A DNA stretch of 64,000 nucleotides from Nocardiopsis eucommiae (lineage in GTDB: Bacteria; Actinomycetota; Actinomycetes; Streptosporangiales; Streptosporangiaceae). This document shows, in pieces, positions 1-64,000 of the stretch. The stretch spans positions 1,302,001 to 1,366,000 of the forward strand of contig CP074402.1 in NCBI GenBank assembly GCA_018388625.1. Reading direction: 5' to 3'. Position 1 is the first letter of the stretch. Each line of letters begins with the position of its first letter. The position numbers and the translations under genes were made by a program. A model generated the notes under the pieces. It was given only the letters and a program-made list of their open reading frames with translations, ran no database searches and had not been told where the DNA came from.

Positions 1-857
1 TCGTCGAGTGCAAGAAGTCGAATGGCGCGCTCACGATCGAACACGCCTCCCAGCTCTACCGTTACTTCGGAGTCACCAACGCGCGTATCGCCGTGCTCAC
101 GAACGGTGTCGTCTACCAGTTCCACACCGATCTCGACTCGCCCAACAGGATGGACGCCAAGCCCTTCCTGGTCCTCGACCTGAATGACGTGGACGAGTCC
201 CTCCTCCCCGAACTGCGTAAACTCACTAAGGACGCCTTCGACCTGGAGTCGGTGATCAGCGCCGCCGAGAAACTCAAGTACCTCGGGGAGATCAAGCGGA
301 CCTTCGCGGCCCAGTTCCAGGAGCCCGAGGACGACTGGATCCGGTTCTTCACCAGCCGGGTCTACTCGGGCCAGTTCACCCGGCGGGCCCGTGAGCAGTT
401 CGCGCCCCTGGTCCACGAAGCCGGGGCCCAGTTCCTCAACGACCAGGTCAACAGCCGACTGAAGTCCGCGCTCAGCACCAGCTTCACCGTTCCCGAACCG
501 GACGGCGAGCTCGACGGCACGGAGGAGGTGGACGAGACGGAGGAGACCGAACGCGCCGACGGGATCGAGACCACCCTGGAGGAGCTGGAGGGCTACCGGA
601 TCGTGAAGGCCATCGCGTGCAGCGAGGTCAGGCCCCAACGGGTCGCCCACCGGGACTCCAAGTCCTACTTCGCGGTCCTGCTCGACGACAACAACCGCAA
701 GCCGATCGCCCGCCTGCACTTCAACGGCAAGTCCAGGAAGTACCTCGGCACCTTCGACGCGGCCAAGAACGAGACCCGGCACCTCCTCCAGTCTCTGGAC
801 GACATCTACCTCCATGCGGAGAGCATCCGCGAGGCGGTACGCGCGCACCTCCTCTGA
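1..857 (+). CDS. HsdR_N-type restriction endonuclease-like protein (5' truncated)
   Basis: The frame is open from base 3, so the true start lies left of the window. The first visible residues, VECKKS, look like the E-x-K part of a PD-(D/E)xK nuclease core, followed by a strand-helix pattern (YRYFGVTNARIAVLTNG) typical of the type I restriction HsdR N-terminal domain. The C-terminal 100 residues (acidic linker, then a compact beta-rich part with RKYLG) resemble stand-alone HsdR_N proteins of about 350-400 residues, not a full HsdR with helicase. No HsdM or HsdS is visible in the window. The stop at 855-857 is followed at once by a strong hairpin. Function as a nuclease is inferred from the domain only. 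Confidence 0.75.
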   Translation, partial: VECKKSNGALTIEHASQLYRYFGVTNARIAVLTNGVVYQFHTDLDSPNRMDAKPFLVLDLNDVDESLLPELRKLTKDAFDLESVISAAEKLKYLGEIKRTFAAQFQEPEDDWIRFFTSRVYSGQFTRRAREQFAPLVHEAGAQFLNDQVNSRLKSALSTSFTVPEPDGELDGTEEVDETEETERADGIETTLEELEGYRIVKAIACSEVRPQRVAHRDSKSYFAVLLDDNNRKPIARLHFNGKSRKYLGTFDAAKNETRHLLQSLDDIYLHAESIREAVRAHLL

Positions 858-859
858 GC

Positions 860-895
860 GGGGGCCGGGTGGCCGGGCTCGGCCACCCGGCCCCC
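860..895 (+). terminator. Hairpin terminator after the HsdR_N-like gene
   Basis: A perfect 15-bp stem (860-874 pairs with 881-895) with a 6-base loop starts two bases after the stop codon at 857. There is no T run, as usual in high-GC actinomycetes. It separates this gene from the acetyltransferase at 983. Confidence 0.75.
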
Positions 896-982
896 GGGGC
901 GGGACACGGGTAAAACCCGTGGCATCGGCGGGCCGGTCCGTGCATGATGTCGGGGCCGACGCCACGCCTGGAGGGACCACCC

Positions 983-1971
983 ATGATCGTCCGGATCGAT
1001 CCGCACGACGCCCACGCCTTCGACTCCTGGTACGCGGCCTACCGGGAGGCCTGGACGGCGGGGCGAGCGACCGGGGCCGCCATCCCGCGCGAGGTCCTGC
1101 GCGGATCGGTGACCGCCGAGCGGGACGACACCGCCTTCCGGCTCCACGCCGCCCGCGAGGATGACCGCGTGGTCGGCACCCTGATGCTGGAGCTCTCCCT
1201 CAAGGAGAACACCGAGCACGCCGACGTGTCGGTCACCGTCGTCCCGGACCGGCGCGGACGCGGTCTGGGCGCCCGGCTCCTGGCGGTGGCCGAACGGGAG
1301 ATGGCGGAGCTGGGACGCACGGTCGCGGCCACCGAGGTCCCCGTGCCGGCAGGGGAGTCCAGGCAGACCTGGCCGGGCGCCCGCTTCGCGCTCGCGCACG
1401 GGTTCACCGTCGGACTGGAGGAGGACTCCCTCCTCCTGGACCTGCCCGTGGATCCGGCGCTCATCGCCCGGCTGCGCCCGGACACCGGCGCCTACCGGAT
1501 GCGCGCGTGGACCGGCGCCTGCCCCGACGACCTGGTCGAGGCCTACGCCGACCTGTGCACGGTCATGCAGCGGGACATGCCCGCCGGGGACCTGACATAC
1601 GTACCCGAGGTCTGGGACGTCGAGCGCGTCCGCGCGTTGGAGGACCTGCGGGCGGCGGCGGGCACGGTCTCCCTGGTCACCGTCGCGCAGGCCCCCTCGG
1701 GCGAGCTGGCGGGTTTCACCGTCCTCTCCCTGATGGAGGGGAGGACGTCGTGGGCCAGGAGGACACCCTGGTGGCGGGCGCGCACCGGGGCCACCGCCTG
1801 GGCCTGGCCCTCAAACTCCACAACCTGGAGCGCCTGGTCCGCGACCACCCCGACCGTCGAGCGGTACGGACCTGGAACGCCGTGGGCAACGGGTACATGC
1901 GCGACATCAACAGGGCCCTGGGCTTCAGGGTCGAGGAGCGCTACCTCGAACTCGAACGCGCGGACGCCTAG
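983..1971 (+). CDS. GNAT N-acetyltransferase, tandem domains (frameshift near 1740)
   Basis: The ATG at 983 follows a GGAGG-type ribosome site. The N-terminal GNAT domain has the acetyl-CoA loop VVPDRRGRGLGARLL near residues 87-101. A second GNAT half lies at the C-terminus with HRGHRLGLALK, then TWNAVGNGYM and a GFR motif near the end. About 329 residues is normal for this tandem family. The two halves are in different frames: adding one G to the run near 1740 restores a continuous protein, so this is probably a sequencing error, not decay. Substrate unknown; the family acetylates amines or antibiotics. Confidence 0.75.
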
Positions 1972-3071
1972 CGGATCCCCCGGTCCGGGACTCGTGGACG
2001 CCGTCGCACCCTGAGCCGGGGGCGGGCAGGGGCCGTACTCCAGCACCGCGTCGGCGGCCAGCCCGACGACGTGGTCGCGTACCTCCAGCCTGGACTGCCA
2101 GTGCCCGGGGAAGGCGTGCACTCCGTACCGGGCGCCGACCAGGCTCCCGCACAACGCCCCGAGGGTGTCGCTGTCCCCCGAGTGGTTGACGGCCAGCCGC
2201 AGCGCGGACCGGCCGATCCCGGACACGTTCGGGTGCGCCCCGTCCCGGGCGAGGTCGTCGGCGCGCAGGGCCACGCACACCGCCACCGCGAGGGCCTCCT
2301 CCGAGGTCCAGCCGTCACCGAGTTCGGCCAGGTCCCGGGCGGTGGGCACGCCCGTGTCCGCCCGCGCCGTGGCGCCTTCCAGGGCCCGAGAGACCTCGTC
2401 GTGGCCGGTCCGATCCTCCAGCAGCGCGCGAGCCGCCGTGAGGGAGTCGGCGACCCCTCCGCCCCGGACCAGCCCCCACACGGTCGCGGCGAACACCCCG
2501 GCGGCCAGGTGGGCGGTCCGGTGCCCGTGGGTCAGGGCCGCCACCCGGGTCGCCAGTTCGAAGGCCCCCGCGGCCTCGCGGGCGCCGAACCCGCAGGGGG
2601 CCACCCGCACCACGGCGGCGCATCCCTTGGAGTTGTTGACCGGAGCGGCACCACCGGCGCGGTTCCGCGCCTGGCGGAGCGCCGCCACCGTGGCGGCGCC
2701 GTAGCCGCGCGGAGCGTTCAGGGGATCGACGGCCTCCACCGGAGGGGGCGGGGCGTCGTCCCGGTGGATGCGCTCCCATTCCAGGTAGGAGTCGTGCACG
2801 GTGCTCACGACGGCTCCGCCCGCGCCGCCGTTCCGCGCCCGCACGGAGGCCCGGACGAGGGCGTCGCAGGTGCGCAGGGTCAGCTGGGTCTCGTCCGTGA
2901 TCGCGCCGATCCCGTAGGAGCCCTCCACGTAGTCGGTGAGCCCCAGGGGACCGTGGCGCTCGTGGATCTGGTCGAGCCCGAGCCCCTCGACGGGGGCGCC
3001 GAGCGCGTCACCGACCGCGCCGCCGATCAGGCAGCCGGTCAGACGGTCGGGATGGGGGTAGGGGTGTGCAT
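1543..3071 (-). CDS. ADP-ribosylglycohydrolase family protein (ends uncertain)
   Basis: The core runs from about 3050 down to 2030. Visible motifs are GCLIGGAVGDALGAPVEG at the start, DETQLTL, a DR-x-G-H-like central part and the C-terminal NHSGDSDTLGALCG with the metal-binding Asp pair. The family removes ADP-ribose from proteins or other substrates in the cytosol. The frame as written stays open to 1543, antisense to the acetyltransferase; the true C-terminus is probably near 1970-2030. At the N-terminus, adding one C to the run near 3063 would give ATG at 3071 and MHTPYPHPDRLTG, which looks like the real start. Both ends should be treated as provisional. Confidence 0.65.
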
Positions 3072-3345
3072 TGCTGGATGCTAGGCGCCATCGGTCCCGC
3101 GTACAAGCCCGACGGGACGGGGCTTCTCGGGGCGTGGCGGTCAGTGACCCCTGGGCGGGGACGGCGCTGGGCGGTGTGCGATCCTTCAAGGGTTGACCAT
3201 CGCCCTTCGGGCTGGTCAGGGCCTGTGCGGTTGGTCACGAGGGCTGGGATTCCCGGTTATCTCTGATTTAAGATCGGGTTAATAGGAAATACGGGCCGTT
3301 CCGCCCGCCTCCTGACCATCAGTCCGCAGTACGCAAAGGACCCTC

Positions 3346-4179
3346 ATGCGCCGCGCCACTCTCGCCGTCCCCGCCGCCCTGGCCCTGTTCGCGGTGACCG
3401 CCTGCGGTGCTCCCTCCGAGAACGCCTCGGCCCCCTCCGACGAGGCCGACACCCTCGTCGTCGGAGCCACCGCCGTCCCGGCCGGTGACATCCTCGCCTT
3501 CGTCCAGGAGGAACTGGCCGCCGACGCCGGTCTCCACCTGGAGATCCAGGAGTTCTCCGACTACATCGCACCCAACTCGGCCCTCGCGGAGGGGCAGCTG
3601 GACGTCAACCTCTACCAGCACGAGCCGTTCCTGCTGGAGTTCAACGAGGGCAACGGCACCGACCTGGTCGCCGTCGAGCAGATCTACCTGCCGCCGCTCG
3701 GCCTCTACTCCAACCGCGTCGACACCCTCGACGACCTGGAGGAGGGCGCCGAGGTCGCGCTCCCCAACGACCCCACCAACGAGTTCCGCGCGCTCCTCCT
3801 GCTGGAGGAGGGCGGCCTGATCACCCTCGCGGACGGGATCGACGAGGCCACCTTCAGCCTGAACGACATCGAGGACAACCCCCTCGACCTGGACTTCCGG
3901 GAGGTGGAGGCGGCGCAGCTGCCCCGCTCCCTGGACGACGTCGACGCGGCCATCGTCAACAACAACTACGCGCAGGAGGCAGGGCTGGACTTCGAGGAGG
4001 ACTCGATCCTCCTGGAGGAGGTCGAGGGCAACGCCTACGTGAACGTCCTCGCGGCCCGCTCCGACAACGCCGACGACCCCCGCGTCGCCACCCTCGTCGA
4101 ACTGCTGACCTCCCCGGAGACGGTCCGGTTCATCGAGGAGGAGTACCAGGGCAGCGTCATCCCCGCCACCGACGGCTGA
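3346..4179 (+). CDS. metQ: MetQ/NlpA family substrate-binding lipoprotein
   Basis: This 277-residue protein begins with a lipoprotein signal (hydrophobic stretch, lipobox VTAC with Cys near residue 20) and shows the NlpA/MetQ pattern: VVGATAVPAGDIL, GQLDVNLYQHEPFL, PPLGLYSNRV, PNDPTNEFRALLLLE and IVNNNYAQEAGL. The family binds methionine or related amino acids at the outer face of the membrane for a MetNI-type ABC importer. The start has AAAGGA 6 bases upstream. No metN or metI lies nearby, so it is an orphan receptor. An A+T-rich stretch at 3262-3292 probably contains its promoter; I could not assign -35/-10 boxes. Confidence 0.85.
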   Translation: MRRATLAVPAALALFAVTACGAPSENASAPSDEADTLVVGATAVPAGDILAFVQEELAADAGLHLEIQEFSDYIAPNSALAEGQLDVNLYQHEPFLLEFNEGNGTDLVAVEQIYLPPLGLYSNRVDTLDDLEEGAEVALPNDPTNEFRALLLLEEGGLITLADGIDEATFSLNDIEDNPLDLDFREVEAAQLPRSLDDVDAAIVNNNYAQEAGLDFEEDSILLEEVEGNAYVNVLAARSDNADDPRVATLVELLTSPETVRFIEEEYQGSVIPATDG

Positions 4180-4190
4180 TCCCTGGCTGA

Positions 4191-4220
4191 GGGGCCCCTC
4201 CCCCGGAAGGGAGGGGCCCC
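4191..4220. terminator. Bidirectional hairpin between metQ and the BNR lipoprotein gene
   Basis: A perfect 12-bp stem (4191-4202 with 4209-4220) and 6-base loop sit between two converging genes that end at 4179 and 4234. It can serve both strands. Confidence 0.8.
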
Positions 4221-4233
4221 GGCGCTCAGCGCC

Positions 4234-5125
4234 TCACCAGCCGTCGAAGGTGGCGCCCTCGTCGGTGGAGCGGGCCACGTGGAGGTCGGCCACCACGATG
4301 ACCTGGTCCTCGTCGGCGTGCAGTGCCTCCGGGGAGCCCGACAGCTCCCCGGTGCGCTCCCAGTTCTCACCGGCGTCGTCGCTGCGGTACACGCCGCCGT
4401 CCACCGCCACTCCGAACACCGTCGCACTCCCGGGGACCCAGTCCACGAGGGCCAGCGGGGGAGCGTCCGGTACCGCCGCGAACCCGGCTCCGCCGTCGGT
4501 GGACCGGACCGGCCCCTGCCGCGTGGTGGCCACGACGGTACGTCCGTCGTCCGAGACGGCCAGGGCGGCCGCCTGCACGTCCGGGTCCAGGTCCGTCCAC
4601 GCGACCCCGTCCTCGGTGGCCCGCAGCGCCCCGTCGAAGCCGACCACCAGGTCACCGGCGGAGGCCAGCGCGTGGAAGTCGGACTCACCGGACAGGGAGA
4701 GCGCCTCCCAGCTGCCACCGCCGTCCCGGGTCTCGATCAATCCGACCGGGTCCGGCATGTCGGTGTCTCCCTCAGGATGACCGCTGGCCAGGTAGTGGCC
4801 GGGTCCCTGGACGGCGAACCCCATGAGGTCGATCGCCGGGCCGACGTGGGTCGGGACGGTCGCCTCCCGGGTGGGGCGGTCCGGCGCGGGCAGCGTGTAC
4901 AGGCCCGCGTGCGTGGCCACCAGGACCTCGCCGGACTCCGGGTCCACCCCGGCGCCGTGCACGTGCTGGGCCTCCGCGGGCAGGGGACCCCACGGCGGCG
5001 CCGGTGCCGTCCCCGGCTCCCGCCTGGGCGCTGTCCCCGGCACCGTCGGAGCACGCGGAGGTGAGGGCGATCAGCCCCAGGGCGACCATCGCGGTGAGGG
5101 CCCGTGTGCGTGTCGTGTCGTTCAT
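4234..5125 (-). CDS. BNR-repeat lipoprotein, F510_1955-type glycosylhydrolase-like (frameshift near 5025)
   Basis: The ATG at 5125 has GAGGGAG upstream and opens a lipoprotein signal (MVALGLIALTSAC). The rest is a beta-propeller-like chain of BNR/sortilin repeats: THAGLYTLPAP, ETRDGGGSWEAL, RATEDGVAWTDL, RSTDGGAGFAAV, RSDDAGENWERT, RSTDEGATFDG. The signal and the propeller are in different frames; removing one G from the run near 5025 joins them into about 296 residues. No catalytic residues can be assigned and enzymatic activity is unproven. It is third in a leftward operon with DUF305 and DUF6153 genes, which suggests a role in metal, probably copper, stress at the cell surface. Confidence 0.7.
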
Positions 5126-5181
5126 GTCGCTCCCTCTCGGTTCGACCTCGGTCCACGTCGGGGCGCACCGCCCCGTGGACC

Positions 5182-5832
5182 TCAGTGCCCCGAGTGGGCC
5201 TCCTCCTCGGTGGCCTCGGCGCCGTCCTCGTCACCGGAGTCCTCGACGCCCAGCATCTCGTTCATCTGCCGGATCTCGCCCTCCTGGGCGTCGATGATCT
5301 CCTGGGCCAGCTCGCGGGCCTCGGGGTTGATCCCACTGTCGAGCTCGGTACGGGCCATGTCCACGGCGCCCTCGTGGTGCAGCACCATGAACTCCAGGAA
5401 GAGGGTGTCGAACCGCTCGCCCTCGGCGCCCTCCAGCTCGGTCATCTGCTCCTCGGTGAGCATGCCGTCCATGTCGGAGTGGTCCATCTCGGACTCGCGG
5501 TCGGCGCCCCAGGAGTCGAGCAGCGTCTCCATCTGCTCGATCTCGGGCCCCTGGGCGTCGCGGATCTCCACCGCGAGCTGCCTGACCTCGTCGCCCGCAC
5601 GGGTGTCGGCCAGGTCGGCCATGGTGACGGCCTGCTCGTGGTGGGGGATCATCATCTGCGCGAACATCACGTCCGCGTCGTTGGACTCCGCCACCTGCTC
5701 CTCGCTCTCCGAGGTGGTGTCGGCGGCGTCGTCGCCCCCGTCGCCGCAGGCGGTGGCGAACAGTGCGGTGGCGAGTGCGGCGGCGGCCGCACCGAGGGCT
5801 CGCTTCTTCAGGGCACGCTGGTACGGGGTCAT
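5182..5832 (-). CDS. DUF305 lipoprotein (CopM-family metallochaperone-like)
   Basis: I chose the ATG at 5832 because GAGGAAGG lies just upstream; the frame is open further but without a ribosome site. A lipobox (FATAC) is at about residue 29. The DUF305 domain is duplicated: MFAQMMIPHHEQAVTMA in the first half and FLEFMVLHHEGAVDMA in the second, each with the paired His-His and Met residues that bind metal in this family. The tail is His/Glu rich. DUF305 proteins bind copper and help tolerance outside the membrane. It lies between the DUF6153 gene and the BNR lipoprotein gene, all leftward, behind a CsoR-like operator. Confidence 0.85.
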   Translation of the reverse strand: MTPYQRALKKRALGAAAAALATALFATACGDGGDDAADTTSESEEQVAESNDADVMFAQMMIPHHEQAVTMADLADTRAGDEVRQLAVEIRDAQGPEIEQMETLLDSWGADRESEMDHSDMDGMLTEEQMTELEGAEGERFDTLFLEFMVLHHEGAVDMARTELDSGINPEARELAQEIIDAQEGEIRQMNEMLGVEDSGDEDGAEATEEEAHSGH

Positions 5833-5940
5833 GTCGACCCTTCCTCTCGATGGTCTCCTCGCCGCGCGGGAACCGGGTCCGGCGCGGCCGTCGGTGGCGC
5901 GTGGGCGCGGAGCCGACACGGGCCGGGTCCGCGCGGGCAT

Positions 5941-6420
5941 CTAGACGCGCAGCACCTGGAGACGAGCGAGAGAGGGTTGGTCGGGGGTGGGGAAGGGCGG
6001 CAGGGGTGCCCGCCGGAACGGGGCCACGGGGTCGGCCGGCGCCCCCGGCCAGCGCGTGAAGGCGACCGCGGCGACTCCCAGCAGCGCGACCACGAAGGAT
6101 CCGAGGGTGAGGCAGACCGAGGTCGGGTCCAGTTCGGGCAGCGCCGACGCGCTCTCGGAGGACGGGGTGGCGATGCTCGCGGCGACGCGTTCGAGCGTGC
6201 CGCCGTGGTCGTCCGTGGCGGTGTACAGGGACTCCGCGTGCGGGGCCTGTGTGGGCTGGGCCTGTTGGGCGGAGCCGGTCGAGGCGTGCGCCTCGTGCTG
6301 GAGGTGGCCCAGGGTGTGCATGGCCGAGAACCCGAAAAGCAGCGCGGCGATCAGCAGGACCCGCGTCCAGGCGAGACCCGTGCGGCTGCTCGGTTCCGAC
6401 GGCGACATGTGCGCCAGCAT
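5941..6420 (-). CDS. DUF6153-type small membrane protein
   Basis: The protein (159 residues) has a first membrane helix (VLLIAALLFGFSAMHTLGHL), a variable Ala/Ser-rich extracytoplasmic part, and a second helix (VCLTLGSFVVALLGVAAVAF). The pattern HTLGHL in the first helix is typical of this family of unknown function. The ATG at 6420 directly abuts the operator-like palindrome at 6425-6441, so the transcript may be leaderless or start at the ATG at 6408. It is the first gene of the probable copper operon. Confidence 0.7.
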   Translation of the reverse strand: MLAHMSPSEPSSRTGLAWTRVLLIAALLFGFSAMHTLGHLQHEAHASTGSAQQAQPTQAPHAESLYTATDDHGGTLERVAASIATPSSESASALPELDPTSVCLTLGSFVVALLGVAAVAFTRWPGAPADPVAPFRRAPLPPFPTPDQPSLARLQVLRV

Positions 6421-6424
6421 ACCC

Positions 6425-6441
6425 CTACCCCGGTGGGGTAG
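6425..6441 (-). promoter_or_regulatory. CsoR-like copper operator palindrome
   Basis: CTACCCC-GGT-GGGGTAG is a perfect 7-bp inverted repeat with a 3-base spacer, lying four bases from the first start codon of the DUF6153-DUF305-BNR operon. G-tract palindromes flanked by TA are the established CsoR site type. The link to copper is supported by the DUF305 gene; no csoR gene is in the window. Confidence 0.5.
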
Positions 6442-6486
6442 GTGGTCGGGTCCCGTGAACGGTTCGGGGAGGTCTCGCCGTGCACG

Positions 6487-6523
6487 CCGAGGGGCCCGGC
6501 ACGCACCCGTGCCGGGCCCTCGG
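6487..6523 (-). terminator. Hairpin terminator after the GHL10 hydrolase gene
   Basis: A near-perfect stem of about 16 bp with one bulged G (6487-6503 with 6508-6523) lies just beyond the stop of the leftward hydrolase gene ending at 6532. The loop is short. Confidence 0.7.
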
Positions 6524-6531
6524 CGGCGCCT

Positions 6532-8168
6532 CTAGGGCAGGTACGCCGGTTTGCTGGCGCGGCTCTCGTGGTGCAGCCGGTGCACAGCGGTCACGTGGTA
6601 CGTGGTGTCGGCGGACCCGGGAACCGTGTAGGTCGCGGTGCCGTCGTCGCCCGCGCGCACGGTGCCGAGCAGGTTGCGCGGGTCCTCGATGCCGCAGGGC
6701 GCCTGCCCCCTGACGGGCGGCCCGTCGAAGGCGTACACCGCGTAGTACGCGGGTGCCTCACCCGGTCCGGGTGCGATCTCCAGGGTCCCCCGCCGTCGGC
6801 GGTCACCTTGGGCGGGGCCGGGACGGTGCCGCCCAGGTCCTCCTTGACCGGGACCAGCGCCGGGCTGGAGTAGTGGTCCTCGACCAGGATCCCCATGGCC
6901 TCCCGCGCGTTGGTGCGCAGCGAGGTCGCGCTGAAGTAGACGTCCCCCTGGACCCCGGGGTGGTCGCGGTTGAAGTCCAGGTGCGAGGAGAGTTCGTTCG
7001 GGTCCTGCCAGGCGCCCGCGTTGCCGACCTTGTAGGCGGCCTGCCCGATGTACAGGTGGGTGCCGGTGCCCTCGGCGACCTCCTCCCACCAGGGGACGAG
7101 GACGGAGTAGTCCGCGACCGGCAGCCCGATCTCCCAGTAGACCTGCGGGTTGATGTAGTCGAGCCAGCCCTCCAGCACCCACTTGCGGCTGTCCGCGAAC
7201 TGGTTGTCGTAGGACTGCGAGCCGTTGGTGTCCGAGCCGTTCGGGTCGGTGCCGGAGTTGCGCCAGATACCGAACGGGCTGATGCCGAACTTCACGTACG
7301 GCTTGACCGAGTTCACCGCCTCGCTCATGCCCTGGACCATGAGGTCGACGTTGTTGCGCCGCCAGTCAGCGATGTCGTCGAACCCGGCCCCGTGCTCGGC
7401 GTAGGTGGCCTCGTCCGGGATCTCCTCGCCGGAGACGGGGTACGGGTAGAAGTAGTCGTCGAAGTGCACGCCGTCGAGGTCGTAGTTCTCGACCGAGTGC
7501 ATCATCGCCTCGATCACGAACTCCCGCGCCTCGGGGACGCCCGGGTCGTAGTAGAGCTGACCGCCGTAGTCGAACACCCAGTCGGGGTTCTGGCGGGCCG
7601 GGTGGTCCTCGACCAGGGCGTTCCGGTCGTCGTGCATGGCCACCCGGTACGGGTTGTACCACGCGTGGAACTCCAGGTTGCGGGCGTGCGCCTCCTCGAC
7701 CGCGAACTCCAGCGGGTCGTACCCGGGATCGCCGCCCTGCTCACCGGTCAGCCACTCGGACCAGGGTTCGTACGGTGACGGCCAGAACGCGTCGGCGGTG
7801 GGCCTGATCTGCACGAACACGGCGTTGAGCCCGTTGTCGACGGCCTCGTCGTACAGGTCGGTCAGGTCGGCCTGCTGCTGTTCCGGGGTCTGGCCCTGCT
7901 CGGTGGGCCAGTCGATGTTGTGGACCCCGGCGATCCACTCGGCCCGCATCTGGTGCTTGGGCGGGGCCTCGGGGTCGGTCTCACAGGGCTGTCGGTGCAC
8001 CGGTTCCGGTGCGGCGGCCGCGTGCGGGGCGTGGAACAGCGCCGCGGTCAGCACCGTGGCGAGGGCTCCCGCGAGGAAGGCGGTCCGGGGGCGTGGTGCG
8101 GCGGTGCGGGGGAACGGAGCCGAGGTCTCGCGGTGTCGGGAGGGTCGGTTCCGGTTCGGGTACGCCAA
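6532..8168 (-). CDS. Secreted GHL10-type glycoside hydrolase-like protein (frameshift near 6790)
   Basis: TTG at 8168 is the likely start: AAGGAG sits five bases upstream and no ATG is well placed. A signal peptide follows (AFLAGALATVLTAALF, cleavage after HAAAA). The catalytic-type domain has EWIAGVHNIDWP, NAVFVQIRPTADAFWPS, FHAWYNPYRV, YDLDGVHFDDYFYPYP and the ending DYINPQVYWEIG, all typical of GHL10 (DUF187, a TIM-barrel family related to GH10/GH13). A short fibronectin-like C-terminal segment is in another frame; adding one G near 6790 joins it, giving about 545 residues. It probably cuts extracellular or cell-wall glycans. The A+T-rich stretch at 8265-8380 upstream likely holds its promoter. 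Confidence 0.85.
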
Positions 8169-8395
8169 GGTTGCTCCTTCAGGCCTGCGCCGCATGCTCG
8201 GGGCCGCGGGGCGCCCCCGTCGGGCGCTCCTGCGGGTGTCCGTGTGCGACGGTCAGCTCGGGCTTAGGAGAAAACCTTCACGATTTGCCCGCCGAATGCA
8301 ACACTCCTACGCGAGGTTGCGACAGATGGGTGAAATGAGAGCTTTTTCGTGGAAATCCCGACTTGGAGGGTTTTAGACCCCGTCGGCCCCTGCGG

Positions 8396-8961
8396 CTAGG
8401 GAGTGTCCAGCGGTGAGGTGAGGAGGAGCCCCGCGCCGGTGGCGGTACCCCCGCCGACGCCGTTCAAGGCCAGGTCCTGGAGCACCTCGCTGTCCCGGAC
8501 CACGGCCTCCCCGGTGAAGTGGTGGCGCGCGGGTCGGCCACCGAGGCGCTTCCACTGCGCGGACGTCACCTGGAGGGCCTCACCCAGCTTGAGGTCCAGC
8601 CACGCCTCGAACTCCTCCTCCGGCAGCGCGACCTTCTTCGTGCGCGGCTTTCCGCCCTCCTCGGCGGGGGCCACCTCGCGCTGCGCCGTCGGAGCGGTGA
8701 CCAGTTCCCAACGGACAGTCTCCCCTCCACGTGCCGGGTCATCGGCTGGATCGAGGCCGAGACCGCGCCGGGGACCTTGCCCCAGGCGGGTGCGGTGTCG
8801 GAGCTGACCACCAGCATGGTGGGGGACTGACGCACCCAGAGAACGCGCGCGTCGGTGTCGGGCGAGGGGTCCAGTGCCCTGCGCACGGCCTTGCCCATCA
8901 CCGCCCACTGGTCCATTCCGGCGCTGCGCTGGGGGTTGAGACTGATGCGGGACAGGTACAA
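8396..8961 (-). CDS. cas6e: Orphan, degenerate type I-E Cas6e/CasE-like protein (frameshift near 8728)
   Basis: The TTG at 8961 opens MYLSRISLNPQRSAG, the usual N-terminus of Cas6e, which cuts CRISPR precursor RNA. The C-terminus RHHFTGEAVVRDSEVLQDLALNGVG followed by a Gly-rich loop is also Cas6e-like. The middle needs one extra G near 8728, giving about 188 residues, shorter than the usual 200-230. Where the family has its catalytic His (the M-H-A-A-V segment), this protein reads MGKAV, so the nuclease His appears lost. No other cas gene and no repeat array are in the window. It is either a relic or a repurposed RNA-binding protein. Confidence 0.7.
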
Positions 8962-9085
8962 GGAGATCCGATCCGGGTCGTGCCCTGGCGGCGGTGTGCG
9001 GGCGCGGGACCGCGCCGAGGATCTCAGCCTACGAGGGGCGGGCGCCTGGTCAGCCCAGGGACGGACCGGGCACCCACCCCCGGGG

Positions 9086-10115
9086 TCACGCCCAGGTCAT
9101 GTGGAGGGCGTGCTCGAAGTCCGTGTACCCGGCCCGCCGGAACGCGCCGGCCATCGGCGCGTTGCCCACGTCGGTCGCGGCCCTGATCCGGGGAACGCCC
9201 TGGTCGGCCAGGACACGGGTGCCCTCGGCCAGGAGGTCGTCGACGTAGCCGTGGCCCCGGTGCTCCGGCAGGACCGCCAGGTAGCCGATCACCGGGTTGT
9301 AGTGGTTGCGGCCGGGCGTGACGAACCCGACCGGCGCGCCGTCCGACAGGGTCGCGATCCGCCACCAGTCCGGGGGACTGACGTACCGTCCCAACTCCCG
9401 CGCGAAGTGGTGCTCGGCCTCCTCACGCGGTGTGCGGCGGGACAGGTTCTCCCGGCTGTGCGCGTCCAGGGTGCCCTCCAGGACCCGGGTCATCAGACCC
9501 AGCAGCTCCTGGGTGTCCCGGGGACGGCGGAAGGACAGGCCTGCGCTCGGCGGTGCGATCGGGGTTCCGGGGAGCCACTCCAGGCGCAGGCGCTCCACGA
9601 AGAGGCGGGAGCCGAGCCGTTCCAGGGCGGCCAACCGCTCCCGGGCCGGGCGGGCGGTCTCCGGACGTGCGGCCCAGGCGGCGGGCACGTAGCGGACGTG
9701 GTCCGGCGGGACCGCCCCCGGCGGCAGCACCCGGGGAGGGCGGCGCGCAACAGCCGTTCCAGGGTGTCCACACGGTCGTCGGAGGCGTCGTCCACGTCGA
9801 GGACGTCCAACAGGAAGGGGCGTCGTCCTCCGAGGACGCCCACCAGGCGGCCCGGGCGACGAGGCGGTCGCCGCGCAGCGCGACCCACATCCACTCCGGG
9901 CGGCGCCGACCGGAGTGGATGTCGTCGGCGAGCTCGTGGTTGAGGGTGTAGGGGAGTCGGTTGAAGAGGTCCAGCTCCGCGCACCCCGTGATCGGGCGCA
10001 GGGTGAGGCCGTGGTGTTCGGTGGTCAAAGCACACTCCGGTGGGAGGGCGCCCGAGGGGTCAGCGGTGCTCCGCCGGTCGGTGGGACTCGGGCGCGGTGG
10101 GGGTGACGGGAACAT
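9086..10115 (-). CDS. GNAT N-acetyltransferase (two frameshifts, near 9735 and 9817)
   Basis: The C-terminal GNAT domain is clear: VGFVTPGRNHYNPVIGYLAVLPEHRGHGYVDDLL with the R-G-H-G-Y coenzyme A loop, then ATDVGNAPMAGAFRRAGY. The upstream half has a PYTLNHELADD segment and a second GNAT-like fold. Adding one C near 9817 and one near 9735 joins the three frames. Two starts are possible: ATG at 10115, about 11 bases from a GGGAGGGA site, or TTG at 10028 with GGAG upstream. An ATG at 10119 has the best spacing but meets a stop after 19 codons. Substrate unknown. Confidence 0.65.
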
Positions 10116-10155
10116 GCATCGCGTTATCCCTCCCTTTCCGTGAACGTGTTCCGGC

Positions 10156-10193
10156 ACGGTGCCGGGCCCCCTTCCTATCGGACCCGGCGCCGT
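10156..10193 (-). terminator. Hairpin between the siderophore receptor gene and the acetyltransferase gene
   Basis: An 11-bp stem with one G-U pair (10156-10166 with 10183-10193) and a 16-base loop lies 28 bases beyond the stop of the siderophore-binding lipoprotein gene. Confidence 0.5.
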
Positions 10194-10220
10194 ACCGCAC
10201 GTGAGATTCGACCGGTCGCC

Positions 10221-11216
10221 CTAGGAGAGGGCCTCCCCGATGCGCGGGGCCAGGTGCTCCAGCGCGTAGGGGACGGACAGCACCGAGTTGTAGGTGACCG
10301 CGCCGCGCTCGTGCAGGGAGGTGGTGACGACGGCGTCCTCGCGCACCACGTCCAGGGACTCGAACACGCTGGCCCCCTCGGTGATGTCGAAGTCCTCGTC
10401 GTCGCTCATCACCAGCAGGAGGTCGCCGTCGAGCAGGTCCACCCGCTCGGTGGACAGTTCCACGAAGAAGTCGTCCCCGGTGTCCCGCTCGCTGATCGAC
10501 TCGGGGATGGTGAAGCCCAGCGACATGAGGAACCGGCCGCGGGCGTCGCCGGGCAGGTAGGCGCCGTACCTGCCGTCGTAGGGCAGGACGGCGGTCCCGT
10601 CGAGGCCCTCGAACTCGGGGTGGTCGGCGCGCGCCTGCTCGAAGAGCTCGTCGGTGGCCGCGTTGAGGGCGGCGCCCTCCTCGGGGCGTCCGAGCGCGGT
10701 GGCGATGATCTCCGTGGCCTCGTCGCGGGGCACGGTGTACGCGGCGACACCCTCGGGGCGGGCGATCACGGGCGCGATCTGGGAGAGGGTCTCGTAGGTG
10801 CTCGCGTCGAACCCGGCGGAGACACCGATGATGAGGTCGGGTTCGAGGCTGGCGACCTGCTCGAAGTTGGGCTCGGAGTCGGAGTCGATCCGGGTCAGTT
10901 CCGCGTCGCCGACCAGCTCGTCGGTCCACGGGCCGAGACCGGACTCGTAGAACGTGTAGCCGGTGTTGCCGACCGGCACGAGGTCCAGGGCCAGGACGGC
11001 GTCGGCGTCGGTGACACCGAGGGTGACCACGCGGGTGGGCTCCTCCTCGACGGTGGTGCTGCCGAACTCGTGCTCGATGGTCACCGGGAAGGCGCCCTCC
11101 CCGCTCCGGGACGCGGCGTCGTTCCCGGGAGAGTCGTCGGAGGTCCCGCACGCGGTGAGGGGCAGGAGGAGGACCAGGGCGCACGCGAGCGTGCGTGGGA
11201 TGGGACCGGGGGACAT
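10221..11216 (-). CDS. Iron-siderophore ABC transporter substrate-binding lipoprotein
   Basis: A 331-residue protein with lipoprotein signal (LACALVLLLPLTAC) and the FecB/FhuD-type two-lobe fold: RVVTLGVTDADAVLALDLVPVG, LEPDLIIG, YETLSQIAPVIA and the closing VPYALEHLAPRIGEALS. It binds ferric siderophore outside the membrane and hands it to an ABC importer, which is not in the window. An iron box lies 16 bases upstream of the ATG at 11216, so it is probably repressed by DmdR1/IdeR when iron is plentiful. Confidence 0.9.
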   Translation of the reverse strand: MSPGPIPRTLACALVLLLPLTACGTSDDSPGNDAASRSGEGAFPVTIEHEFGSTTVEEEPTRVVTLGVTDADAVLALDLVPVGNTGYTFYESGLGPWTDELVGDAELTRIDSDSEPNFEQVASLEPDLIIGVSAGFDASTYETLSQIAPVIARPEGVAAYTVPRDEATEIIATALGRPEEGAALNAATDELFEQARADHPEFEGLDGTAVLPYDGRYGAYLPGDARGRFLMSLGFTIPESISERDTGDDFFVELSTERVDLLDGDLLLVMSDDEDFDITEGASVFESLDVVREDAVVTTSLHERGAVTYNSVLSVPYALEHLAPRIGEALS

Positions 11217-11231
11217 GAGACTCCGTTCGGC

Positions 11232-11250
11232 TTAGGTGAGGCTCGCCTAC
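11232..11250. promoter_or_regulatory. Iron box (DmdR1/IdeR operator)
   Basis: The 19 bases TTAGGTGAGGCTCGCCTAC match the actinobacterial iron box (TTAGGTTAGGCTCACCTAA) with clear dyad symmetry. It sits directly upstream of the siderophore-binding lipoprotein gene. Confidence 0.85.
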
Positions 11251-11577
11251 CTTATCCCTGCTGGTCACCCTCGTACCGGTTCGGGGTGGTTGACAGGGCG
11301 ACTCCGGTGCCTCACCCTCGCTCCTATGGGAACCCCCTTGTCGAGTCGCCCGACCGCCCGCCGGTCCGCGCGGGCCCGTCGCGGAACGCCGGGTCTGATC
11401 CTGCGCCGTGGCCGTCTGGGTTCCCCTCCGCACTGCTGACCCTCCGGGCCCCTCGGGGCCCGTGACGCCGGTGCGTCGATCCCTCCTTCCGTGGGTAGGT
11501 GCCGAACAGCCGTGATCACCCACAGTGACCTTGCGCGATCCGCTTTGCCGTTATTTCCGACCAGAAAGGCAGGAATC
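11251..11577 (+). other. Gene-free stretch upstream of tauD-like gene, with potential RNA structure
   Basis: No convincing gene is present. A 9-bp inverted repeat, GGGCGACTC at 11296-11304 and GAGTCGCCC at 11343-11351, encloses a 38-base loop. A second GC-rich hairpin is at 11445-11462. A TTGACA is present at 11290 but without a matching -10 box at normal distance. This may be a structured leader; I do not recognise a known riboswitch class. Confidence 0.3.
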
Positions 11578-12515
11578 ATGACTCCGACCGCCGCTCCCGA
11601 GGCCGTCCGGACCCTCCGGGAGAGCTCCGCCGTGGACACCGCCCTGGTCGAGGGGCCGCGCACGCTGCGCCGCCTTCCCGAGGGCGCCGTCTCCCGTCCC
11701 TACGAACGCTTCGAGGTCCGCCCCCTGGGGGCGCTCATCGGCGCGGAGATCCACGGGATCGACCTCCGCGACGAGATCGACGAGGAGCTGCGCGCCGAGC
11801 TCAACCGCGCGCTCCTGGAGTTCAAGGTGATCTTCTTCCGCGACCAGCCCATCGACTCCGTCCGCCAGCAGGAGATCGCCCGCCTGTGGGGCGACCTGGA
11901 GACGAACCCGTTCATCGAGCGGGGCGACGACGCGCACGTCGCCCGGTTCGCCAAGGGCGAGGCCCCGCCCAGCTACGAGAACGTCTGGCACACCGACGTC
12001 ACCTGGCGCGAGGCGCCCGCCCTCGGCGCCATCCTGCGCCTGGTGGAGGTCCCGCCGGTGGGCGGCGACACCATGTGGGCGGACATGGCCGCCGCCTACG
12101 ACAACCTGCCCGACGACGTGAAGAAGCGCATCGAGGGGCGCACCGCCGTGCACGACGTGATCCCCGGGTTCGTCCGGTTCCTGGATGAGGAGCGCCTGCT
12201 GGAGTGGCAGGACCGCTTCCCGCCGGTCGAGCACCCCGTGGTGCGGGTCCACCCCGAGACCGGCCGCCGCACCCTGTTCGTGAACGTCTCCTTCACCACC
12301 CGCATCGTCGGGATGGAGAAGGGGAGAGCGACGCCCTGCTGCGCTACCTCTTCCAGCAGGCGCACACCCCCGAGTACCAGGTGCGCTTCCGGTGGGAGCG
12401 GAACTCGGTCGCGTTCTGGGACAACCGCGCCACCCAGCACTACGCGGTGAACGACTACCACCCGCACCCGCGCGTGGCCGAGCGCGTCGCGATCGTCGGC
12501 GACCGCCCCTTCTGA
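11578..12515 (+). CDS. TauD/TfdA family Fe(II)/2-oxoglutarate dioxygenase (frameshift near 12325)
   Basis: ATG at 11578 has AAAGGCAGG upstream. Family motifs are [24 protein letters not shown], and the metal ligands H-x-D in WHTDVTWRE, with the distal His in [12 protein letters not shown] and the 2-oxoglutarate Arg in RVAERVAI. Adding one G to the run near 12325 joins the two frames to about 312 residues, normal for the family. It hydroxylates a substrate with loss of CO2 from 2-oxoglutarate; taurine or another alkyl sulfonate is typical, but the substrate cannot be read from sequence. A strong hairpin follows. Confidence 0.85.
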
Positions 12516-12539
12516 CCCAGCACTGCCGCCTGACCCCGC

Positions 12540-12566
12540 GCGGGCCCCGGTCCTTCCGGGGCCCGC
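12540..12566 (+). terminator. Hairpin terminator after the TauD-like gene
   Basis: A perfect 11-bp stem (12540-12550 with 12556-12566) and 5-base loop, 24 bases after the stop codon. Confidence 0.8.
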
Positions 12567-12579
12567 ACCGGAGTGACGG

Positions 12580-12610
12580 TTGACCTCGACTCTGGTTGAG
12601 GTCCTAGCGT
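12580..12610 (+). promoter_or_regulatory. MerR-type promoter (19-bp spacer with operator dyad) for the RidA gene
   Basis: TTGACC at 12580-12585 and TAGCGT at 12605-12610 are separated by 19 bases, the elongated spacing that MerR-family activators correct. The spacer region carries the dyad GACCTCGAC-TCTG-GTTGAGGTC (12582-12603, one mismatch). The layout resembles SoxR/MerR targets. Transcription would start about 25-30 bases before the RidA ATG. Confidence 0.6.
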
Positions 12611-12644
12611 GGAACCGTCGGCATCCTCCACGGAAGGGCCCACC

Positions 12645-13037
12645 ATGCGACGCACGGCGATCAATCCCTGGACCTACCCGGAGGGCATGGACCAGGGGAT
12701 CCTTGTCGAGGGACACCAGCGGCTGCTCTTCGTCAGCGGGCAGTGCTCCGTCTCCGCCACGGGGGAGTCACTGCACCCGGGGGACATGGCCGCCCAGACG
12801 GCGGCGGCCCTCGACAACGTCGAGACGGTGCTGCGCGCGGCGGGCATGGGCCCGGCCGACATCGTGCGGATGAACACCTACGTCACCGACGTCGACACCT
12901 TCTTCGCCGAGGCCGGGGAGATGATGGCCGAGCGCCTGGGCGCCTACGACATCCGTCCTCCCGGGGTCTGCGCCGAGGTCACCCGCCTGGGCCGTCCCGA
13001 ACTCCTCGTGGAGCTGGAGGCCTTCGCCGCGAACTGA
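12645..13037 (+). CDS. RidA family reactive-intermediate deaminase-like protein
   Basis: ATG at 12645 follows GGAAGGG. The 130-residue protein has the Rid fold signature: RLLFVSGQCSVSATGESLHPGDMAAQTAAALDNVETVLRAAG and VRMNTYVTDVDTFF, ending with a PELLVELEAFA strand. RidA proteins hydrolyse reactive imines or enamines from PLP enzymes; related subfamilies have other roles, and the usual catalytic Arg region reads VCAEVTRLGRPELLVE, so Arg is present. It is a single-gene transcript behind a MerR-type promoter, suggesting induction by a small molecule or redox stress. Confidence 0.8.
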   Translation: MRRTAINPWTYPEGMDQGILVEGHQRLLFVSGQCSVSATGESLHPGDMAAQTAAALDNVETVLRAAGMGPADIVRMNTYVTDVDTFFAEAGEMMAERLGAYDIRPPGVCAEVTRLGRPELLVELEAFAAN

Positions 13038-13135
13038 CCGGCAGGCTCGCGGGTGTGAAGAGGAACCGCGCGGCCGGGCGATCGCCGAGTTCGTCTCCGA
13101 CGCCCCCGTGGCGGCGGAACCGAGTTCGAGTCGCC

Positions 13136-13167
13136 GTCGGGACGGCCGCCCCCAGCGGCGGCCCCGA
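13136..13167 (-). terminator. Imperfect hairpin after the symporter gene
   Basis: Arms around 13136-13150 and 13157-13168 pair imperfectly (GGCCGCC with GGCGGCC, flanked by GTCGG with CCGAC). It lies between converging genes ending at 13037 and 13179. Confidence 0.35.
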
Positions 13168-13178
13168 CGCCCGCGAAC

Positions 13179-14712
13179 TCAGGCCGCGGGGCTCGGTCCG
13201 TCCTCACGGGCGACCGGAGCGGCCGACTCCCCGGGGGCGTCGGGCGCGTCGGCGTCCGCCGAGGGCGCGTCGTCCGGGTGCCGGCGCGACAGCAGGTAGC
13301 CGAGTCCCAGCACGATGCCCGTGCCGATCGCCGTGTACCAGGTGAACCCGATCAGCCCCGGCTGGAAGAGGAACAGCCAGGACATGGTCGCAACCGCCGC
13401 GCCGAAGGCCAGGATCGCGTCGGTCTGCCGTGCCCGGCGCACCCACAGCCCCAGGAAGAACGCGCCGAGCAGGCCGCCGTAGGTCAGGCTCGCCACGGAC
13501 AACCCCAGTTCGACCACCGGGTTGTCGGTGCCGGTGAAGAACGCCGCCACCACGACGAACACCAGCCCCCAACCGAGCGTGAACAGTCGGCTCAGCCGCA
13601 GGGCCCGGGCGTCGGGCAGGCTCCGGCGGGAGAACTGCTGGTAGAGGTCGGCCATGGTCGAGGAGGAGAGCGCCGACAGCGACGAGGACAGGGTGCTCAT
13701 CGCGGCCGCCATGATCCCGGCCAGCAGCAGCCCCGCCACCCCGGGGGCAGGCCCTCGACGATGAACACGGGGAAGAGCTCGTCGGAGGTGCCGAGTCCGA
13801 GCTGGGCCACCGTGGCCGCCTCGAAGTACGAGTACAGGGCCAGGCCCACGGTCAGGAACAGCGCGAACTGGAGGAACACCACCACGCCGCTGACGATCAC
13901 CGCCTTCTGGGCGTCCCGCAGGCTCCGACATCCCAGCAGGCGCTGCACGACGATCTGGTCGGCCCCGTGCGAGGCCGTGGACAGCAGGGCGCCGCCCACC
14001 AGGGCCGTGACCGTGGCGTAGGGAGCGGAGACCGGGTTCGAGGTGAGGTCCAGGAACTGGGTCTTCCCGGCGTCGGCCGCCACCGCCAGGAAGTTCACGT
14101 CCAGGCTGGAGGCGATCACGACCAACGAGACCACGCCGCCCACCACGTACACGCCCATCTGGAGCACGTCCACCCAGACCACGGCCCTGATCCCGCCCAC
14201 CAGGGTGTAGAGGATCGTGACCACGCCGAGGACCGCCACGATCACGAAGTACGAGGCGTCCAGCCCGAGGGAGTCCAGGATGATCTTCATGGGGATGGCC
14301 GCCGCGAACAGCCGGACCCCGTCGGCGAGCAGACGGGTGAACAGGAACGTGACCGCGGCGGTGCTCTGCATGCCCCGCCCGAACCGGAGCCCCAGGTAGG
14401 CGTAGGCGGTGGTCATCTCGCCCCGGTAGTAGCGGGGAGCAGCAGGAACGCCACGACCACGCGCCCGATCAGGTAGCCCACCGCCACCTGGAGGAACGTG
14501 ACGTTGCCGAGGTAGGCCACCCCGGGGACGCTGATCACGGTCAGGGCGCTCGTCTCGGTCGCCACCACCGACAGGCACACCGCCCACCAGGGCAGCTGTC
14601 GGCTGCCGATGAAGTAGTCCCGGACGTCGCGCTGGCGCCCGGACAGGCGCAGCCCCAGCCAGGCCGAGGCCAGCAGGTACACCGCGATGACGACGAGGTC
14701 GATGGTCTGCAC
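13179..14712 (-). CDS. Sodium:solute symporter family protein (frameshifts near 13742 and 14440)
   Basis: GTG at 14712 follows AGGAGG. Joining three frames by adding one base near 14440 and one near 13742 gives about 511 residues with 13 or so hydrophobic helices. SSS signatures are YFIGSRQLPWWAVCLSVVATETSALTVI, ILYTLVGGIRAVVWVDVLQMGVY and GIMAAAMSTLSSSLSALSSSTMADLY. The family imports sugars, amino acids or other solutes with Na+. It starts 44 bases after the anmK stop, so the two genes are probably one transcript; an anhydro-muropeptide sugar is a reasonable guess for its substrate. Confidence 0.85.
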
Positions 14713-14755
14713 TGCGTCCTCCTGGGGGTTCCTGGGGGCTTCGGGCGCGCGGGGC

Positions 14756-15957
14756 TCAGCCGCCCGGTGCCTCCACGTGGAGGCGACGCGGGGCGGCGAC
14801 GGCGGGCTCGGGCAGGCGCACCGGTCGGCCGCCCGGGGTAATCCGCCCGGCCACCGGGGCCCGGCGGGCACCCGTGCAGTCCGGGACCGACCCGGCCAGC
14901 CCGTGCCAGCTCAGGAACCCGATCAGCGCGAACAGGTACGCCTCCTTGGCGTCTCCGTCGAGGCCGACCCGTTCCGTGGTGTCCAGCCGCGCGGGGGACA
15001 GGCGCGCGGCCAGCCGTTCCATGAGTACCGGGTTGCGGGTGCCGCCGCCGGAGGCGAGCACCTCCGTGACCCCGAAGGGTTCCAGGGCTTCCGCGACGGT
15101 GACGGCGGTGAGCTCCACGAGCGTCGCGAGCAGGTCGCCGTCGGTGAGCTGGGCCCCGTCCGAGGGACGCCCGACGTACCCGAGCGCCTCCTCCAGGTAG
15201 TCGGGCCCGAACAGTTCCACCCCGGTCGTCTTGGGCGCGGGCAACCGGTAGTAGGGCTCGGCCAGCAGGTGTTCCAGCAGGCCGGGGTCGGGGCGCCCGG
15301 TCCGGGCCAGTGCGCCGTCGACGTCGAGGTCGGCCCGCCCGTCCGTGACCAGGCGCACGGCTGAGTCGATCAGCGCGTTGGCGGGCCCGGTGTCGAAGGC
15401 GCGGGGCGGCAGCCCGTCGCGCACCACGGTCACGTTGGCGATGCCGCCGAGGTTGAGCGCCGCGGTGGGCTCGTCGCGGCCCCCGAGCAGCAACAGGTCC
15501 AGGGTGCTCGCCAGCGGGGCGCCCTGGCCTCCGGCGGCCACGTCGGCCACGCGCAGGTCCGACACCACGGGCAGCCCGGTGGCCTCCGCGATCCATGCGG
15601 GCTGGCCGAGCTGGAGGGTGCCGAGCACGGTGGTGCCCTCGGTCCAGTGGAAGAGGGTCTGACCGTGCGAGGCGACCAGGTCGGCCCGGCCGTCCGCGAA
15701 CTCCTCGATCCCCCTCCGTGCCGCCGCCGCGAACTCCTGGCCGATCCGGGTGTCCAGCTGGCAGACGGTCTCCATCGTGGTGGCGGCGGGCGGCAGGGCG
15801 CCACGGATCGCCTCGCGCAGGGAGTCGGAGTAGGGGGTGGTGCCGAACCCCAGGGGGCCAGCCGGAGCAGGGAACCGTCCTCCTCCAGTTCGAGGCGGGC
15901 GGCGGCGACGTCGATCCCGTCCGCCGAGGTCCCGGAGGACACACCGATGACGATCAT
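14756..15957 (-). CDS. anmK: Anhydro-N-acetylmuramic acid kinase (frameshift near 15857)
   Basis: The protein starts MIVIGVSSGTSADGIDVA, the phosphate-binding loop of AnmK, and continues with DLVASHGQTLFHW, TLQLGQPAWIAEATGLPVVSDLR, AALNLGGIANVTVV, FDTGPANALIDSAV and VLASGGGTRNPVLMERL. About 400 residues after adding one C or G near 15857. AnmK converts 1,6-anhydro-MurNAc plus ATP to MurNAc 6-phosphate in cell-wall recycling. It precedes the symporter gene in the same direction, which suggests uptake and use of peptidoglycan sugars as a unit. Confidence 0.9.
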
Positions 15958-16095
15958 GCGGCTCCTGAGGCAGGGGTGCAGGGGGCGGGCGGGAGCCCGT
16001 CCGAGGAAGGTACCCCGCGCGCCCCGTCCCGTCACCCGGGCGGGGGCCTCCGTCCGGCCCGGACGGGGAGCTCCGTCCGGGGCGGACCCGGCGGC

Positions 16096-16266
16096 TCAGC
16101 GGCGTCTGCGGGGTGAGCTGCTCCCGAACCCGGCCAGGTGCAGGGCGAGGAAGAGCAGTCCGGTCAGGGCGAGGGTGGTCGTCGTCACGATCCCCTCGAT
16201 GTTCAGACCGAGGATCTCGAAGAGGACGGCGATGCCGAACAGCACTGCGGCGACGGTGGCGAACAC
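16096..16266 (-). CDS. Small membrane protein, 56 residues, unknown function
   Basis: GTG at 16266 lies four bases after GGAGG and opens a 57-codon frame ending TGA at 16096. The product begins VFATVAAVLFGIAVLF and has a second hydrophobic stretch TLALTGLLFLALHLAGF, so two membrane helices are likely, followed by a short Arg-rich tail. The short loop LGLNIEG connects them. It stands alone between anmK and argG. I do not recognise the family; similar two-helix proteins are common in actinomycetes. Confidence 0.6.
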   Translation of the reverse strand: MFATVAAVLFGIAVLFEILGLNIEGIVTTTTLALTGLLFLALHLAGFGSSSPRRRR

Positions 16267-16373
16267 TGTGCCTCCAGGGGGCGTGCGGGCACTGGCTTGG
16301 TGGGGGTGTACCCCTGATCCGTCGCGTGAACCGCCGAGAACCCGCCCTGGCCACGGGCGTGGTCAGAGCACCA

Positions 16374-17859
<1,486 letters not shown>

Positions 17860-17897
17860 GACACAGTCGACCGAACACCCGACCCCACAGCGGGTCC

Positions 17898-17924
17898 AGG
17901 CCCCTCTCCGACGGAGAGGGGCCT
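17898..17924 (+). terminator. argG terminator
   Basis: A perfect 12-bp stem (17898-17909 with 17913-17924), 3-base loop, followed by TTTCGTC. Confidence 0.85.
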
Positions 17925-17964
17925 TTCGTCGTTCCGGGGCGCTACAGCGGATCGACTCCATCAT

Positions 17965-18000
17965 TTGACTAATTCCAGAAAAGGCGGCAGACTCCGGACC
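17965..18000 (+). promoter_or_regulatory. furA-katG promoter, leaderless, with Fur-type dyad
   Basis: TTGACT at 17965-17970 lies 35 bases from the furA ATG, the spacing expected for a leaderless transcript as known for mycobacterial and Streptomyces furA homologues. The -35 region overlaps a partial dyad, TT-n4-AATT-n4-AA (17965-17980), a plausible autoregulatory site. Confidence 0.5.
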
Positions 18001-20688
<2,688 letters not shown>

Positions 20689-20769
20689 TTCGACCCCGGG
20701 CGCGTCCCGAGGAGTGGCCCCGGGTGCCCGGAGTTCCCGGGGGCGGACCCCTCGGACGCCGCCCGCGTC

Positions 20770-20799
20770 ACCGGCCCGACCCTCACCGGTCGGGCCGGT
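20770..20799. terminator. Hairpin between katG and the phosphatase gene
   Basis: A perfect 12-bp stem (20770-20781 with 20788-20799) and 6-base loop. It overlaps the last codons of the leftward phosphatase gene and probably ends katG transcription. Confidence 0.7.
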
Positions 20800-21470
20800 T
20801 TCCTGTGTCCGGCTCCCGCACGGGCCACTCCACGCACTCCACGCGGTCCGGTCCCGGGAGCCGCTCCCGCAGCCGCTCGGCGGCCCCGCCGCCCATGTTG
20901 ACCAGGTACGCCACCCGCCCGAGGTCCAGCATCGCCGCGTCGGAGGCACTGTCCCCGTAGGCGGCCGCGACCTCCCCGAACCCCGGCCTCGGCGGCCATC
21001 GCGGGTTTGCGGGCGCCGTGGCAGTGCCGCTCCGCGACCAGACCGCCCCACGCGCGCCGGAGGGTCGAGGCCACCACGCGCACGCGGGGGTCGATCTCCC
21101 GGCACAGGGGCACCGCGAGCCGGTCCGCGCATGCGGTCACCACCGCCACGTCGTCGCCCGCTTCGAGGTGCGCGGCCAGCGCGGCGGCGCCGTCCGGTCT
21201 CAGCCGCTCCCGCACGTCCAGCTCCCGCACGTGGTCCCGGACGATTCGGTCCAGACGGGCCTCGCCCACACCGACCGTGCCCGCCCACAGCAGGAGTGAT
21301 CCGGCGTGCACCCGCCAGGACGGGCGCGCGAACGCCACCGCGACCAGCGGTGACAGCGCCACCGCACCCGCCACACGCAACGGCGAGCGTGCGAGGAGGC
21401 GCAGGGTGAACCGCGTGAACGAGTCGTGGTCGATCAGGGTGTCGTCGAGGTCGAACAGTGCCCAGGCCAT
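20783..21470 (-). CDS. HAD-superfamily (SerB-like) hydrolase (frameshift near 20985)
   Basis: Starts MAWALFDLDDTLIDHDSFTRF, with the HAD nucleophile motif DxDxT. Motif II is in DDVAVVTACADRL and the conserved Lys in ARKPAM. Removing one G near 20985 gives GFGEVAAAYGDSASDAAML, the acidic motif with the metal-binding Asp residues, and an end at 20783, about 228 residues. This pattern fits the HAD-IB phosphoserine phosphatase-like group. A central hydrophobic region (AVALSPLVAVAFA) is usual for this subgroup. Substrate unknown. Confidence 0.8.
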
Positions 21471-21479
21471 GGCGGGTCC

Positions 21480-22082
21480 TCAGAGCCAGTCGTGCTCCCG
21501 CGCGTACCGGGCCGCCTCGTGCCGGGTCCGCGTCTGCGTCTTGCGCATCGCGTTCGAGAGGTAGTTGCGCACCGTGCCCTCGGCCAGGTGCAGGCGGGCG
21601 GCGGTGTCGGCGGCCGAGTACCCGTCCCTGGTGGCGCGCAGCACGTCGATCTCCCGTTCGGTGAGCGGGCAGTCGTCGATCACGGCCAGCGCGGACACGT
21701 CCGGGTCCACCCAACGCTTGCCCCCGTGCAGGGTGCCGATCACCGACGTGATGTGCGCGGGATCGGCCGACTTGCTCACGAACCCCTGCACACCGAGCCG
21801 GAGCGCCCGGCGCAGCACACCGGGGCGGGCGTGCCGGGTCAGCATCAGGATCACCTGGTCCGGCAGCTCCCGGCGGATGCGGTCCACCGCGCCGAGCCCG
21901 TCCACACCCGGCATCTCCAGGTCGATGACGAGCACGTCGGGGCGGTGCTCCAGGGTCGCGGCCACGGCCGACTCGCCGTCGTGGGCCTCGGCCAGGACGG
22001 TGATCTCGCCCTCCAGCGGGAGCAGGGCCGCCAGCGCCTTGCGCAGCAGGGCCTCGTCGTCGGCGAGTACCACGGTGATCAT
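21480..22082 (-). CDS. LuxR-type response regulator (DesR/NarL family)
   Basis: A 200-residue protein: receiver domain MITVVLADDEALLRKALAALL with phosphoacceptor Asp in VLVIDLEMPGVDG, Lys in GFVSKSADP, and a C-terminal helix-turn-helix LTEREIDVLRATRDGYSAADTAARLHLAEGTVRNYLSNAMRK. Its ATG overlaps the stop of the sensor kinase gene (ATGA), so the two are translated together. It likely activates the divergent ABC exporter genes. Confidence 0.93.
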   Translation of the reverse strand: MITVVLADDEALLRKALAALLPLEGEITVLAEAHDGESAVAATLEHRPDVLVIDLEMPGVDGLGAVDRIRRELPDQVILMLTRHARPGVLRRALRLGVQGFVSKSADPAHITSVIGTLHGGKRWVDPDVSALAVIDDCPLTEREIDVLRATRDGYSAADTAARLHLAEGTVRNYLSNAMRKTQTRTRHEAARYAREHDWL

Positions 22083-23199
22083 CGGTCGTCCCTCCGCCCG
22101 GGGAACGCGGCGGCGGTCAGGAACCGCCCGTCCCCCTGTTCCACTGTCAGTGTTCCACCGTCCCGCTCCACGCGGTCGCGGAGGACGGCCAGCCCCCGAG
22201 CACGGGGGCCGCCTCCCCGCGCGCCCCGTCGTTCACGATGGTGATGCCGGACCCGGTGAGCGTGATCCGCACCTCCTCGGCCTGCGCGTGCCGCAGGATG
22301 TTGGTGGTCGTCTCCCGCAGGACCTGGCCGAGCGTCTCCGCCGCCCGCGTGTCCGGTTCACCCTCGCCACGGCGCACGACGCGCACGTCGATCCCGGCCG
22401 CCTCGAAGAGGTTCTTGGCGTTCTCCAACTCGGCGGACAGGTTGAGCCGCCGCTGCGCGTGGGCCAGCTCCTTGGTCTCGGTGATGGTCTCGCCCACCAG
22501 GGAGTAGACCTCGTCCAGCTCCCGCTCCACCTGGTCGGCGTCGGTGTGCACCAGCTTCCGGGCCAGCGCCACCTTCAGCTTCACCACGTGCAGCGTGTGG
22601 CCCTGGATGTCGTGCAGGTCCCCGGCGAAACGGACGCGCTCCCGGGCCACGGCCAGCTCCGCGTCGCGCTCGCGCGCCAGTTCCAGCTCCGAGACCAGTC
22701 GGGCCACCAGGTGGTTCAGCGTCGCGAAGACCACCCCCACCACGATGATGCTGGCCGACCCCACGGCGTACTCCAGCAGGGCCTCGCCCAGGTGGGGTTC
22801 GAGCAGCACCTTCAGCACGATGACACCGGTCACCAGGGCGAGCAGCCCCAGGGCCGACGGGCGCTGGTACCGGTGCGGCAGGCGCAGGACGAGGACAGTG
22901 CCCACGACGGAGACGCCGAACGGCGCCGACGCGCTGTCCAGGAAGAGGACCCCGGCGACCAGGGCGACGATGCTGGCGACCAGGCACGGGAGTAGCACGA
23001 CGCGGAAGGCCCGGGCCGACCAGCCACGGACGGACAGCAGGGCCGCCAGCAACCCCAGCACCAGCACCAGGACCTGGCCCACGCTCTGGGCGTTGGTCGA
23101 GATCAGCAGGGCCCCGACCGCCGAGAGCGACCCGAACACGATGTTCGTGTTGACCGTGCGCAGCTGCCCCTGCGTCACCTCGGTGGGTTCTGACGTCAT
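22079..23199 (-). CDS. DesK-like sensor histidine kinase (frameshift near 22198)
   Basis: ATG at 23199 follows GGAAGGG. Five or six membrane helices fill the first 180 residues, then comes the HisKA_3 box FAGDLHDIQGHTLHVVKLKVALARK with the phosphorylated His, and the ATPase part LGQVLRETTTNILRHAQAEEVRI with the N box. Adding one G near 22198 restores the final GLAVLRDRVERDGGTL segment and an end that overlaps the regulator start. About 373 residues. It senses a membrane or envelope signal; the divergent ABC exporter suggests toxic compound or lipid stress. Confidence 0.9.
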
Positions 23200-23361
23200 G
23201 CGGACCCTTCCGGGGAACGACTGCGTGGACCGTCCCAGTATTCTTCCGGCCCCGTCGGCCCACCAGTGACACCACGTCACCTCCTGGCCCCACGGATGTC
23301 ACCGCCGGGTCGTGACACGGCCGCACTGCCGGGAATCCGCCCGCACGGCTGGAATGGGGAC

Positions 23362-24255
23362 ATGACCTCAACAGCCGCCACACCAGTCATCGACGTCGAG
23401 GGCCTGAACGTCCGCTACGGCGACTTCCACGCCGTCCGCGACCTCTCCTTCCAGGTGGGCCGGGGCGAGTTCTACGCCCTGCTCGGCACGAACGGCGCGG
23501 GCAAGACGTCCACCCTGGAGACGATCGAGGGTCACCGCGCCGCCACCTCGGGCACCGTGCGGGTGTTCGGACACGACCCGCGCGACCGACGGGCCGTGCG
23601 CCCCCGGACCGGGATCATGCTCCAGGAGAGCGGGTTCTCACCCGACCTCACCGTCAGGGAGTCGGTCCGGCTCATCGGCAGCCTCTCCGGGCGCACCGAC
23701 CGGGCCGAGCGACTGCTGGACGTCGTCGGCCTCACGAAGAAGGCCGGAACGCGGGTCTCCCAGCTCTCCGGCGGTGAGAAGCGCCGCCTGGACTTCGCCA
23801 CCGCCGTCTACGGCACCCCGGAACTCGTCTTCCTGGACGAGCCCACCACCGGACTGGACATCCAGTCCCGGGACGACCTCTGGGACGCCGTGGACCGACT
23901 GCGCGAGGACGGGTCCACCATCATCCTGACCACGCACTACCTGGAGGAGGCGCAGCAGCGCGCCGACCGGATCGGGCTCATGCACCGCGGGGTGTTCCAC
24001 CGGGAGGGGACAGTCTCCGAGCTCACCCGGACCCTGCCCGCGACGGTCCGGTTCACCCTGGCGGCGTCCGCCCCGGAGCCGCCGCTCCCCGGCGTGCCCC
24101 AGGGCGACGGCTCCCTCCTCGTCGAGACCACCAGCCTCCAGAAGGACCTGCACGTCCTCCTGGACTGGGCCCGGGAGCACGCGGTGGAACTGGGCGACCT
24201 CCAGGCCGGGCCCACGCGGCTCGACGACGTCTTCCGCTCCATCGGCACCGAGTAA
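23362..24255 (+). CDS. ABC transporter ATP-binding protein
   Basis: A 297-residue ATPase with Walker A LLGTNGAGKTST, Q-loop MLQESGF, signature LSGGEKRRLDFA, Walker B LVFLDEPTTGLD and the switch His in ILTTHYLEEAQ. The C-terminal extension is of the kind seen in drug-resistance (DrrA/CcmA) exporters. The gene is divergent from the two-component genes and is followed 43 bases later by its permease gene. Confidence 0.95.
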   Translation: MTSTAATPVIDVEGLNVRYGDFHAVRDLSFQVGRGEFYALLGTNGAGKTSTLETIEGHRAATSGTVRVFGHDPRDRRAVRPRTGIMLQESGFSPDLTVRESVRLIGSLSGRTDRAERLLDVVGLTKKAGTRVSQLSGGEKRRLDFATAVYGTPELVFLDEPTTGLDIQSRDDLWDAVDRLREDGSTIILTTHYLEEAQQRADRIGLMHRGVFHREGTVSELTRTLPATVRFTLAASAPEPPLPGVPQGDGSLLVETTSLQKDLHVLLDWAREHAVELGDLQAGPTRLDDVFRSIGTE

Positions 24256-24298
24256 CGCGGCCCCGGCCCCGTACACCCTTCACGCAAAGGAACCCACC

Positions 24299-25018
24299 AT
24301 GCTCGCCATCGCTCGGAGTGAGCTGATCCAGATCCTCCGGAACCGGCTCGTCCTGGTCACCATGCTCCTGGTGCCCCTCGCCGGCAGTGCCTTCTACATG
24401 TACCTGCACGACCGCGCGCCCGACCTGCTGGACCTGGGCGCCGTCGCCTCGGTCCTCATGTTCCTCGTGGTGGTGATGGCCCTCTACACGACCGCCGTGA
24501 CCACGCTCGCGTCGCGCCGCCAGAACCTCTTCCTCAAGCGGCTGCGCTCGACGGCCGTGGACGACGTCCGCATCCTCACGGGGCTGCTGCTCCCGGTCAC
24601 CGCCGTCACCGTCGTCCAGGTCTCCGTGGTCCTGACCGTGCTGTCCGTGGTCGCGGACGCGCCCGCCCAACCCCTCCTGCTGGTGTCGGCCGTCCTGAGC
24701 ACCGTGGTCATGATGCTCGGCCTCGCCCTGGCCACGGCGGGGGTCACCAACTCTCCGGAGCACGCCCAGGTCACGACGCTGCCGGTCATGATCGGCGTGC
24801 TCGCTGTCTCCGGCTGGGTGGGGTTCACGGGCACCGAGGAGCTCACCCTGGTCAAGCGCCTGCTCCCCGGAGGCTCCGCCGCCGAGCTCGTGGTCAACGC
24901 CTGGAACGGCGGCGTGGCCGTCTCCGAGTCCCTGTTCCTCCTGGCGCTCACCCTGGCGTGGGTCGTCGTGGCCGTCACCCTCGCCACCCGCGTCTTCCGT
25001 TGGGAACCGCGTCGTTGA
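24299..25018 (+). CDS. ABC-2 type transporter permease
   Basis: A 239-residue membrane protein with six hydrophobic segments (for example LVLVTMLLVPLAGSAFYMYL and LLLVSAVLSTVVMMLGLALATAGV) and the conserved RLRSTAVDDVRILTG cytoplasmic loop of ABC-2 permeases. AAAGGA precedes the ATG. With the preceding ATPase it forms a two-part exporter. A C-terminal basic tail ends the protein. Confidence 0.92.
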   Translation: MLAIARSELIQILRNRLVLVTMLLVPLAGSAFYMYLHDRAPDLLDLGAVASVLMFLVVVMALYTTAVTTLASRRQNLFLKRLRSTAVDDVRILTGLLLPVTAVTVVQVSVVLTVLSVVADAPAQPLLLVSAVLSTVVMMLGLALATAGVTNSPEHAQVTTLPVMIGVLAVSGWVGFTGTEELTLVKRLLPGGSAAELVVNAWNGGVAVSESLFLLALTLAWVVVAVTLATRVFRWEPRR

Positions 25019-25117
25019 CTGACCGGAGCGCGTCACGTGGTCGGGGCGGTTCCGACATCGCCCCGCCCGACACCGCCCCGCCCGAGCCCACCCCGCACCG
25101 AACCCGAGGAGCCCGCC

Positions 25118-25831
25118 GTGTCCACGGAGCCCACCGTCCGCCCTCGCGGCGCCCCGACCCGTCCGGGCTGGCCCGAGGTGGTGCTCGGTCTGCTCGGTAT
25201 GGCGATCAGCGTGGCCGTCCTCGTCCTCCTGGGGCCGGTGGGACCCCTGGACCTGGACCCGCTGGTCTTCGGCCTGCTCGTGTCCGCCTGGTCCGGCGTG
25301 GGCGGCCTCGCGGGGTTCGGTGTGGCCTACGCGGTGCGGGTCCGCTCCCTCGCCGTCTTCGGCATCCGGCGCACCACCTGGCGCTGGATGCTCCTCGGTG
25401 CGGGCTGGGGTGTGGTCGCGCTCGTGGCGAAGGGGCTGGTCATCCTCGCCATCACCGGCCTGACCGGGTACGACAGCAACCCGCAGGGCGTGTACTTCGA
25501 CACGGCTGCCAGCGGGGCGGTCGGACTCGTCCTCACCCTCCTGTTCCTGGCCGTGCTCACCCCGATCGGTGAGGAGTTCCTGTTCCGCGGGGTCGTCACC
25601 AACGCGCTGCTGCGCTACGGCCCCTGGATCGGGGTCCTGGGGAGCTCGGCGATCTTCGCCGTCTTCCACGGCGTCAACCTCATCCTGCCCGCCGCCTTCG
25701 TGGTGGGTGTGATCGCCGCCGAGGTCATGCGCCGCAGCGGCTCGGTCTGGCCCGCCGTGGCGGTCCACTCGGTCAACAACCTGGCCCTGCCCCTGCTGGT
25801 GCTGTTCACCGGCGCCAGCCTTCCCTCCTGA
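25118..25831 (+). CDS. CPBP family intramembrane glutamic endopeptidase
   Basis: I chose GTG at 25118 because GAGGAG lies just upstream; an upstream ATG at 25037 adds only a Pro-rich, unlikely leader. The CPBP (Abi/CAAX protease-like) motifs are visible: GEEFLFRGVV (EExxxR), FAVFHGVNLI and a C-terminal HSVNNLALPLL. Seven or eight membrane helices. The family cleaves membrane proteins or processes peptides; in actinomycetes its substrates are mostly unknown. It follows the ABC permease gene after 99 bases and may share its transcript. Confidence 0.88.
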   Translation: MSTEPTVRPRGAPTRPGWPEVVLGLLGMAISVAVLVLLGPVGPLDLDPLVFGLLVSAWSGVGGLAGFGVAYAVRVRSLAVFGIRRTTWRWMLLGAGWGVVALVAKGLVILAITGLTGYDSNPQGVYFDTAASGAVGLVLTLLFLAVLTPIGEEFLFRGVVTNALLRYGPWIGVLGSSAIFAVFHGVNLILPAAFVVGVIAAEVMRRSGSVWPAVAVHSVNNLALPLLVLFTGASLPS

Positions 25832-25862
25832 TCCGTCCGTGGTCCGGGTCCGTCCCGCGCCG

Positions 25863-26755
25863 TCAGCGCTCGTGGTCCGCGTCTCCCGCGGCGATCGCGC
25901 GGAGGAGCTCCCGTGTGACCTCCCGAAGGCGCTCGGCGTCCCCGGGATCCAGGGTGGGGAAGTCGAGCGGCAGGGACCGGCCACGGTCGATCGCCGTGAG
26001 CGGCGCCCGAGGTGGGTCGTCCACGAACCCGTGGACGGGGGCGACGGACTCCTCCACGGGGCGGGCCGCGACCCGGGCGAGCGCCCGGATCAACAGCCGT
26101 GCCGGGGCCGGGAGCGGGCCGAGATCACCGCTCCGGGTGAAGCCCGGATGGTAGAGCACGTAGGGGACCGTCTCACCGGGCCGGGCGGCGTGGGACACCC
26201 CGAGGAGGTCGTTGGCGCGCCCCGCCTGGAGCTGTGCCCGCACCGTGCCGTAGCGGTGGTCGAGCCGCAGGTCGTCCCAGTGGATGCGGCCCGCCCTGGC
26301 CCCCACACCGGCGACGTTCACGATGACCGGGCGGGCACCGCGCCGCAGCAGGGGTCCGAGCCCTTCTCCCAGCAGGAAGCGGCTGAGGTAGTAGAGGGCG
26401 AAGGTGCGCTCCAGCCCGTCCTCGGTGAGCACACGTCGCGGGCTGTGCCGGTTGGCGAACAGCACGAGCGAGTCGACGGCTTCGTGGGTCGCGACGATCC
26501 GGGCGATCGCCGACCGCGTGCCGCCGACGCTGGCCAGGTCGACCCGGACGAACTCGATCCCTCCCGCCGCGCCCGACCGGGCCCCTCCTCCAGGAGGCGC
26601 CGCCCCTTCTCCGGGTTGCTGCCGAGCGCCACCACCGAGTCACCGGACCGTGCCCGGGCCAGGGCGAACGCACGCCCCATACCGTCGGTCGCGCCGCTGA
26701 CGACGATCACGCGCTGACGGCCGGTGCCACCGGGCCTCGGGGCTTTCGTGCTCAT
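25863..26755 (-). CDS. Short-chain dehydrogenase/reductase (frameshift near 26580)
   Basis: Starts at ATG 26755. The N-terminus has the Rossmann motif VIVVSGATDGMGRAFALARA. After adding one base near 26580 the chain continues EFVRVDLASVGGTR, LFANRHSPRRVLTEDGLERTFALYYLSRFLLGEGL and a C-terminal part like plant/actinobacterial protochlorophyllide-reductase-like SDRs. About 297 residues. The usual Tyr-x3-Lys pair is not obvious, so catalysis is uncertain. It is divergent from an HxlR regulator that probably controls it. Confidence 0.75.
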
Positions 26756-26827
26756 GGCTCTCCCGGTTACTTTGGGTGGGCACCTCATCATCGGTGACCC
26801 CGCGCCCACTGGGAAGAAGGCAGTCTG

Positions 26828-27226
26828 ATGTCAGGTACGCACACGGATGTGCCCTTCATCGTCGGGACCCCGTTGCCGAACCCGGTCCCGGCGGAGGAGC
26901 ACGAGCGCTGCCCGGTCACCGCCGTGCTCCGACGGGTCGGCGACAAGTGGACGGTGCTGGTGGTGGTCCTGCTGGGTCAACGCGCGCATCGGTTCAACGA
27001 ACTCCACCGCGCCATCGAGGACATCAGCCAGCGGATGCTGACCCGCACCCTGCGCGGACTGGTGGAGGACGGCCTGGTGCACCGGGAGGTGTTCCCCACC
27101 GTCCCACCGAGCGTGCAGTACAGCCTCACCCCGCTGGGCCGGACGCTGCTGGAACCACTGTCCGCCCTGGCCTCCTGGGCGGTGGAACACGGTGACGAGA
27201 TCGCCTCCGCCCGCCGTCCCACCTGA
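26828..27226 (+). CDS. HxlR family transcriptional regulator
   Basis: A 132-residue winged-helix protein with the HxlR pattern: CPVTAVLRRVGDKWTVLVVVLL, HRFNELHRAIEDISQRMLTRTLRGLVEDGLVHREVFPTVPPSVQYSLTPLGRTL. ATG at 26828. HxlR proteins often sense aldehydes or electrophiles and control adjacent oxidoreductase genes, here the divergent SDR. Confidence 0.92.
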   Translation: MSGTHTDVPFIVGTPLPNPVPAEEHERCPVTAVLRRVGDKWTVLVVVLLGQRAHRFNELHRAIEDISQRMLTRTLRGLVEDGLVHREVFPTVPPSVQYSLTPLGRTLLEPLSALASWAVEHGDEIASARRPT

Positions 27227-27328
27227 TGATCCTCGCCCGTGTGTCGGACGCGCCGGACTCCGCCGGATCGCTGTTCCCGTCTCCCCCGTCCACCGGTTCC
27301 GGTCCGCGCAGCCCGTCGGGCCGTCGGT

Positions 27329-27354
27329 GTTTTGCCCGGGTCACCGCAGGTAAC
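27329..27354 (+). promoter_or_regulatory. Possible stress (SigB-type) promoter for the ChaB gene
   Basis: GTTTT at 27329-27333 and GGTAAC at 27349-27354, 15 bases apart, resemble the actinobacterial SigB/SigF-type promoter (GTTT-N14-16-GGGTAC). Weak evidence; the position, about 60 bases before the ChaB ATG, is plausible. Confidence 0.3.
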
Positions 27355-27415
27355 GGGAACAGGGAAGGACGAACGGCCACCCGAAGGACACCCGAACCGA
27401 CGGGAGATGAGAACG

Positions 27416-27853
27416 ATGCCCGGTGTGGACGAACTGCCGGACACTCTGCGCAGGTCGCCGAGGAAGGCGCAGCGCACGTGGATCGAGGCGCATGACAACG
27501 CGGTCGACGAGTACGGCGAGGGGGAGCGGGCCCACCGGGTCGCCTTCGCCGCCGTCAAGCGCAGGTTCGAGAAGGTCGGGGACCGTTGGGAGCCCAAGGA
27601 GGGCAACGGGAGCGGGCCCTCGGACGAGCAGGCGAGGAACCCCAGGGCCGGGCGGCGGCCCGGAGCCGACCGGCCGACGGCCGGGGGCGTCGACGCCAAC
27701 GCCACCAAGGGCCACCTCTACAAGCGGGCCCGCCAGCTCGACATCCACGGCCGCTCCACCATGACCAAGGACGAGCTGGTCGAGGCGCTGCGCAAGGAGA
27801 GCGACCGGCGCACCTCGGGGAGCGGACGATCCCCACGGAGCCGCTCCCGCTGA
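27416..27853 (+). CDS. ChaB domain protein with Rho_N/SAP-like C-terminus
   Basis: The ATG at 27416 follows GGGAG. The N-terminal 60 residues are a ChaB domain (ELPDTLRRSPRKAQRTWIEAHDNAVDEYG, then AHRVAFAAVKRRFEKVGDRW). A charged, Gly-rich linker leads to KGHLYKRARQLDIHGRSTMTKDELVEALRKE, a Rho N-terminal-like helix pair often found in stress proteins. The function of actinobacterial ChaB proteins is unknown despite the old name cation transport regulator. Its neighbours are a stress SDR and LLM oxidoreductase. Confidence 0.85.
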   Translation: MPGVDELPDTLRRSPRKAQRTWIEAHDNAVDEYGEGERAHRVAFAAVKRRFEKVGDRWEPKEGNGSGPSDEQARNPRAGRRPGADRPTAGGVDANATKGHLYKRARQLDIHGRSTMTKDELVEALRKESDRRTSGSGRSPRSRSR

Positions 27854-27863
27854 ACCGGCCGCG

Positions 27864-27895
27864 ACCGGCACGCTCGGAGCTCCGGGCGTGCCGGT
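27864..27895. terminator. Bidirectional hairpin between converging genes
   Basis: Arms ACCGGCACGC (27864-27873) and GCGTGCCGGT (27886-27895) pair perfectly; the inner bases CGGAG/CTCCG extend the stem. It lies between genes ending at 27853 and 27905. Confidence 0.65.
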
Positions 27896-27904
27896 TCCCG
27901 GTGC

Positions 27905-28759
27905 CTAGCTGCCCTGGATCTCCCCGCCGACCGGGGTCAGGGTCTCGCCGGTGTAGTAGGACGAGAGCCTCTCACTGGCGAAGAACACGTAGGACGGCGC
28001 GATCTCGTCCGGGTCGGCCGCCCGACCCATCGGTGCCTGTTGACCGAACCCCTCGGTTCCCCTCTTCCCGAGGGTGGCCGGGATCAACGGGGTCCAGACC
28101 GGACCCGGGGCCACGCAGTTGACCCTGATCCCCTGGTCCATGAGCAGCTGGGAGAGCGACACGGAGAGGTTCATGACGGCCGACTTGCTCGACGCGTAGT
28201 CGATCAGCGACGTGTTGCCCCGCAGACCGTTGATCGACCCGGTGATGATGATGGAACCACCCTCGGACATGTGCGGCAGCGCCTCGCGGACGGTCCAGAA
28301 CACCCCCATCACGTTCACGTCGAAGGTCCGGCGCAGCTGCTCCGTGGTCAGGTCCGTGAAGTCGTCCACCGGGGTCTGTGTGGCGGCGTGCTCCACGAGG
28401 ACGTCGATCCCGCCGAGCTCCTCCACCGCCCGTCCGACCAGGTGCGCGCACGCGGACTCGTCGGCCAGGTCTCCCCGCACGCCCACGGCCCGGCGACCCT
28501 GCGCCTGGACCAGGTCCGCGGTGTGCTGGGCCTCGGCGTCCTCGCTGAGGTAGCCGAAGACCACGTCGGCGCCCTCCTTGGCGAAGGCCACCGCCACGGC
28601 CCGGCCGATCCCGGAGTCGCCGCCGGTGATCAGGGCGCGCCTTCCCTTGAGCAGGTCCCTGCCCTCGTAGTCGCGCATCTCGTCCCTGGGCCGGGGCTCC
28701 ATCGGTTCGGTCCGACCGGGGTGGGGCTGGCTCTGCGCTGGTGGTTGTCGGTCGTCCAT
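27905..28759 (-). CDS. SDR family oxidoreductase, stress-protein type (YhdF/GspO-like)
   Basis: A 284-residue SDR with the coenzyme motif ITGGDSGIGRAVAVAFAKEGADV, catalytic Ser in IIITGSINGL and the Y-x3-K in DYASSKSAV. The long polar N-terminus (PPAQSQPHPGRTEPMEPRPRDEMRDYEG) marks the group related to Bacillus general-stress SDRs. It could start at ATG 28759. Substrate unknown. The gene is convergent with the ChaB gene. Confidence 0.9.
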   Translation of the reverse strand: MDDRQPPAQSQPHPGRTEPMEPRPRDEMRDYEGRDLLKGRRALITGGDSGIGRAVAVAFAKEGADVVFGYLSEDAEAQHTADLVQAQGRRAVGVRGDLADESACAHLVGRAVEELGGIDVLVEHAATQTPVDDFTDLTTEQLRRTFDVNVMGVFWTVREALPHMSEGGSIIITGSINGLRGNTSLIDYASSKSAVMNLSVSLSQLLMDQGIRVNCVAPGPVWTPLIPATLGKRGTEGFGQQAPMGRAADPDEIAPSYVFFASERLSSYYTGETLTPVGGEIQGS

Positions 28760-28907
28760 GGCGATCCTCCCCTTCAGTGGGCCTTCCCTGACCGCCCTGC
28801 CCGACGTGCGGAACCCCTACACGTCGGGGGAGTACAGGACGACTTTCCGCTTGACGGAGTTTCCGTAGAGGCCACACGGGTCAGGGCCAGGGGTGGAGGA
28901 GGGATCC

Positions 28908-29871
28908 ATGAGAATCGGCTACAAGCTCTTCGCCGAGGGCTACGGGCCCCGGGAGATCGTGGACCAGGCCGTGCGCGCCGAGCGGGCCGGGTTCGACTTC
29001 GTCGAGGTCAGCGACCACTTCCACCCCTGGCTGTTCAGCCACGGGCACTCCGGGTTCGTGTGGTCCATGCTGGCGGCCATCGCGGAACGCACCGGTCGGA
29101 TCGAGATCGCCACCGGCGTGACCTGCCCGTTCCTGCGCGTTCACCCGGCGATCGTCGCGCAGGCGGCGGCGACCACGGCGATCCTCTCGGAGGGTCGCTT
29201 CACCCTCGGCGTGGGCGCGGGGGAGCGCCTCAACGAACACGTGGTGGGCCGGGGATGGCCCGACGTGACCGTGCGCCACGAGATGCTGGTCGAGGCCGTG
29301 GAGATCATGCGTCTGCTCTGGTCCGGGGGTACCACTCCTACAGGGGCGAGCACCTGGTCCTGGAGGACGCGCGGGTCTTCGACCTCCCCAGCTCCCGCCC
29401 AGGGTGGTGATGGCCGCGGGTGGGACGCGGGCGGCGGGCCTGGCGGCCGACCACGGCGACGGCCTCTTCGCGACCGAACCCGACTCCACACTCACGGAGA
29501 CCTACCGCGAACGTGGCGGCAACGGTCCCTGTTACGGAGAGGTGCCCCTGGCCTGGGCCCCCGACGACCGCGCGGCGCTGGAGTCCGCGCGGGAGCTCTT
29601 CCGGTTCGGCCTCACCGGGTGGAAGGTCCAGTCCGAGCTGCCGAACCCGGTCAACTTCGAGGCGGCGACCGCCCTGGTCAGGACCGACGACATGGCGGAG
29701 GTCTTCGGATACGGGCCCGACCCCGAACGCCACCTCGACGTGGTGCGACGGTTCGCGGAGGCGGGCTTCGACCACCTGGTGCTGACCAACGCCGGACCCG
29801 ACCCGGAGGGGTTCTTCGCCTTCTTCGAGACCGAGCTGGCCGAACCGATCCGGAACCTCGCGCGGACCTAG
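28908..29871 (+). CDS. F420-dependent LLM class oxidoreductase, TIGR03557-like (frameshifts near 29327 and 29400)
   Basis: ATG at 28908 follows GGAGGAGGGA. The chain starts MRIGYKLFAEGYGPREIVDQAVRAERAGFDFVEVSDHFHPW, with the SDHFHPW motif of F420-dependent glucose-6-phosphate dehydrogenase-like enzymes, then ATGVTCPFLRVHPAIVAQAAAT and GRFTLGVGAGERLNEHVVG. Adding a G near 29327 and a C near 29400 restores YHSYRGEHLVLEDARVFDLP and the C-terminal half, giving 321 residues. It needs deazaflavin F420, a cofactor of actinomycetes. The natural substrate is unknown. Confidence 0.85.
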
Positions 29872-29930
29872 GGCGTGACCCCGATCGGCGTGGCACACTC
29901 GTGCTCCGGGACACGGACCACGGAGGGCTC

Positions 29931-30508
29931 ATGCCGGACCACGTCGTACTGGGCATCTGCGGCAGTCTGCGGAGGGGTCGTTCAACGCGTCCCTCCTGGA
30001 CCTGGCCCCGAGGGTGGGGACACGGACCACCGTGGTCGGCGGTGACCTGGCCGGGCGCCTGCCGCTGTTCAACCCGGACGTGGAGAACGACGAGGGCTCC
30101 TGGTCGGAGACGGTCCGGGAGTTCCGCGCGCTGGCGGAACGCGCCGAGGGCGTGATCATCGCGACCCCGGAGTACGCCCACGGCCCCGCCGGGGTCACGA
30201 AGAACGCCATCGACTGGCTGGTGGGCTCCGGGGGTCTGGTGGGGCGGCCGACACTCCTGGTGAGCGCCTCCCCGGGCCAGGCTGGCGGCATGCGCGCCCA
30301 CGCGCCGCTCATGCCCACACTCACGCTCCTGGGCGCGGTGCTCGTGGACTGCGTGGTGGTCTCACGGGCGGGCTCGCGGACCAACGCCCGGGGCGAGTAC
30401 ACCGACCCGTCCGTCGTGGAACGGATGCGCCTGGCCGTGGCCGAGCTGGAGGAGGCCCTGGGGTACGCCGCGGTCAGGCGGGCCCACGGCCCCCTGGTCG
30501 GGGCGTGA
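29931..30508 (+). CDS. NADPH-dependent FMN reductase family protein (frameshift near 29977)
   Basis: ATG at 29931 follows GGAGGG. After adding one G near 29977 the protein (192 residues) reads ICGSLRRGSFNASLLDLA, the FMN phosphate loop, and TPEYAHGPAGVTKNAIDWLVGSG, the second flavin-binding motif. The family reduces FMN, quinones or azo compounds with NADPH. It lies 60 bases after the LLM gene in the same direction and could supply reduced flavin or act on the same compounds. Confidence 0.88.
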
Positions 30509-30523
30509 CCGCTCCGGTGCGGC

Positions 30524-31144
30524 TCAACCCCCGATGACCAGGCGCGGGACGATGTGGATGAGGGAGAGGGCCTCGTAGAGGGCGCCGACCACGAACAGCG
30601 CCATCGCGGGCGGAACGAGGCGACCGACCTGTCGCAGACCGTGGACGTACCCCTCCCGGCGGGTGGCGGCGCCGACGGTCCGGGGGCGCAGCCAGGCCCT
30701 GCCCAGGAGGTACGCGCCGAGCACGACGAGGACGTAGGCCTGGAGCTCGATCAGGATCGTCAACGAGTGCGGGATCAGCGTCTTGGCCACGGTCGCGTCC
30801 ATGGGGGCGAGGACCACCCCCATGGTGAACGCCTTGTGGGCGAACAGCGCGATCCCCGCGAAGGGCACGACCATCGACGGCAGCAGGATCAGGGCCAGGG
30901 CGACGGTCAGCACGTTGACCGCCAGGATGGTCAGCGCGAACAACCAGGCGTTCCCGAGCAGTGCGGTGACCAGGGCGGCGGTGCCGTCCTCCTCCTGGTC
31001 GGTGATCATGGCCGCGTTGAGCTCGGGGAACGCCAGGGCGGCCCCCATCCCCAGGAGGAGGAGCCCGTACACGACACCGTTGAGTGCGAGGTAGGCGCCG
31101 AGGTGCGCGCGGATGATCTGGAAGGACGGGCGGAGGAGCCGCAT
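30524..31144 (-). CDS. Stage II sporulation protein M-like membrane protein
   Basis: The ATG at 31144 follows GGGAG. The 206-residue product has five or six membrane helices, beginning FQIIRAHLGAYLALNGVVYGLLLLG and containing LPSMVVPFAGIALFAHKAFTMGVVLAP and LIPHSLTILIELQAYVLVVLGAY, the SpoIIM (DUF95) pattern. In actinomycetes such proteins are linked to vesicle or membrane remodelling rather than endospores. It is divergent from a MerR regulator with a shared palindromic promoter. Confidence 0.75.
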   Translation of the reverse strand: MRLLRPSFQIIRAHLGAYLALNGVVYGLLLLGMGAALAFPELNAAMITDQEEDGTAALVTALLGNAWLFALTILAVNVLTVALALILLPSMVVPFAGIALFAHKAFTMGVVLAPMDATVAKTLIPHSLTILIELQAYVLVVLGAYLLGRAWLRPRTVGAATRREGYVHGLRQVGRLVPPAMALFVVGALYEALSLIHIVPRLVIGG

Positions 31145-31196
31145 GGTGGTTCTCCCGGATGGAGTGGTGGGCGGTGCGGCGCCCATCCGAAACCAT

Positions 31197-31238
31197 GCCC
31201 CCGGGGCAGGGTCAAGCCCTTGACCCTGCCCCGGGGGC
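31197..31238. promoter_or_regulatory. 42-bp perfect palindrome with back-to-back MerR-type promoters
   Basis: Two 20-bp arms (31197-31216 and 31219-31238) are exact inverted copies around CC. Each arm carries TTGACC on its outward strand: rightward at 31220-31225 with TGGAAT 19 bases later at 31245-31250, and leftward at 31210-31215 with TCGGAT 19 bases later at 31185-31190. Each arm also has the MerR-like dyad CCCTGCCCC/GGGGGCAGGG. So one regulator can control both the SpoIIM-like gene and merR itself. Confidence 0.65.
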
Positions 31239-31289
31239 AGGGTGTGGAATGCGTGGGAACACCGTTTCACGGGGACAGGGAGGCGACTC

Positions 31290-32066
31290 GTGGCGTGGAG
31301 CACCCGGCAGGTGGCCGAACTCGCGGGAACCACGGTGAAGGCCGTGCGCCACTACCACCGGATCGGACTCCTGGACGTTCCCGAGCGCGCCGCGAACGGG
31401 TACAAGCAGTACGGGGTCCCGCATCTGGTCCGACTCGTCCAGATTCGTCGTATGAGGGACCTGGGCGTTCCACTGTCGGAGATCGCGAGGATGGACCGGG
31501 CCGACGAGGAACCGGACGAGGCGATCCGCGCGCTGGACCGTGAGCTGGAGGCGACCGTCGACCGGCTCAACCGGGTACGGGAGGAACTCGCGCTCCTCCT
31601 CCGCCACCGCGCCCCCGCGCACGTCCCGTCCGCGTTCGCCCCGCTCTCCGGCGAACTCACCGAGCGCCAGCGGTCCCTGCTGACGGTGTACTCGTCCGTG
31701 CTCAGCGAGGACGCGATGGCGGTGTTCCACGAGGAGATAAGTCGGCCCGAGGAGGCGGAGGACGACTTCGAGGCGCTGCCCCCGGACGCGGGCGACGGGG
31801 CGGTCGACGCCCTCGCCGCGCGTCTGGTTCCGGTCGTCACCCGGGGGCGCGAGCGTAACCCGGCGTCCGCCGACCCGACGGCGGACGCCCCGGGTGGTGC
31901 GCGCCGCGCCGAGCGCACTCTGGCCGCCGCCGTCACACACCTGTACAACCCCGCGCAGATGCGGGTCCTGAAGCGCCTGCACGAGCTGCTCCGGGAGACA
32001 CCGACCCACCCGGACCGCCCGCCGGACCGTGAAACGGAGCGCGGCACCGGTCACCCGTTCGACTGA
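31290..32066 (+). CDS. MerR family transcriptional regulator
   Basis: GTG at 31290 follows GGGAGG; the earlier ATG at 31242 overlaps the -10 box. The N-terminal MerR winged helix is clear: TRQVAELAGTTVKAVRHYHRIGLLDVPERAANGYKQYG, then RLVQIRRMRDLGVPLSEIARM. A coiled-coil helix and a 150-residue C-terminal effector domain follow (258 residues total), longer than metal-type MerR proteins and closer to the multidrug-binding kind. Divergent from the SpoIIM-like gene across the palindrome. Confidence 0.92.
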   Translation: MAWSTRQVAELAGTTVKAVRHYHRIGLLDVPERAANGYKQYGVPHLVRLVQIRRMRDLGVPLSEIARMDRADEEPDEAIRALDRELEATVDRLNRVREELALLLRHRAPAHVPSAFAPLSGELTERQRSLLTVYSSVLSEDAMAVFHEEISRPEEAEDDFEALPPDAGDGAVDALAARLVPVVTRGRERNPASADPTADAPGGARRAERTLAAAVTHLYNPAQMRVLKRLHELLRETPTHPDRPPDRETERGTGHPFD

Positions 32067-32293
32067 CCGTCTCTGATACCGCGGTCCGCGCCCAGGGGCT
32101 TCGAGGGTCGTTCGCGTGCCTGCCCGCCTTCCCCGGACGCGGCCGAGGACGACGCGCTCGCTGGGGAGCCCGGTTCGCCCGCGTCCGGTGGCCGGGCGAA
32201 CCCCGGTGAGGGCTCGGGGCGGGGCCTGTTCCAGGGAGCCCGCGCCCGAGGGCCCGTGGCCAGGACGTTCCGTCGGCGACCCGCCCCGGGGCC

Positions 32294-33181
32294 CTACAGC
32301 GCCTGGGCGCGGGCGATGTGCCCGCTGAGCAGGGGCCTCAGTGAGTCGGGCAGGCTCCGGGCCGGAGCACGGACACCGGACTCGTCGATCAGGCCGCGCT
32401 GGCGCAGGCACTCCTTGCGGACGGCCAGGGCGATCCCGACCTGCTGCTCGAAGGTGATCAGCGGCAGGTACTCCAGCAGCGCGGCGCGGCTGCGGCCCGG
32501 GTCGGCCGGGTCCCAGGCGTCCACGCAGGCCACCAGGGCCTCCGGGTAGGAGAAGCCGGTCATCGCGCCCGCCGCGCCGCAGGCGAGCTCGTCGAGCAGG
32601 TTGATTCCGCCCAGGCCGCCGAAGACGGGCACGTCGCAGCGGGCGGTCAGCTCGGCCACGGCGGCGGGGGTGGGCGGCGCCTCGGCCTTGACCGCGCTGA
32701 CGTAGGACCTGCTCGCGACGAGGTCTCCGAGGACGGCGGCGGAGATCCGGACCCCGCTCACCACCGGGTAGTCCTGCACCACCAGGTCGGCGCCGGTGGC
32801 CTCGTGGACGGCGTCCAGGTGCGCGCCGAGTACGGCGGGGTCGGCGCTGTTGACCTGGACCATGGCCCCGGCGAGCCGGTCACCGACCAGCTCCACGGCG
32901 GTCGTCGCCTCCTCGACGGTCGGGGCCGTCCCCAGGCTCGTGCAGCCCACGACGAACGGCAGGTCGGTGCTGGCCAGGACCGTCTCCAGGACCAGGCGGC
33001 GTTCCTCACGGCTGAGCTGCGCGGCCTCCCCGAAGACGCCCAGCACGGTGAACCCGGTGACCCCGGCGCCCTCAGCGTGCTTGACCAGTCGTTCGATCCC
33101 CGCCGTGTCCACCTCCAGGGTCTCGCCCCTGAAGGGTGTGGCCAGCACACCCCACACGCCCGGTCTCATCAGGTCACCCAT
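32294..33181 (-). CDS. Dihydrodipicolinate synthase family (DapA/NanA-like) aldolase or lyase
   Basis: ATG at 33181 follows GGAG; a TTG two codons upstream is also possible. The TIM-barrel pattern is VWGVLATPFRGETLEVDTAGIERLVKHAEGAGVTGFTVLGVFGEAAQLSREERR, LVVQDYP with the Tyr, and YVSAVKAEAPPT where the Schiff-base Lys is expected. 295 residues. The family condenses or cleaves pyruvate-type keto acids; the substrate is not readable, and the missing GTTGE motif (here GVFGEA) argues against true DapA. A hairpin to its right separates it from the C-nucleoside-type operon. Confidence 0.82.
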   Translation of the reverse strand: MGDLMRPGVWGVLATPFRGETLEVDTAGIERLVKHAEGAGVTGFTVLGVFGEAAQLSREERRLVLETVLASTDLPFVVGCTSLGTAPTVEEATTAVELVGDRLAGAMVQVNSADPAVLGAHLDAVHEATGADLVVQDYPVVSGVRISAAVLGDLVASRSYVSAVKAEAPPTPAAVAELTARCDVPVFGGLGGINLLDELACGAAGAMTGFSYPEALVACVDAWDPADPGRSRAALLEYLPLITFEQQVGIALAVRKECLRQRGLIDESGVRAPARSLPDSLRPLLSGHIARAQAL

Positions 33182-33298
33182 CGTCAACTCCGTTCGTCCG
33201 CGTCGGCGCCCCAGAGTGGCACAGGCGCCCCACCAGGGTTCCGAGCGGGGTGGCCCCTCGCCGGGCCCGCACGGTGCGGGGCGGCGCGCGGGCGGACC

Positions 33299-33321
33299 GG
33301 GGGCGGCGGTGCGCCGCCCCC
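33299..33321 (-). terminator. Terminator of the C-nucleoside-type operon
   Basis: A perfect 10-bp stem (33299-33308 with 33312-33321) and 3-base loop lies 47 bases beyond the stop of the last operon gene at 33368. Confidence 0.65.
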
Positions 33322-33367
33322 GTTCGCGTCCTCCGGTACCTCCGGGGGTGCTCGCGGCTCAGCCGTG

Positions 33368-34108
33368 TCAGGGCGCGGGAACCGCCCGTGCGGCCGAGGC
33401 CGCCCGCCGCTCCATGGCGCCGAGGAGGGCCGAGTTCGACGAGACCACCCTCAGCCCCCGCGCCCGCAGCCGTTCGGCGGCGGCGAGGCTCGCGAACCCG
33501 CCGCCGGGCACGACGACCGTCCCGACCTCCGGCGCCAACCCCAGCAGGACCTGGCGTTCGAGCTCGGCCTGGTCCACGGCGAAGCGCGCTCCCCGGTCGA
33601 AGAGGTCCGGCCGTTCGATGCCGTCCCACTCCGGCGGCAGCTCGAACCGGACGACCTGACGCACCCGCACCGGCAGGTAGGCGCGGATGGCCTCCAGCGT
33701 GCCGTCGCTGAACCACGGTGGGGCGACCACCGCGACCCCGTCGTCTCCGGTGCCGTCCAGTTCCTCCCGGATGGCCTGGCCCGCCGTGACGGTGGGGACC
33801 CCGCCCGACAGCTCCTCGACGTGCGCGGCGAAGGCGTCGTCGAACGCCGTCCCACCGAACACGCTGCTGCTGGCGAAGCAGTAGCCCAGCGCGTGCACGC
33901 CCAGATCGCCGAGTTGGCGCACGGCGGTGTCCAGCCCCGTCTCGGAGAGGAGCACCCCCAGGTCGAGGCCGGTGAACTCGGTGCCGAAGGGACGCGGCGT
34001 CCAGAACCGCGCGGTGTGCACACTCGTGTCCGGCCCGGCCGAGCGCCAGATCTCCGCCTCGGGCACGGGGTCGTTGTGGATGACCAGGATGCCGAGCCTC
34101 GTCCTCAT
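33368..34108 (-). CDS. Maleate cis-trans isomerase/Asp-Glu racemase superfamily protein
   Basis: Starts MRTRLGILVIHNDPVPEAEIWR and shows the superfamily pattern: first catalytic-site loop LGYCFASSSVFGG, with Cys, and VVAPPWFSDGTLEAIRAYL. The second active-site loop, usually C-T-N, reads SSNSALLGA, so the second Cys is replaced by Ser; this is unusual for an isomerase. 246 residues. It is the last gene of the operon, its ATG overlapping the stop of the exporter gene. Given a maleimide-like product it might hydrolyse, isomerise or detoxify a maleamate-type compound; this is inference. Confidence 0.75.
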   Translation of the reverse strand: MRTRLGILVIHNDPVPEAEIWRSAGPDTSVHTARFWTPRPFGTEFTGLDLGVLLSETGLDTAVRQLGDLGVHALGYCFASSSVFGGTAFDDAFAAHVEELSGGVPTVTAGQAIREELDGTGDDGVAVVAPPWFSDGTLEAIRAYLPVRVRQVVRFELPPEWDGIERPDLFDRGARFAVDQAELERQVLLGLAPEVGTVVVPGGGFASLAAAERLRARGLRVVSSNSALLGAMERRAASAARAVPAP

Positions 34109-35497
34109 ACCCGGACCTCCACCTTCCGCTTCTCCGGGCGGCGCAGGATCAGCGGGGAGATGAGCATGCCCGCGGCGGCGAAGGCGGCGGTGAGGCCGAA
34201 CGCCCACCGGAACTCCACCCCGGTCGGGTCGGTGCCCAGGATGATCGTCAGCAGGGCCACCGTGACCGCCGCCGACAGGTACTGGGACGTGGTCATGAGG
34301 GCACCGGCGGTGCCCTGGTGCCGGTCGGGCACGTCCCGGGTGCCGATGACGAACATGGACGTGTAGATGACCCCGTGGCCGAACCCGCTGAGGAGCAGGC
34401 CGGGCAGCAGGTGGGTGGTGTACGTGCCCGACCCCAGCATGGCGGCGAGCAGCGCCAGGCCGACGAGGCTGAGCAGGAAGCCCACCGTCATGGTCGTTCC
34501 CGCGCCGACGCGTTCCACCGCGCGGCCCGCGGCCATGTTCCCGAAGGTCACCATGACGGCCAGAGGAAGGAATCCCAGCCCCGCCTGGAGCGGTGTGAAG
34601 CCCTCCAGCTTCTGGAGGAGCAGGGTGACGAGGTAGAACTCCGAGCCCACGCTCGCCATGTACAGGTAGGTGGCCACCACACCGGCCCCGAGGGAGCGGG
34701 TACGGCGCAGTGAACGGTCCACCATCACGTTGTCGGCCCGCGACTCGTGGGTGAGGAAGGCCAGCCCCAGCACCACCGCGACCAGGAACGCGCCCCCGGT
34801 GTAGGCGTCCGAGGCCTCCGGGTCCGCCACCAGGGTCAGACCGATGACCAGCGCCAGGAGTGCGCCGGTCCCCATCATCGCGGCGGACAGGGGGACGCGC
34901 GCCCCCGCTCCGTCCGAGAGGCCGCGGCCAGCCACAGCAGGCCGCCCAGGGCCGCCAGCAGCGTGAGGGGGATGTTGATGAGGAAGGTCAGGCGCCAGGA
35001 GAACTCGGTGAGGACACCGCCCAGGATGGCGCCGACGGCGAGCCCGGAGGCTCCGATGGCACCCCAGACCGCGAGGGCCCGGGACCGGGCCGGTCCGGCC
35101 GCGAAGGTGGCGCTGATGAGGCCGATGGTCGCCGGTTGGAGGAAGGCCGCCGACAGCCCCTGCGCGCCCCGGCTGACCAGCAGCGCCACCCCTCCTGGGC
35201 GAACCCGCCGAGGGCGCTGGCCGCGCCGAAGACGAGGACCGAGACCAGGAAGACCCGCTTCGCGCCGACCCGGTCGCAGACGCGTCCGCCCACCAGCAGG
35301 AGACCGGCGAACAGGAGGGCGTAGGCGCTCACGATCCACTGGAGCACCGACGACGAGAGGCCGAGGTCGAGCCCGATACTGGGCATGGCCACGTAGATGA
35401 TGGAGTAGTCCAGCGCGATGAGGAACTGCGCCAGGCACAGGACGCCGAGCGCGCCCATCGCCTGGGGACTCCCCGTCAGTGTGCGAACCGTGTTCAC
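34105..35497 (-). CDS. MFS drug exporter, DHA2/EmrB family (frameshifts near 35190 and 34912)
   Basis: GTG at 35497 follows AGGAAGG and overlaps the stop of the phosphatase gene. Joining the frames gives about 464 residues with 14 helices. Motifs are DYSIIYVAMPSIGLDLGLSSSVLQWIVSAYAL, GGRVCDRVGAKRVFLVSVLVFG (motif A) and RGAQGLSAAFLQPATIGLI (motif C-like region). This family exports drugs with proton antiport and is the usual self-resistance exporter in antibiotic clusters, here probably for the nucleoside product. Confidence 0.88.
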
Positions 35498-36180
35498 TGA
35501 GTCACCTTCCTGGCGGATTGCGTGACCGGTCCGTGCAGGTGACCGGCGAGTTCGTTGACGGTGGTGGCGACGTGGTCGGCGCCGGCGGAGAACAGGGTGT
35601 CGGCGTCGGAGACGCCCCAGTCCACCCCGATCGCCGCCATCCCGGCCCCGACCGCCATCGCGACGTCGTCGGGGAGTCGCCCACGACCACGCACTCCTCG
35701 GGCAGCAGCCCGAGGGAGCGCGCGGCCAGCAGGGCCGGGTCGGGGGCGGGCTTGCCCCGGGGGACCGGTCGTGCCCGACCACCAGATCCGGGTGGCGGTC
35801 CAGCCCGGTGGACTCCAGCAGCTCGTGGGCGCTCCGCGTGATCTTGCTGGTGACCACCGCGATCCGCAGCCCCTCGGCTGCCAGGTCCGTCAGCAGCTCC
35901 GGGATCCCCGGGAACACCAGGGACGAGGCCGCTTCCCGGCTGCGGCGCGCGAAGGACTCCCGGAAGAGCGCCTTGGCCTCCTCCCGGACCGCGTCGTCGG
36001 CCCGGGGAGGAGCCGGGGCAGGATCGCGTCGAGCGGTCTGCCGATCAGCCCGCGAACGCCGTCCGGCAGCGGCACCGCGCCGTACGGGGCGCAGGCGTCG
36101 TGGAAGGCGGCCAGGATCACCGAGGGCGAGTCCACCAGGGTCCCGTCCAGGTCCAGGAGCACACCGCGTACGCGCGTCAT
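35494..36180 (-). CDS. HAD-IA phosphatase, phosphoglycolate-phosphatase-like (three frameshifts)
   Basis: ATG at 36180 overlaps the psuG-like stop (ATGA). The chain starts MTRVRGVLLDLDGTLVDSPSVILAAFHDA, the DxDxT nucleophile, then VFPGIPELLTDLAAEGLRIAVVTSKITRSAHELLESTGL and, after restoring bases near 36003, 35763 and 35683, VVGDSPTDVAMAVGAGMAAIGVDWG. About 229 residues. Placed directly after a C-glycosidase that would make a nucleoside 5'-phosphate, it is the obvious candidate for removing that phosphate, as known in C-nucleoside pathways. Confidence 0.82.
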
Positions 36181-37134
36181 GCCCGCACCGCCGCTCCCGT
36201 GAGCCGCCCACCGGCGGACACGGCGGCCTCCGCGACCGCGAGGCGGGCCGCCAGCCGGGTCGTGGACTCCAGGACCGCCCGGTTGACCAGGGCACTGCGA
36301 CCGTCCGTCGCCTTGGAGATGGCCGCCAGGACGAACGGGGTGAGCGCGGGCCCCGTCGCACCGGTCGCGCGGGCCTCGCGCAGGGCGTCCTCCACCATCG
36401 TGTTGAGCAGGTCGGCGTCGATGCTCCACTCCTCCTCGATGGGGTGGGTGACCACCACGGAGGAGCGGGAGACCGCCCCCAGTGCCGGTGCATGACAGCG
36501 GCCAGCTCTCCCAGGTCGTCGATCCGGTAGGGGACCGGCTGACCGGTGCTGCGCGTGTAGTAGCCGGGGAAGTCGTCGGACCGGTACCCGATGACGGGCA
36601 CCCCCACGGTCTCCAGGTACTCCAGGGTCAGCGCCGGATCGAGCAGGGACTTCGCCCCCGCGCAGACGACCGCCACGGGCGAGCGCGTGAACTCGGTGAG
36701 GTCCGTGGAGATGTCGAAGGAGACCTCGGCTCCCCGGTGCACGCCGCCGATCCCGGCCACGGCGAACACCCTGATCCCCGCAGCGACCGTGGCGATGAGG
36801 CTGGAGGAGACCGTGGTGCCCCCGGTGCGGCCGCCGTGCAGGGCGACCGCCAGGTCCCGGGTACTGATCTTCTGGCTGTCCGCGGCCTTGGCGAGGCGCT
36901 CCAGCTCGTCGTCGGAGACCCCGACGCGCAGGGCGCCGTCGATCACCGCGACGCGGGCGGGGACCGCCCCTCGTCACGCGCGCACCGGTCCACCGCGAGC
37001 GCGGTCTCCAGGTTGTGCGGGTAGGAACCCCCGGCGACCACCGAGGTCTCCATGGCGACGACGGCCGCCCCGGTCTCGACGGCGGCACGGACCTCGTCGG
37101 AGACGATGACGTTCGACTCGACTGTTCCGGTCAT
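36177..37134 (-). CDS. PsuG-type pseudouridine-5'-phosphate glycosidase, probable C-glycosynthase (frameshifts near 36958 and 36478)
   Basis: ATG at 37134 follows AGAGGA. The PsuG fold is clear: AMETSVVAGGSYPHNLETALAVD, QKISTRDLAVALHGGRTGGTTVSSS, GVHRGAEVSFDISTDLTEF with the Asp, and VCAGAKSLLDPALTLEYLET with the Lys that forms a Schiff base with ribose 5-phosphate. About 319 residues. The C-terminal N-N-A block of catabolic PsuG, near the uracil site, reads EST here, so uracil is probably not the base. No psuK kinase is present. In the showdomycin pathway the PsuG homologue SdmA couples an aminopyrrole to ribose 5-phosphate; this gene most likely has that role. Confidence 0.87.
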
Positions 37135-37145
37135 GTCCGTTCCTC

Positions 37146-37832
37146 TCACTCTCCACGCTCACGGCGGGCGTCGTCGGTCAGCGACCCCTGGGCGGTCACC
37201 AGTTCCGGGCCGACCAGTTTCGGGTGGTTCTCGGTGATACCGCCGACCACGGTCTCGTAGGGGAAGTCGTCGAACTCGCCGCGCCAGCGGACGAACTCCA
37301 TGTGGCGGCGGCCCTGGTTGTCGAAGGGGTGGTAGTAGCTGTCCTCGCGGCCGTCGAACTCCAGCGGCCGGATGCCGTAGAGACGGCACAGCAGGGTGTT
37401 GAAGACGGGGGTCGCGCGGATCCAGGTGTCGTCGATCCGCACCGACACCAGGGCGTGGAAGGTGAAGAGGTCGTCGCCCATGAGCTCCAGGAGGCGGTCC
37501 GACGCCAGGTGGTTGCGGACGTCCCCGTAGACCAGCCGCGTGGGGATGCCCACCGAGCGGGCGGCCGCCGCGTAGACGATGGACTTGTGGACGCAGAACC
37601 CCTGGCCGCGTCTGAGGATGCTGGACGCGCGGACGCCCTCGCGGGTGAGATCGGCGTCGTAGACCTCGTAGCGGACGCCGTCGCGCACCGCGTCGTGCAG
37701 GCGCACGGCCATCTCCCGGGGTGGGGCGTTCCGGTCGGGCAGCGCGCGGTCGACGAACTCCCGGACCTCGGGGCTCTCGTGGTCGAGGAAGTAGGTCGGT
37801 TCCGTCAGGGTGTGGGTGTCGGTCTCGGTCAC
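37146..37832 (-). CDS. Transglutaminase-like superfamily protein
   Basis: Intact 228-residue protein with the transglutaminase-like catalytic triad in order: Cys in RRGQGFCVHKSIVYAAAARSVGIPTRLVYGD, His in LFTFHALVSVRI, and the acidic or amide position in WIRATPVFN. The fold also occurs in arylamine acyltransferase-like and thioester-acting enzymes; AdmF in andrimid synthesis is a known carrier-protein acyltransferase of this fold. In this operon, between the dehydrogenase and the C-glycosidase genes, it may release the heterocycle from the carrier protein. That role is inference. Confidence 0.85.
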   Translation of the reverse strand: MTETDTHTLTEPTYFLDHESPEVREFVDRALPDRNAPPREMAVRLHDAVRDGVRYEVYDADLTREGVRASSILRRGQGFCVHKSIVYAAAARSVGIPTRLVYGDVRNHLASDRLLELMGDDLFTFHALVSVRIDDTWIRATPVFNTLLCRLYGIRPLEFDGREDSYYHPFDNQGRRHMEFVRWRGEFDDFPYETVVGGITENHPKLVGPELVTAQGSLTDDARRERGE

Positions 37833-37845
37833 GGTGATCCTCCGG

Positions 37846-39017
37846 TCACAGGCCCAGGGCCTTGGCGATCTTCTGCCGTTGCACGGCGTTGGAGCCGGAG
37901 TAGATGGGGCCGCTGAGGGCGTCGCGGACCCCGATCTCCATTCCGGTGTCGGTGAGCACGCCCTCGCCGCCGAACAACTCCACGGCGGCCTGGGCGGTGC
38001 GGATGTTGGCCTCGCTGGTGAGGATCTTGGCCACCGCGGTCTCGGCGGTGGCCCTGTGCCCCGCGGAGACCGCCGCCCCCGCCGCGTGCAGGGCCTGGCG
38101 GGCGGTCTGGGTGGCGATGTGCATCTCCACGACGGTGTTGCGCACGCCCTGGAAGTCGGAGAGCGGCCGACCGAACTGGTGTCGGCCGCCGACCCGTTCC
38201 ACGACCCGGTCCAGGCGGTGGCGCATCTCGCCCACGTTGATGACGAAGGCGATCAGGATCTCCCAGGTCATCACGCGGTCGAGGATCAGGAAGCCGGTCC
38301 CCACACCACCGATGACGTTGGCCCTGGGGACCCGGCACCCGGTCAGGCGCAGCTGTCCGAAGGGGAGGTCCGCAGGGTGGTCTTGTCCAGCGCGGGGCCG
38401 AAGTCCGCACCGGGTGTGCCCCTCGGGACGAGCACGGCGCTCAGGCCGAGCGGGCCGGGGGTGTCGGAGGTGCGGACGTAGACGACCGCGAGGTCGGCGA
38501 CCGGACCGTTGGTGACGTAGGTCTTCAGGCCGTCCAGCTCCACCTGGTCACCGTCGAAGCGGCCGGTGGTGGACATCGACAGCACGTCCGAGCCGGTCTC
38601 CGGCTCGGTGATGGCGTGGCAGCCGATGGACGTCCCGGCGGCGACGGACGGCAGGTGAAGGCGGCGGAGTTCGGGGCCCGCGAAGCCGTTGAGCGCGAAC
38701 CCCGTGCTGGCCAGGTGGGTGGCCGCGCTGAAGTTCAGGCCGGAGTCACGGACGGCGTAGCCCAGGCCCTCGACCACGTCCATGAGGTCGGTCAGGGAAC
38801 CGGCGTGCCCTCCGACCTCCTCGGGCAGGCAGGAGCCGAACAGGCCCGTGCCCGCCAGCTCCCGCCAGGCGTCCCGGGAGAAGACCGCCTCGCGGTCCCG
38901 GTCGAGGTGGCCCCGGTTGATGGCCGGGGCGACCAGTTCCACGCGCTCGCGTACCCGGGCGAGCGCGGTGTCCTCGTCTCGCGGCGGTGCCGCGGTGGTG
39001 GTCACCATGCTGTTCAC
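37846..39017 (-). CDS. Acyl-CoA dehydrogenase-like flavoenzyme (frameshift near 38368)
   Basis: GTG at 39017 or ATG at 39008 starts a protein of about 390 residues. Visible are LPEEVGGHAGSLTDLMDVVEGLGY, the flavin-binding HAITEPETGSDVLSMSTTGRFDGDQVELDGLKTYVTNGPVADLAVV and the ending ELFGGEGVLTDTGMEIGVRDALSGPIYSGSNAVQRQKIAKALGL. In most acyl-CoA dehydrogenases the base is the Glu of Y-E-G-T; here it reads YSGS, so the base may lie elsewhere. Next to a carrier protein and adenylating enzyme it probably oxidises a carrier-bound ring, like the prolyl-carrier oxidases of pyrrole biosynthesis. Confidence 0.87.
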
Positions 39018-39023
39018 GTCCGG

Positions 39024-39400
39024 TCAGTAGGAGGAGAACTCGGGCGAGTCGAGGTCGTGCCGCTCGTCGCCGCAGAGAGGGGGTTGAACACGCTGACGAG
39101 TTCCAGGTCCTCGTGGTCGCTGGCGATCAGCAGGTGCGGGTCGTGCTGGTCCAGGGCGTAGAGGACGCCCGGGGTGAGGTCGATGCGCGTTCCGCCGTCC
39201 TTGCTCTCGACGAAGCCGCTGCCGCCGATGCAGTAGCAGGCCTCCAGGTGGTTGGCGTACTGGAGCCGGGAGACGGTCCCCGCCCGCACCACGGTGTGGG
39301 CGACGGTGAAGCCCAGGTTGTCGTCCTCCACCAGCAGGCGGTCGCTGGTGCCGTTGCCCCAGTCGATGGTCTCGGTCTTCTCACGGGAGCGCTTGAACAC
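39024..39400 (-). CDS. Ectoine-synthase-like cupin (frameshift near 39082)
   Basis: GTG at 39400 follows AAGAGAGA. After one C is added near 39082 the protein has 125 residues, the length of EctC, and ends VFNPPLCGDERHDLDSPEFS plus SY, like EctC. The reported EctC metal and catalytic residues Glu57, Tyr85 and His93 correspond to Glu53, Tyr81 and His89 here, with identical spacing. No ectA, ectB or ectD is present. EctC is known to cyclise glutamine, as a side reaction, to an amino-dihydropyrrole carboxylate. Here that would be the main reaction, acting on glutamine bound to the carrier protein. Confidence 0.85.
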
Positions 39401-39443
39401 GGTTCTCTCTTTTCGGTTCGGAGGGGGTCGGGCGGGCGGCGGG

Positions 39444-39712
39444 TCAGATCCGTTGCCCGGTGTTGGTCCCGATGAAGTCCGCGATCGCGTCGATGGTGCG
39501 GAAGTCGGCGGGGGAGATCTCGACGTCGGTGACGGGGACGTCGAAGGAGGACTGGATCCACTCCACGAGCGCGAGGAGGGAGAGGCTGTCGACGACACCG
39601 TTGGCGAGCAGGTCGTAGTCGCTGGGAATGCGCTCCCCGCCAGGTCCGGGGCGTGGGCGGTCACGATGCGTTCCTGGATCCGGTCGCGGATGTCGGTGGT
39701 CATGTCGGTCAC
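39444..39712 (-). CDS. Acyl/peptidyl carrier protein (frameshift near 39640)
   Basis: An 89-residue carrier protein after adding one base near 39640. The phosphopantetheine Ser is in NGVVDSLSLLALVEW (D-S-L), followed by the usual acidic helix and DFRTIDAIADFIG. GTG at 39712 overlaps the stop of the adenylation gene (GTGA); ATG at 39703 is the alternative start. It would carry the amino acid loaded by the neighbouring adenylation enzyme during cyclisation and oxidation. Confidence 0.85.
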
Positions 39713-41049
39713 CTTTCGAGGAGTCGGCTGATGGCGCCGTCGCGGTCGGTCTTGCCGGTTCCGGTCACCGGGAAGGGCTCCGTGGTGAGGAAGGTCCGGC
39801 TGGGTACGGCGGTCGGGGTGAGGGTCGAGGAGACGGCCGAGCGCAGGGCCAGGTTGGAGACGGCGGCTCCCGGCTCGACGAGCACGGCCGCCAGGAGCTC
39901 CCTGTCCCCGGAGCCACGGCCGCGCGCGGTGACCACGGCGTCGGCCACACCGGTCTGGTGGCGCAGCACGGCCTCGACGGCGTCGAGGGACAGGCGCACA
40001 CCGCGCACCTTGACCTGGCGGTCACTCCGTCCGGACAGGCGCAGGGTGCCGTCGGGGGCGGTGGTGACCAGGTCGCCCGTGCGGAACTCGCGCCGCCCCC
40101 GACGGTGCGCCAGGCGTCGTTCGGGGCGTTGACGTAGCCCAGCGCCTGGAAGGGGGTGGAGACGACCAGCTCACCGGTCCCGTCGACGTGGTGGTGGACC
40201 CCGTCGATGGGGCGGCCCAGGTCCCCGGCGGTCGCGCGGCACAGGTCAAGGACGAAGCTGTCGTTGGTCTCGGTGCTGCCGTAGACGCTCCACAGGTCGG
40301 CTTCGGGAAAGGCCGCCCGCAGGTCGGGGAGGGTCTCCAGGGGTAGAAGTCGCCGGTGGAGATCACCGTGCCTATCCGTGGCGCGGGCAGACCCGCACGG
40401 GCGATCAGGGTGAGCACGACCGGTACGGCCTGGAGGAGGGTGACACCGTGCGTCCGGGCCGCCTCGGCCAGGGCCGGACCGTTCGTGAGGTCGTCCTGAG
40501 GGGCGAAGACGACCCGGCCACCGGCGGCCAGGACCGCCCACACGTCCAGGGTGGCGATGTCGAAGTTGATCGGGGAGAGGCTGAGGGAGACCGTGTCGGT
40601 CCCCAGGCCGAAGTGGCCGCGGGCCCAGTCGACGAAGCGGTCGACGCCCTCGGGGTCGTGGGCGACGATCTTGGGCTTGCCGGTCGAGCCGGAGGTGGTG
40701 GTCCACAGACCGTGCGCGTTCGCGAAGTCCTCGGTGCGGTCGCGCAGGTCCTGACTGATCCGGGCGGTGTACTCGGCGCCCGCGTCGTGGGGGACGAGGA
40801 GCGCGGGGCGTCGGAGCCGCTGGACCGCCAGGGTGTCGATCACGGCCCGTCCGTCACGTCCGGCGCGCACGACGTGGACGCCGGAGGGGGCTCGCCGGGA
40901 TCGGTGGCGTGCACCGCGGCGACCAGTTCCCCGAAGGTCATGGTGTCCTCGGCGAGACTCAGCGCCACGGATTCCGGTCGGTGGTGGGCGTGTTCCTGGA
41001 TCATTTCCCAGACGGCGGGAGTAGCCACGGTTATCGGCTCCTCGGTCAC
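39709..41049 (-). CDS. Stand-alone amino-acid adenylation enzyme (three frameshifts)
   Basis: GTG at 41049 starts a chain of about 447 residues after adding bases near 40888, 40345 and 40098. Adenylation core motifs: TTSGSTGKPK (A3), SPINFDIATLDVW (A4, with the Asp that holds the alpha-amino group), YGSTETN (A5), FRTGDLVTT (A7), RSDRQVKVRGVRLSLDAVE (A8) and PVTGTGKTDRD with the A10 Lys. No condensation or thioesterase domain. The Asp in A4 indicates an amino-acid substrate; glutamine is predicted from the pathway. It is first in the nine-gene operon. Confidence 0.87.
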
Positions 41050-41704
41050 GAGAACGGCGGATGGGTCCGGAGGTTCGTACGGTTTTTCTGGCGAGTGCGA
41101 GACGCCGGTGCGGGGCTGGTTCTGCTGGCGAATCCGGTGGTCGTTCGGCTGCCAGAGCAGAACTTAGGTAACGCCGCCACGTATTGGCAATAGCGTTGTG
41201 GGAGATTCCTTTCAGCCGGTTTCGGGTACCAGGTACCGCGAACCCCGGACAAGGAAACTCTCATTTCCCGGGACGATTGCTCGAACGTGCCTGGACGAGG
41301 GCTTGAGCGATCCTTGAACGCGGTTTCGGCGACTCCTGGCCGCGCGGTGCGGCGGGGTGCGGGCCGTGAACGCGAGCCTGGGGCAGGCGGTGCGGGAGTG
41401 TACGCGAGGTAGCCCGGAACCCCGTGGGAGAGGGGATGTGACGGCCCCCGGTGTCCCGGCGGGGGTCCCCGCGCCCTCCCCGTCCGGGCCTCCTGGCAGG
41501 TGGAGGCCACATCGCACCTGGCAGCTAGGTGCCATTGCAGGAGTATGCCAGTCGATCCTGCTGACATTCCCCATCCGAGCGTCGATGATGGAAATCAGAT
41601 CGACGGACCGGAGAACGGAATTCACGAATCCCGTCCGTGACGCGGATCCCGAGAAAAGACACTCCGTGGTCACCCACGGTTCACAGAAAAGGGAAGTGAC
41701 CTTC
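41050..41704. other. Gene-free control region between the biosynthetic operon and the peptide-SARP genes
   Basis: About 650 bases without a convincing gene; base composition is locally less GC-rich around 41160-41280 and 41560-41700. It contains four SARP-type heptamers at 41281-41320. Promoters for both the leftward operon (start 41049) and the rightward peptide gene (start 41705) must lie here, but I cannot assign their -10 boxes. Confidence 0.5.
41281..41320. promoter_or_regulatory. SARP-type direct heptamer repeats, 11-bp phase
   Basis: TCGAACG (41281), TGGACGA (41292), TTGAGCG (41303) and TTGAACG (41314) are separated by exactly 4 bases, giving starts 11 bases apart, one helical turn. 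This is the established layout of SARP operators, whose heptamers resemble TCGAGCG. The adjacent SARP gene is the likely binder. Confidence 0.65.
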
Positions 41705-41845
41705 ATGGTTGGTATCAAGCGATTCCTCTGCGCGGCCGGTTTCACCGTCATCGCCATTCTCGGATCCGGCGGCTCGGTCCTCGCCCAGGACGCGAACTCG
41801 CCTTCGCAGTGCTCCAGCGTCGAGTGCGGCGCCGGATGGCAGTGA
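41705..41845 (+). CDS. Small secreted peptide, 46 residues, unknown function
   Basis: ATG at 41705 follows GGGAAGTG at good distance. The product has a Sec signal peptide (MVGIKRFLCAAGFTVIAILG, cleavage probably after VLA) and a mature part of about 19 residues, QDANSPSQCSSVECGAGWQ, with two Cys five residues apart. The stop is 31 bases before the SARP start on the same strand. No modification enzymes are next to it. It could be a secreted signal or a precursor peptide; nothing in the sequence decides this. Confidence 0.6.
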   Translation: MVGIKRFLCAAGFTVIAILGSGGSVLAQDANSPSQCSSVECGAGWQ

Positions 41846-41876
41846 GACCGGAACGGGGACGAGGAGGGGTGGCCCG

Positions 41877-42697
41877 GTGAACTTCACGATTCTCGGCACG
41901 CTGGAGATCCTCAGGGACGACCGGACGTGCACGCCCAAGGCGCCGAAGGTCCTCCAGGTCCTGGCGATGCTGCTGCTGCGGGCGAACCACCCCGTGCCCA
42001 TGGGTGTCCTGATCAGGGAACTGTGGGGGGACCACCCGCCCAAGAGCGCGGTGACGACCGTGCAGACCTACGTCTGCCAGCTCCGCAAGGCCGTCGAACG
42101 GGCGGACGCTACGACGGAGGTACCCGGGCTCCTGGTCACGCGCTCCTCGGGCTACCTCCTGCGGGTCGCCCCCGAGCAGCTCGACGCCCTGGAGTTCCAA
42201 CGGCTCCTCATCGAGGGGCGCCGCCTCCTGGAGGAGGGTCACCCCGACCCGGCGTCACGGCGCCTGGGCGAGGCGCTGGACCTGTGGTCCGGCCCCTGTC
42301 TCGCCCACGTCCCCGGGGCCCGTTGATCGGCTCGCACGCGGTTCGGCTGGAGGAACAGCGGCTGCACGCGCAGGAGTTGCGGATCCGGGCCGAGTTCCTG
42401 CTGGGCCGGGAGCGGGAGTCGATCTGCGAGCTGCGGTCCCTGGTGATGGAGTACCCGTTGAACGAGTGGTTCCACGGCCAGCTCATCCGCGCGCTCAACG
42501 GAGCCGGGCGCCGCGACGAGGCCCTGACGTCCTACCGGAGCCTGCGGCTGGCCCTCTCCGAGGAACTCGGCCTGGAGCCCTCGCGCGAGCTCCAGTCCCT
42601 GCACCAGGAGGTGCTGGGCGAGAGCCCGGTGCCCCTCACCCGCCGTCTGCGGCCCCGCGTTCGGCGGGAGACCCCTCTCACCCTGGCCGCCGAGTGA
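41877..42697 (+). CDS. SARP family transcriptional activator (frameshift near 42318)
   Basis: GTG at 41877 follows GAGGAGGGG. The N-terminal OmpR-type winged helix reads FTILGTLEILRDDRTCTPKAPKVLQVLAMLLLRANHPVPMGVLIRELWG and TTVQTYVCQLRKAVE. After one base near 42318 is restored, the bacterial transcriptional activation domain follows with LIGSHAVRLEEQRLHAQELRIRAEFLLGR, LVMEYPLNEWFHGQLIRAL and RRDEALTSYRSLRLALSEELGLEPSRELQSLHQEVL. 273 residues, the size of small SARPs such as ActII-ORF4 or DnrI. Such proteins switch on antibiotic clusters; the neighbouring heptamer repeats fit. Confidence 0.92.
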
Positions 42698-42716
42698 CCC
42701 CCGGGCCGATCGGCGT

Positions 42717-43745
42717 TCAGACCACGCCCTCCCGCTCCGTGACCCCGTCCAGCGAGGACGTGTCGATCCAGCCCAGCGCGGTCGCGAGGACGCCCGCCTG
42801 GAACCTGCTCCGGGCCCCCAGCCGACGGCTGAGGTCCGCGGTGATCCGGCGCGCGGTGCGCACCGACACCCCGAGCTTGCGCGCGATGGTCTCGTCGGTG
42901 TTGCCCTCGGCCAGCAGGTTCACCACCGCCTGCTCCTGTGTGCTCAGGCCATGACGGCCGCGTGGAGCGCTGGCCCCGAGGGGGTTTGCGCCCTCCCACA
43001 CGTACTCGTACAGGGCCAGCAGGGCCGTGACGACACCGGGGCCGCGCAGCACCAGGGCGCTGGCGGAGGAGTCGTCGGGGTCCGTGGGGATCAGCGCGGT
43101 GGTGCGGTCGAAGAGGATCATCCTGGTCGGCAGGGTGGGAGCCGTGCGGATCTGCGCTCCGAGCTCGGTCAGCTGGGAGATGTACCGGACCGTCCTGGGG
43201 TCGTTCATCACACTGTCGAGGTAGACGTCGCGGAGTTCGACGCCCCGGTCCAGCAGCATCCGGTCCAGGGGAAGGCTCGCCTCCAGGTTGTCCTGCGTCT
43301 GCGCGCCCCCGTCCGCGAACGTCCAGAACGAGTGGCGGCACTCGTGCACGAACTCCTCGATGCGCAGCCGGATCGCGTCGATCCCGTGGAGCTGCTCGAT
43401 GTCCATGGTCGCGCGGATGCGGTGGCTCTCCTCGAACTCGGAGATCAGCTGCGTGATGGCCGAGCGGGCGGTGGCCAGCTGCTGCTGCCGCTCCAGGAGG
43501 TCGGACTCCTGCTGGACCAGCAGCGACTGGAGGGCGAACTCGGGCCGTACCAGGACCAGCTCGTCGGTCTGCTCCCAGGACCGCCGGACCAGGGACAGCC
43601 GGGCCAGTTCGTCCAGCGCCGACCGCACCCGTTCCACGGGCCAGTCCAGGAGGCGTCCGAGGTCCCGTACTCCCGCGCGGGGCTCGGCGAACATCGCTCG
43701 ATAGACACTCACCGCGTCCTGGCCGATGCCGATCGATCCGAACAC
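42717..43745 (-). CDS. Helix-turn-helix regulator, TrmB-like N-terminus and LuxR C-terminus
   Basis: Intact 342-residue protein. Residues 1-70 form a TrmB-like winged helix (AVSVYRAMFAEPRAGVRDLGRLLDWPVERVRSALDELARLSLVRR). A helical segment (LLERQQQLATARSAITQLISEFEESHR) and a phospholipase-D-like effector part (RMLLDRGVELRDVYLDSVM) follow, and the end is a LuxR helix-turn-helix (STQEQAVVNLLAEGNTDETIARKLGVSVRTARRITADLSRRLGARSRFQAG). This kind of regulator is common at the edge of natural-product clusters. It converges on the SARP gene with a gap of only 19 bases. Confidence 0.88.
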   Translation of the reverse strand: MFGSIGIGQDAVSVYRAMFAEPRAGVRDLGRLLDWPVERVRSALDELARLSLVRRSWEQTDELVLVRPEFALQSLLVQQESDLLERQQQLATARSAITQLISEFEESHRIRATMDIEQLHGIDAIRLRIEEFVHECRHSFWTFADGGAQTQDNLEASLPLDRMLLDRGVELRDVYLDSVMNDPRTVRYISQLTELGAQIRTAPTLPTRMILFDRTTALIPTDPDDSSASALVLRGPGVVTALLALYEYVWEGANPLGASAPRGRHGLSTQEQAVVNLLAEGNTDETIARKLGVSVRTARRITADLSRRLGARSRFQAGVLATALGWIDTSSLDGVTEREGVV

Positions 43746-43920
43746 GACCTTCCTCCAGCCGCTTCTTCCCTATCGATCTCCTGGGCCGTCGGGCATGCCG
43801 GGACGGAGACCCTGCGAAAACATTCGTGCCAAGTGTGGAGTCCGCGGGGCCCCACCGCAAGAGTGGTTCACGATCCGTTCAGGAATCACTTGCCCGTGCC
43901 TCGATGAACAGTCGGAAAAC

Positions 43921-44229
43921 ATGAGAATCATACTCCTGCGGTTGTCCGTCCGCGACCCGTTTCCCCCTGAACAGATCAGGACGGCGCTCTACTCCACTTC
44001 CGTTCCCGGTGACATGTTGGAGCACCTCTATATCGAAATGGCCGCCGATCAGGCAGAACTCGTCTTCTTCCTCCACGAGGACGTCGGGGGCCACGCGACG
44101 GGAACCGTCATGGGCCTGTGGGCAAGGGTTGTGCGCGGCCATCCCGCTCTTGAGGCCTGGACCGTCCTGGGGCCGGCCCCGCCCGCACCGTCGATCCCGG
44201 GCGGCCGTGAGCCGTTTTCCCGTGCCTGA
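43921..44229 (+). CDS. Hypothetical protein, 102 residues
   Basis: The frame from ATG 43921 gives MRIILLRLSVRDPFPPEQIRTALYSTSVPGDMLEHLYIEMAADQAELVFFLHEDVGGHA and an Ala-rich helix, then a Pro-rich tail. Alternating strands and helices suggest a small alpha-beta protein. It is divergent from the LuxR-type regulator gene, 175 bases away. The ribosome site (CGGAAAAC) is weak. I do not recognise the family; similar small proteins next to LuxR-type regulators occur in actinomycetes, so I think it is real. Confidence 0.5.
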   Translation: MRIILLRLSVRDPFPPEQIRTALYSTSVPGDMLEHLYIEMAADQAELVFFLHEDVGGHATGTVMGLWARVVRGHPALEAWTVLGPAPPAPSIPGGREPFSRA

Positions 44230-44626
44230 CGTGGACGGACGCGGAATGATCATGCTTTTCCCCGAAGATCAGACCGGGAAAGGCCATGGTGGGTGAATCA
44301 TGAAGCGGTTCCCCTTCTCTCCGTCCGGTTTTGACGAGTGAGGGTGAGCCGAAGTGGAGAAAGGTCGTTCCGTGCTCATTCCGTCACGTTGTGAGAGGCC
44401 TGCGGGTAATGGGGCGGAAGAAGTCCGTTTCTCGATCCCGGGCCGCCTTCCGGCATCCTTCGAGCCCCTCCGCCGAGCGCGGGTGGGATCACCGGTAGGT
44501 ATCGGGTCCCCGGACCTTTCACCGCCCACAGAACGCCCGTGTCCCCGGGCGGTTCGACGAACCGCCCGGGGACACGGGCCGAGTCTTCAGCGGCGGGAGC
44601 TCCGGCCACCCGAGGCGGCGGTCGCG
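44230..44626. other. Gene-free stretch
   Basis: No supported gene. The open frames here are shadows with poor codon use. It contains the long hairpin at 44535-44579 and an A+T-richer segment around 44240-44400. Confidence 0.5.
44535..44579. terminator. Very strong bidirectional hairpin terminator
   Basis: A perfect stem of 21 bp (44535-44555 with 44559-44579) and a 3-base loop. It lies between genes ending at 44229 (rightward) and 44627 (leftward). Confidence 0.85.
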
Positions 44627-44821
44627 CTACGCGGAGCGCTGGTGCGCCTTCCACTCCCGGTGGAGTGCGCGCCGACGCTCGAACTCCTTCTTCGCGCGCA
44701 CGCGCGGGTCGGTCTCGGGGCTCAGAGCGGCCGGGCCCATGACCTGCAGGAGCGCGTAGTTGATCCGGAACCCCGTCCTGTACAGCAACGAGAACGAGTC
44801 CTTCCCCTGCGGCTTGTCCAT
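44627..44821 (-). CDS. Small basic protein, 64 residues, unknown function
   Basis: ATG at 44821 has GTGAGGCG upstream. The product begins MDKPQGKDSFSLLYRTGFRINYALLQVMGPAA and ends in a highly charged helix KKEFERRRALHREWKAHQ. A short amphipathic first half and basic second half suggest a membrane- or nucleic-acid-associated protein. It is isolated, with a strong terminator 48 bases downstream, which supports it being a real transcript. Confidence 0.5.
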   Translation of the reverse strand: MDKPQGKDSFSLLYRTGFRINYALLQVMGPAALSPETDPRVRAKKEFERRRALHREWKAHQRSA

Positions 44822-45043
44822 GGCCGTTCGCCTCACTGTTCACCGGGGTCGCGGTCACACGCCGCGAGAGTGCAATCGGGCAGAGAGTCCATCGCGGTCA
44901 GCTCCGCGGCTCCTCCCTGATCAGCAGCGTACCCGCCCGGTTTCCGCGCCCCTGGTCGGCCCACCCCGTGGGAGTTCGACACGCTCGGGGCGTCGTCAGA
45001 GGTGCGCCGTCGCCCCGAGGGCCGCCTCACCCGCTCGGAGCGA

Positions 45044-45724
45044 TCAGCCGTCGGCGGTCTCCCCGGCCCGGAGCTTCTCCACCGCCTGGCGGCCGAGGCT
45101 GCGGGAGATGTGCTGGCGCATGATGTCCTCGGCCCCTGAGGGATCACCGTCGATCACGGCGTCCGCGAGCGCCTGGTGCTCACCGCGCACGCGCTCGATC
45201 TCCGCCTCGGTGTCGGCCCTGTACTTCAGCGTGAACTGGCGGTACCGGTCGGCCTTGTCCCACAGGCTGTCGAGGATCTCGATCATCGGCTCGTTGTGGG
45301 AGGCCCGGTAGATCGCCCGGTGGAACTCCCGGTGGGCGATGAGCGCTGGGAGCTCGGAGGTGCCGGTGAGCGGATGCAGGGCGCTGACGGCCTGGCGGAC
45401 GAGCGCGATGTCGGCCTCGGAGCGCCGTTCGGCGGCCCACCGGGCGGCGAGGGGATCGATGTTGAGGCGCACCTCGTACAGACTCTGGGCCTCCGTGAGG
45501 GTCAGCTCGGTGACCCGGGCGTCCTTGTGCGTGGCCAGGGCCATGAGCCCCTCGCTGGCCAGCCGTTTGAACGCCTCGCGTACCGGGGTGGTCGAGATGC
45601 CCAGCTCCGCCGCGATGCCCTCCTGGTTCACCGCCTCCCCGGGGCTCAACTCGTCGGCGAGGATGCGCTGCTTAATCTCCTCGTAGGCGTACTCGCTCTT
45701 GCTGAAGACCTGCTTCGGTGCCAC
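45044..45724 (-). CDS. GntR family regulator (FadR subfamily, FCD domain)
   Basis: GTG at 45724 starts a 226-residue protein. The GntR winged helix reads EYAYEEIKQRILADELSPGEAVNQEGIAAELGISTTPVREAFKRLASEGLMALATHKDARV. The FCD domain has the metal-binding pattern with Asp and His (EVRLNIDPLAARWAAER, AHREFHRAIYRASHN, RGEHQALADAVIDGD). FadR-type regulators of this kind respond to small carboxylates. It is divergent from the aconitase gene, with a 15-bp operator between, and the same sequence lies before the tct operon. Confidence 0.92.
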   Translation of the reverse strand: MAPKQVFSKSEYAYEEIKQRILADELSPGEAVNQEGIAAELGISTTPVREAFKRLASEGLMALATHKDARVTELTLTEAQSLYEVRLNIDPLAARWAAERRSEADIALVRQAVSALHPLTGTSELPALIAHREFHRAIYRASHNEPMIEILDSLWDKADRYRQFTLKYRADTEAEIERVRGEHQALADAVIDGDPSGAEDIMRQHISRSLGRQAVEKLRAGETADG

Positions 45725-45780
45725 GTGTCCCGTCCTCTCTGCGGAGCAAGGATACCGGCTGAGCGCGCCTACTTACATCG

Positions 45781-45796
45781 TGTAGCCTATAGGCTA
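45781..45796. promoter_or_regulatory. GntR operator in front of the aconitase gene
   Basis: TGTAGCCTATAGGCTA contains the perfect 14-bp palindrome TAGCCTA-TAGGCTA (45783-45796). It sits between gntR and the aconitase ribosome site. The same 15-mer with two changes is repeated at 52211-52225 before the tct operon. Confidence 0.65.
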
Positions 45797-45805
45797 GGAG
45801 GTGCG

Positions 45806-48548
<2,743 letters not shown>

Positions 48549-48570
48549 CCCCACCATGACCTCGCACATC

Positions 48571-48604
48571 CGAGGGCCGCCCGGATCGCTCCGGGCGGCC
48601 CTCG
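48571..48604. terminator. Bidirectional terminator between acnA and tctA
   Basis: A perfect 14-bp stem (48571-48584 with 48591-48604) and 6-base loop between converging genes. Confidence 0.85.
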
Positions 48605-48622
48605 ACGTGGAGCGCGTCCTCG

Positions 48623-50172
48623 TCAGACCCTGTCGTGTTCTCCCGTCTCCTCCGTCTCGCCCTCGGCCACGGGGCGGGCCGGGTGGGCGGGACGCAGCCG
48701 TCGCCACACCGTCCAGACCAGCCCGAGCAGCAGCAGGCCGTACAGGGCGATGGTGATGGGGCTGCTGATGAGCGTGAGCGGGTCGTTGCCGGAGTTGGCC
48801 ATGGCGTCACGCAGGGAGTACTCGGCCAGCGGGCCCAGGATGACCGCGATGAGGATCGGGGCCAGCGGAACACCGGTGCGTCGCATGACGAAGGCCAGCG
48901 CCCCCAGGACGCACATGATGGCCAGGTCGGTCCTGCTGGCGCCGGTGGCGTAGACACCGAGGCTGGCGAAGACGGTGATCCCGGCGTAGAGGTAGGACTG
49001 CGGCAGCAACAGCAGCTTGGCCCACAGCGGGGCGAAGGGCAGGTTGATGATCAGCAGGACCACCGTGGCCAGCAGGAGCCCGGCCAGCAGAGCCCAGACG
49101 ACGTCGCCGTTGCGCTCGAACAGCAGGGGGCCCGGCTGCATCCCGTACTGCTGGAAGGCGGCCAGCAGGACGGCGGCGGTCGCCGAGGTCGGCAGGCCCA
49201 GGGACAGCAGTGCCCCCATGGCGCTCCCCGCCGTGGCGTTTCCCGCGGCCTCGGGCGCGGCCACGCCCTGGATGGCGCCCTTGCCGAACTGCGGCTTCCC
49301 GCGCCGCCTGTCCAGTTGGCGTTCGGTGCTGTACGCGAGGAAGGTGGGGACCTCGGCGCCGCCGGCGGGGATGATGCCGAAGGGCACCCCGATGCCGGCG
49401 CCGCGCAGCCAGGCGGGCAGCGCCGCCCGGAACTCCCGCCCCGACAGCCAGGGCCGTCCCTTCGAGGAGACGAGTTCGTGCGCGCCTCGGTGGCCCACCC
49501 GTCCGGCGGCGTGGAGCACCTCGCCAACGGCGAGCACGGCCACGGTGATCACCACGATGCTGATGCCGTCGAAGAGCGCGGGGACCTCGAAGGTGAAGCG
49601 TGCCGTGCCGGTGGACTGGTCGGTGCCCACCAGGGCCAGGGCCAGGCCGATCGCCAGAGCGGCCAGGCCCTTGAGGGGGACTCGGAGACGATCGCCGAGA
49701 TGGCGACGAAGGCGAACAACGCCAGCGCGAAGTACTCGCCGGGGCCGAACCGGGTCGCCAGGTCGGCCATGGTCGGAGCGAAGAACACCACCAGGACGGT
49801 GGCGAGGAGGCCGCCGAGGAACGCGCCGATGGCGGACGTGGCCAGGGCCTGCGGGGCCCGCCCCGCGCGGGCCATGGCGTGCCCCTCGAAGGTGGTGGCG
49901 ATCGCGGTGCTGTTGCCCGGGGTGTTCATCAGGATGCCCGCGGTGGAGTCCCCGAAGAGGCCACCGAAGTAGACGCCGCTGAACAGGATCAGGGCCGCCA
50001 GCGGGTCCAGCGTGAAGGTCATCGGCAGGAGCAGCGCCACCGCCATGGCCGATCCCAGGCCGGGCAGCACGCCCACCGCGGTGCCCAGGAACGCGCCGAG
50101 CGTGATCCACACCAGGTTCATCGGGGTGAGGACGTCCCCGAACCCGCCGAGCAGGTGGGTCAGCTGGTCCAT
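48623..50172 (-). CDS. tctA: Tripartite tricarboxylate transporter, large membrane subunit TctA (frameshift near 49678)
   Basis: ATG at 50172 ([20 protein letters not shown]) starts just after the tctB stop. About 516 residues and 12 helices. TctA hallmarks: [53 protein letters not shown], then [21 protein letters not shown] and [33 protein letters not shown]. One C is missing near 49678. It is the ion-coupled channel part of the citrate or tricarballylate importer. As written, no stop separates it from tctB; one missing G near 50187 explains this. Confidence 0.92.
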
Positions 50173-50173
50173 G

Positions 50174-50717
50174 TCACCAACCCCCAGCAGACCGGAGGGG
50201 AGGTTGAGGTCGAGCAGGCCGCTGAAGACGATCTGGATGGTCGCCGCCATGACGAAGCCGACGGTGAGGTTGCGCGTCAGGTTGCGGTTTCCCAACCCGG
50301 TGGCCACGGCCGCGAACATCACGGTGGCCATGACGAGCCAGCCGACGACGTCGATCAGCGCGCTGAAGGCGACGAGGCCGAGCATCACCAGGGCCACGGC
50401 GCGCCAGTTGGTGCGCTCCTGGGTGGCCAGGGCCCGACGGCGCTCGGGGGTGCGCCGCAGTGCCGCGGCGATCAGGAGCGTGCCGATGACCGTCGCGAGC
50501 GCGGCGACGAACCAGCCGAAGCCCTGCGGGCCCAGCGGGCCTCCGTCACCGATGACGTCCATCCCGAGGTTGCCCAGGGTCAGGACGACGGCCATGAGCA
50601 GCAGGACGGCGCCGATGAGCAGTTCGCCGCGCCCCTCCCAGAAGGAGAGGGGGCGGGCGGGTCCGGCTTCCTCCGGGGGTCGGCGGCTGGGGACTGGTCG
50701 AGCGTGGTGTCGGACAT
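50174..50717 (-). CDS. tctB: Tripartite tricarboxylate transporter, small membrane subunit TctB (frameshifts near 50682 and 50187)
   Basis: ATG at 50717 starts MSDTTLDQSPAAD; adding one C near 50682 joins it to LSFWEGRGELLIGAVLLLMAVVLTLGNLG, the first helix. Four helices in all, ending TIQIVFSGLLDLNLPSGLLG. About 181 residues. With one G added to the run near 50187 the end becomes GGW-stop, two bases before the tctA ATG, the normal tctBA junction. Thus the apparent fusion to TctA is probably artificial. Confidence 0.87.
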
Positions 50718-50742
50718 GTTCTCCTCCGTGGGGTCCTGGTCC

Positions 50743-51752
50743 TCAGGCCTCGTCGATGAGGCCGAGGTCGATCATGAGCGCGCGGATGCGGGTCTCCTCC
50801 TCGGAGATGAAGCCGCCGAACTCCTCCGGCCCCGCCCAGCTGGGGTCCCACCGGTTGCGGTCGATCGCCTCCTGCCAGGACGGCGCCTGGTACATCTCCT
50901 CGGTGATCTCCAGCAGTTCGGACCGCTCCTCCTCGGAGATGCCGGGGGCCGCGACGACGCCGCGCCAGTTGACCAGGTTCACGGAGGGGTAGCCGAGCTC
51001 GGCGGCGGTGGGTACGTCAACCCCTTCGAGTCGCTCGGGGGCGACCACGGCCAGGGCGCGCAGGCGTTCGCCCTCGATGAGGTCACGGAAGTCGTTGAAC
51101 CCGCTCACGCCGATCCGCACCGTGCCGTGGGCGTCCGAGAGCAGGGACAGGGTGAGCTCGCCGCCGCCCGCGTGCGGGGTGTAGTGCAGCCCGGCAGGGT
51201 CGAGTTCGGCCGCCTCAGCCAGCTGACCGGCGACCAGGTGGTCGGGGAGCCCGCCGACCCTCCGCCGACGGGGATGTCGGGATCCTCCCGCCAGTCCTCG
51301 AGGAAGTCGTCGAGCGTCTCCCACGGTGAGTCGGCGGGCACCGCGATGACCTGGAAGTCGTCGGTCAGCCGGGCGATCGGGGTCACGTCACTGAGCCGGG
51401 CGGAGGAGCCGCCCATCTCCACGCCGCCGACCATCGCCGCTCCGGTGATCATCACCGTGGTGGGGTCGGCCTCCAACCGCCGCAACTGGCCCAGGCCGAT
51501 GGTGCCTCCAGCGCCGGGGACGTTCACCACCTGGACGCTGTTGACGATCGACTCGGTCCTGGTCGCCTGCTGGAACTCACGGGCGGCCAGGTCCCAGCCG
51601 CCCCCGGCAGCGGCCGGGGCGATCACGGTCAGAGCGGAACGGGCTCGTGAGCCGTCCTCCTGGCCCACCGCGTCCTGGACCGCGAAGAAGCCGGTCGTCA
51701 GTACCAGGACCGCGCCCACGGCGGGGGCGATGAGTCCCCTGTCGCCGATCAT
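50743..51752 (-). CDS. tctC: Tripartite tricarboxylate transporter, substrate-binding protein TctC (frameshift near 51257)
   Basis: Starts MIGDRGLIAPAVGAVLVLTTGFFAVQDAV, a signal anchor or uncleaved signal. The TctC/BugE pattern is LTVIAPAAAGGGWDLAAREFQQ, VQVVNVPGAGGTIGLGQL, VGGGSAGSPDHLVAGQL after one G is restored near 51257, and GTVRIGVSGFNDFRDLIEGERLRALAVVAPERLEGVDVPTAAELGYPSVNLVNWRGVVAAPG. About 336 residues. It captures the tricarboxylate outside the membrane. Lies between a stress-protein gene and tctB. Confidence 0.9.
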
Positions 51753-51783
51753 GAGCCCTCCCTCCCCGTTGTCGCCACGCCGG

Positions 51784-52169
51784 TCATGACTTCACCGCGA
51801 GGACCGGGCACCGGGCCTCCAGGATCAGGCGCTGGGCCGTGCTGCCCATGAGGAGCTTGCCGACCGCGGAGCGGCGTCGGACGCCGATGACCAGGAGGTT
51901 CGCTTCGACGTCTTCGGTCAGGTCCAGGAGCGCCGCCGCCGCGTCGGAGTCGGTCAGGTGCACCGGACGTGCCCGGACGCCCTCCCCCGTGCCCGCTCGG
52001 CCAGGTCTCGTAGCGCCGCCCCGTCCACCGCGTGGGTATCGGCCGGGGCGTCGTTCGAGACGGCGTTGGCGATCACCAGCTCCCACTCCTGGAGCGCGGC
52101 CTGGCGGACCGCGGCCTCGAACGCGGCCTCGGCGGAGTCCGCCGGGGCGTGGGCCAGTACAACCGTCAT
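51784..52169 (-). CDS. Universal stress protein, single domain (frameshift near 51983)
   Basis: MTVVLAHAPADSAEAAFEAAVRQAALQEWELVIANAV is a Usp N-terminus; after one base is restored near 51983 the chain continues VHLTDSDAAAALLDLTEDVEANLLVIGVRRRSAVGKLLMGSTAQRLILEARCPVLAVKS with the G-S-T-A nucleotide-binding end. 128 residues. It is the first gene of the tct operon. Small UspA proteins of this kind often accompany TctC transporters in actinomycetes. Confidence 0.85.
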
Positions 52170-52210
52170 CCTGTTCCTCCTCGAACACTGCCGTGACCAG
52201 CGTCACAGCC

Positions 52211-52225
52211 TGTAGTGTATAGGCT
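52211..52225. promoter_or_regulatory. Second GntR operator, in front of the usp-tctCBA operon
   Basis: TGTAGTGTATAGGCT differs from the site at 45781-45795 in only two of 15 bases. It lies 41 bases upstream of the first ATG (52169) of the leftward transport operon, in the least GC-rich part of this area. Confidence 0.6.
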
Positions 52226-52615
52226 GTATCATTTGTCGCATCTCGTCAACTCCCTGGAAAACGTGCGGAAACCGTCGTGGAACGTCACGGTGCGCCCTGG
52301 TCGCTCGTAGGTGTTGTGGCGCCGAAGGCCACGGCCGTCGTGGACCCGGCGCGACCGTCGGTCGCACCGGCGCATCTGCGGCCGGGGGCTCGCGCGTGCC
52401 CTTCCGGATCGGGCGCGGGACACGGCGCGGGACGAAGGTCGCGTGATCCGGGGACGGACGTCGCCCGAACGCGAGGGGAGTGCTGGCGAGAATGGAGGGG
52501 CCCCGTGCACGGTGGCGATGCTTTCTCGCGGGCTCCCGCAGGAGCCGGAGGCCGACGCGGACGCTCTTCCAGGGCGCGGTGGCGGATGCGCGCGAATCGG
52601 AGGAAGGAGTTCTCG
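52226..52615. other. Gene-free stretch before the stress island
   Basis: No gene supported. It contains one DosR-box-like sequence at 52451-52464. A good ribosome site (AGGAAGGAG) ends the stretch. Confidence 0.45.
52451..52464. promoter_or_regulatory. DosR-box-like palindrome (one mismatch)
   Basis: GGGAC-GGAC-GTCGC, one change from GGGAC-N4-GTCCC, 152 bases before the stress-protein ATG at 52616. Confidence 0.35.
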
Positions 52616-53548
52616 ATGAGTACGCGTGACGACGGGCGGGGCCAACCTCGGAACCGCGAGAACGCCATCGTCGTGGGGGTGGACGATTCATCCGCCAGTC
52701 AGTCCGCTCTGGACTGGGCAGCGGGCGAAGCCCAGAGCCGTGGCCTGGGACTGCTGGTTCTCCACTCGGTCAACGTTCCCGCCCTACCGGGTTCCGTGAA
52801 GGGAAGCAGCCCGAAACGGGATCTCGCTGCCGTGGCCAGGCAACTTCTTCGGGCGGCGACGGAGCGGGTGGCCACCCGGTTCGGACCCGGCCTGGATGTG
52901 CGCGCCGAGACCTCCGACCTGGCTCCGACGCAGGCGTTGGTCTCCGCCTCCCGCACGGCCGCGATGGTCGTCGTGGGTTCGCGGGGCTCGAACGGAGCCG
53001 CACCACTCTCCTTGGGGTCGGTGAGTACGCGGGTCAGTGCGCACGCCTTCTCGCCCGTCGCGGTCGTCCCCGCCTCAGCGGCCTCCGGCACGGAAGGCCA
53101 TGGTGGCGGGCGACCCGTGGTGGTGGGCGTGGACGGATCGTCCGGAGCGGAGGTCGCCCTGCGGTTCGCACTCGAGGAGGCCGCGCGTACGGAGACGGGC
53201 CTCGTGGTGGTGCACGCCTGGGAGGCGCCGGTGCTCATCGGGGGCTCCACGTGGGACCCCGCTCCTCACACAGCCGTCCTCGAAGCCCAGGCAACGGGCG
53301 CTCAGGAGAGTGTGCGGGCGATGGTGCGGGAGGCTCGGGGGCCCCACACCGAGCAGGTCCCCTGCAGTGTCGAGGTGGTCCGTGACCAACCCGCCCACGC
53401 GTTGTTGGTCCGAGGGGAGCGGGCGGGCCTCATCGTCGTGGGTACCCGAGGACGCGGTGGCTTCGCCGGACTGCTCTTGGGGTCGGTCAGCCGGACGGTC
53501 CTGCACCATGCGACGGTACCGGTCGTGGTCGCTCGGGCTCCCGCCTGA
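52616..53548 (+). CDS. Universal stress protein, two Usp domains
   Basis: Intact 310-residue protein; ATG at 52616 follows AGGAAGGAG. Domain 1: AIVVGVDDSSASQSALDWAAGEA to MVVVGSRGSNGAAPLSLGSVSTRVSAHAFSPVAVV. Domain 2: VVVGVDGSSGAEVALRFALEEA to LIVVGTRGRGGFAGLLLGSVSRTVLHHATVPVVVA. Both keep the ATP-binding G-x2-G-x9-G-S pattern. Tandem Usp proteins like this belong to the DosR (dormancy, low oxygen) regulon in mycobacteria. Confidence 0.93.
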   Translation: MSTRDDGRGQPRNRENAIVVGVDDSSASQSALDWAAGEAQSRGLGLLVLHSVNVPALPGSVKGSSPKRDLAAVARQLLRAATERVATRFGPGLDVRAETSDLAPTQALVSASRTAAMVVVGSRGSNGAAPLSLGSVSTRVSAHAFSPVAVVPASAASGTEGHGGGRPVVVGVDGSSGAEVALRFALEEAARTETGLVVVHAWEAPVLIGGSTWDPAPHTAVLEAQATGAQESVRAMVREARGPHTEQVPCSVEVVRDQPAHALLVRGERAGLIVVGTRGRGGFAGLLLGSVSRTVLHHATVPVVVARAPA

Positions 53549-53666
53549 TCCCCGGCGCGGAGCGTGAGGACCCCTGGAACCGGTTCTCGCCTCGACTTCC
53601 TCGTCGGTCACGGCGAGGGGCGAGACGCCCGGATCCGACACCGTGTCGGACAGTGCCCCTGGCCTC

Positions 53667-54521
53667 TCAGGTTCTGGGCCTGTGCACCACCATGACGGGA
53701 CGGATCGACCGGTGCATGACACCGCTGGCCACACCGCCCAACGCCAGGTGGGCGAACCCGTGCTCTCCACGGGCGCCGACTACGACCAGGCACGTGTCGC
53801 GGGGGTGCGCCAGCAGGGAGCTCACCGGATGCTGGCGCCGGACCTCCCGCACGACCTCGACACTCGGTACCCGGGCCACCAGGGGGTCCAGGACCGACTC
53901 CAGATTCTCGTGCCGCCACCGCCGCAGTTCGTCCTCCTCGGTGGACCCCGCTGGGACCAGGGATTCCGGAGCGGTCCAGGCCCAGACCGCCCGGACGCGA
54001 GCGCGGCCGGACGCGGCGTGCTCCAGCGCCACCTCGACCGCGTGTGCGGAACCGGGTGATCCGTCCACTCCGACGACGACGTCGCGGGCCTCCTCGGGTA
54101 CCGGCTCGGGGCGCACCAGCACGACGGGAACCGCCGCGTGCGCCGCCACCTGATCGGCCACCGTACCCAGCCACTCTCCGGGCAGTGAGCTCAGTCCATG
54201 GGTGCCGAGGACGACCAGGGAACTCGACTCGGCCCCGCGCAGGATCTCCCTGGCGGGCGATCCCCCGGGGAGCACCTCTCCGGTGACGTCGACCTCCGGG
54301 GCGACCTCCCTGATGAGATCCGACGTCACCCACACGGCCTTGCGCGCCTCCTCCTCCAGAAGACTGGCGGGGCGTACCACGTGGCGGTGGAACGCGTCGG
54401 GGTCGTAGACGCAGAGGACGGTGAGTCGGGCACCGCTCCTCCGTGCCTCGGCGATGGCCCAGTCGGCGGCGGTCCTGGCGGCCTTGGAGCCGTCCGTCCC
54501 GACGAGGATGTTCCCAGTCAT
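53667..54521 (-). CDS. Universal stress protein, two Usp domains
   Basis: Intact 284-residue protein; ATG at 54521 follows GGAGAGGAG. Domain 1 starts NILVGTDGSKAARTAADWAIAEARRSGARLTVLCVY and ends SLVVLGTHGLSSLPGEWLGTVADQVAAHAAVPVVLV. Domain 2 starts DVVVGVDGSPGSAHAVEVALEHA and ends LVVVGARGEHGFAHLALGGVASGVMHRSIRPVMVVH. The second nucleotide motif is slightly altered (GGVAS). Divergent from the alcohol dehydrogenase gene with a DosR-box-like palindrome in the gap. Confidence 0.93.
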   Translation of the reverse strand: MTGNILVGTDGSKAARTAADWAIAEARRSGARLTVLCVYDPDAFHRHVVRPASLLEEEARKAVWVTSDLIREVAPEVDVTGEVLPGGSPAREILRGAESSSLVVLGTHGLSSLPGEWLGTVADQVAAHAAVPVVLVRPEPVPEEARDVVVGVDGSPGSAHAVEVALEHAASGRARVRAVWAWTAPESLVPAGSTEEDELRRWRHENLESVLDPLVARVPSVEVVREVRRQHPVSSLLAHPRDTCLVVVGARGEHGFAHLALGGVASGVMHRSIRPVMVVHRPRT

Positions 54522-54616
54522 GTGGTCTCCTCTCCTCATCTCGAGTGTCACTCCCGTGCCACGGAGTCGAACACGAACGAAGGTTCCGGTGACCAGGCCA
54601 CAGGGCCTGCGTGCAC

Positions 54617-54630
54617 GGGACCGTCGTCCC
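54617..54630. promoter_or_regulatory. DosR-box-like palindrome GGGAC-N4-GTCCC
   Basis: GGGAC-CGTC-GTCCC lies between the divergent stress-protein gene (start 54521) and alcohol dehydrogenase gene (start 54667). It has the same half-sites and 4-base spacing as the mycobacterial DosR box core. Confidence 0.55.
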
Positions 54631-54666
54631 TTGGGCCCACCGGCGCTCGTATGGTGCGCTTGAGGG

Positions 54667-55676
54667 GTGGAACGCCTGACACAGGCCTGGGCCGTGACGG
54701 CCCCGGGCGCGATCGAGACCGAACCCCTGGAACGGGTGAGCCGACGGATTCCCGCACCGGGAGATCGTGAGCTGTTGATCGAGCTCCTGGCCTGCGCGGT
54801 CTGCCGAACGGACCTGCATCTGGCGGAAGGCGACCTCCCGCCCCGGCACCCGGGGACGGTGCCCGGACACGAGGTCGTCGGCCGGGTCGAGGCTCGTGGC
54901 CCAGGAGCGAGCCTGTTCGCACGCGGGGACAGGGTCGGTGTCGCCTGGTTGGCCTCCACGTGCGGGGTCTGCGCCTACTGCCGCCGTGGGAGCGAGAACC
55001 TGTGTCCGTACTCCACCTACACGGGGTGGGACCGTGACGGCGGTTTCGCGCGGTTCCTGACCGCTGACGAGAGGTACGTGCACCCCTCCCTGACACCCTC
55101 TCCGACATCGAGGCGGCGCCGCTCCTCTGTGCCGGTGTGATCGGGTACAGGGCACTGAAGCGCGCGGAGCTGCCCGCTCAGGGGGTCCTGGGCATCTACG
55201 GCTTCGGCGCGTCCGCTCATCTCACGGCGCAGGTGGCCCTGGCCGGAGGCGCTCGGGTTCACGTCATGACACGGTCCCGAGAAGCCCGTGCTCTGGCCCT
55301 GGAACTCGGATGTCGTTCGGCCACGGGAGCCTACGACGACCCACCGGAACGGCTGGACTCGGCGATTCTCTTTGCTCCTGTCGGTGACCTCGTACCCGCC
55401 GCGCTCAGGGCGTTGGACCGGGGCGGGACACTCGCCGTCGCCGGGATCCACCTGACCGACATCCCCCGGCTCGACTACCAGAGGGACCTGTTCCAGGAAC
55501 GGACACTGCGCAGCGTCACGGCCAACACCCGGGCGGACGCCCGGGAGTTCCTGGACTTCGCCGCGCGGAACCCGTTGACCGTGGCCACGACGCCCTACCC
55601 GTTGGACGAGGCGGACCGGGCACTCGCCGACCTCGCCGCCGACCGGGTCAGGGGCGCCGCGGTGCTGCTGCCCTGA
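54667..55676 (+). CDS. Zinc-dependent alcohol dehydrogenase (frameshift near 55095)
   Basis: GTG at 54667. The zinc-ligand Cys is in [33 protein letters not shown], the structural zinc Cys cluster in [15 protein letters not shown], and the nucleotide fold [20 protein letters not shown] follows after one C is added near 55095. 336 residues. The family oxidises alcohols or reduces aldehydes with NAD(P). This branch (AdhA-like, [11 protein letters not shown] type) is often placed among DosR-type stress genes. Confidence 0.88.
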
Positions 55677-55758
55677 GACGGGACGCCCTGGCTACGAGAC
55701 CGGGGAGCGGGCGCCGGCGTCCGCGATCAGAGAGCGACGACCAGGGGGGACGGAGCCC

Positions 55759-56514
55759 ATGCGTGACACGGGTGTGCCGTGGGACCGCCTACGCTCCGTG
55801 GTCCTCGACACGGACGGCGTCATCACCGACACCGCGTCGGTGCACGCGCAGGCATGGAAGGAGGTGTTCGACGCCTACCTCCTGGACCGGTCGGTCTCCG
55901 AGGGGCCTCCGTTCCGTCCCTTCGACTCCCGCTGGGACTACCTTCTCCATGTCGACGGTCGCCCGCGCGAGGAGGGGGTACGCGGTTTCCTCGCGTCACG
56001 GGGACTCCACCTGCCCGAGGAGGCCGGTCCGGGCGAGCGCGACGCGGTGACGGTGGCGGAGCTGGCCGCCCGCAAGGACCGCCGCTTCCTCGACCTCGTG
56101 CGCCGAAGGGGGGTCCGAGCCTTCGAGGGAACCGTCGCTTTCGTACGCGCGCTGCGCTCGTGGGGTGTTCCGGTCGCGGCCGTCTCGGCCAGCCGCAACT
56201 GCGCGAGGGTGTTGCGCGCGGCCCGGGTGGACGGCCTCTTCGACGTCAGGGTGGACGGTGTGGAGGCTGCCCGGCTGGGCCTGTCCCCGAAGCCCGACCC
56301 GGCACTCTTCCTGGAGGCGGTCCGGCGGATGGGCCGTGATCCGCGTGAGTCCGCGGTCGTGGAGGACGCGGTGGTCGGCGTGGAAGCGGGAGTGCGGGGC
56401 GGATTCGGTCTGGTGATCGGGGTCGACCGCGGCGGAGTTCGCGAGGAGATGGTGGCGGGCGGGGCGCACGTGGTGGTGTCCGACCTGGCCGAACTACTGC
56501 CCTTGAGCGGGTGA
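55759..56514 (+). CDS. pgmB: Beta-phosphoglucomutase family HAD hydrolase
   Basis: Intact 251-residue protein starting at ATG 55759 with GGGGGGACGGAG upstream. HAD motifs: VVLDTDGVITDTASVHAQAWKEVFD with nucleophile Asp, VSASRNCARVL, and KPDPALFLEAVRRMGRDPRESAVVEDAVVGVEAGVRGGF. RVDGVEAARLGLSPKPDP is typical of the mycobacterial-type enzyme encoded next to a GH65 protein. It would turn beta-glucose 1-phosphate into glucose 6-phosphate; the GH65 gene at 60542-62908 is the likely partner. Confidence 0.88.
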   Translation: MRDTGVPWDRLRSVVLDTDGVITDTASVHAQAWKEVFDAYLLDRSVSEGPPFRPFDSRWDYLLHVDGRPREEGVRGFLASRGLHLPEEAGPGERDAVTVAELAARKDRRFLDLVRRRGVRAFEGTVAFVRALRSWGVPVAAVSASRNCARVLRAARVDGLFDVRVDGVEAARLGLSPKPDPALFLEAVRRMGRDPRESAVVEDAVVGVEAGVRGGFGLVIGVDRGGVREEMVAGGAHVVVSDLAELLPLSG

Positions 56515-56598
56515 GCGGGCGCGGGCGCCGCGACCGGACGCGTACCGAGCCGAAGTCACGCGGGGCAGACCCGGTCCGAGCCTGCCCCTGGACGGACG

Positions 56599-57497
56599 TC
56601 AAGGCCGGGGCGTCCGCACCACCGCGACCGGGCAGCGGCTGTGCGAGATCATGCTCCTGCTGACCGACCCCAGGAGCAACGACGCGAAGCCCCCGCGACC
56701 GCGCGATCCCACGACCAGGAGGTCGCTGTCACCCGAGGCGGTCCGGAGCTCCTCGGTCGGGTGCCCCACCCTGACCACTTCCTCGACCCGGACCCGGGGC
56801 CACCGGTCCCTGTCGCCCGCGATGGACTCCGAGAGCATCCTGTGGGTCTCCTGGACCGCCGAAGCGATCAGGCTGTCGACGATCCCGGGATCGGGCGGTT
56901 CCTCGACCCCGCCGAACCGTTCCCAGGACACCCCCTCGGACACGGACATCGCGCACAGCTCCGCGCCGCGGCGTCGGCCGCCTCGAACGCCCACTCGGAC
57001 GCCGTCCGCGCGTTCTCCGAACCGTCAACGCCGACGGTCACGCGATTCCTGAGAGGAAGGGTCTCCACGTCGGGTACGGCCACGACCGGGCAGGAGGACG
57101 AGAGCAGCAAAGCCATGGTGAGCGAACCGGGGATCACGAGATCCACGGTCGAGAAGTGGTGCGTGCCGACCACGAGACTGTGCGCCCGCTGGCTCTCGGC
57201 CAGCAGGACCGGTTCCGGGTCGCCGGTGACGTGGGCCGCCTCCACCGCGAGCGCGGGCGCGCGCTCCAGCGCACGCCGACGTGCGTCGTCGACGATGCGC
57301 CGTGCGTACTCCTCGGCGTCGAAGCCGCCGGGAAGGTCGCGCGGTGTCGAATGGTAGAGCGGCCAGTCGAAGGCGTAGACGACGCGGAGTCTGAGGCCGC
57401 GCCGGTGGGCGTCGTCCGCTGCCCAGTCGACAGCTCGCTCACTGGCTGGTGACCCGTTGACCGCCGCCACGACGGGCGCGTGGGTCCCTCCCGCCAT
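56599..57497 (-). CDS. Universal stress protein, two Usp domains (frameshift near 56958)
   Basis: ATG at 57497. Domain 1: PVVAAVNGSPASERAVDWAADDAHRRGLRLRVVYAFDWPLYH to SLVVGTHHFSTVDLVIPGSLTMALLLSSSCPVVAV. Domain 2: NRVTVGVDGSENARTASEWAFEAADA, one base restored near 56958, then LLVVGSRGRGGFASLLLGSVSRSMISHSRCPVAVV. 299 residues. Only the second domain keeps the full nucleotide motif, so domain 1 may be regulatory. Confidence 0.9.
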
Positions 57498-57561
57498 TCC
57501 TGCCTCCCAGATCGAACGGGAACTCCCTACACCACGCTAGGAGCGCGGGGGCTCCCCTCCA

Positions 57562-57575
57562 GAGACGGACGTCCC
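57562..57575. promoter_or_regulatory. DosR-box-like palindrome (one mismatch)
   Basis: GAGAC-GGAC-GTCCC lies 65 bases upstream of the leftward stress-protein start at 57497, one change from GGGAC-N4-GTCCC. Confidence 0.4.
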
Positions 57576-57606
57576 GGCGCGGTGGCCCGTGCGTCCGTAC
57601 CAGGGG

Positions 57607-58278
57607 TCACGTACGCCGGTCGGGCAGAGGACGAACGCCCAGACGCGCCGCGTGTGCGGCGGCCTGGGAGCGGCGCCGCATGTCCAGCTTGGCCAGGACG
57701 CTGGAGACGTGGTTCTTGACGGTCTTCTCCGCCAGGAACATCTGTTCCCCGATCTGCCGGTTGGTCAGGCCCTCACCGATGAGTTCGAACACGCGGCGCT
57801 CCTTCTCGGAGAATCCGCTCAGGGGATCGTCTGCCTCGGCTCCCTCACGCAGCCGACGCAACACGAGGGTGGTGCTGTGGGGATCGAGCAGGGACTCCCC
57901 GGAGGCCACCGTGCGGATGGCGTCGACCAGTTCGGAGTTGTGGATCTGTTTGAGGACGTAGCCCGCGGCACCCGCCATCACCGAACCGTAGAGGGCCTCG
58001 TCGTCGGAGTACGACGTGAGGATCAGACACGCCAACCGGGGGAGTCGGGCCCGCAGGTCCCGGCAGACCTCCACCCCGTCCCCGTCGGGTAGGCGCACGT
58101 CCAGGACGGCGACGTCGGGTCGCGCCGCGGGTATGCGTCCCAGAGCCTCCGAAGCCGTGGCGGCCTCACCCACCACCGTCATGTCCTCCTCACCCTGGAG
58201 GAGGGCCTGGAGTCCCAGTCTGACCACGTCGTGGTCGTCGACGAGAAAGACACGGATAGCTCCACCGGAACCGGACAT
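57607..58278 (-). CDS. DosR/DevR-like LuxR-type response regulator
   Basis: ATG at 58278; upstream codons lack a ribosome site. 223 residues. Receiver: IRVFLVDDHDVVRLGLQALLQGEEDMTVVGEA, phosphoacceptor Asp in DVAVLDVRLPDGDGVEVCRDLR, Thr in LILTSYSDDEAL and Lys in GYVLKQI. The HTH is FSEKERRVFELIGEGLTNRQIGEQMFLAEKTVKNHVSSVLAKLDMRRRSQAA, very close to mycobacterial DosR, including the K-N-H-V-S recognition helix. No sensor kinase lies beside it. It is the natural candidate for the palindromes found before the stress genes on both sides. Confidence 0.92.
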   Translation of the reverse strand: MSGSGGAIRVFLVDDHDVVRLGLQALLQGEEDMTVVGEAATASEALGRIPAARPDVAVLDVRLPDGDGVEVCRDLRARLPRLACLILTSYSDDEALYGSVMAGAAGYVLKQIHNSELVDAIRTVASGESLLDPHSTTLVLRRLREGAEADDPLSGFSEKERRVFELIGEGLTNRQIGEQMFLAEKTVKNHVSSVLAKLDMRRRSQAAAHAARLGVRPLPDRRT

Positions 58279-58440
58279 CAGCCGACACTCTCCCACCCGT
58301 GACGGGCTCACACGCCTGCTTGGCCGTATCCCACCACGGGACCGGGTCGCGTCACGTCTTCACTGCTCATACCCATGTCGATGGCGCGGAATCCGTTGAC
58401 CTGCGGCTTCGTGTCGCGTGCGGGCACCGGCGGGTGCACT

Positions 58441-59117
58441 TCAGTGGAGCGCGCGACCTCCCACCCTCCGCCCGCTGACGTCCCGGGGCGTCACCCGCAC
58501 GTAGAGGTCGTGTTCGCCCCCGCCCAGGGACGCAGGGGCGCTCTCGCGGAGGCGAGCCGTCTCCGCTTCCTCCGTCACCGGTTCGGCGCGGCCGACGACG
58601 AGCACGCTCCACCCCTCGCTGGTCGCTGCGTCGACGCGGTCGACCTCGAAGGCGACCTCGTCGGGGATGTTCCCCGCGATCAGTCCGTGGACCGCGGTCC
58701 TGAAGACGATGGCGCCGTCACGGACCAGGAAGTTCACCGGAAGGATGACTGGGGCGGGGGCCGAGCCCGACCTCAACCCGATGCGTCCCACACCCCCGGG
58801 CCGATCAGGCGAATGCACCGTGAAGGCGGGAGAGAGGTCGTGGTCGCCACCGGCGCGGCGGTGGTCGCGGTCCCGGGTGGCAGATCGGTGTCCGCGCCCA
58901 ACAGGTGGTCCTGGGTGGTGTCCAGTGCCCCGGCGAGGTGGTCCAGTGTCGGCCGGGTCATCCGGGAGGCGTGCTCCTCGAGGTAGGCCACGTATCCGGG
59001 GTCCATGCCAGCGAGACGGGCGACCTCCTCCCTCGTCAATCCCAGCTCTCTGCGGCGCGTCGCCGCCCGGCGGCCGAGATCGCTGCCTGATCCGTCCGTG
59101 TCGGCCTCCTGGCTCAT
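58441..59117 (-). CDS. XRE helix-turn-helix fused to pyridoxamine 5'-phosphate oxidase-like domain (frameshift near 58797)
   Basis: ATG at 59117 follows GGGAGGGAG. Residues 10-75 are an XRE-type HTH (RRAATRRRELGLTREEVARLAGMDPGYVAYLEEHASRMTRPTLDHLAGALD). After one G is restored near 58797 the chain continues GGVGRIGLRSGSAPAPVILPVNFLVRDGAIVFRTAVHG, a split-barrel flavin-binding domain. 225 residues. Such fusions occur in actinomycetes among DosR-type stress genes; the flavin or F420 domain could sense redox state for the DNA-binding part. That function is inference. Confidence 0.82.
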
Positions 59118-59293
59118 GACCACTCCCTCCCTGGCCGTTGACGGCCCTTCGCCCGGGCCCTGCCCTCGGGGTCCTCACCGTTTGCGAGGTGCGTGTACAC
59201 GAGGCGTTCGGCCCGACGCGTGCGCCGGAGGTCCCGGTCCGCTTTCGGTATCACCCTGGTACGACGCCGAGTGGCTGGTGACAGGGGCGGCTC

Positions 59294-59307
59294 GGGACGC
59301 CGGTCCC
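59294..59307. promoter_or_regulatory. DosR-box-like palindrome GGGAC-N4-GTCCC
   Basis: GGGAC-GCCG-GTCCC, perfect half-sites, 123 bases before the stress-protein ATG at 59430. Confidence 0.5.
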
Positions 59308-59429
59308 CGGGCCCGGCGACCTCCGTCCCGGGCCCCGAAGCGGGGCGAGGGAGAAGAATGGGAGGGAGGCTCAGCCACGGAGACGGTCACGCGCCTCGTC
59401 GGGAAGCGTGGTGACGGAACGGGGGGACC

Positions 59430-60463
59430 ATGATCACCGGCCCTGAGAGTCGAGGAGCGGACGCGGCGGCCGCCGCGTCCACGGATGCCGAGGACGACGG
59501 GATCCGTCACGAACCGCGCCACGACGGACCGGTCGTGGTGGGCGTGGACGGTTCGGCGCCGAGCCTGGAGGCCCTCCGCTGGGCGACCCGGGAGGCCGAC
59601 GCCAGAGGTGTGGGCCTGGTGGTCCTGCACGCTGTGTGGACCCCCGACGTCCCCACGCCCCCGGGCTTCACCATCAGCACGCTGCGGCGGGAACTCCACG
59701 GGTGGGGGAACAGCTGCTGCGCGAAGCCGTCGACAACGTCGCGTCGCCGGTGCGTCCCGGACTGGCGGTGCGTACCGAGCTCTCGTCCTCCGAGCCGTCG
59801 CGTGCCCTGATCGACGCCTCGAAGGGCGCCGCTCTCGTGGTCGTGGGCGCCCGTGGCCGAGGGAGCGCCTTCGCGGTCCTGCTGGGCTCCGTCAGCGCAC
59901 GTGTCAGCGCCCACGCCCACTGCCCCGTGGCCGTGGTGCCCGAGCGGCACGGGGGCGTGGAGACACCACCGGAGGAGCGGGCCGAACGCGGCGCGGACGC
60001 GGACACACGACCGGCGGCGGGGGACGGCCGGGGGCGCGTGGTGGTCGGTCTGGACGGATCCTCCGGTTCGATGGTCGCCCTGCGCTTCGCGCTGGAGGAG
60101 GCGGCCCGGCCCGGACGCGAAGTGGTGGCGCTGTACGCGCTGGAGCTGCCGATGCCCATCGACGACACCACACTGGACCCGGAGATCGACGCCGCGGCAC
60201 AGGAAAGCTGGAAGGCGACCGCCAGGGCCCGCATCCTCGCGTGGGTGGACGAAGCACGCCGTGCGAACACCGAGAACGTCCCCGTGAACGTGGAAGTGGT
60301 CACCGGACGGGCGGTCGACGCGCTCCTTAGCCGGACCGACGCGGCCGTCATCGTCGTGGGATCACGAGGGCGGAGTCGGATCACCGGGCTCCTGCTCGGA
60401 TCCGTCAGCCAATCCGTCCTGCAGAACTCCCGGGTGCCGGTCGTGGTCGTGCCGAACCCCTGA
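59430..60463 (+). CDS. Universal stress protein, two Usp domains (frameshift near 59703)
   Basis: ATG at 59430. Domain 1: PVVVGVDGSAPSLEALRWATREADARGVGLVVLHAVW, one base restored near 59703, then LVVVGARGRGSAFAVLLGSVSARVSAHAHCPVAVV. Domain 2: RVVVGLDGSSGSMVALRFALEEAARPGREVVALYALELP to VIVVGSRGRSRITGLLLGSVSQSVLQNSRVPVVVV. 344 residues including a polar N-terminal extension of 30 residues. It is most similar in layout to the protein at 52616-53548; the two may be old duplicates. Confidence 0.9.
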
Positions 60464-60541
60464 GAGGTACGGGGGACCGGTGGTGCTCCGGGCCGTCGGA
60501 GAGCGCGCCACGGACGACCGCGCCACCTTACGGAAGTACGC

Positions 60542-62908
60542 TCACGCCAACGGAAGCAGACAGGCCGTTCCGGGACGGACACTGACCAGGTGGACCCCCA
60601 CCCGCACGGTGACCGGCGGTCCGCCCGAAGCGGGGACGGAGACACGGACGCGGTCCCGGAACACCTCGACCCGTACCCGCCCCTGCCGGAGGCAGCGCAG
60701 GTCGAAGGAGAGCCTGTCCAGGTCGGCGGGCAGCCGCAGGCTCAGGTGCAGGACGCCCTCCCGAACGGCGAGTCCGGTGTAGCACCGGGTCAGGATGTCG
60801 ACCGTGCCCGCCATCGCCCCCATGTGGATGCCCTCGGCTGTGCTCCCGTCCGGAGCGCCCTCGACGTCCGTGCCCAGCGCATCGCGGAAGAACTCCCAGG
60901 AGGCCTCGCGATCGGTTCGGGAGAGTACCCAGGCGTGCGCCACCGAGCTGAGGCTGGACCCGTGGGCGGTGCGTGCGAGGTAGTGGTCGATCGTGCGAGG
61001 GACGAGCTCAGGGTCGCGGGCGTGTCCGAGGCGTTCCAGGATGTCGGTGATCTCCTCCTCGGAGAGGAGGAGGAACAGCATGAGGACGTCGGCCTGTTTG
61101 GCGGCCCGGTAGTGGTTGCAGTCGTCCCCCTCGGCCTCCAGCGCGCGGTCCAGACGCCGGACGCCCTGGTACGCCTCCCAGTCGAGCTCGTCCAGGTCCT
61201 CGTAGTGGGCGAACTGACTGATGACTCCCTCATGGAAGGGGACGTGCAACCCGCGTGAGACCGACTCGAACCGAGCGATCTCGTCGGCTTCGAGGCCGAG
61301 GGACTCCTGAAGCTCCTCGCGGAACGGGCCGGGCAGCGTTCGGAGGATGTCGAGAGCGCGCAGGAGAACCCACACGGTCATGACGTTGGTGTAGGCGTTG
61401 TCGTCCAGGCCGGGAACCGCCCTCCCCGGATAACCGTCGTGGTACTCGTCGGGACCCATGACGCCACGGATCACGAAGCGGTCCAGTTCCTCGTCGAAGA
61501 CAGCCATGTCCGCGAAGGCACGTGCGACCTCCAGCAGCAACTCGGCGCCGAACTCGCACAGGAAGGCGACATCGCCGGTCACCCGGTAGTGCTGCCAGAC
61601 GTTGTAGGCCACGGCGAGGCCGACGTGCCTCTGCAGGTGGGAGTTGTCGGGAAGCCAGTGACCGGATCGCGGGTTCAGGTGGAGTTCCTGTGTCTCCTCT
61701 CGACCGTCGCTCGCGCTCTGCCAGGGAAAGAGCGCGCCCCGCAGCCCCGCCGCGCGGGCGCTCGCACGCGCTCGCGGGAGCCTTCGCCACCGGTACCTCA
61801 GCAGGCCACGAGCGGTCTGCGGGAACCGCAGGTTGAGGAACGGGAGGACGAACACCTCGTCCCAGAACACGTGGCCCCGGTACGCCTCGCCGTGCAGCCC
61901 CCTCGCGGGGACCCCGACATCGAGGTCGGGCGTGTGCGGGGACAGGGTCTGGAGCAGGTGGAAGAGGTGGAGGTTGAGGAGACGCTGGTCCCGTTCCGAG
62001 TCCACCTCCACGGAGCAGGTCTCCCACAGGTGCCGCCACGCGGCCTCGTGGCGACGGGCCAGCTCGGAGAAGTCCCCGGCCCGGTCCAGAGCGTGGAGGG
62101 CCGCGTCGAGGCAGTCGCCGACGGCGCGGTCGCGGGACGTGTACAGGGCCACGGTCTTCTCCACCGTGGTCGGCTCGCCCGTGCGCACGTTCAGGGTGAG
62201 GTCCGTGGCCGCCCAGTCATCCGAGGTCGGCGTCGCGCAGGTCGTGGCACGTCCGTCCCGCGTCACCAGGGTCCGGGAGGCGAGCACGATCTCTACCCCC
62301 GATGTCAGGGTCCGGCAGCGGAGCCACGCGGTCCCCGTGTTCTCGGACCCCGCGCCCAGCGGGGCGAGGTGCCTCCCGTTCAGGTCCCGGTAGCGGGCCA
62401 CCCCACGGTTGGACACGGTGCCGTCCAGGGCCGAGCGCACGACCACGGTCCCGGCCCAGTTCTCCGGGGTCAGCGTGGTCCGCAGGGTCGCCAGGTGGGG
62501 GTCGTCCATCGACACCAGCCGACACTGGGTCACGTGGGTCCTCCTGCCCGCGTGCACCGTGTGGAAGGTACGGGTCAGTGTTCCGCGACGCATGTCCAGT
62601 TCGGTGCGTTGGGGGAGGCCCGCAGCGGGTTCTCCGAACCAGTCGCCGTCCTCCGGGCGAAACGTCAAGGGCAGCCAGTTCGGCACGTTGACCAGGTCCT
62701 CGTTGTCCACACGGCGGTCGGCGACCGTGGAAACGGCGCGGTCGTAGCAGCCCGCCACATAGGTCCCCGGGTAACACGTCGAACCGGCGCCCGCCTCCGG
62801 GGGCGCGCCACGCGTGGCGAAGTAACCGTTGCCCAAGGTGCACAGGGTCTCCCGCACCAGAGCCCCCTGCGGATCCGGCCCCTCGTATTCCAGTGTCCAG
62901 GGGTCCAC
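60542..62908 (-). CDS. Glycoside hydrolase family 65 protein (maltose/trehalose phosphorylase type)
   Basis: GTG at 62908 follows GGGAGG. Intact 788-residue protein. N-terminal beta-sandwich with ETLCTLGNGYFATRGAPPEA; the (alpha/alpha)6 barrel has HVFWDEVFVLPFLNLRFPQTARGLLRYRWRRL, ALFPWQSASDGREETQELHLNP and the catalytic acid Glu in GVMGPDEYHDG. The closing segment TEGIHMGAMAGTVDILTRCYTGLAV is GH65-like. Family members split a disaccharide with phosphate to give beta-glucose 1-phosphate, the substrate of the beta-phosphoglucomutase at 55759-56514. Which disaccharide cannot be read. Confidence 0.93.
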   Translation of the reverse strand: MDPWTLEYEGPDPQGALVRETLCTLGNGYFATRGAPPEAGAGSTCYPGTYVAGCYDRAVSTVADRRVDNEDLVNVPNWLPLTFRPEDGDWFGEPAAGLPQRTELDMRRGTLTRTFHTVHAGRRTHVTQCRLVSMDDPHLATLRTTLTPENWAGTVVVRSALDGTVSNRGVARYRDLNGRHLAPLGAGSENTGTAWLRCRTLTSGVEIVLASRTLVTRDGRATTCATPTSDDWAATDLTLNVRTGEPTTVEKTVALYTSRDRAVGDCLDAALHALDRAGDFSELARRHEAAWRHLWETCSVEVDSERDQRLLNLHLFHLLQTLSPHTPDLDVGVPARGLHGEAYRGHVFWDEVFVLPFLNLRFPQTARGLLRYRWRRLPRARASARAAGLRGALFPWQSASDGREETQELHLNPRSGHWLPDNSHLQRHVGLAVAYNVWQHYRVTGDVAFLCEFGAELLLEVARAFADMAVFDEELDRFVIRGVMGPDEYHDGYPGRAVPGLDDNAYTNVMTVWVLLRALDILRTLPGPFREELQESLGLEADEIARFESVSRGLHVPFHEGVISQFAHYEDLDELDWEAYQGVRRLDRALEAEGDDCNHYRAAKQADVLMLFLLLSEEEITDILERLGHARDPELVPRTIDHYLARTAHGSSLSSVAHAWVLSRTDREASWEFFRDALGTDVEGAPDGSTAEGIHMGAMAGTVDILTRCYTGLAVREGVLHLSLRLPADLDRLSFDLRCLRQGRVRVEVFRDRVRVSVPASGGPPVTVRVGVHLVSVRPGTACLLPLA

Positions 62909-62973
62909 GAGGTCACCTCCCGCGTATGGTCCGCGCGACCAGGAACGCCGCCCCGACCGTGGGCGCTTGAGGG

Positions 62974-63393
62974 CTACTCCTCCGGAGACTCACGGGAGAT
63001 GGGCACGGTGCGGCTGCTCCCGGGCTCCCGCGAGAGGCCCACGCGCACTTCCAGGAGGCCCTGGTCGTAGGACGCGGTGACGTCCTCCCAGTCGGCTTCG
63101 GCCGGCAGCACGAGCGTACGGCTGAAGGTGCCGTAGTGGAACTCCGTGTACAGCGGTGCGGTCGTGCCCTCAGTACGCACGCACTCGATCGTGATCGTGC
63201 CGCGCTCGACGGTCACCTTGAGGTCGCGCTGCGGGTCCACGCCGGGTGCCTCCACTCGAACGACGTAGAGGTGATCGTTGACCGAGGTCTCCACCCGCAG
63301 GTACGACGACGTACGTGATGACGGGGACGGAGGATCCACGTCCCACGGATCCGGGAAGCGTGTCAGCCCCTCTCCACGGGAGACCGCGTTCAT
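62974..63393 (-). CDS. Hsp20/alpha-crystallin family small heat-shock protein
   Basis: Intact 139-residue protein starting at ATG 63393 with GGAGG upstream. The crystallin domain runs RVETSVNDHLYVVRVEAPGVDPQRDLKVTVERGTITIECVRTE, EFHYGTFSRTLVLPAEADWEDVTASYDQGLLEVRVGLS, and the C-terminal anchor is V-P-I-S. The Y-G-T-F-S-R and Y-D-Q-G-L-L-E-V-R-V motifs are standard. HspX, a prime DosR target in mycobacteria, is of this family. It holds unfolded proteins during stress. Confidence 0.93.
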   Translation of the reverse strand: MNAVSRGEGLTRFPDPWDVDPPSPSSRTSSYLRVETSVNDHLYVVRVEAPGVDPQRDLKVTVERGTITIECVRTEGTTAPLYTEFHYGTFSRTLVLPAEADWEDVTASYDQGLLEVRVGLSREPGSSRTVPISRESPEE

Positions 63394-63802
63394 GTCGCAC
63401 CTCCTCTGTCAGGGCCCGGCGGGCTCCTCGGGCCGGTCGGTCCCGACCGCTGATCTCCCATTCAACGCTCCCACCACGTTTCCGTCAGGGGGCGAAGGCT
63501 GTGAGCGACCGGGACCTTCGTCGTGACGCGGGCCTGCGTTCCGGACGCCGGGGGAGGGCGCCCGGCGCTGGTGTGGACGGCGACGTCACGTTCCGGAGCG
63601 CCACGGGCGTCGGGGTGTCTCCCAGCCCAGGCGTTCGTCGACGGTGCGCGGGTGCGCCGCGCGGCACACCGGGCGGAGTCCCGCATAGGGGACGACGGTC
63701 CCGGGGAGAGGGACACAGGGCCCGTCGGCGCGGACGTTGGGCTGGGCGGGGCGCGCGTGTTCGGGCACACACTGGACACCAGGGCAGATAAGGGGGTGGC
63801 CG
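63394..63802. other. Gene-free stretch before the last stress-protein gene
   Basis: No gene supported. It holds a short inverted repeat GGTCGG-TC-CCGACC near 63437 and the DosR-box-like palindrome at 63689-63702. The open frames here are short and Pro/Arg-rich shadows. Confidence 0.45.
63689..63702. promoter_or_regulatory. DosR-box-like palindrome GGGAC-N4-GTCCC
   Basis: GGGAC-GACG-GTCCC, perfect half-sites, 101 bases before the stress-protein ATG at 63803. Confidence 0.5.
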
Positions 63803-64000
63803 ATGAGCGGGGACGTCCTCGTCGGAACCGACGGATCACGGGCGGCGCTGGCAGCGGCGGTGTGGGCGAGTGAGGAGGCGCGCGACCGGGGAGCCAGGGC
63901 CGTCGTCGTGTGTGTCTTTGACCCGGGCTGGCCGACGGCCCGGGCCACGGAACGCCTCAGACAGGAGGCCGAGAGCGTGGTGGAGCGGACGAGGAACCGC
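63803..64000 (+). CDS. Universal stress protein, 3' truncated by window end
   Basis: ATG at 63803 follows AAGGGGGTGG. The visible 66 residues begin MSGDVLVGTDGSRAALAAAVWASEEARDRG, then ARAVVVCVFDPGWP and a charged helix (RATERLRQEAESVVERTRNR). This is the first half of a Usp domain with the GTDGS start, similar to the protein at 53667-54521. The rest lies outside the window. Confidence 0.85.
   Translation, partial: MSGDVLVGTDGSRAALAAAVWASEEARDRGARAVVVCVFDPGWPTARATERLRQEAESVVERTRNR

Follow-up and report, generated by a model that had tools for sequence, protein, structure and literature searches.

Towards the end of a 64-kb window of the Nocardiopsis eucommiae genome (the window being the whole stretch of DNA analysed here, 64,000 nucleotides of contig CP074402.1), a DosR-like regulator gene lies among genes for tandem universal stress proteins (Usp), with copies of a short palindrome, GGGAC-N4-GTCCC, between them. 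Are these palindromes the sites through which the regulator controls its neighbours? The window scan returned exact copies at 54617, 59294 and 63689 only; the copies at 52451 and 57562 each deviate by a single base. Each of these sites falls between genes, and all are just as the first-pass annotation had listed them. That annotation had also set each palindrome 65–152 bases upstream of a tandem usp gene, a range that holds because the placed start codons give distances of 152, 96, 65, 123 and 101 bases for usp1 to usp5, respectively. The DosR-like gene is likewise found where it had been described, amid the five sites (Table 1).

The usp start codons were placed with the help of a home-made codon-usage caller and an ORF listing, that of usp5 being read off its listing, and the intergenic labels rest on a home-made gene caller from which frameshifts hide coding sequence. 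The caller splits the pyridoxamine-oxidase gene into two frames, and the frame giving the match starts at 59178; the N-terminal part of the product appears helix-turn-helix-like by eye.

Table 1. Paired boxes and genes of the usp/dosR cluster, in window coordinates. Mismatches are totals for both boxes of a pair.
Feature	Position	Strand	Description	Basis
Box pair 1	52429–52442 + 52451–52464		22-bp spacing, 2 mismatches; flanked by short usp (−) and usp1 (+)	
Box pair 2	54595–54608 (weak) + 54617–54630 (exact)		22-bp spacing, 2 mismatches; flanked by usp2 (−) and alcohol dehydrogenase (+)	
Box pair 3	57562–57575 + 57584–57597 (weak)		22-bp spacing, 3 mismatches; before usp3 (−)	
Box pair 4	59294–59307 (exact) + 59316–59329		22-bp spacing, 1 mismatch; flanked by pyridoxamine-oxidase/dosR (−) and usp4 (+)	
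Box pair 5	63689–63702 (exact) + 63710–63723		21-bp spacing, no mismatch to GGGMC-N4-GKCCC; flanked by hsp20 (−) and usp5 (+)	
usp0 (short usp)	51784–52169	−	single Usp domain, split in two frames	Pfam
usp1	52616–53548	+	tandem Usp protein	Pfam
usp2	53667–54521	−	tandem Usp protein	Pfam
Alcohol dehydrogenase	54667–55676	+	zinc-type, split in two frames	ADH_N, ADH_zinc_N
usp3	56599–57497	−	tandem Usp protein, split in two frames	Pfam
dosR	57607–58311	−	DosR/DevR-type response regulator, receiver and GerE/LuxR HTH	Pfam; DevR match
Pyridoxamine 5′-phosphate oxidase-like gene	58441–59117	−	upstream of dosR, same strand	Pfam
usp4	59430–60463	+	tandem Usp protein, split in two frames	
hsp20	62974–63393	−	Hsp20/alpha-crystallin	Pfam
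usp5	63803–64000	+	tandem Usp protein, start only, runs beyond window end	

The number of such sites is ordinary: the whole window holds 17 with at most one mismatch, against 15.3 expected from shuffles. It is their position that is unusual. Five lie in bases 1–50000, none of them exact, and twelve in bases 50001–64000, three of them exact. When the 200 (or 300) bases leading up to each usp start codon are taken as its promoter, a box with at most one mismatch is present in every promoter of the cluster (5/5), while each of 39 permuted half-sites matches at most one of the five, and none of 3000 dinucleotide shuffles reaches three exact or five near sites there. Seven further one-mismatch sites had gone unlisted in the first-pass annotation, five within the range it covered and two (52429 and 63710) just beyond its edges; those at 56797, 58203, 61979 and 62246 are inside coding sequence, and those at 52429, 59316 and 63710 are partner boxes lying 21–22 bp from listed palindromes.

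This pairing, which the first reading had missed, is a stronger signal than the single palindrome. A pair spaced 21–23 bp with no more than three mismatches is present in all five intergenic regions of the cluster (actual spacing 21–22 bp), four of which separate divergent genes; 1000 shuffles gave such a pair in no region 920 times, in one region 75 times and in two regions 5 times, never in more. Genome-wide, 59294/59316 is unique among 22-bp pairs in having no more than one mismatch, and 63689/63710 is unique among 21-bp pairs in being perfect. Two of the partner boxes, those at 54595 and 57584, are weak matches with two mismatches each. The functional unit is probably the tandem pair of boxes about 22 bp apart, instead of one palindrome.

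Across the genome, a single box is weak evidence. There are 43 exact copies, compared with about 33 expected from base composition and eight of the pattern read backwards, and 21 of the 43 lie inside called genes, for which reason we rejected the single-box scan as proof of a regulon. Nor is the pair enriched by count, since the backwards control outnumbers it at three mismatches or fewer for 22 bp (162 against 61) and also for 23 bp (17 against 6) and 21 bp (29 against 6); only the placement of the pairs stands out. At two mismatches or fewer, 22-bp pairs occur at eight places, three of them in the usp/dosR cluster. The other five were set aside as targets: three are inside called genes, one (genome position 5590339) looks like a hairpin, and one (1208407) is intergenic with no stress gene recognised beside it by eye. 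The 21- and 23-bp scans gave six places each, of which 1365689 is in the cluster; context was seen for eight of the other eleven. Also discounted were the pairs at 1370692, in poorly called sequence about 4 kb past the last usp match, and at 5861212, which looks hairpin-like.

Enrichment had been anticipated upstream of usp, hsp20 and nitroreductase genes. Boxes are present at all usp genes of the cluster (5/5), and enrichment is not supported for nitroreductase in the three of eight matches scanned: near those at 907 and 1007 kb, no intergenic sequence comes within one mismatch of the box, and the single one-mismatch site near the match at 1388 kb looks like background. Outside the cluster, five further usp loci contain no pair within three mismatches in the 450 bases before the first Usp match of each. 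A consensus scan found no sigma-70 promoter.

The same arrangement recurs around dosR relatives in other genomes. We examined 39 loci, picked mostly for high scores and not at random from a genome search with a match in 182 of 200 genomes, and a separate set of 80 named loci, the best 80 of 595 confirmed and likewise not a random sample. GGGAC-N4-GTCCC occurs 18 times in intergenic and 3 times in coding sequence in the first set, where 39 control half-sites reach at most 4 intergenic sites and other spacers (0–15) give 0–2; in the best 80 of 595 the counts are 21 and 6, with control half-sites at most 7 and other spacers (0–12) 0–3. The exact N4 box is therefore specifically intergenic around dosR relatives in both sets. 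The promoter tally for the 80 loci covers genes with about 60 bases called intergenic upstream, namely 46 of 51 usp and 68 of 78 dosR genes. Over both sets, with duplicate sites between them retained (39 and 98 kept), a partner box lies at 22 bp 30 times, at 21 bp 13 times and at 23 bp 12 times, and at every other spacing from 14 to 60 bp at most 10 times. Intergenic pairs in these loci number 46 at 22 bp and at most 12 at any distance outside 21–23 bp. In the congeneric locus closest to this one, two perfect boxes stand in tandem, 21 bp apart, before the pyridoxamine-oxidase/dosR unit; another congener with the orthologue (L119) has no intergenic pair within three mismatches.

The regulator itself is, from its sequence, a DosR/DevR relative. 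It shares 118 of 206 residues with M. tuberculosis DevR, and among solved proteins DevR is matched at 249 bits, the next being VraR at 154 bits. Its domains (Response_reg, 3e-25; GerE, 3.3e-16) give a NarL-type architecture. In a tree with 20 of 62 inner branches open, VraR is a far-off outgroup and DevR falls among the actinobacterial sequences, on a long branch. The phosphoacceptor D54 of DevR and its residues K179, K182 and N183 are kept as D71, K196, K199 and N200, positions invariant in all ten aligned sequences; the latter three are core DNA-binding residues of DevR (PMC5999986). Taken with the intergenic N4 boxes elsewhere and the pair in the closest congener, the DevR match supports the reading proposed at first pass, that the palindromes are best understood as predicted DosR-type boxes.

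No kinase gene adjoins the window dosR. Such adjacency is not universal, since a DevS-like kinase is present in only 24 of the 39 loci and 44 of the 80 named ones (best 80 of 595). Two DevS/DosT-like GAF-GAF-HisKA_3 kinases are encoded elsewhere in the genome, at 5782 and 3186 kb, both distant from the window dosR. They match the DosT/DevS GAF-A domains at 141 and 161 bits, and each retains the histidine shared in the alignment with DevS and DosT, which we take to be the heme ligand. One adjoins a DosR paralogue, and the other has no GerE match nearby. Some 150 bp ahead of the kinase gene at 3186 kb lies a degenerate pair of boxes, and such a pair likewise precedes kinase genes of this type in two congeneric loci. 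A further candidate DevRS pair, at 5152–5162 kb, was rejected, its regulator being only 34% identical.

Paired boxes at five stress genes together with a DosR-like regulator look like a soil-bacterial counterpart of the oxygen-starvation switch known from mycobacteria and Streptomyces. In the explanation we favour (probability about 0.85), the paired GGGMC-N4-GKCCC boxes are the predicted binding sites of the window regulator, which would activate the stress genes with phosphate from a remote kinase. At 21–22 bp, the boxes of a pair are roughly two turns of the helix apart, a distance at which two regulator dimers can sit on one face of the DNA; most likely, the phosphorylated regulator would take the stronger box first and recruit a second dimer to the weaker. 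Once bound, it would activate genes on one or both sides, namely the five tandem usp genes and, as four of the five regions are divergent, probably also the alcohol dehydrogenase, hsp20, the short usp and the pyridoxamine-oxidase gene, and through the promoter of the last dosR itself. Autoregulation is suggested by the pair 59294/59316, which also faces the gene upstream of dosR. The phosphate donor would be one or both of the remote kinases; DevS/DosT-type kinases of known systems sense low oxygen or related gases.

Might another protein be the main binder? The genome encodes two DosR paralogues, at 5853454 and 3188483–3189120, both 62–66% identical to the window regulator, and the boxes could be real yet bound chiefly by one of these or shared among the three, an alternative that overlaps partly with the favoured explanation. 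A 23-bp pair stands in front of the kinase-linked dosR in three of four congeners (L139, L140 and L142, with 0, 3 and 3 mismatches; not L141), which speaks for a paralogue. However, the cluster surrounds the window dosR, the best 22-bp pair in the genome precedes the gene just upstream of it, as the 21-bp pair does in the closest congener, and in this assembly the 3188-kb gene is split, so we consider a paralogue as main binder unlikely. A reading of the palindromes as hairpins (terminators or RNA structures) instead of protein-binding sites is very improbable: every exact box does have 5-bp inverted arms around a 4-base loop, but four of the five sites lie between divergent genes, none of the five palindromes has a terminator-like site, and hairpins would need neither a 22-bp partner spacing nor an exact GGGMC half-site in other genomes. 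That a favourable set was picked by chance from a GC-rich genome accords with the ordinary window count, the 21 genic sites among 43 and the high backwards-control pair counts, but is scarcely credible against the promoter-position and pair tests at the five usp promoters and the replication in 39 and 80 (best 80 of 595) other loci.

Under the explanation in which the window regulator binds the paired boxes, a Nocardiopsis relative would join the bacteria that have the DevR/OsdR dormancy system, and its predicted sites can be listed concretely. The pairing rule sharpens target prediction, as the cluster holds three of the eight 22-bp pairs (two mismatches or fewer) compared with three of the 43 exact boxes, and the locus offers a case in which one of two remote kinases would drive a regulator without its own. 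More tentatively, the DosR-family unit in many actinobacteria could be a GGGMC-N4-GKCCC pair 22 ± 1 bp apart, with the kinase-less DosR of the usp cluster driven here remotely by two DevS/DosT-like gas-sensing kinases. Within the set of papers searched, DevR and Nocardiopsis matched one, by its title and the start of its abstract a mycobacterial proteomics study.

In Streptomyces coelicolor, the DevR-type regulator OsdR of the pair OsdR–OsdK (SCO0204–SCO0203) has eight predicted sites near its own gene, its own promoter included; predicted sites precede usp, alcohol dehydrogenase and pyridoxamine-oxidase genes, and the consensus is AGGGCCGATCGGCCCT (PMC5069765). This consensus and the window boxes share the form GGGNC-N4-GNCCC, and the window regulator is likewise clustered with genes of these three kinds. 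Half-site position 4 is A in the exact window boxes (GGGAC), unlike the OsdR consensus; the window dosR, unlike OsdR, has no adjoining kinase; and the OsdR neighbourhood has nitrate reductase and nitroreductase genes, whereas no nitroreductase target appeared here in the three of eight matches scanned.

Targets of the M. tuberculosis DosR regulon include usp and hsp20-type genes, and the window boxes also precede genes of both kinds. Unlike M. tuberculosis DosR, the window regulator lacks an adjoining kinase, and in contrast to the known DevS/DosT pairing neither kinase is near it, although both resemble DevS/DosT in their GAF-A domains and aligned histidine. The edges of the N4 core are G or C in the five window boxes and not T and A as in M. 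tuberculosis, while half-site and N4 spacer are shared with the EM1 oligonucleotide, GGGAC-TAAA-GTCCC (PMC5999986). DevR binds closely spaced primary and secondary boxes cooperatively (PMC3029386, PMC5360333, PMC5999986), and closely spaced pairs are likewise found in all five regions of the window.

The first-pass annotation described GGGAC-N4-GTCCC palindromes before tandem universal stress protein (usp) genes, three exact and two with one mismatch, and a window scan located all five at the positions claimed (52451, 54617, 57562, 59294 and 63689). All are intergenic and lie 65–152 bases upstream of usp starts. Pfam confirmed the Usp domains and the DosR-like regulator, a response regulator with GerE, and further identified an alcohol dehydrogenase, a pyridoxamine-oxidase-like protein and Hsp20. 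By count the box is unremarkable, with 17 near-sites in the window against 15.3 expected. Likewise, the proposed genome scan (6.1 Mb) returned 43 exact sites, 22 between called genes and 21 within, a count that lends no support, whereas position does. The backwards control of the exact pattern occurs 8 times genome-wide; this contrast was not used, because base composition alone expects ~33. A site is present in all five usp promoters, whereas each of 39 permuted half-sites reached at most one promoter and none of 3000 shuffles did as well. The palindromes are beyond chance by position, not by count alone. Elsewhere on the contig, two groups of three exact palindromes, one with spacings of 83–84 bases and one within 0.7 kb, are probably parts of longer repeats and not regulator sites.

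Absent from the earlier account is the pairing of the boxes. All five intergenic regions hold two boxes apiece, at distances of 22, 22, 22, 22 and 21 bp, with 2, 2, 3, 1 and 0 mismatches per pair, in order, to the wider form GGGMC-N4-GKCCC. Of 1000 shuffles of the same regions, 920 produced no paired region, 75 produced a single one and 5 produced two. The genome's only 22-bp pair with at most one mismatch and its only perfect 21-bp pair both lie in this cluster. Genome-wide pair totals fall below the backwards control (61 vs 162 at 22 bp, 6 vs 17 at 23 bp, 6 vs 29 at 21 bp), and the evidence is therefore carried by the placement of the pairs. At five usp loci outside the cluster, the best pairs within 450 bases before the first Usp match have 4–6 mismatches; the boxes are thus a feature of the dosR neighbourhood and not of usp genes generally.

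The box signal is repeated in other genomes. Two locus sets around dosR relatives were analysed, neither a random sample: 39 loci (753 kb), mostly high-scoring matches, and the best 80 of 595 confirmed loci (1.44 Mb). In the first, GGGAC-N4-GTCCC has 18 intergenic and 3 intragenic copies, against at most 4 intergenic sites for permuted half-sites and at most 2 for other spacers from 0 to 15. In the best 80 of 595 the corresponding counts are 21 intergenic and 6 intragenic, controls reaching at most 7 (half-sites) and 3 (other spacers); the wider form gives 98 intergenic sites there, and its variants with other spacers (0 to 12) give 6–18. Among genes of these 80 loci with intergenic DNA upstream, it precedes 15 of 46 usp, 16 of 68 dosR and 64 of 741 other genes. 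A second box with at most two mismatches stands 22 bp away 30 times, 21 bp away 13 times and 23 bp away 12 times, and at most 10 times at any other distance from 14 to 60 bp. Intergenic pairs with at most two mismatches in total number 46, 14 and 16 at 22, 21 and 23 bp, and no more than 12 at any remaining distance between 14 and 40 bp.

Among the named matches listed, the protein closest to the window regulator is that of Nocardiopsis sp. ATB16-24 (82%, best segment), and the tree joins the window, two congeneric genomes and ATB16-24 in a four-row clade with 100/100 support. On these grounds the source is taken to be a Nocardiopsis or a close relative of that genus. In the closest congener (L118), a perfect 21-bp pair precedes the pyridoxamine-oxidase/dosR unit and corresponds to 59294/59316 of the window. 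Near dosR, ATB16-24 (L161) carries two 2-mismatch intergenic pairs. No intergenic pair of 3 or fewer mismatches occurs in L119, a congener that has an orthologue; the arrangement is therefore not universal. Where dosR is kinase-linked, three congeners (L139, L140, L142) carry a 23-bp pair upstream of it with 0, 3 and 3 mismatches and the fourth (L141) has no such pair, while L141 (7871) and L142 (12323) have 3-mismatch pairs, 23 bp apart, upstream of the kinase gene.

The window regulator matches M. tuberculosis DevR along its length at 249 bits (E 2.5e-73); identity covers 118 of 206 aligned positions, and the stretch FLAEKTVKN is unchanged. Asp54 of DevR and its core DNA-binding residues K179, K182 and N183 (PMC5999986) correspond to D71, K196, K199 and N200, all invariant in 10 of 10 orthologues. 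The genome encodes two close DosR-like paralogues, one at 5853 kb with 62% identity and one at 3188 kb, in two pieces, with 65–66%.

The genome also encodes two kinases, one at 5782 kb and one at 3186 kb, each carrying two GAF domains plus HisKA_3 and matching the GAF-A domains of DosT and DevS. The 3186-kb kinase adjoins the 3188-kb paralogue, and a 3-mismatch 22-bp pair stands ~150 bp before its called start, resembling the pairs ahead of the same-type kinase genes in L141 and L142. The window dosR has no adjoining kinase, the closest HisKA_3 match on the contig (1324450) being ~35 kb off. No GerE-type regulator match was found near the 5782-kb kinase, which is possibly the partner of the window dosR. 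A DevS-like kinase lies within the fetched flank of 24 of the 39 loci and 44 of the best 80 of 595.

Coordinates of features in the window, which spans G000:C1:1302001-1366000, and on its source contig (G000:C1).
Feature	Position	Remark
usp5		extends beyond window end
HAD-type hydrolase	window 55759-56514	in cluster
Glycosyl hydrolase family 65 protein	window 60542-62908	in cluster
Split/overlapping frames	window 45806-60463
Palindrome group, 83–84 base spacing	G000:C1:339245-339425
Palindrome group within 0.7 kb	G000:C1:3870324-3871032
22-bp pair before 3186-kb kinase	G000:C1:3186506-3186541	L116
DevS/DosT-like GAF-GAF kinase gene	G000:C1:5782554-5784482	L112

Relatives of the HAD-type hydrolase, presumably beta-phosphoglucomutase-like, occur at 12 of the 39 dosR loci and 3 of the best 80 of 595, and those of the family 65 protein at 6 and 4; this recurrence hints that sugar-phosphate metabolism is tied to the regulon. 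Split or overlapping frames affect aconitase, tripartite transporter genes, usp0 (a short usp), usp3, usp4, the alcohol dehydrogenase and the pyridoxamine-oxidase gene. Together with the genome listing (84.39% complete, 2 contigs), they suggest that indel errors in assembly, not decay of the cluster, are the cause.

The sequence evidence comprises paired boxes before five usp genes, a box, spacer and pair distance conserved in other genomes, and a DevR-type regulator that retains the key residues. As oxygen falls, this regulator would be phosphorylated by one or both remote kinases; two regulator dimers would then bind each pair, the strong box aiding the weak one, and the usp genes and their divergent neighbours would be turned on. 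Feedback on dosR could act through the promoter at 59294/59316, via the gene upstream of dosR. In the M. tuberculosis target promoters analysed, boxes are closely packed and cooperatively bound (PMC3029386). A minimal arrangement of at least two sites set close together has been proposed, in which the promoter-proximal site overlaps the −35 region (PMC5360333). A consensus scan found no −10/−35 consensus here, which we take as uninformative because the genome is so GC-rich.

The literature search, in the portions of text available, returned no published paired-box distance, though one may exist in print. The DosR motif is conserved among mycobacteria (PMC3388012), with consensus forms given in PMC6448022. 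From the published text available, the nearest system is Streptomyces OsdR, which shares the box form and likewise has a cluster that includes usp, alcohol dehydrogenase and pyridoxamine-oxidase genes; its predicted sites cover these and other cluster genes as well as its own promoter (PMC5069765). The Nocardiopsis cluster joins this already known DevR/OsdR kind.
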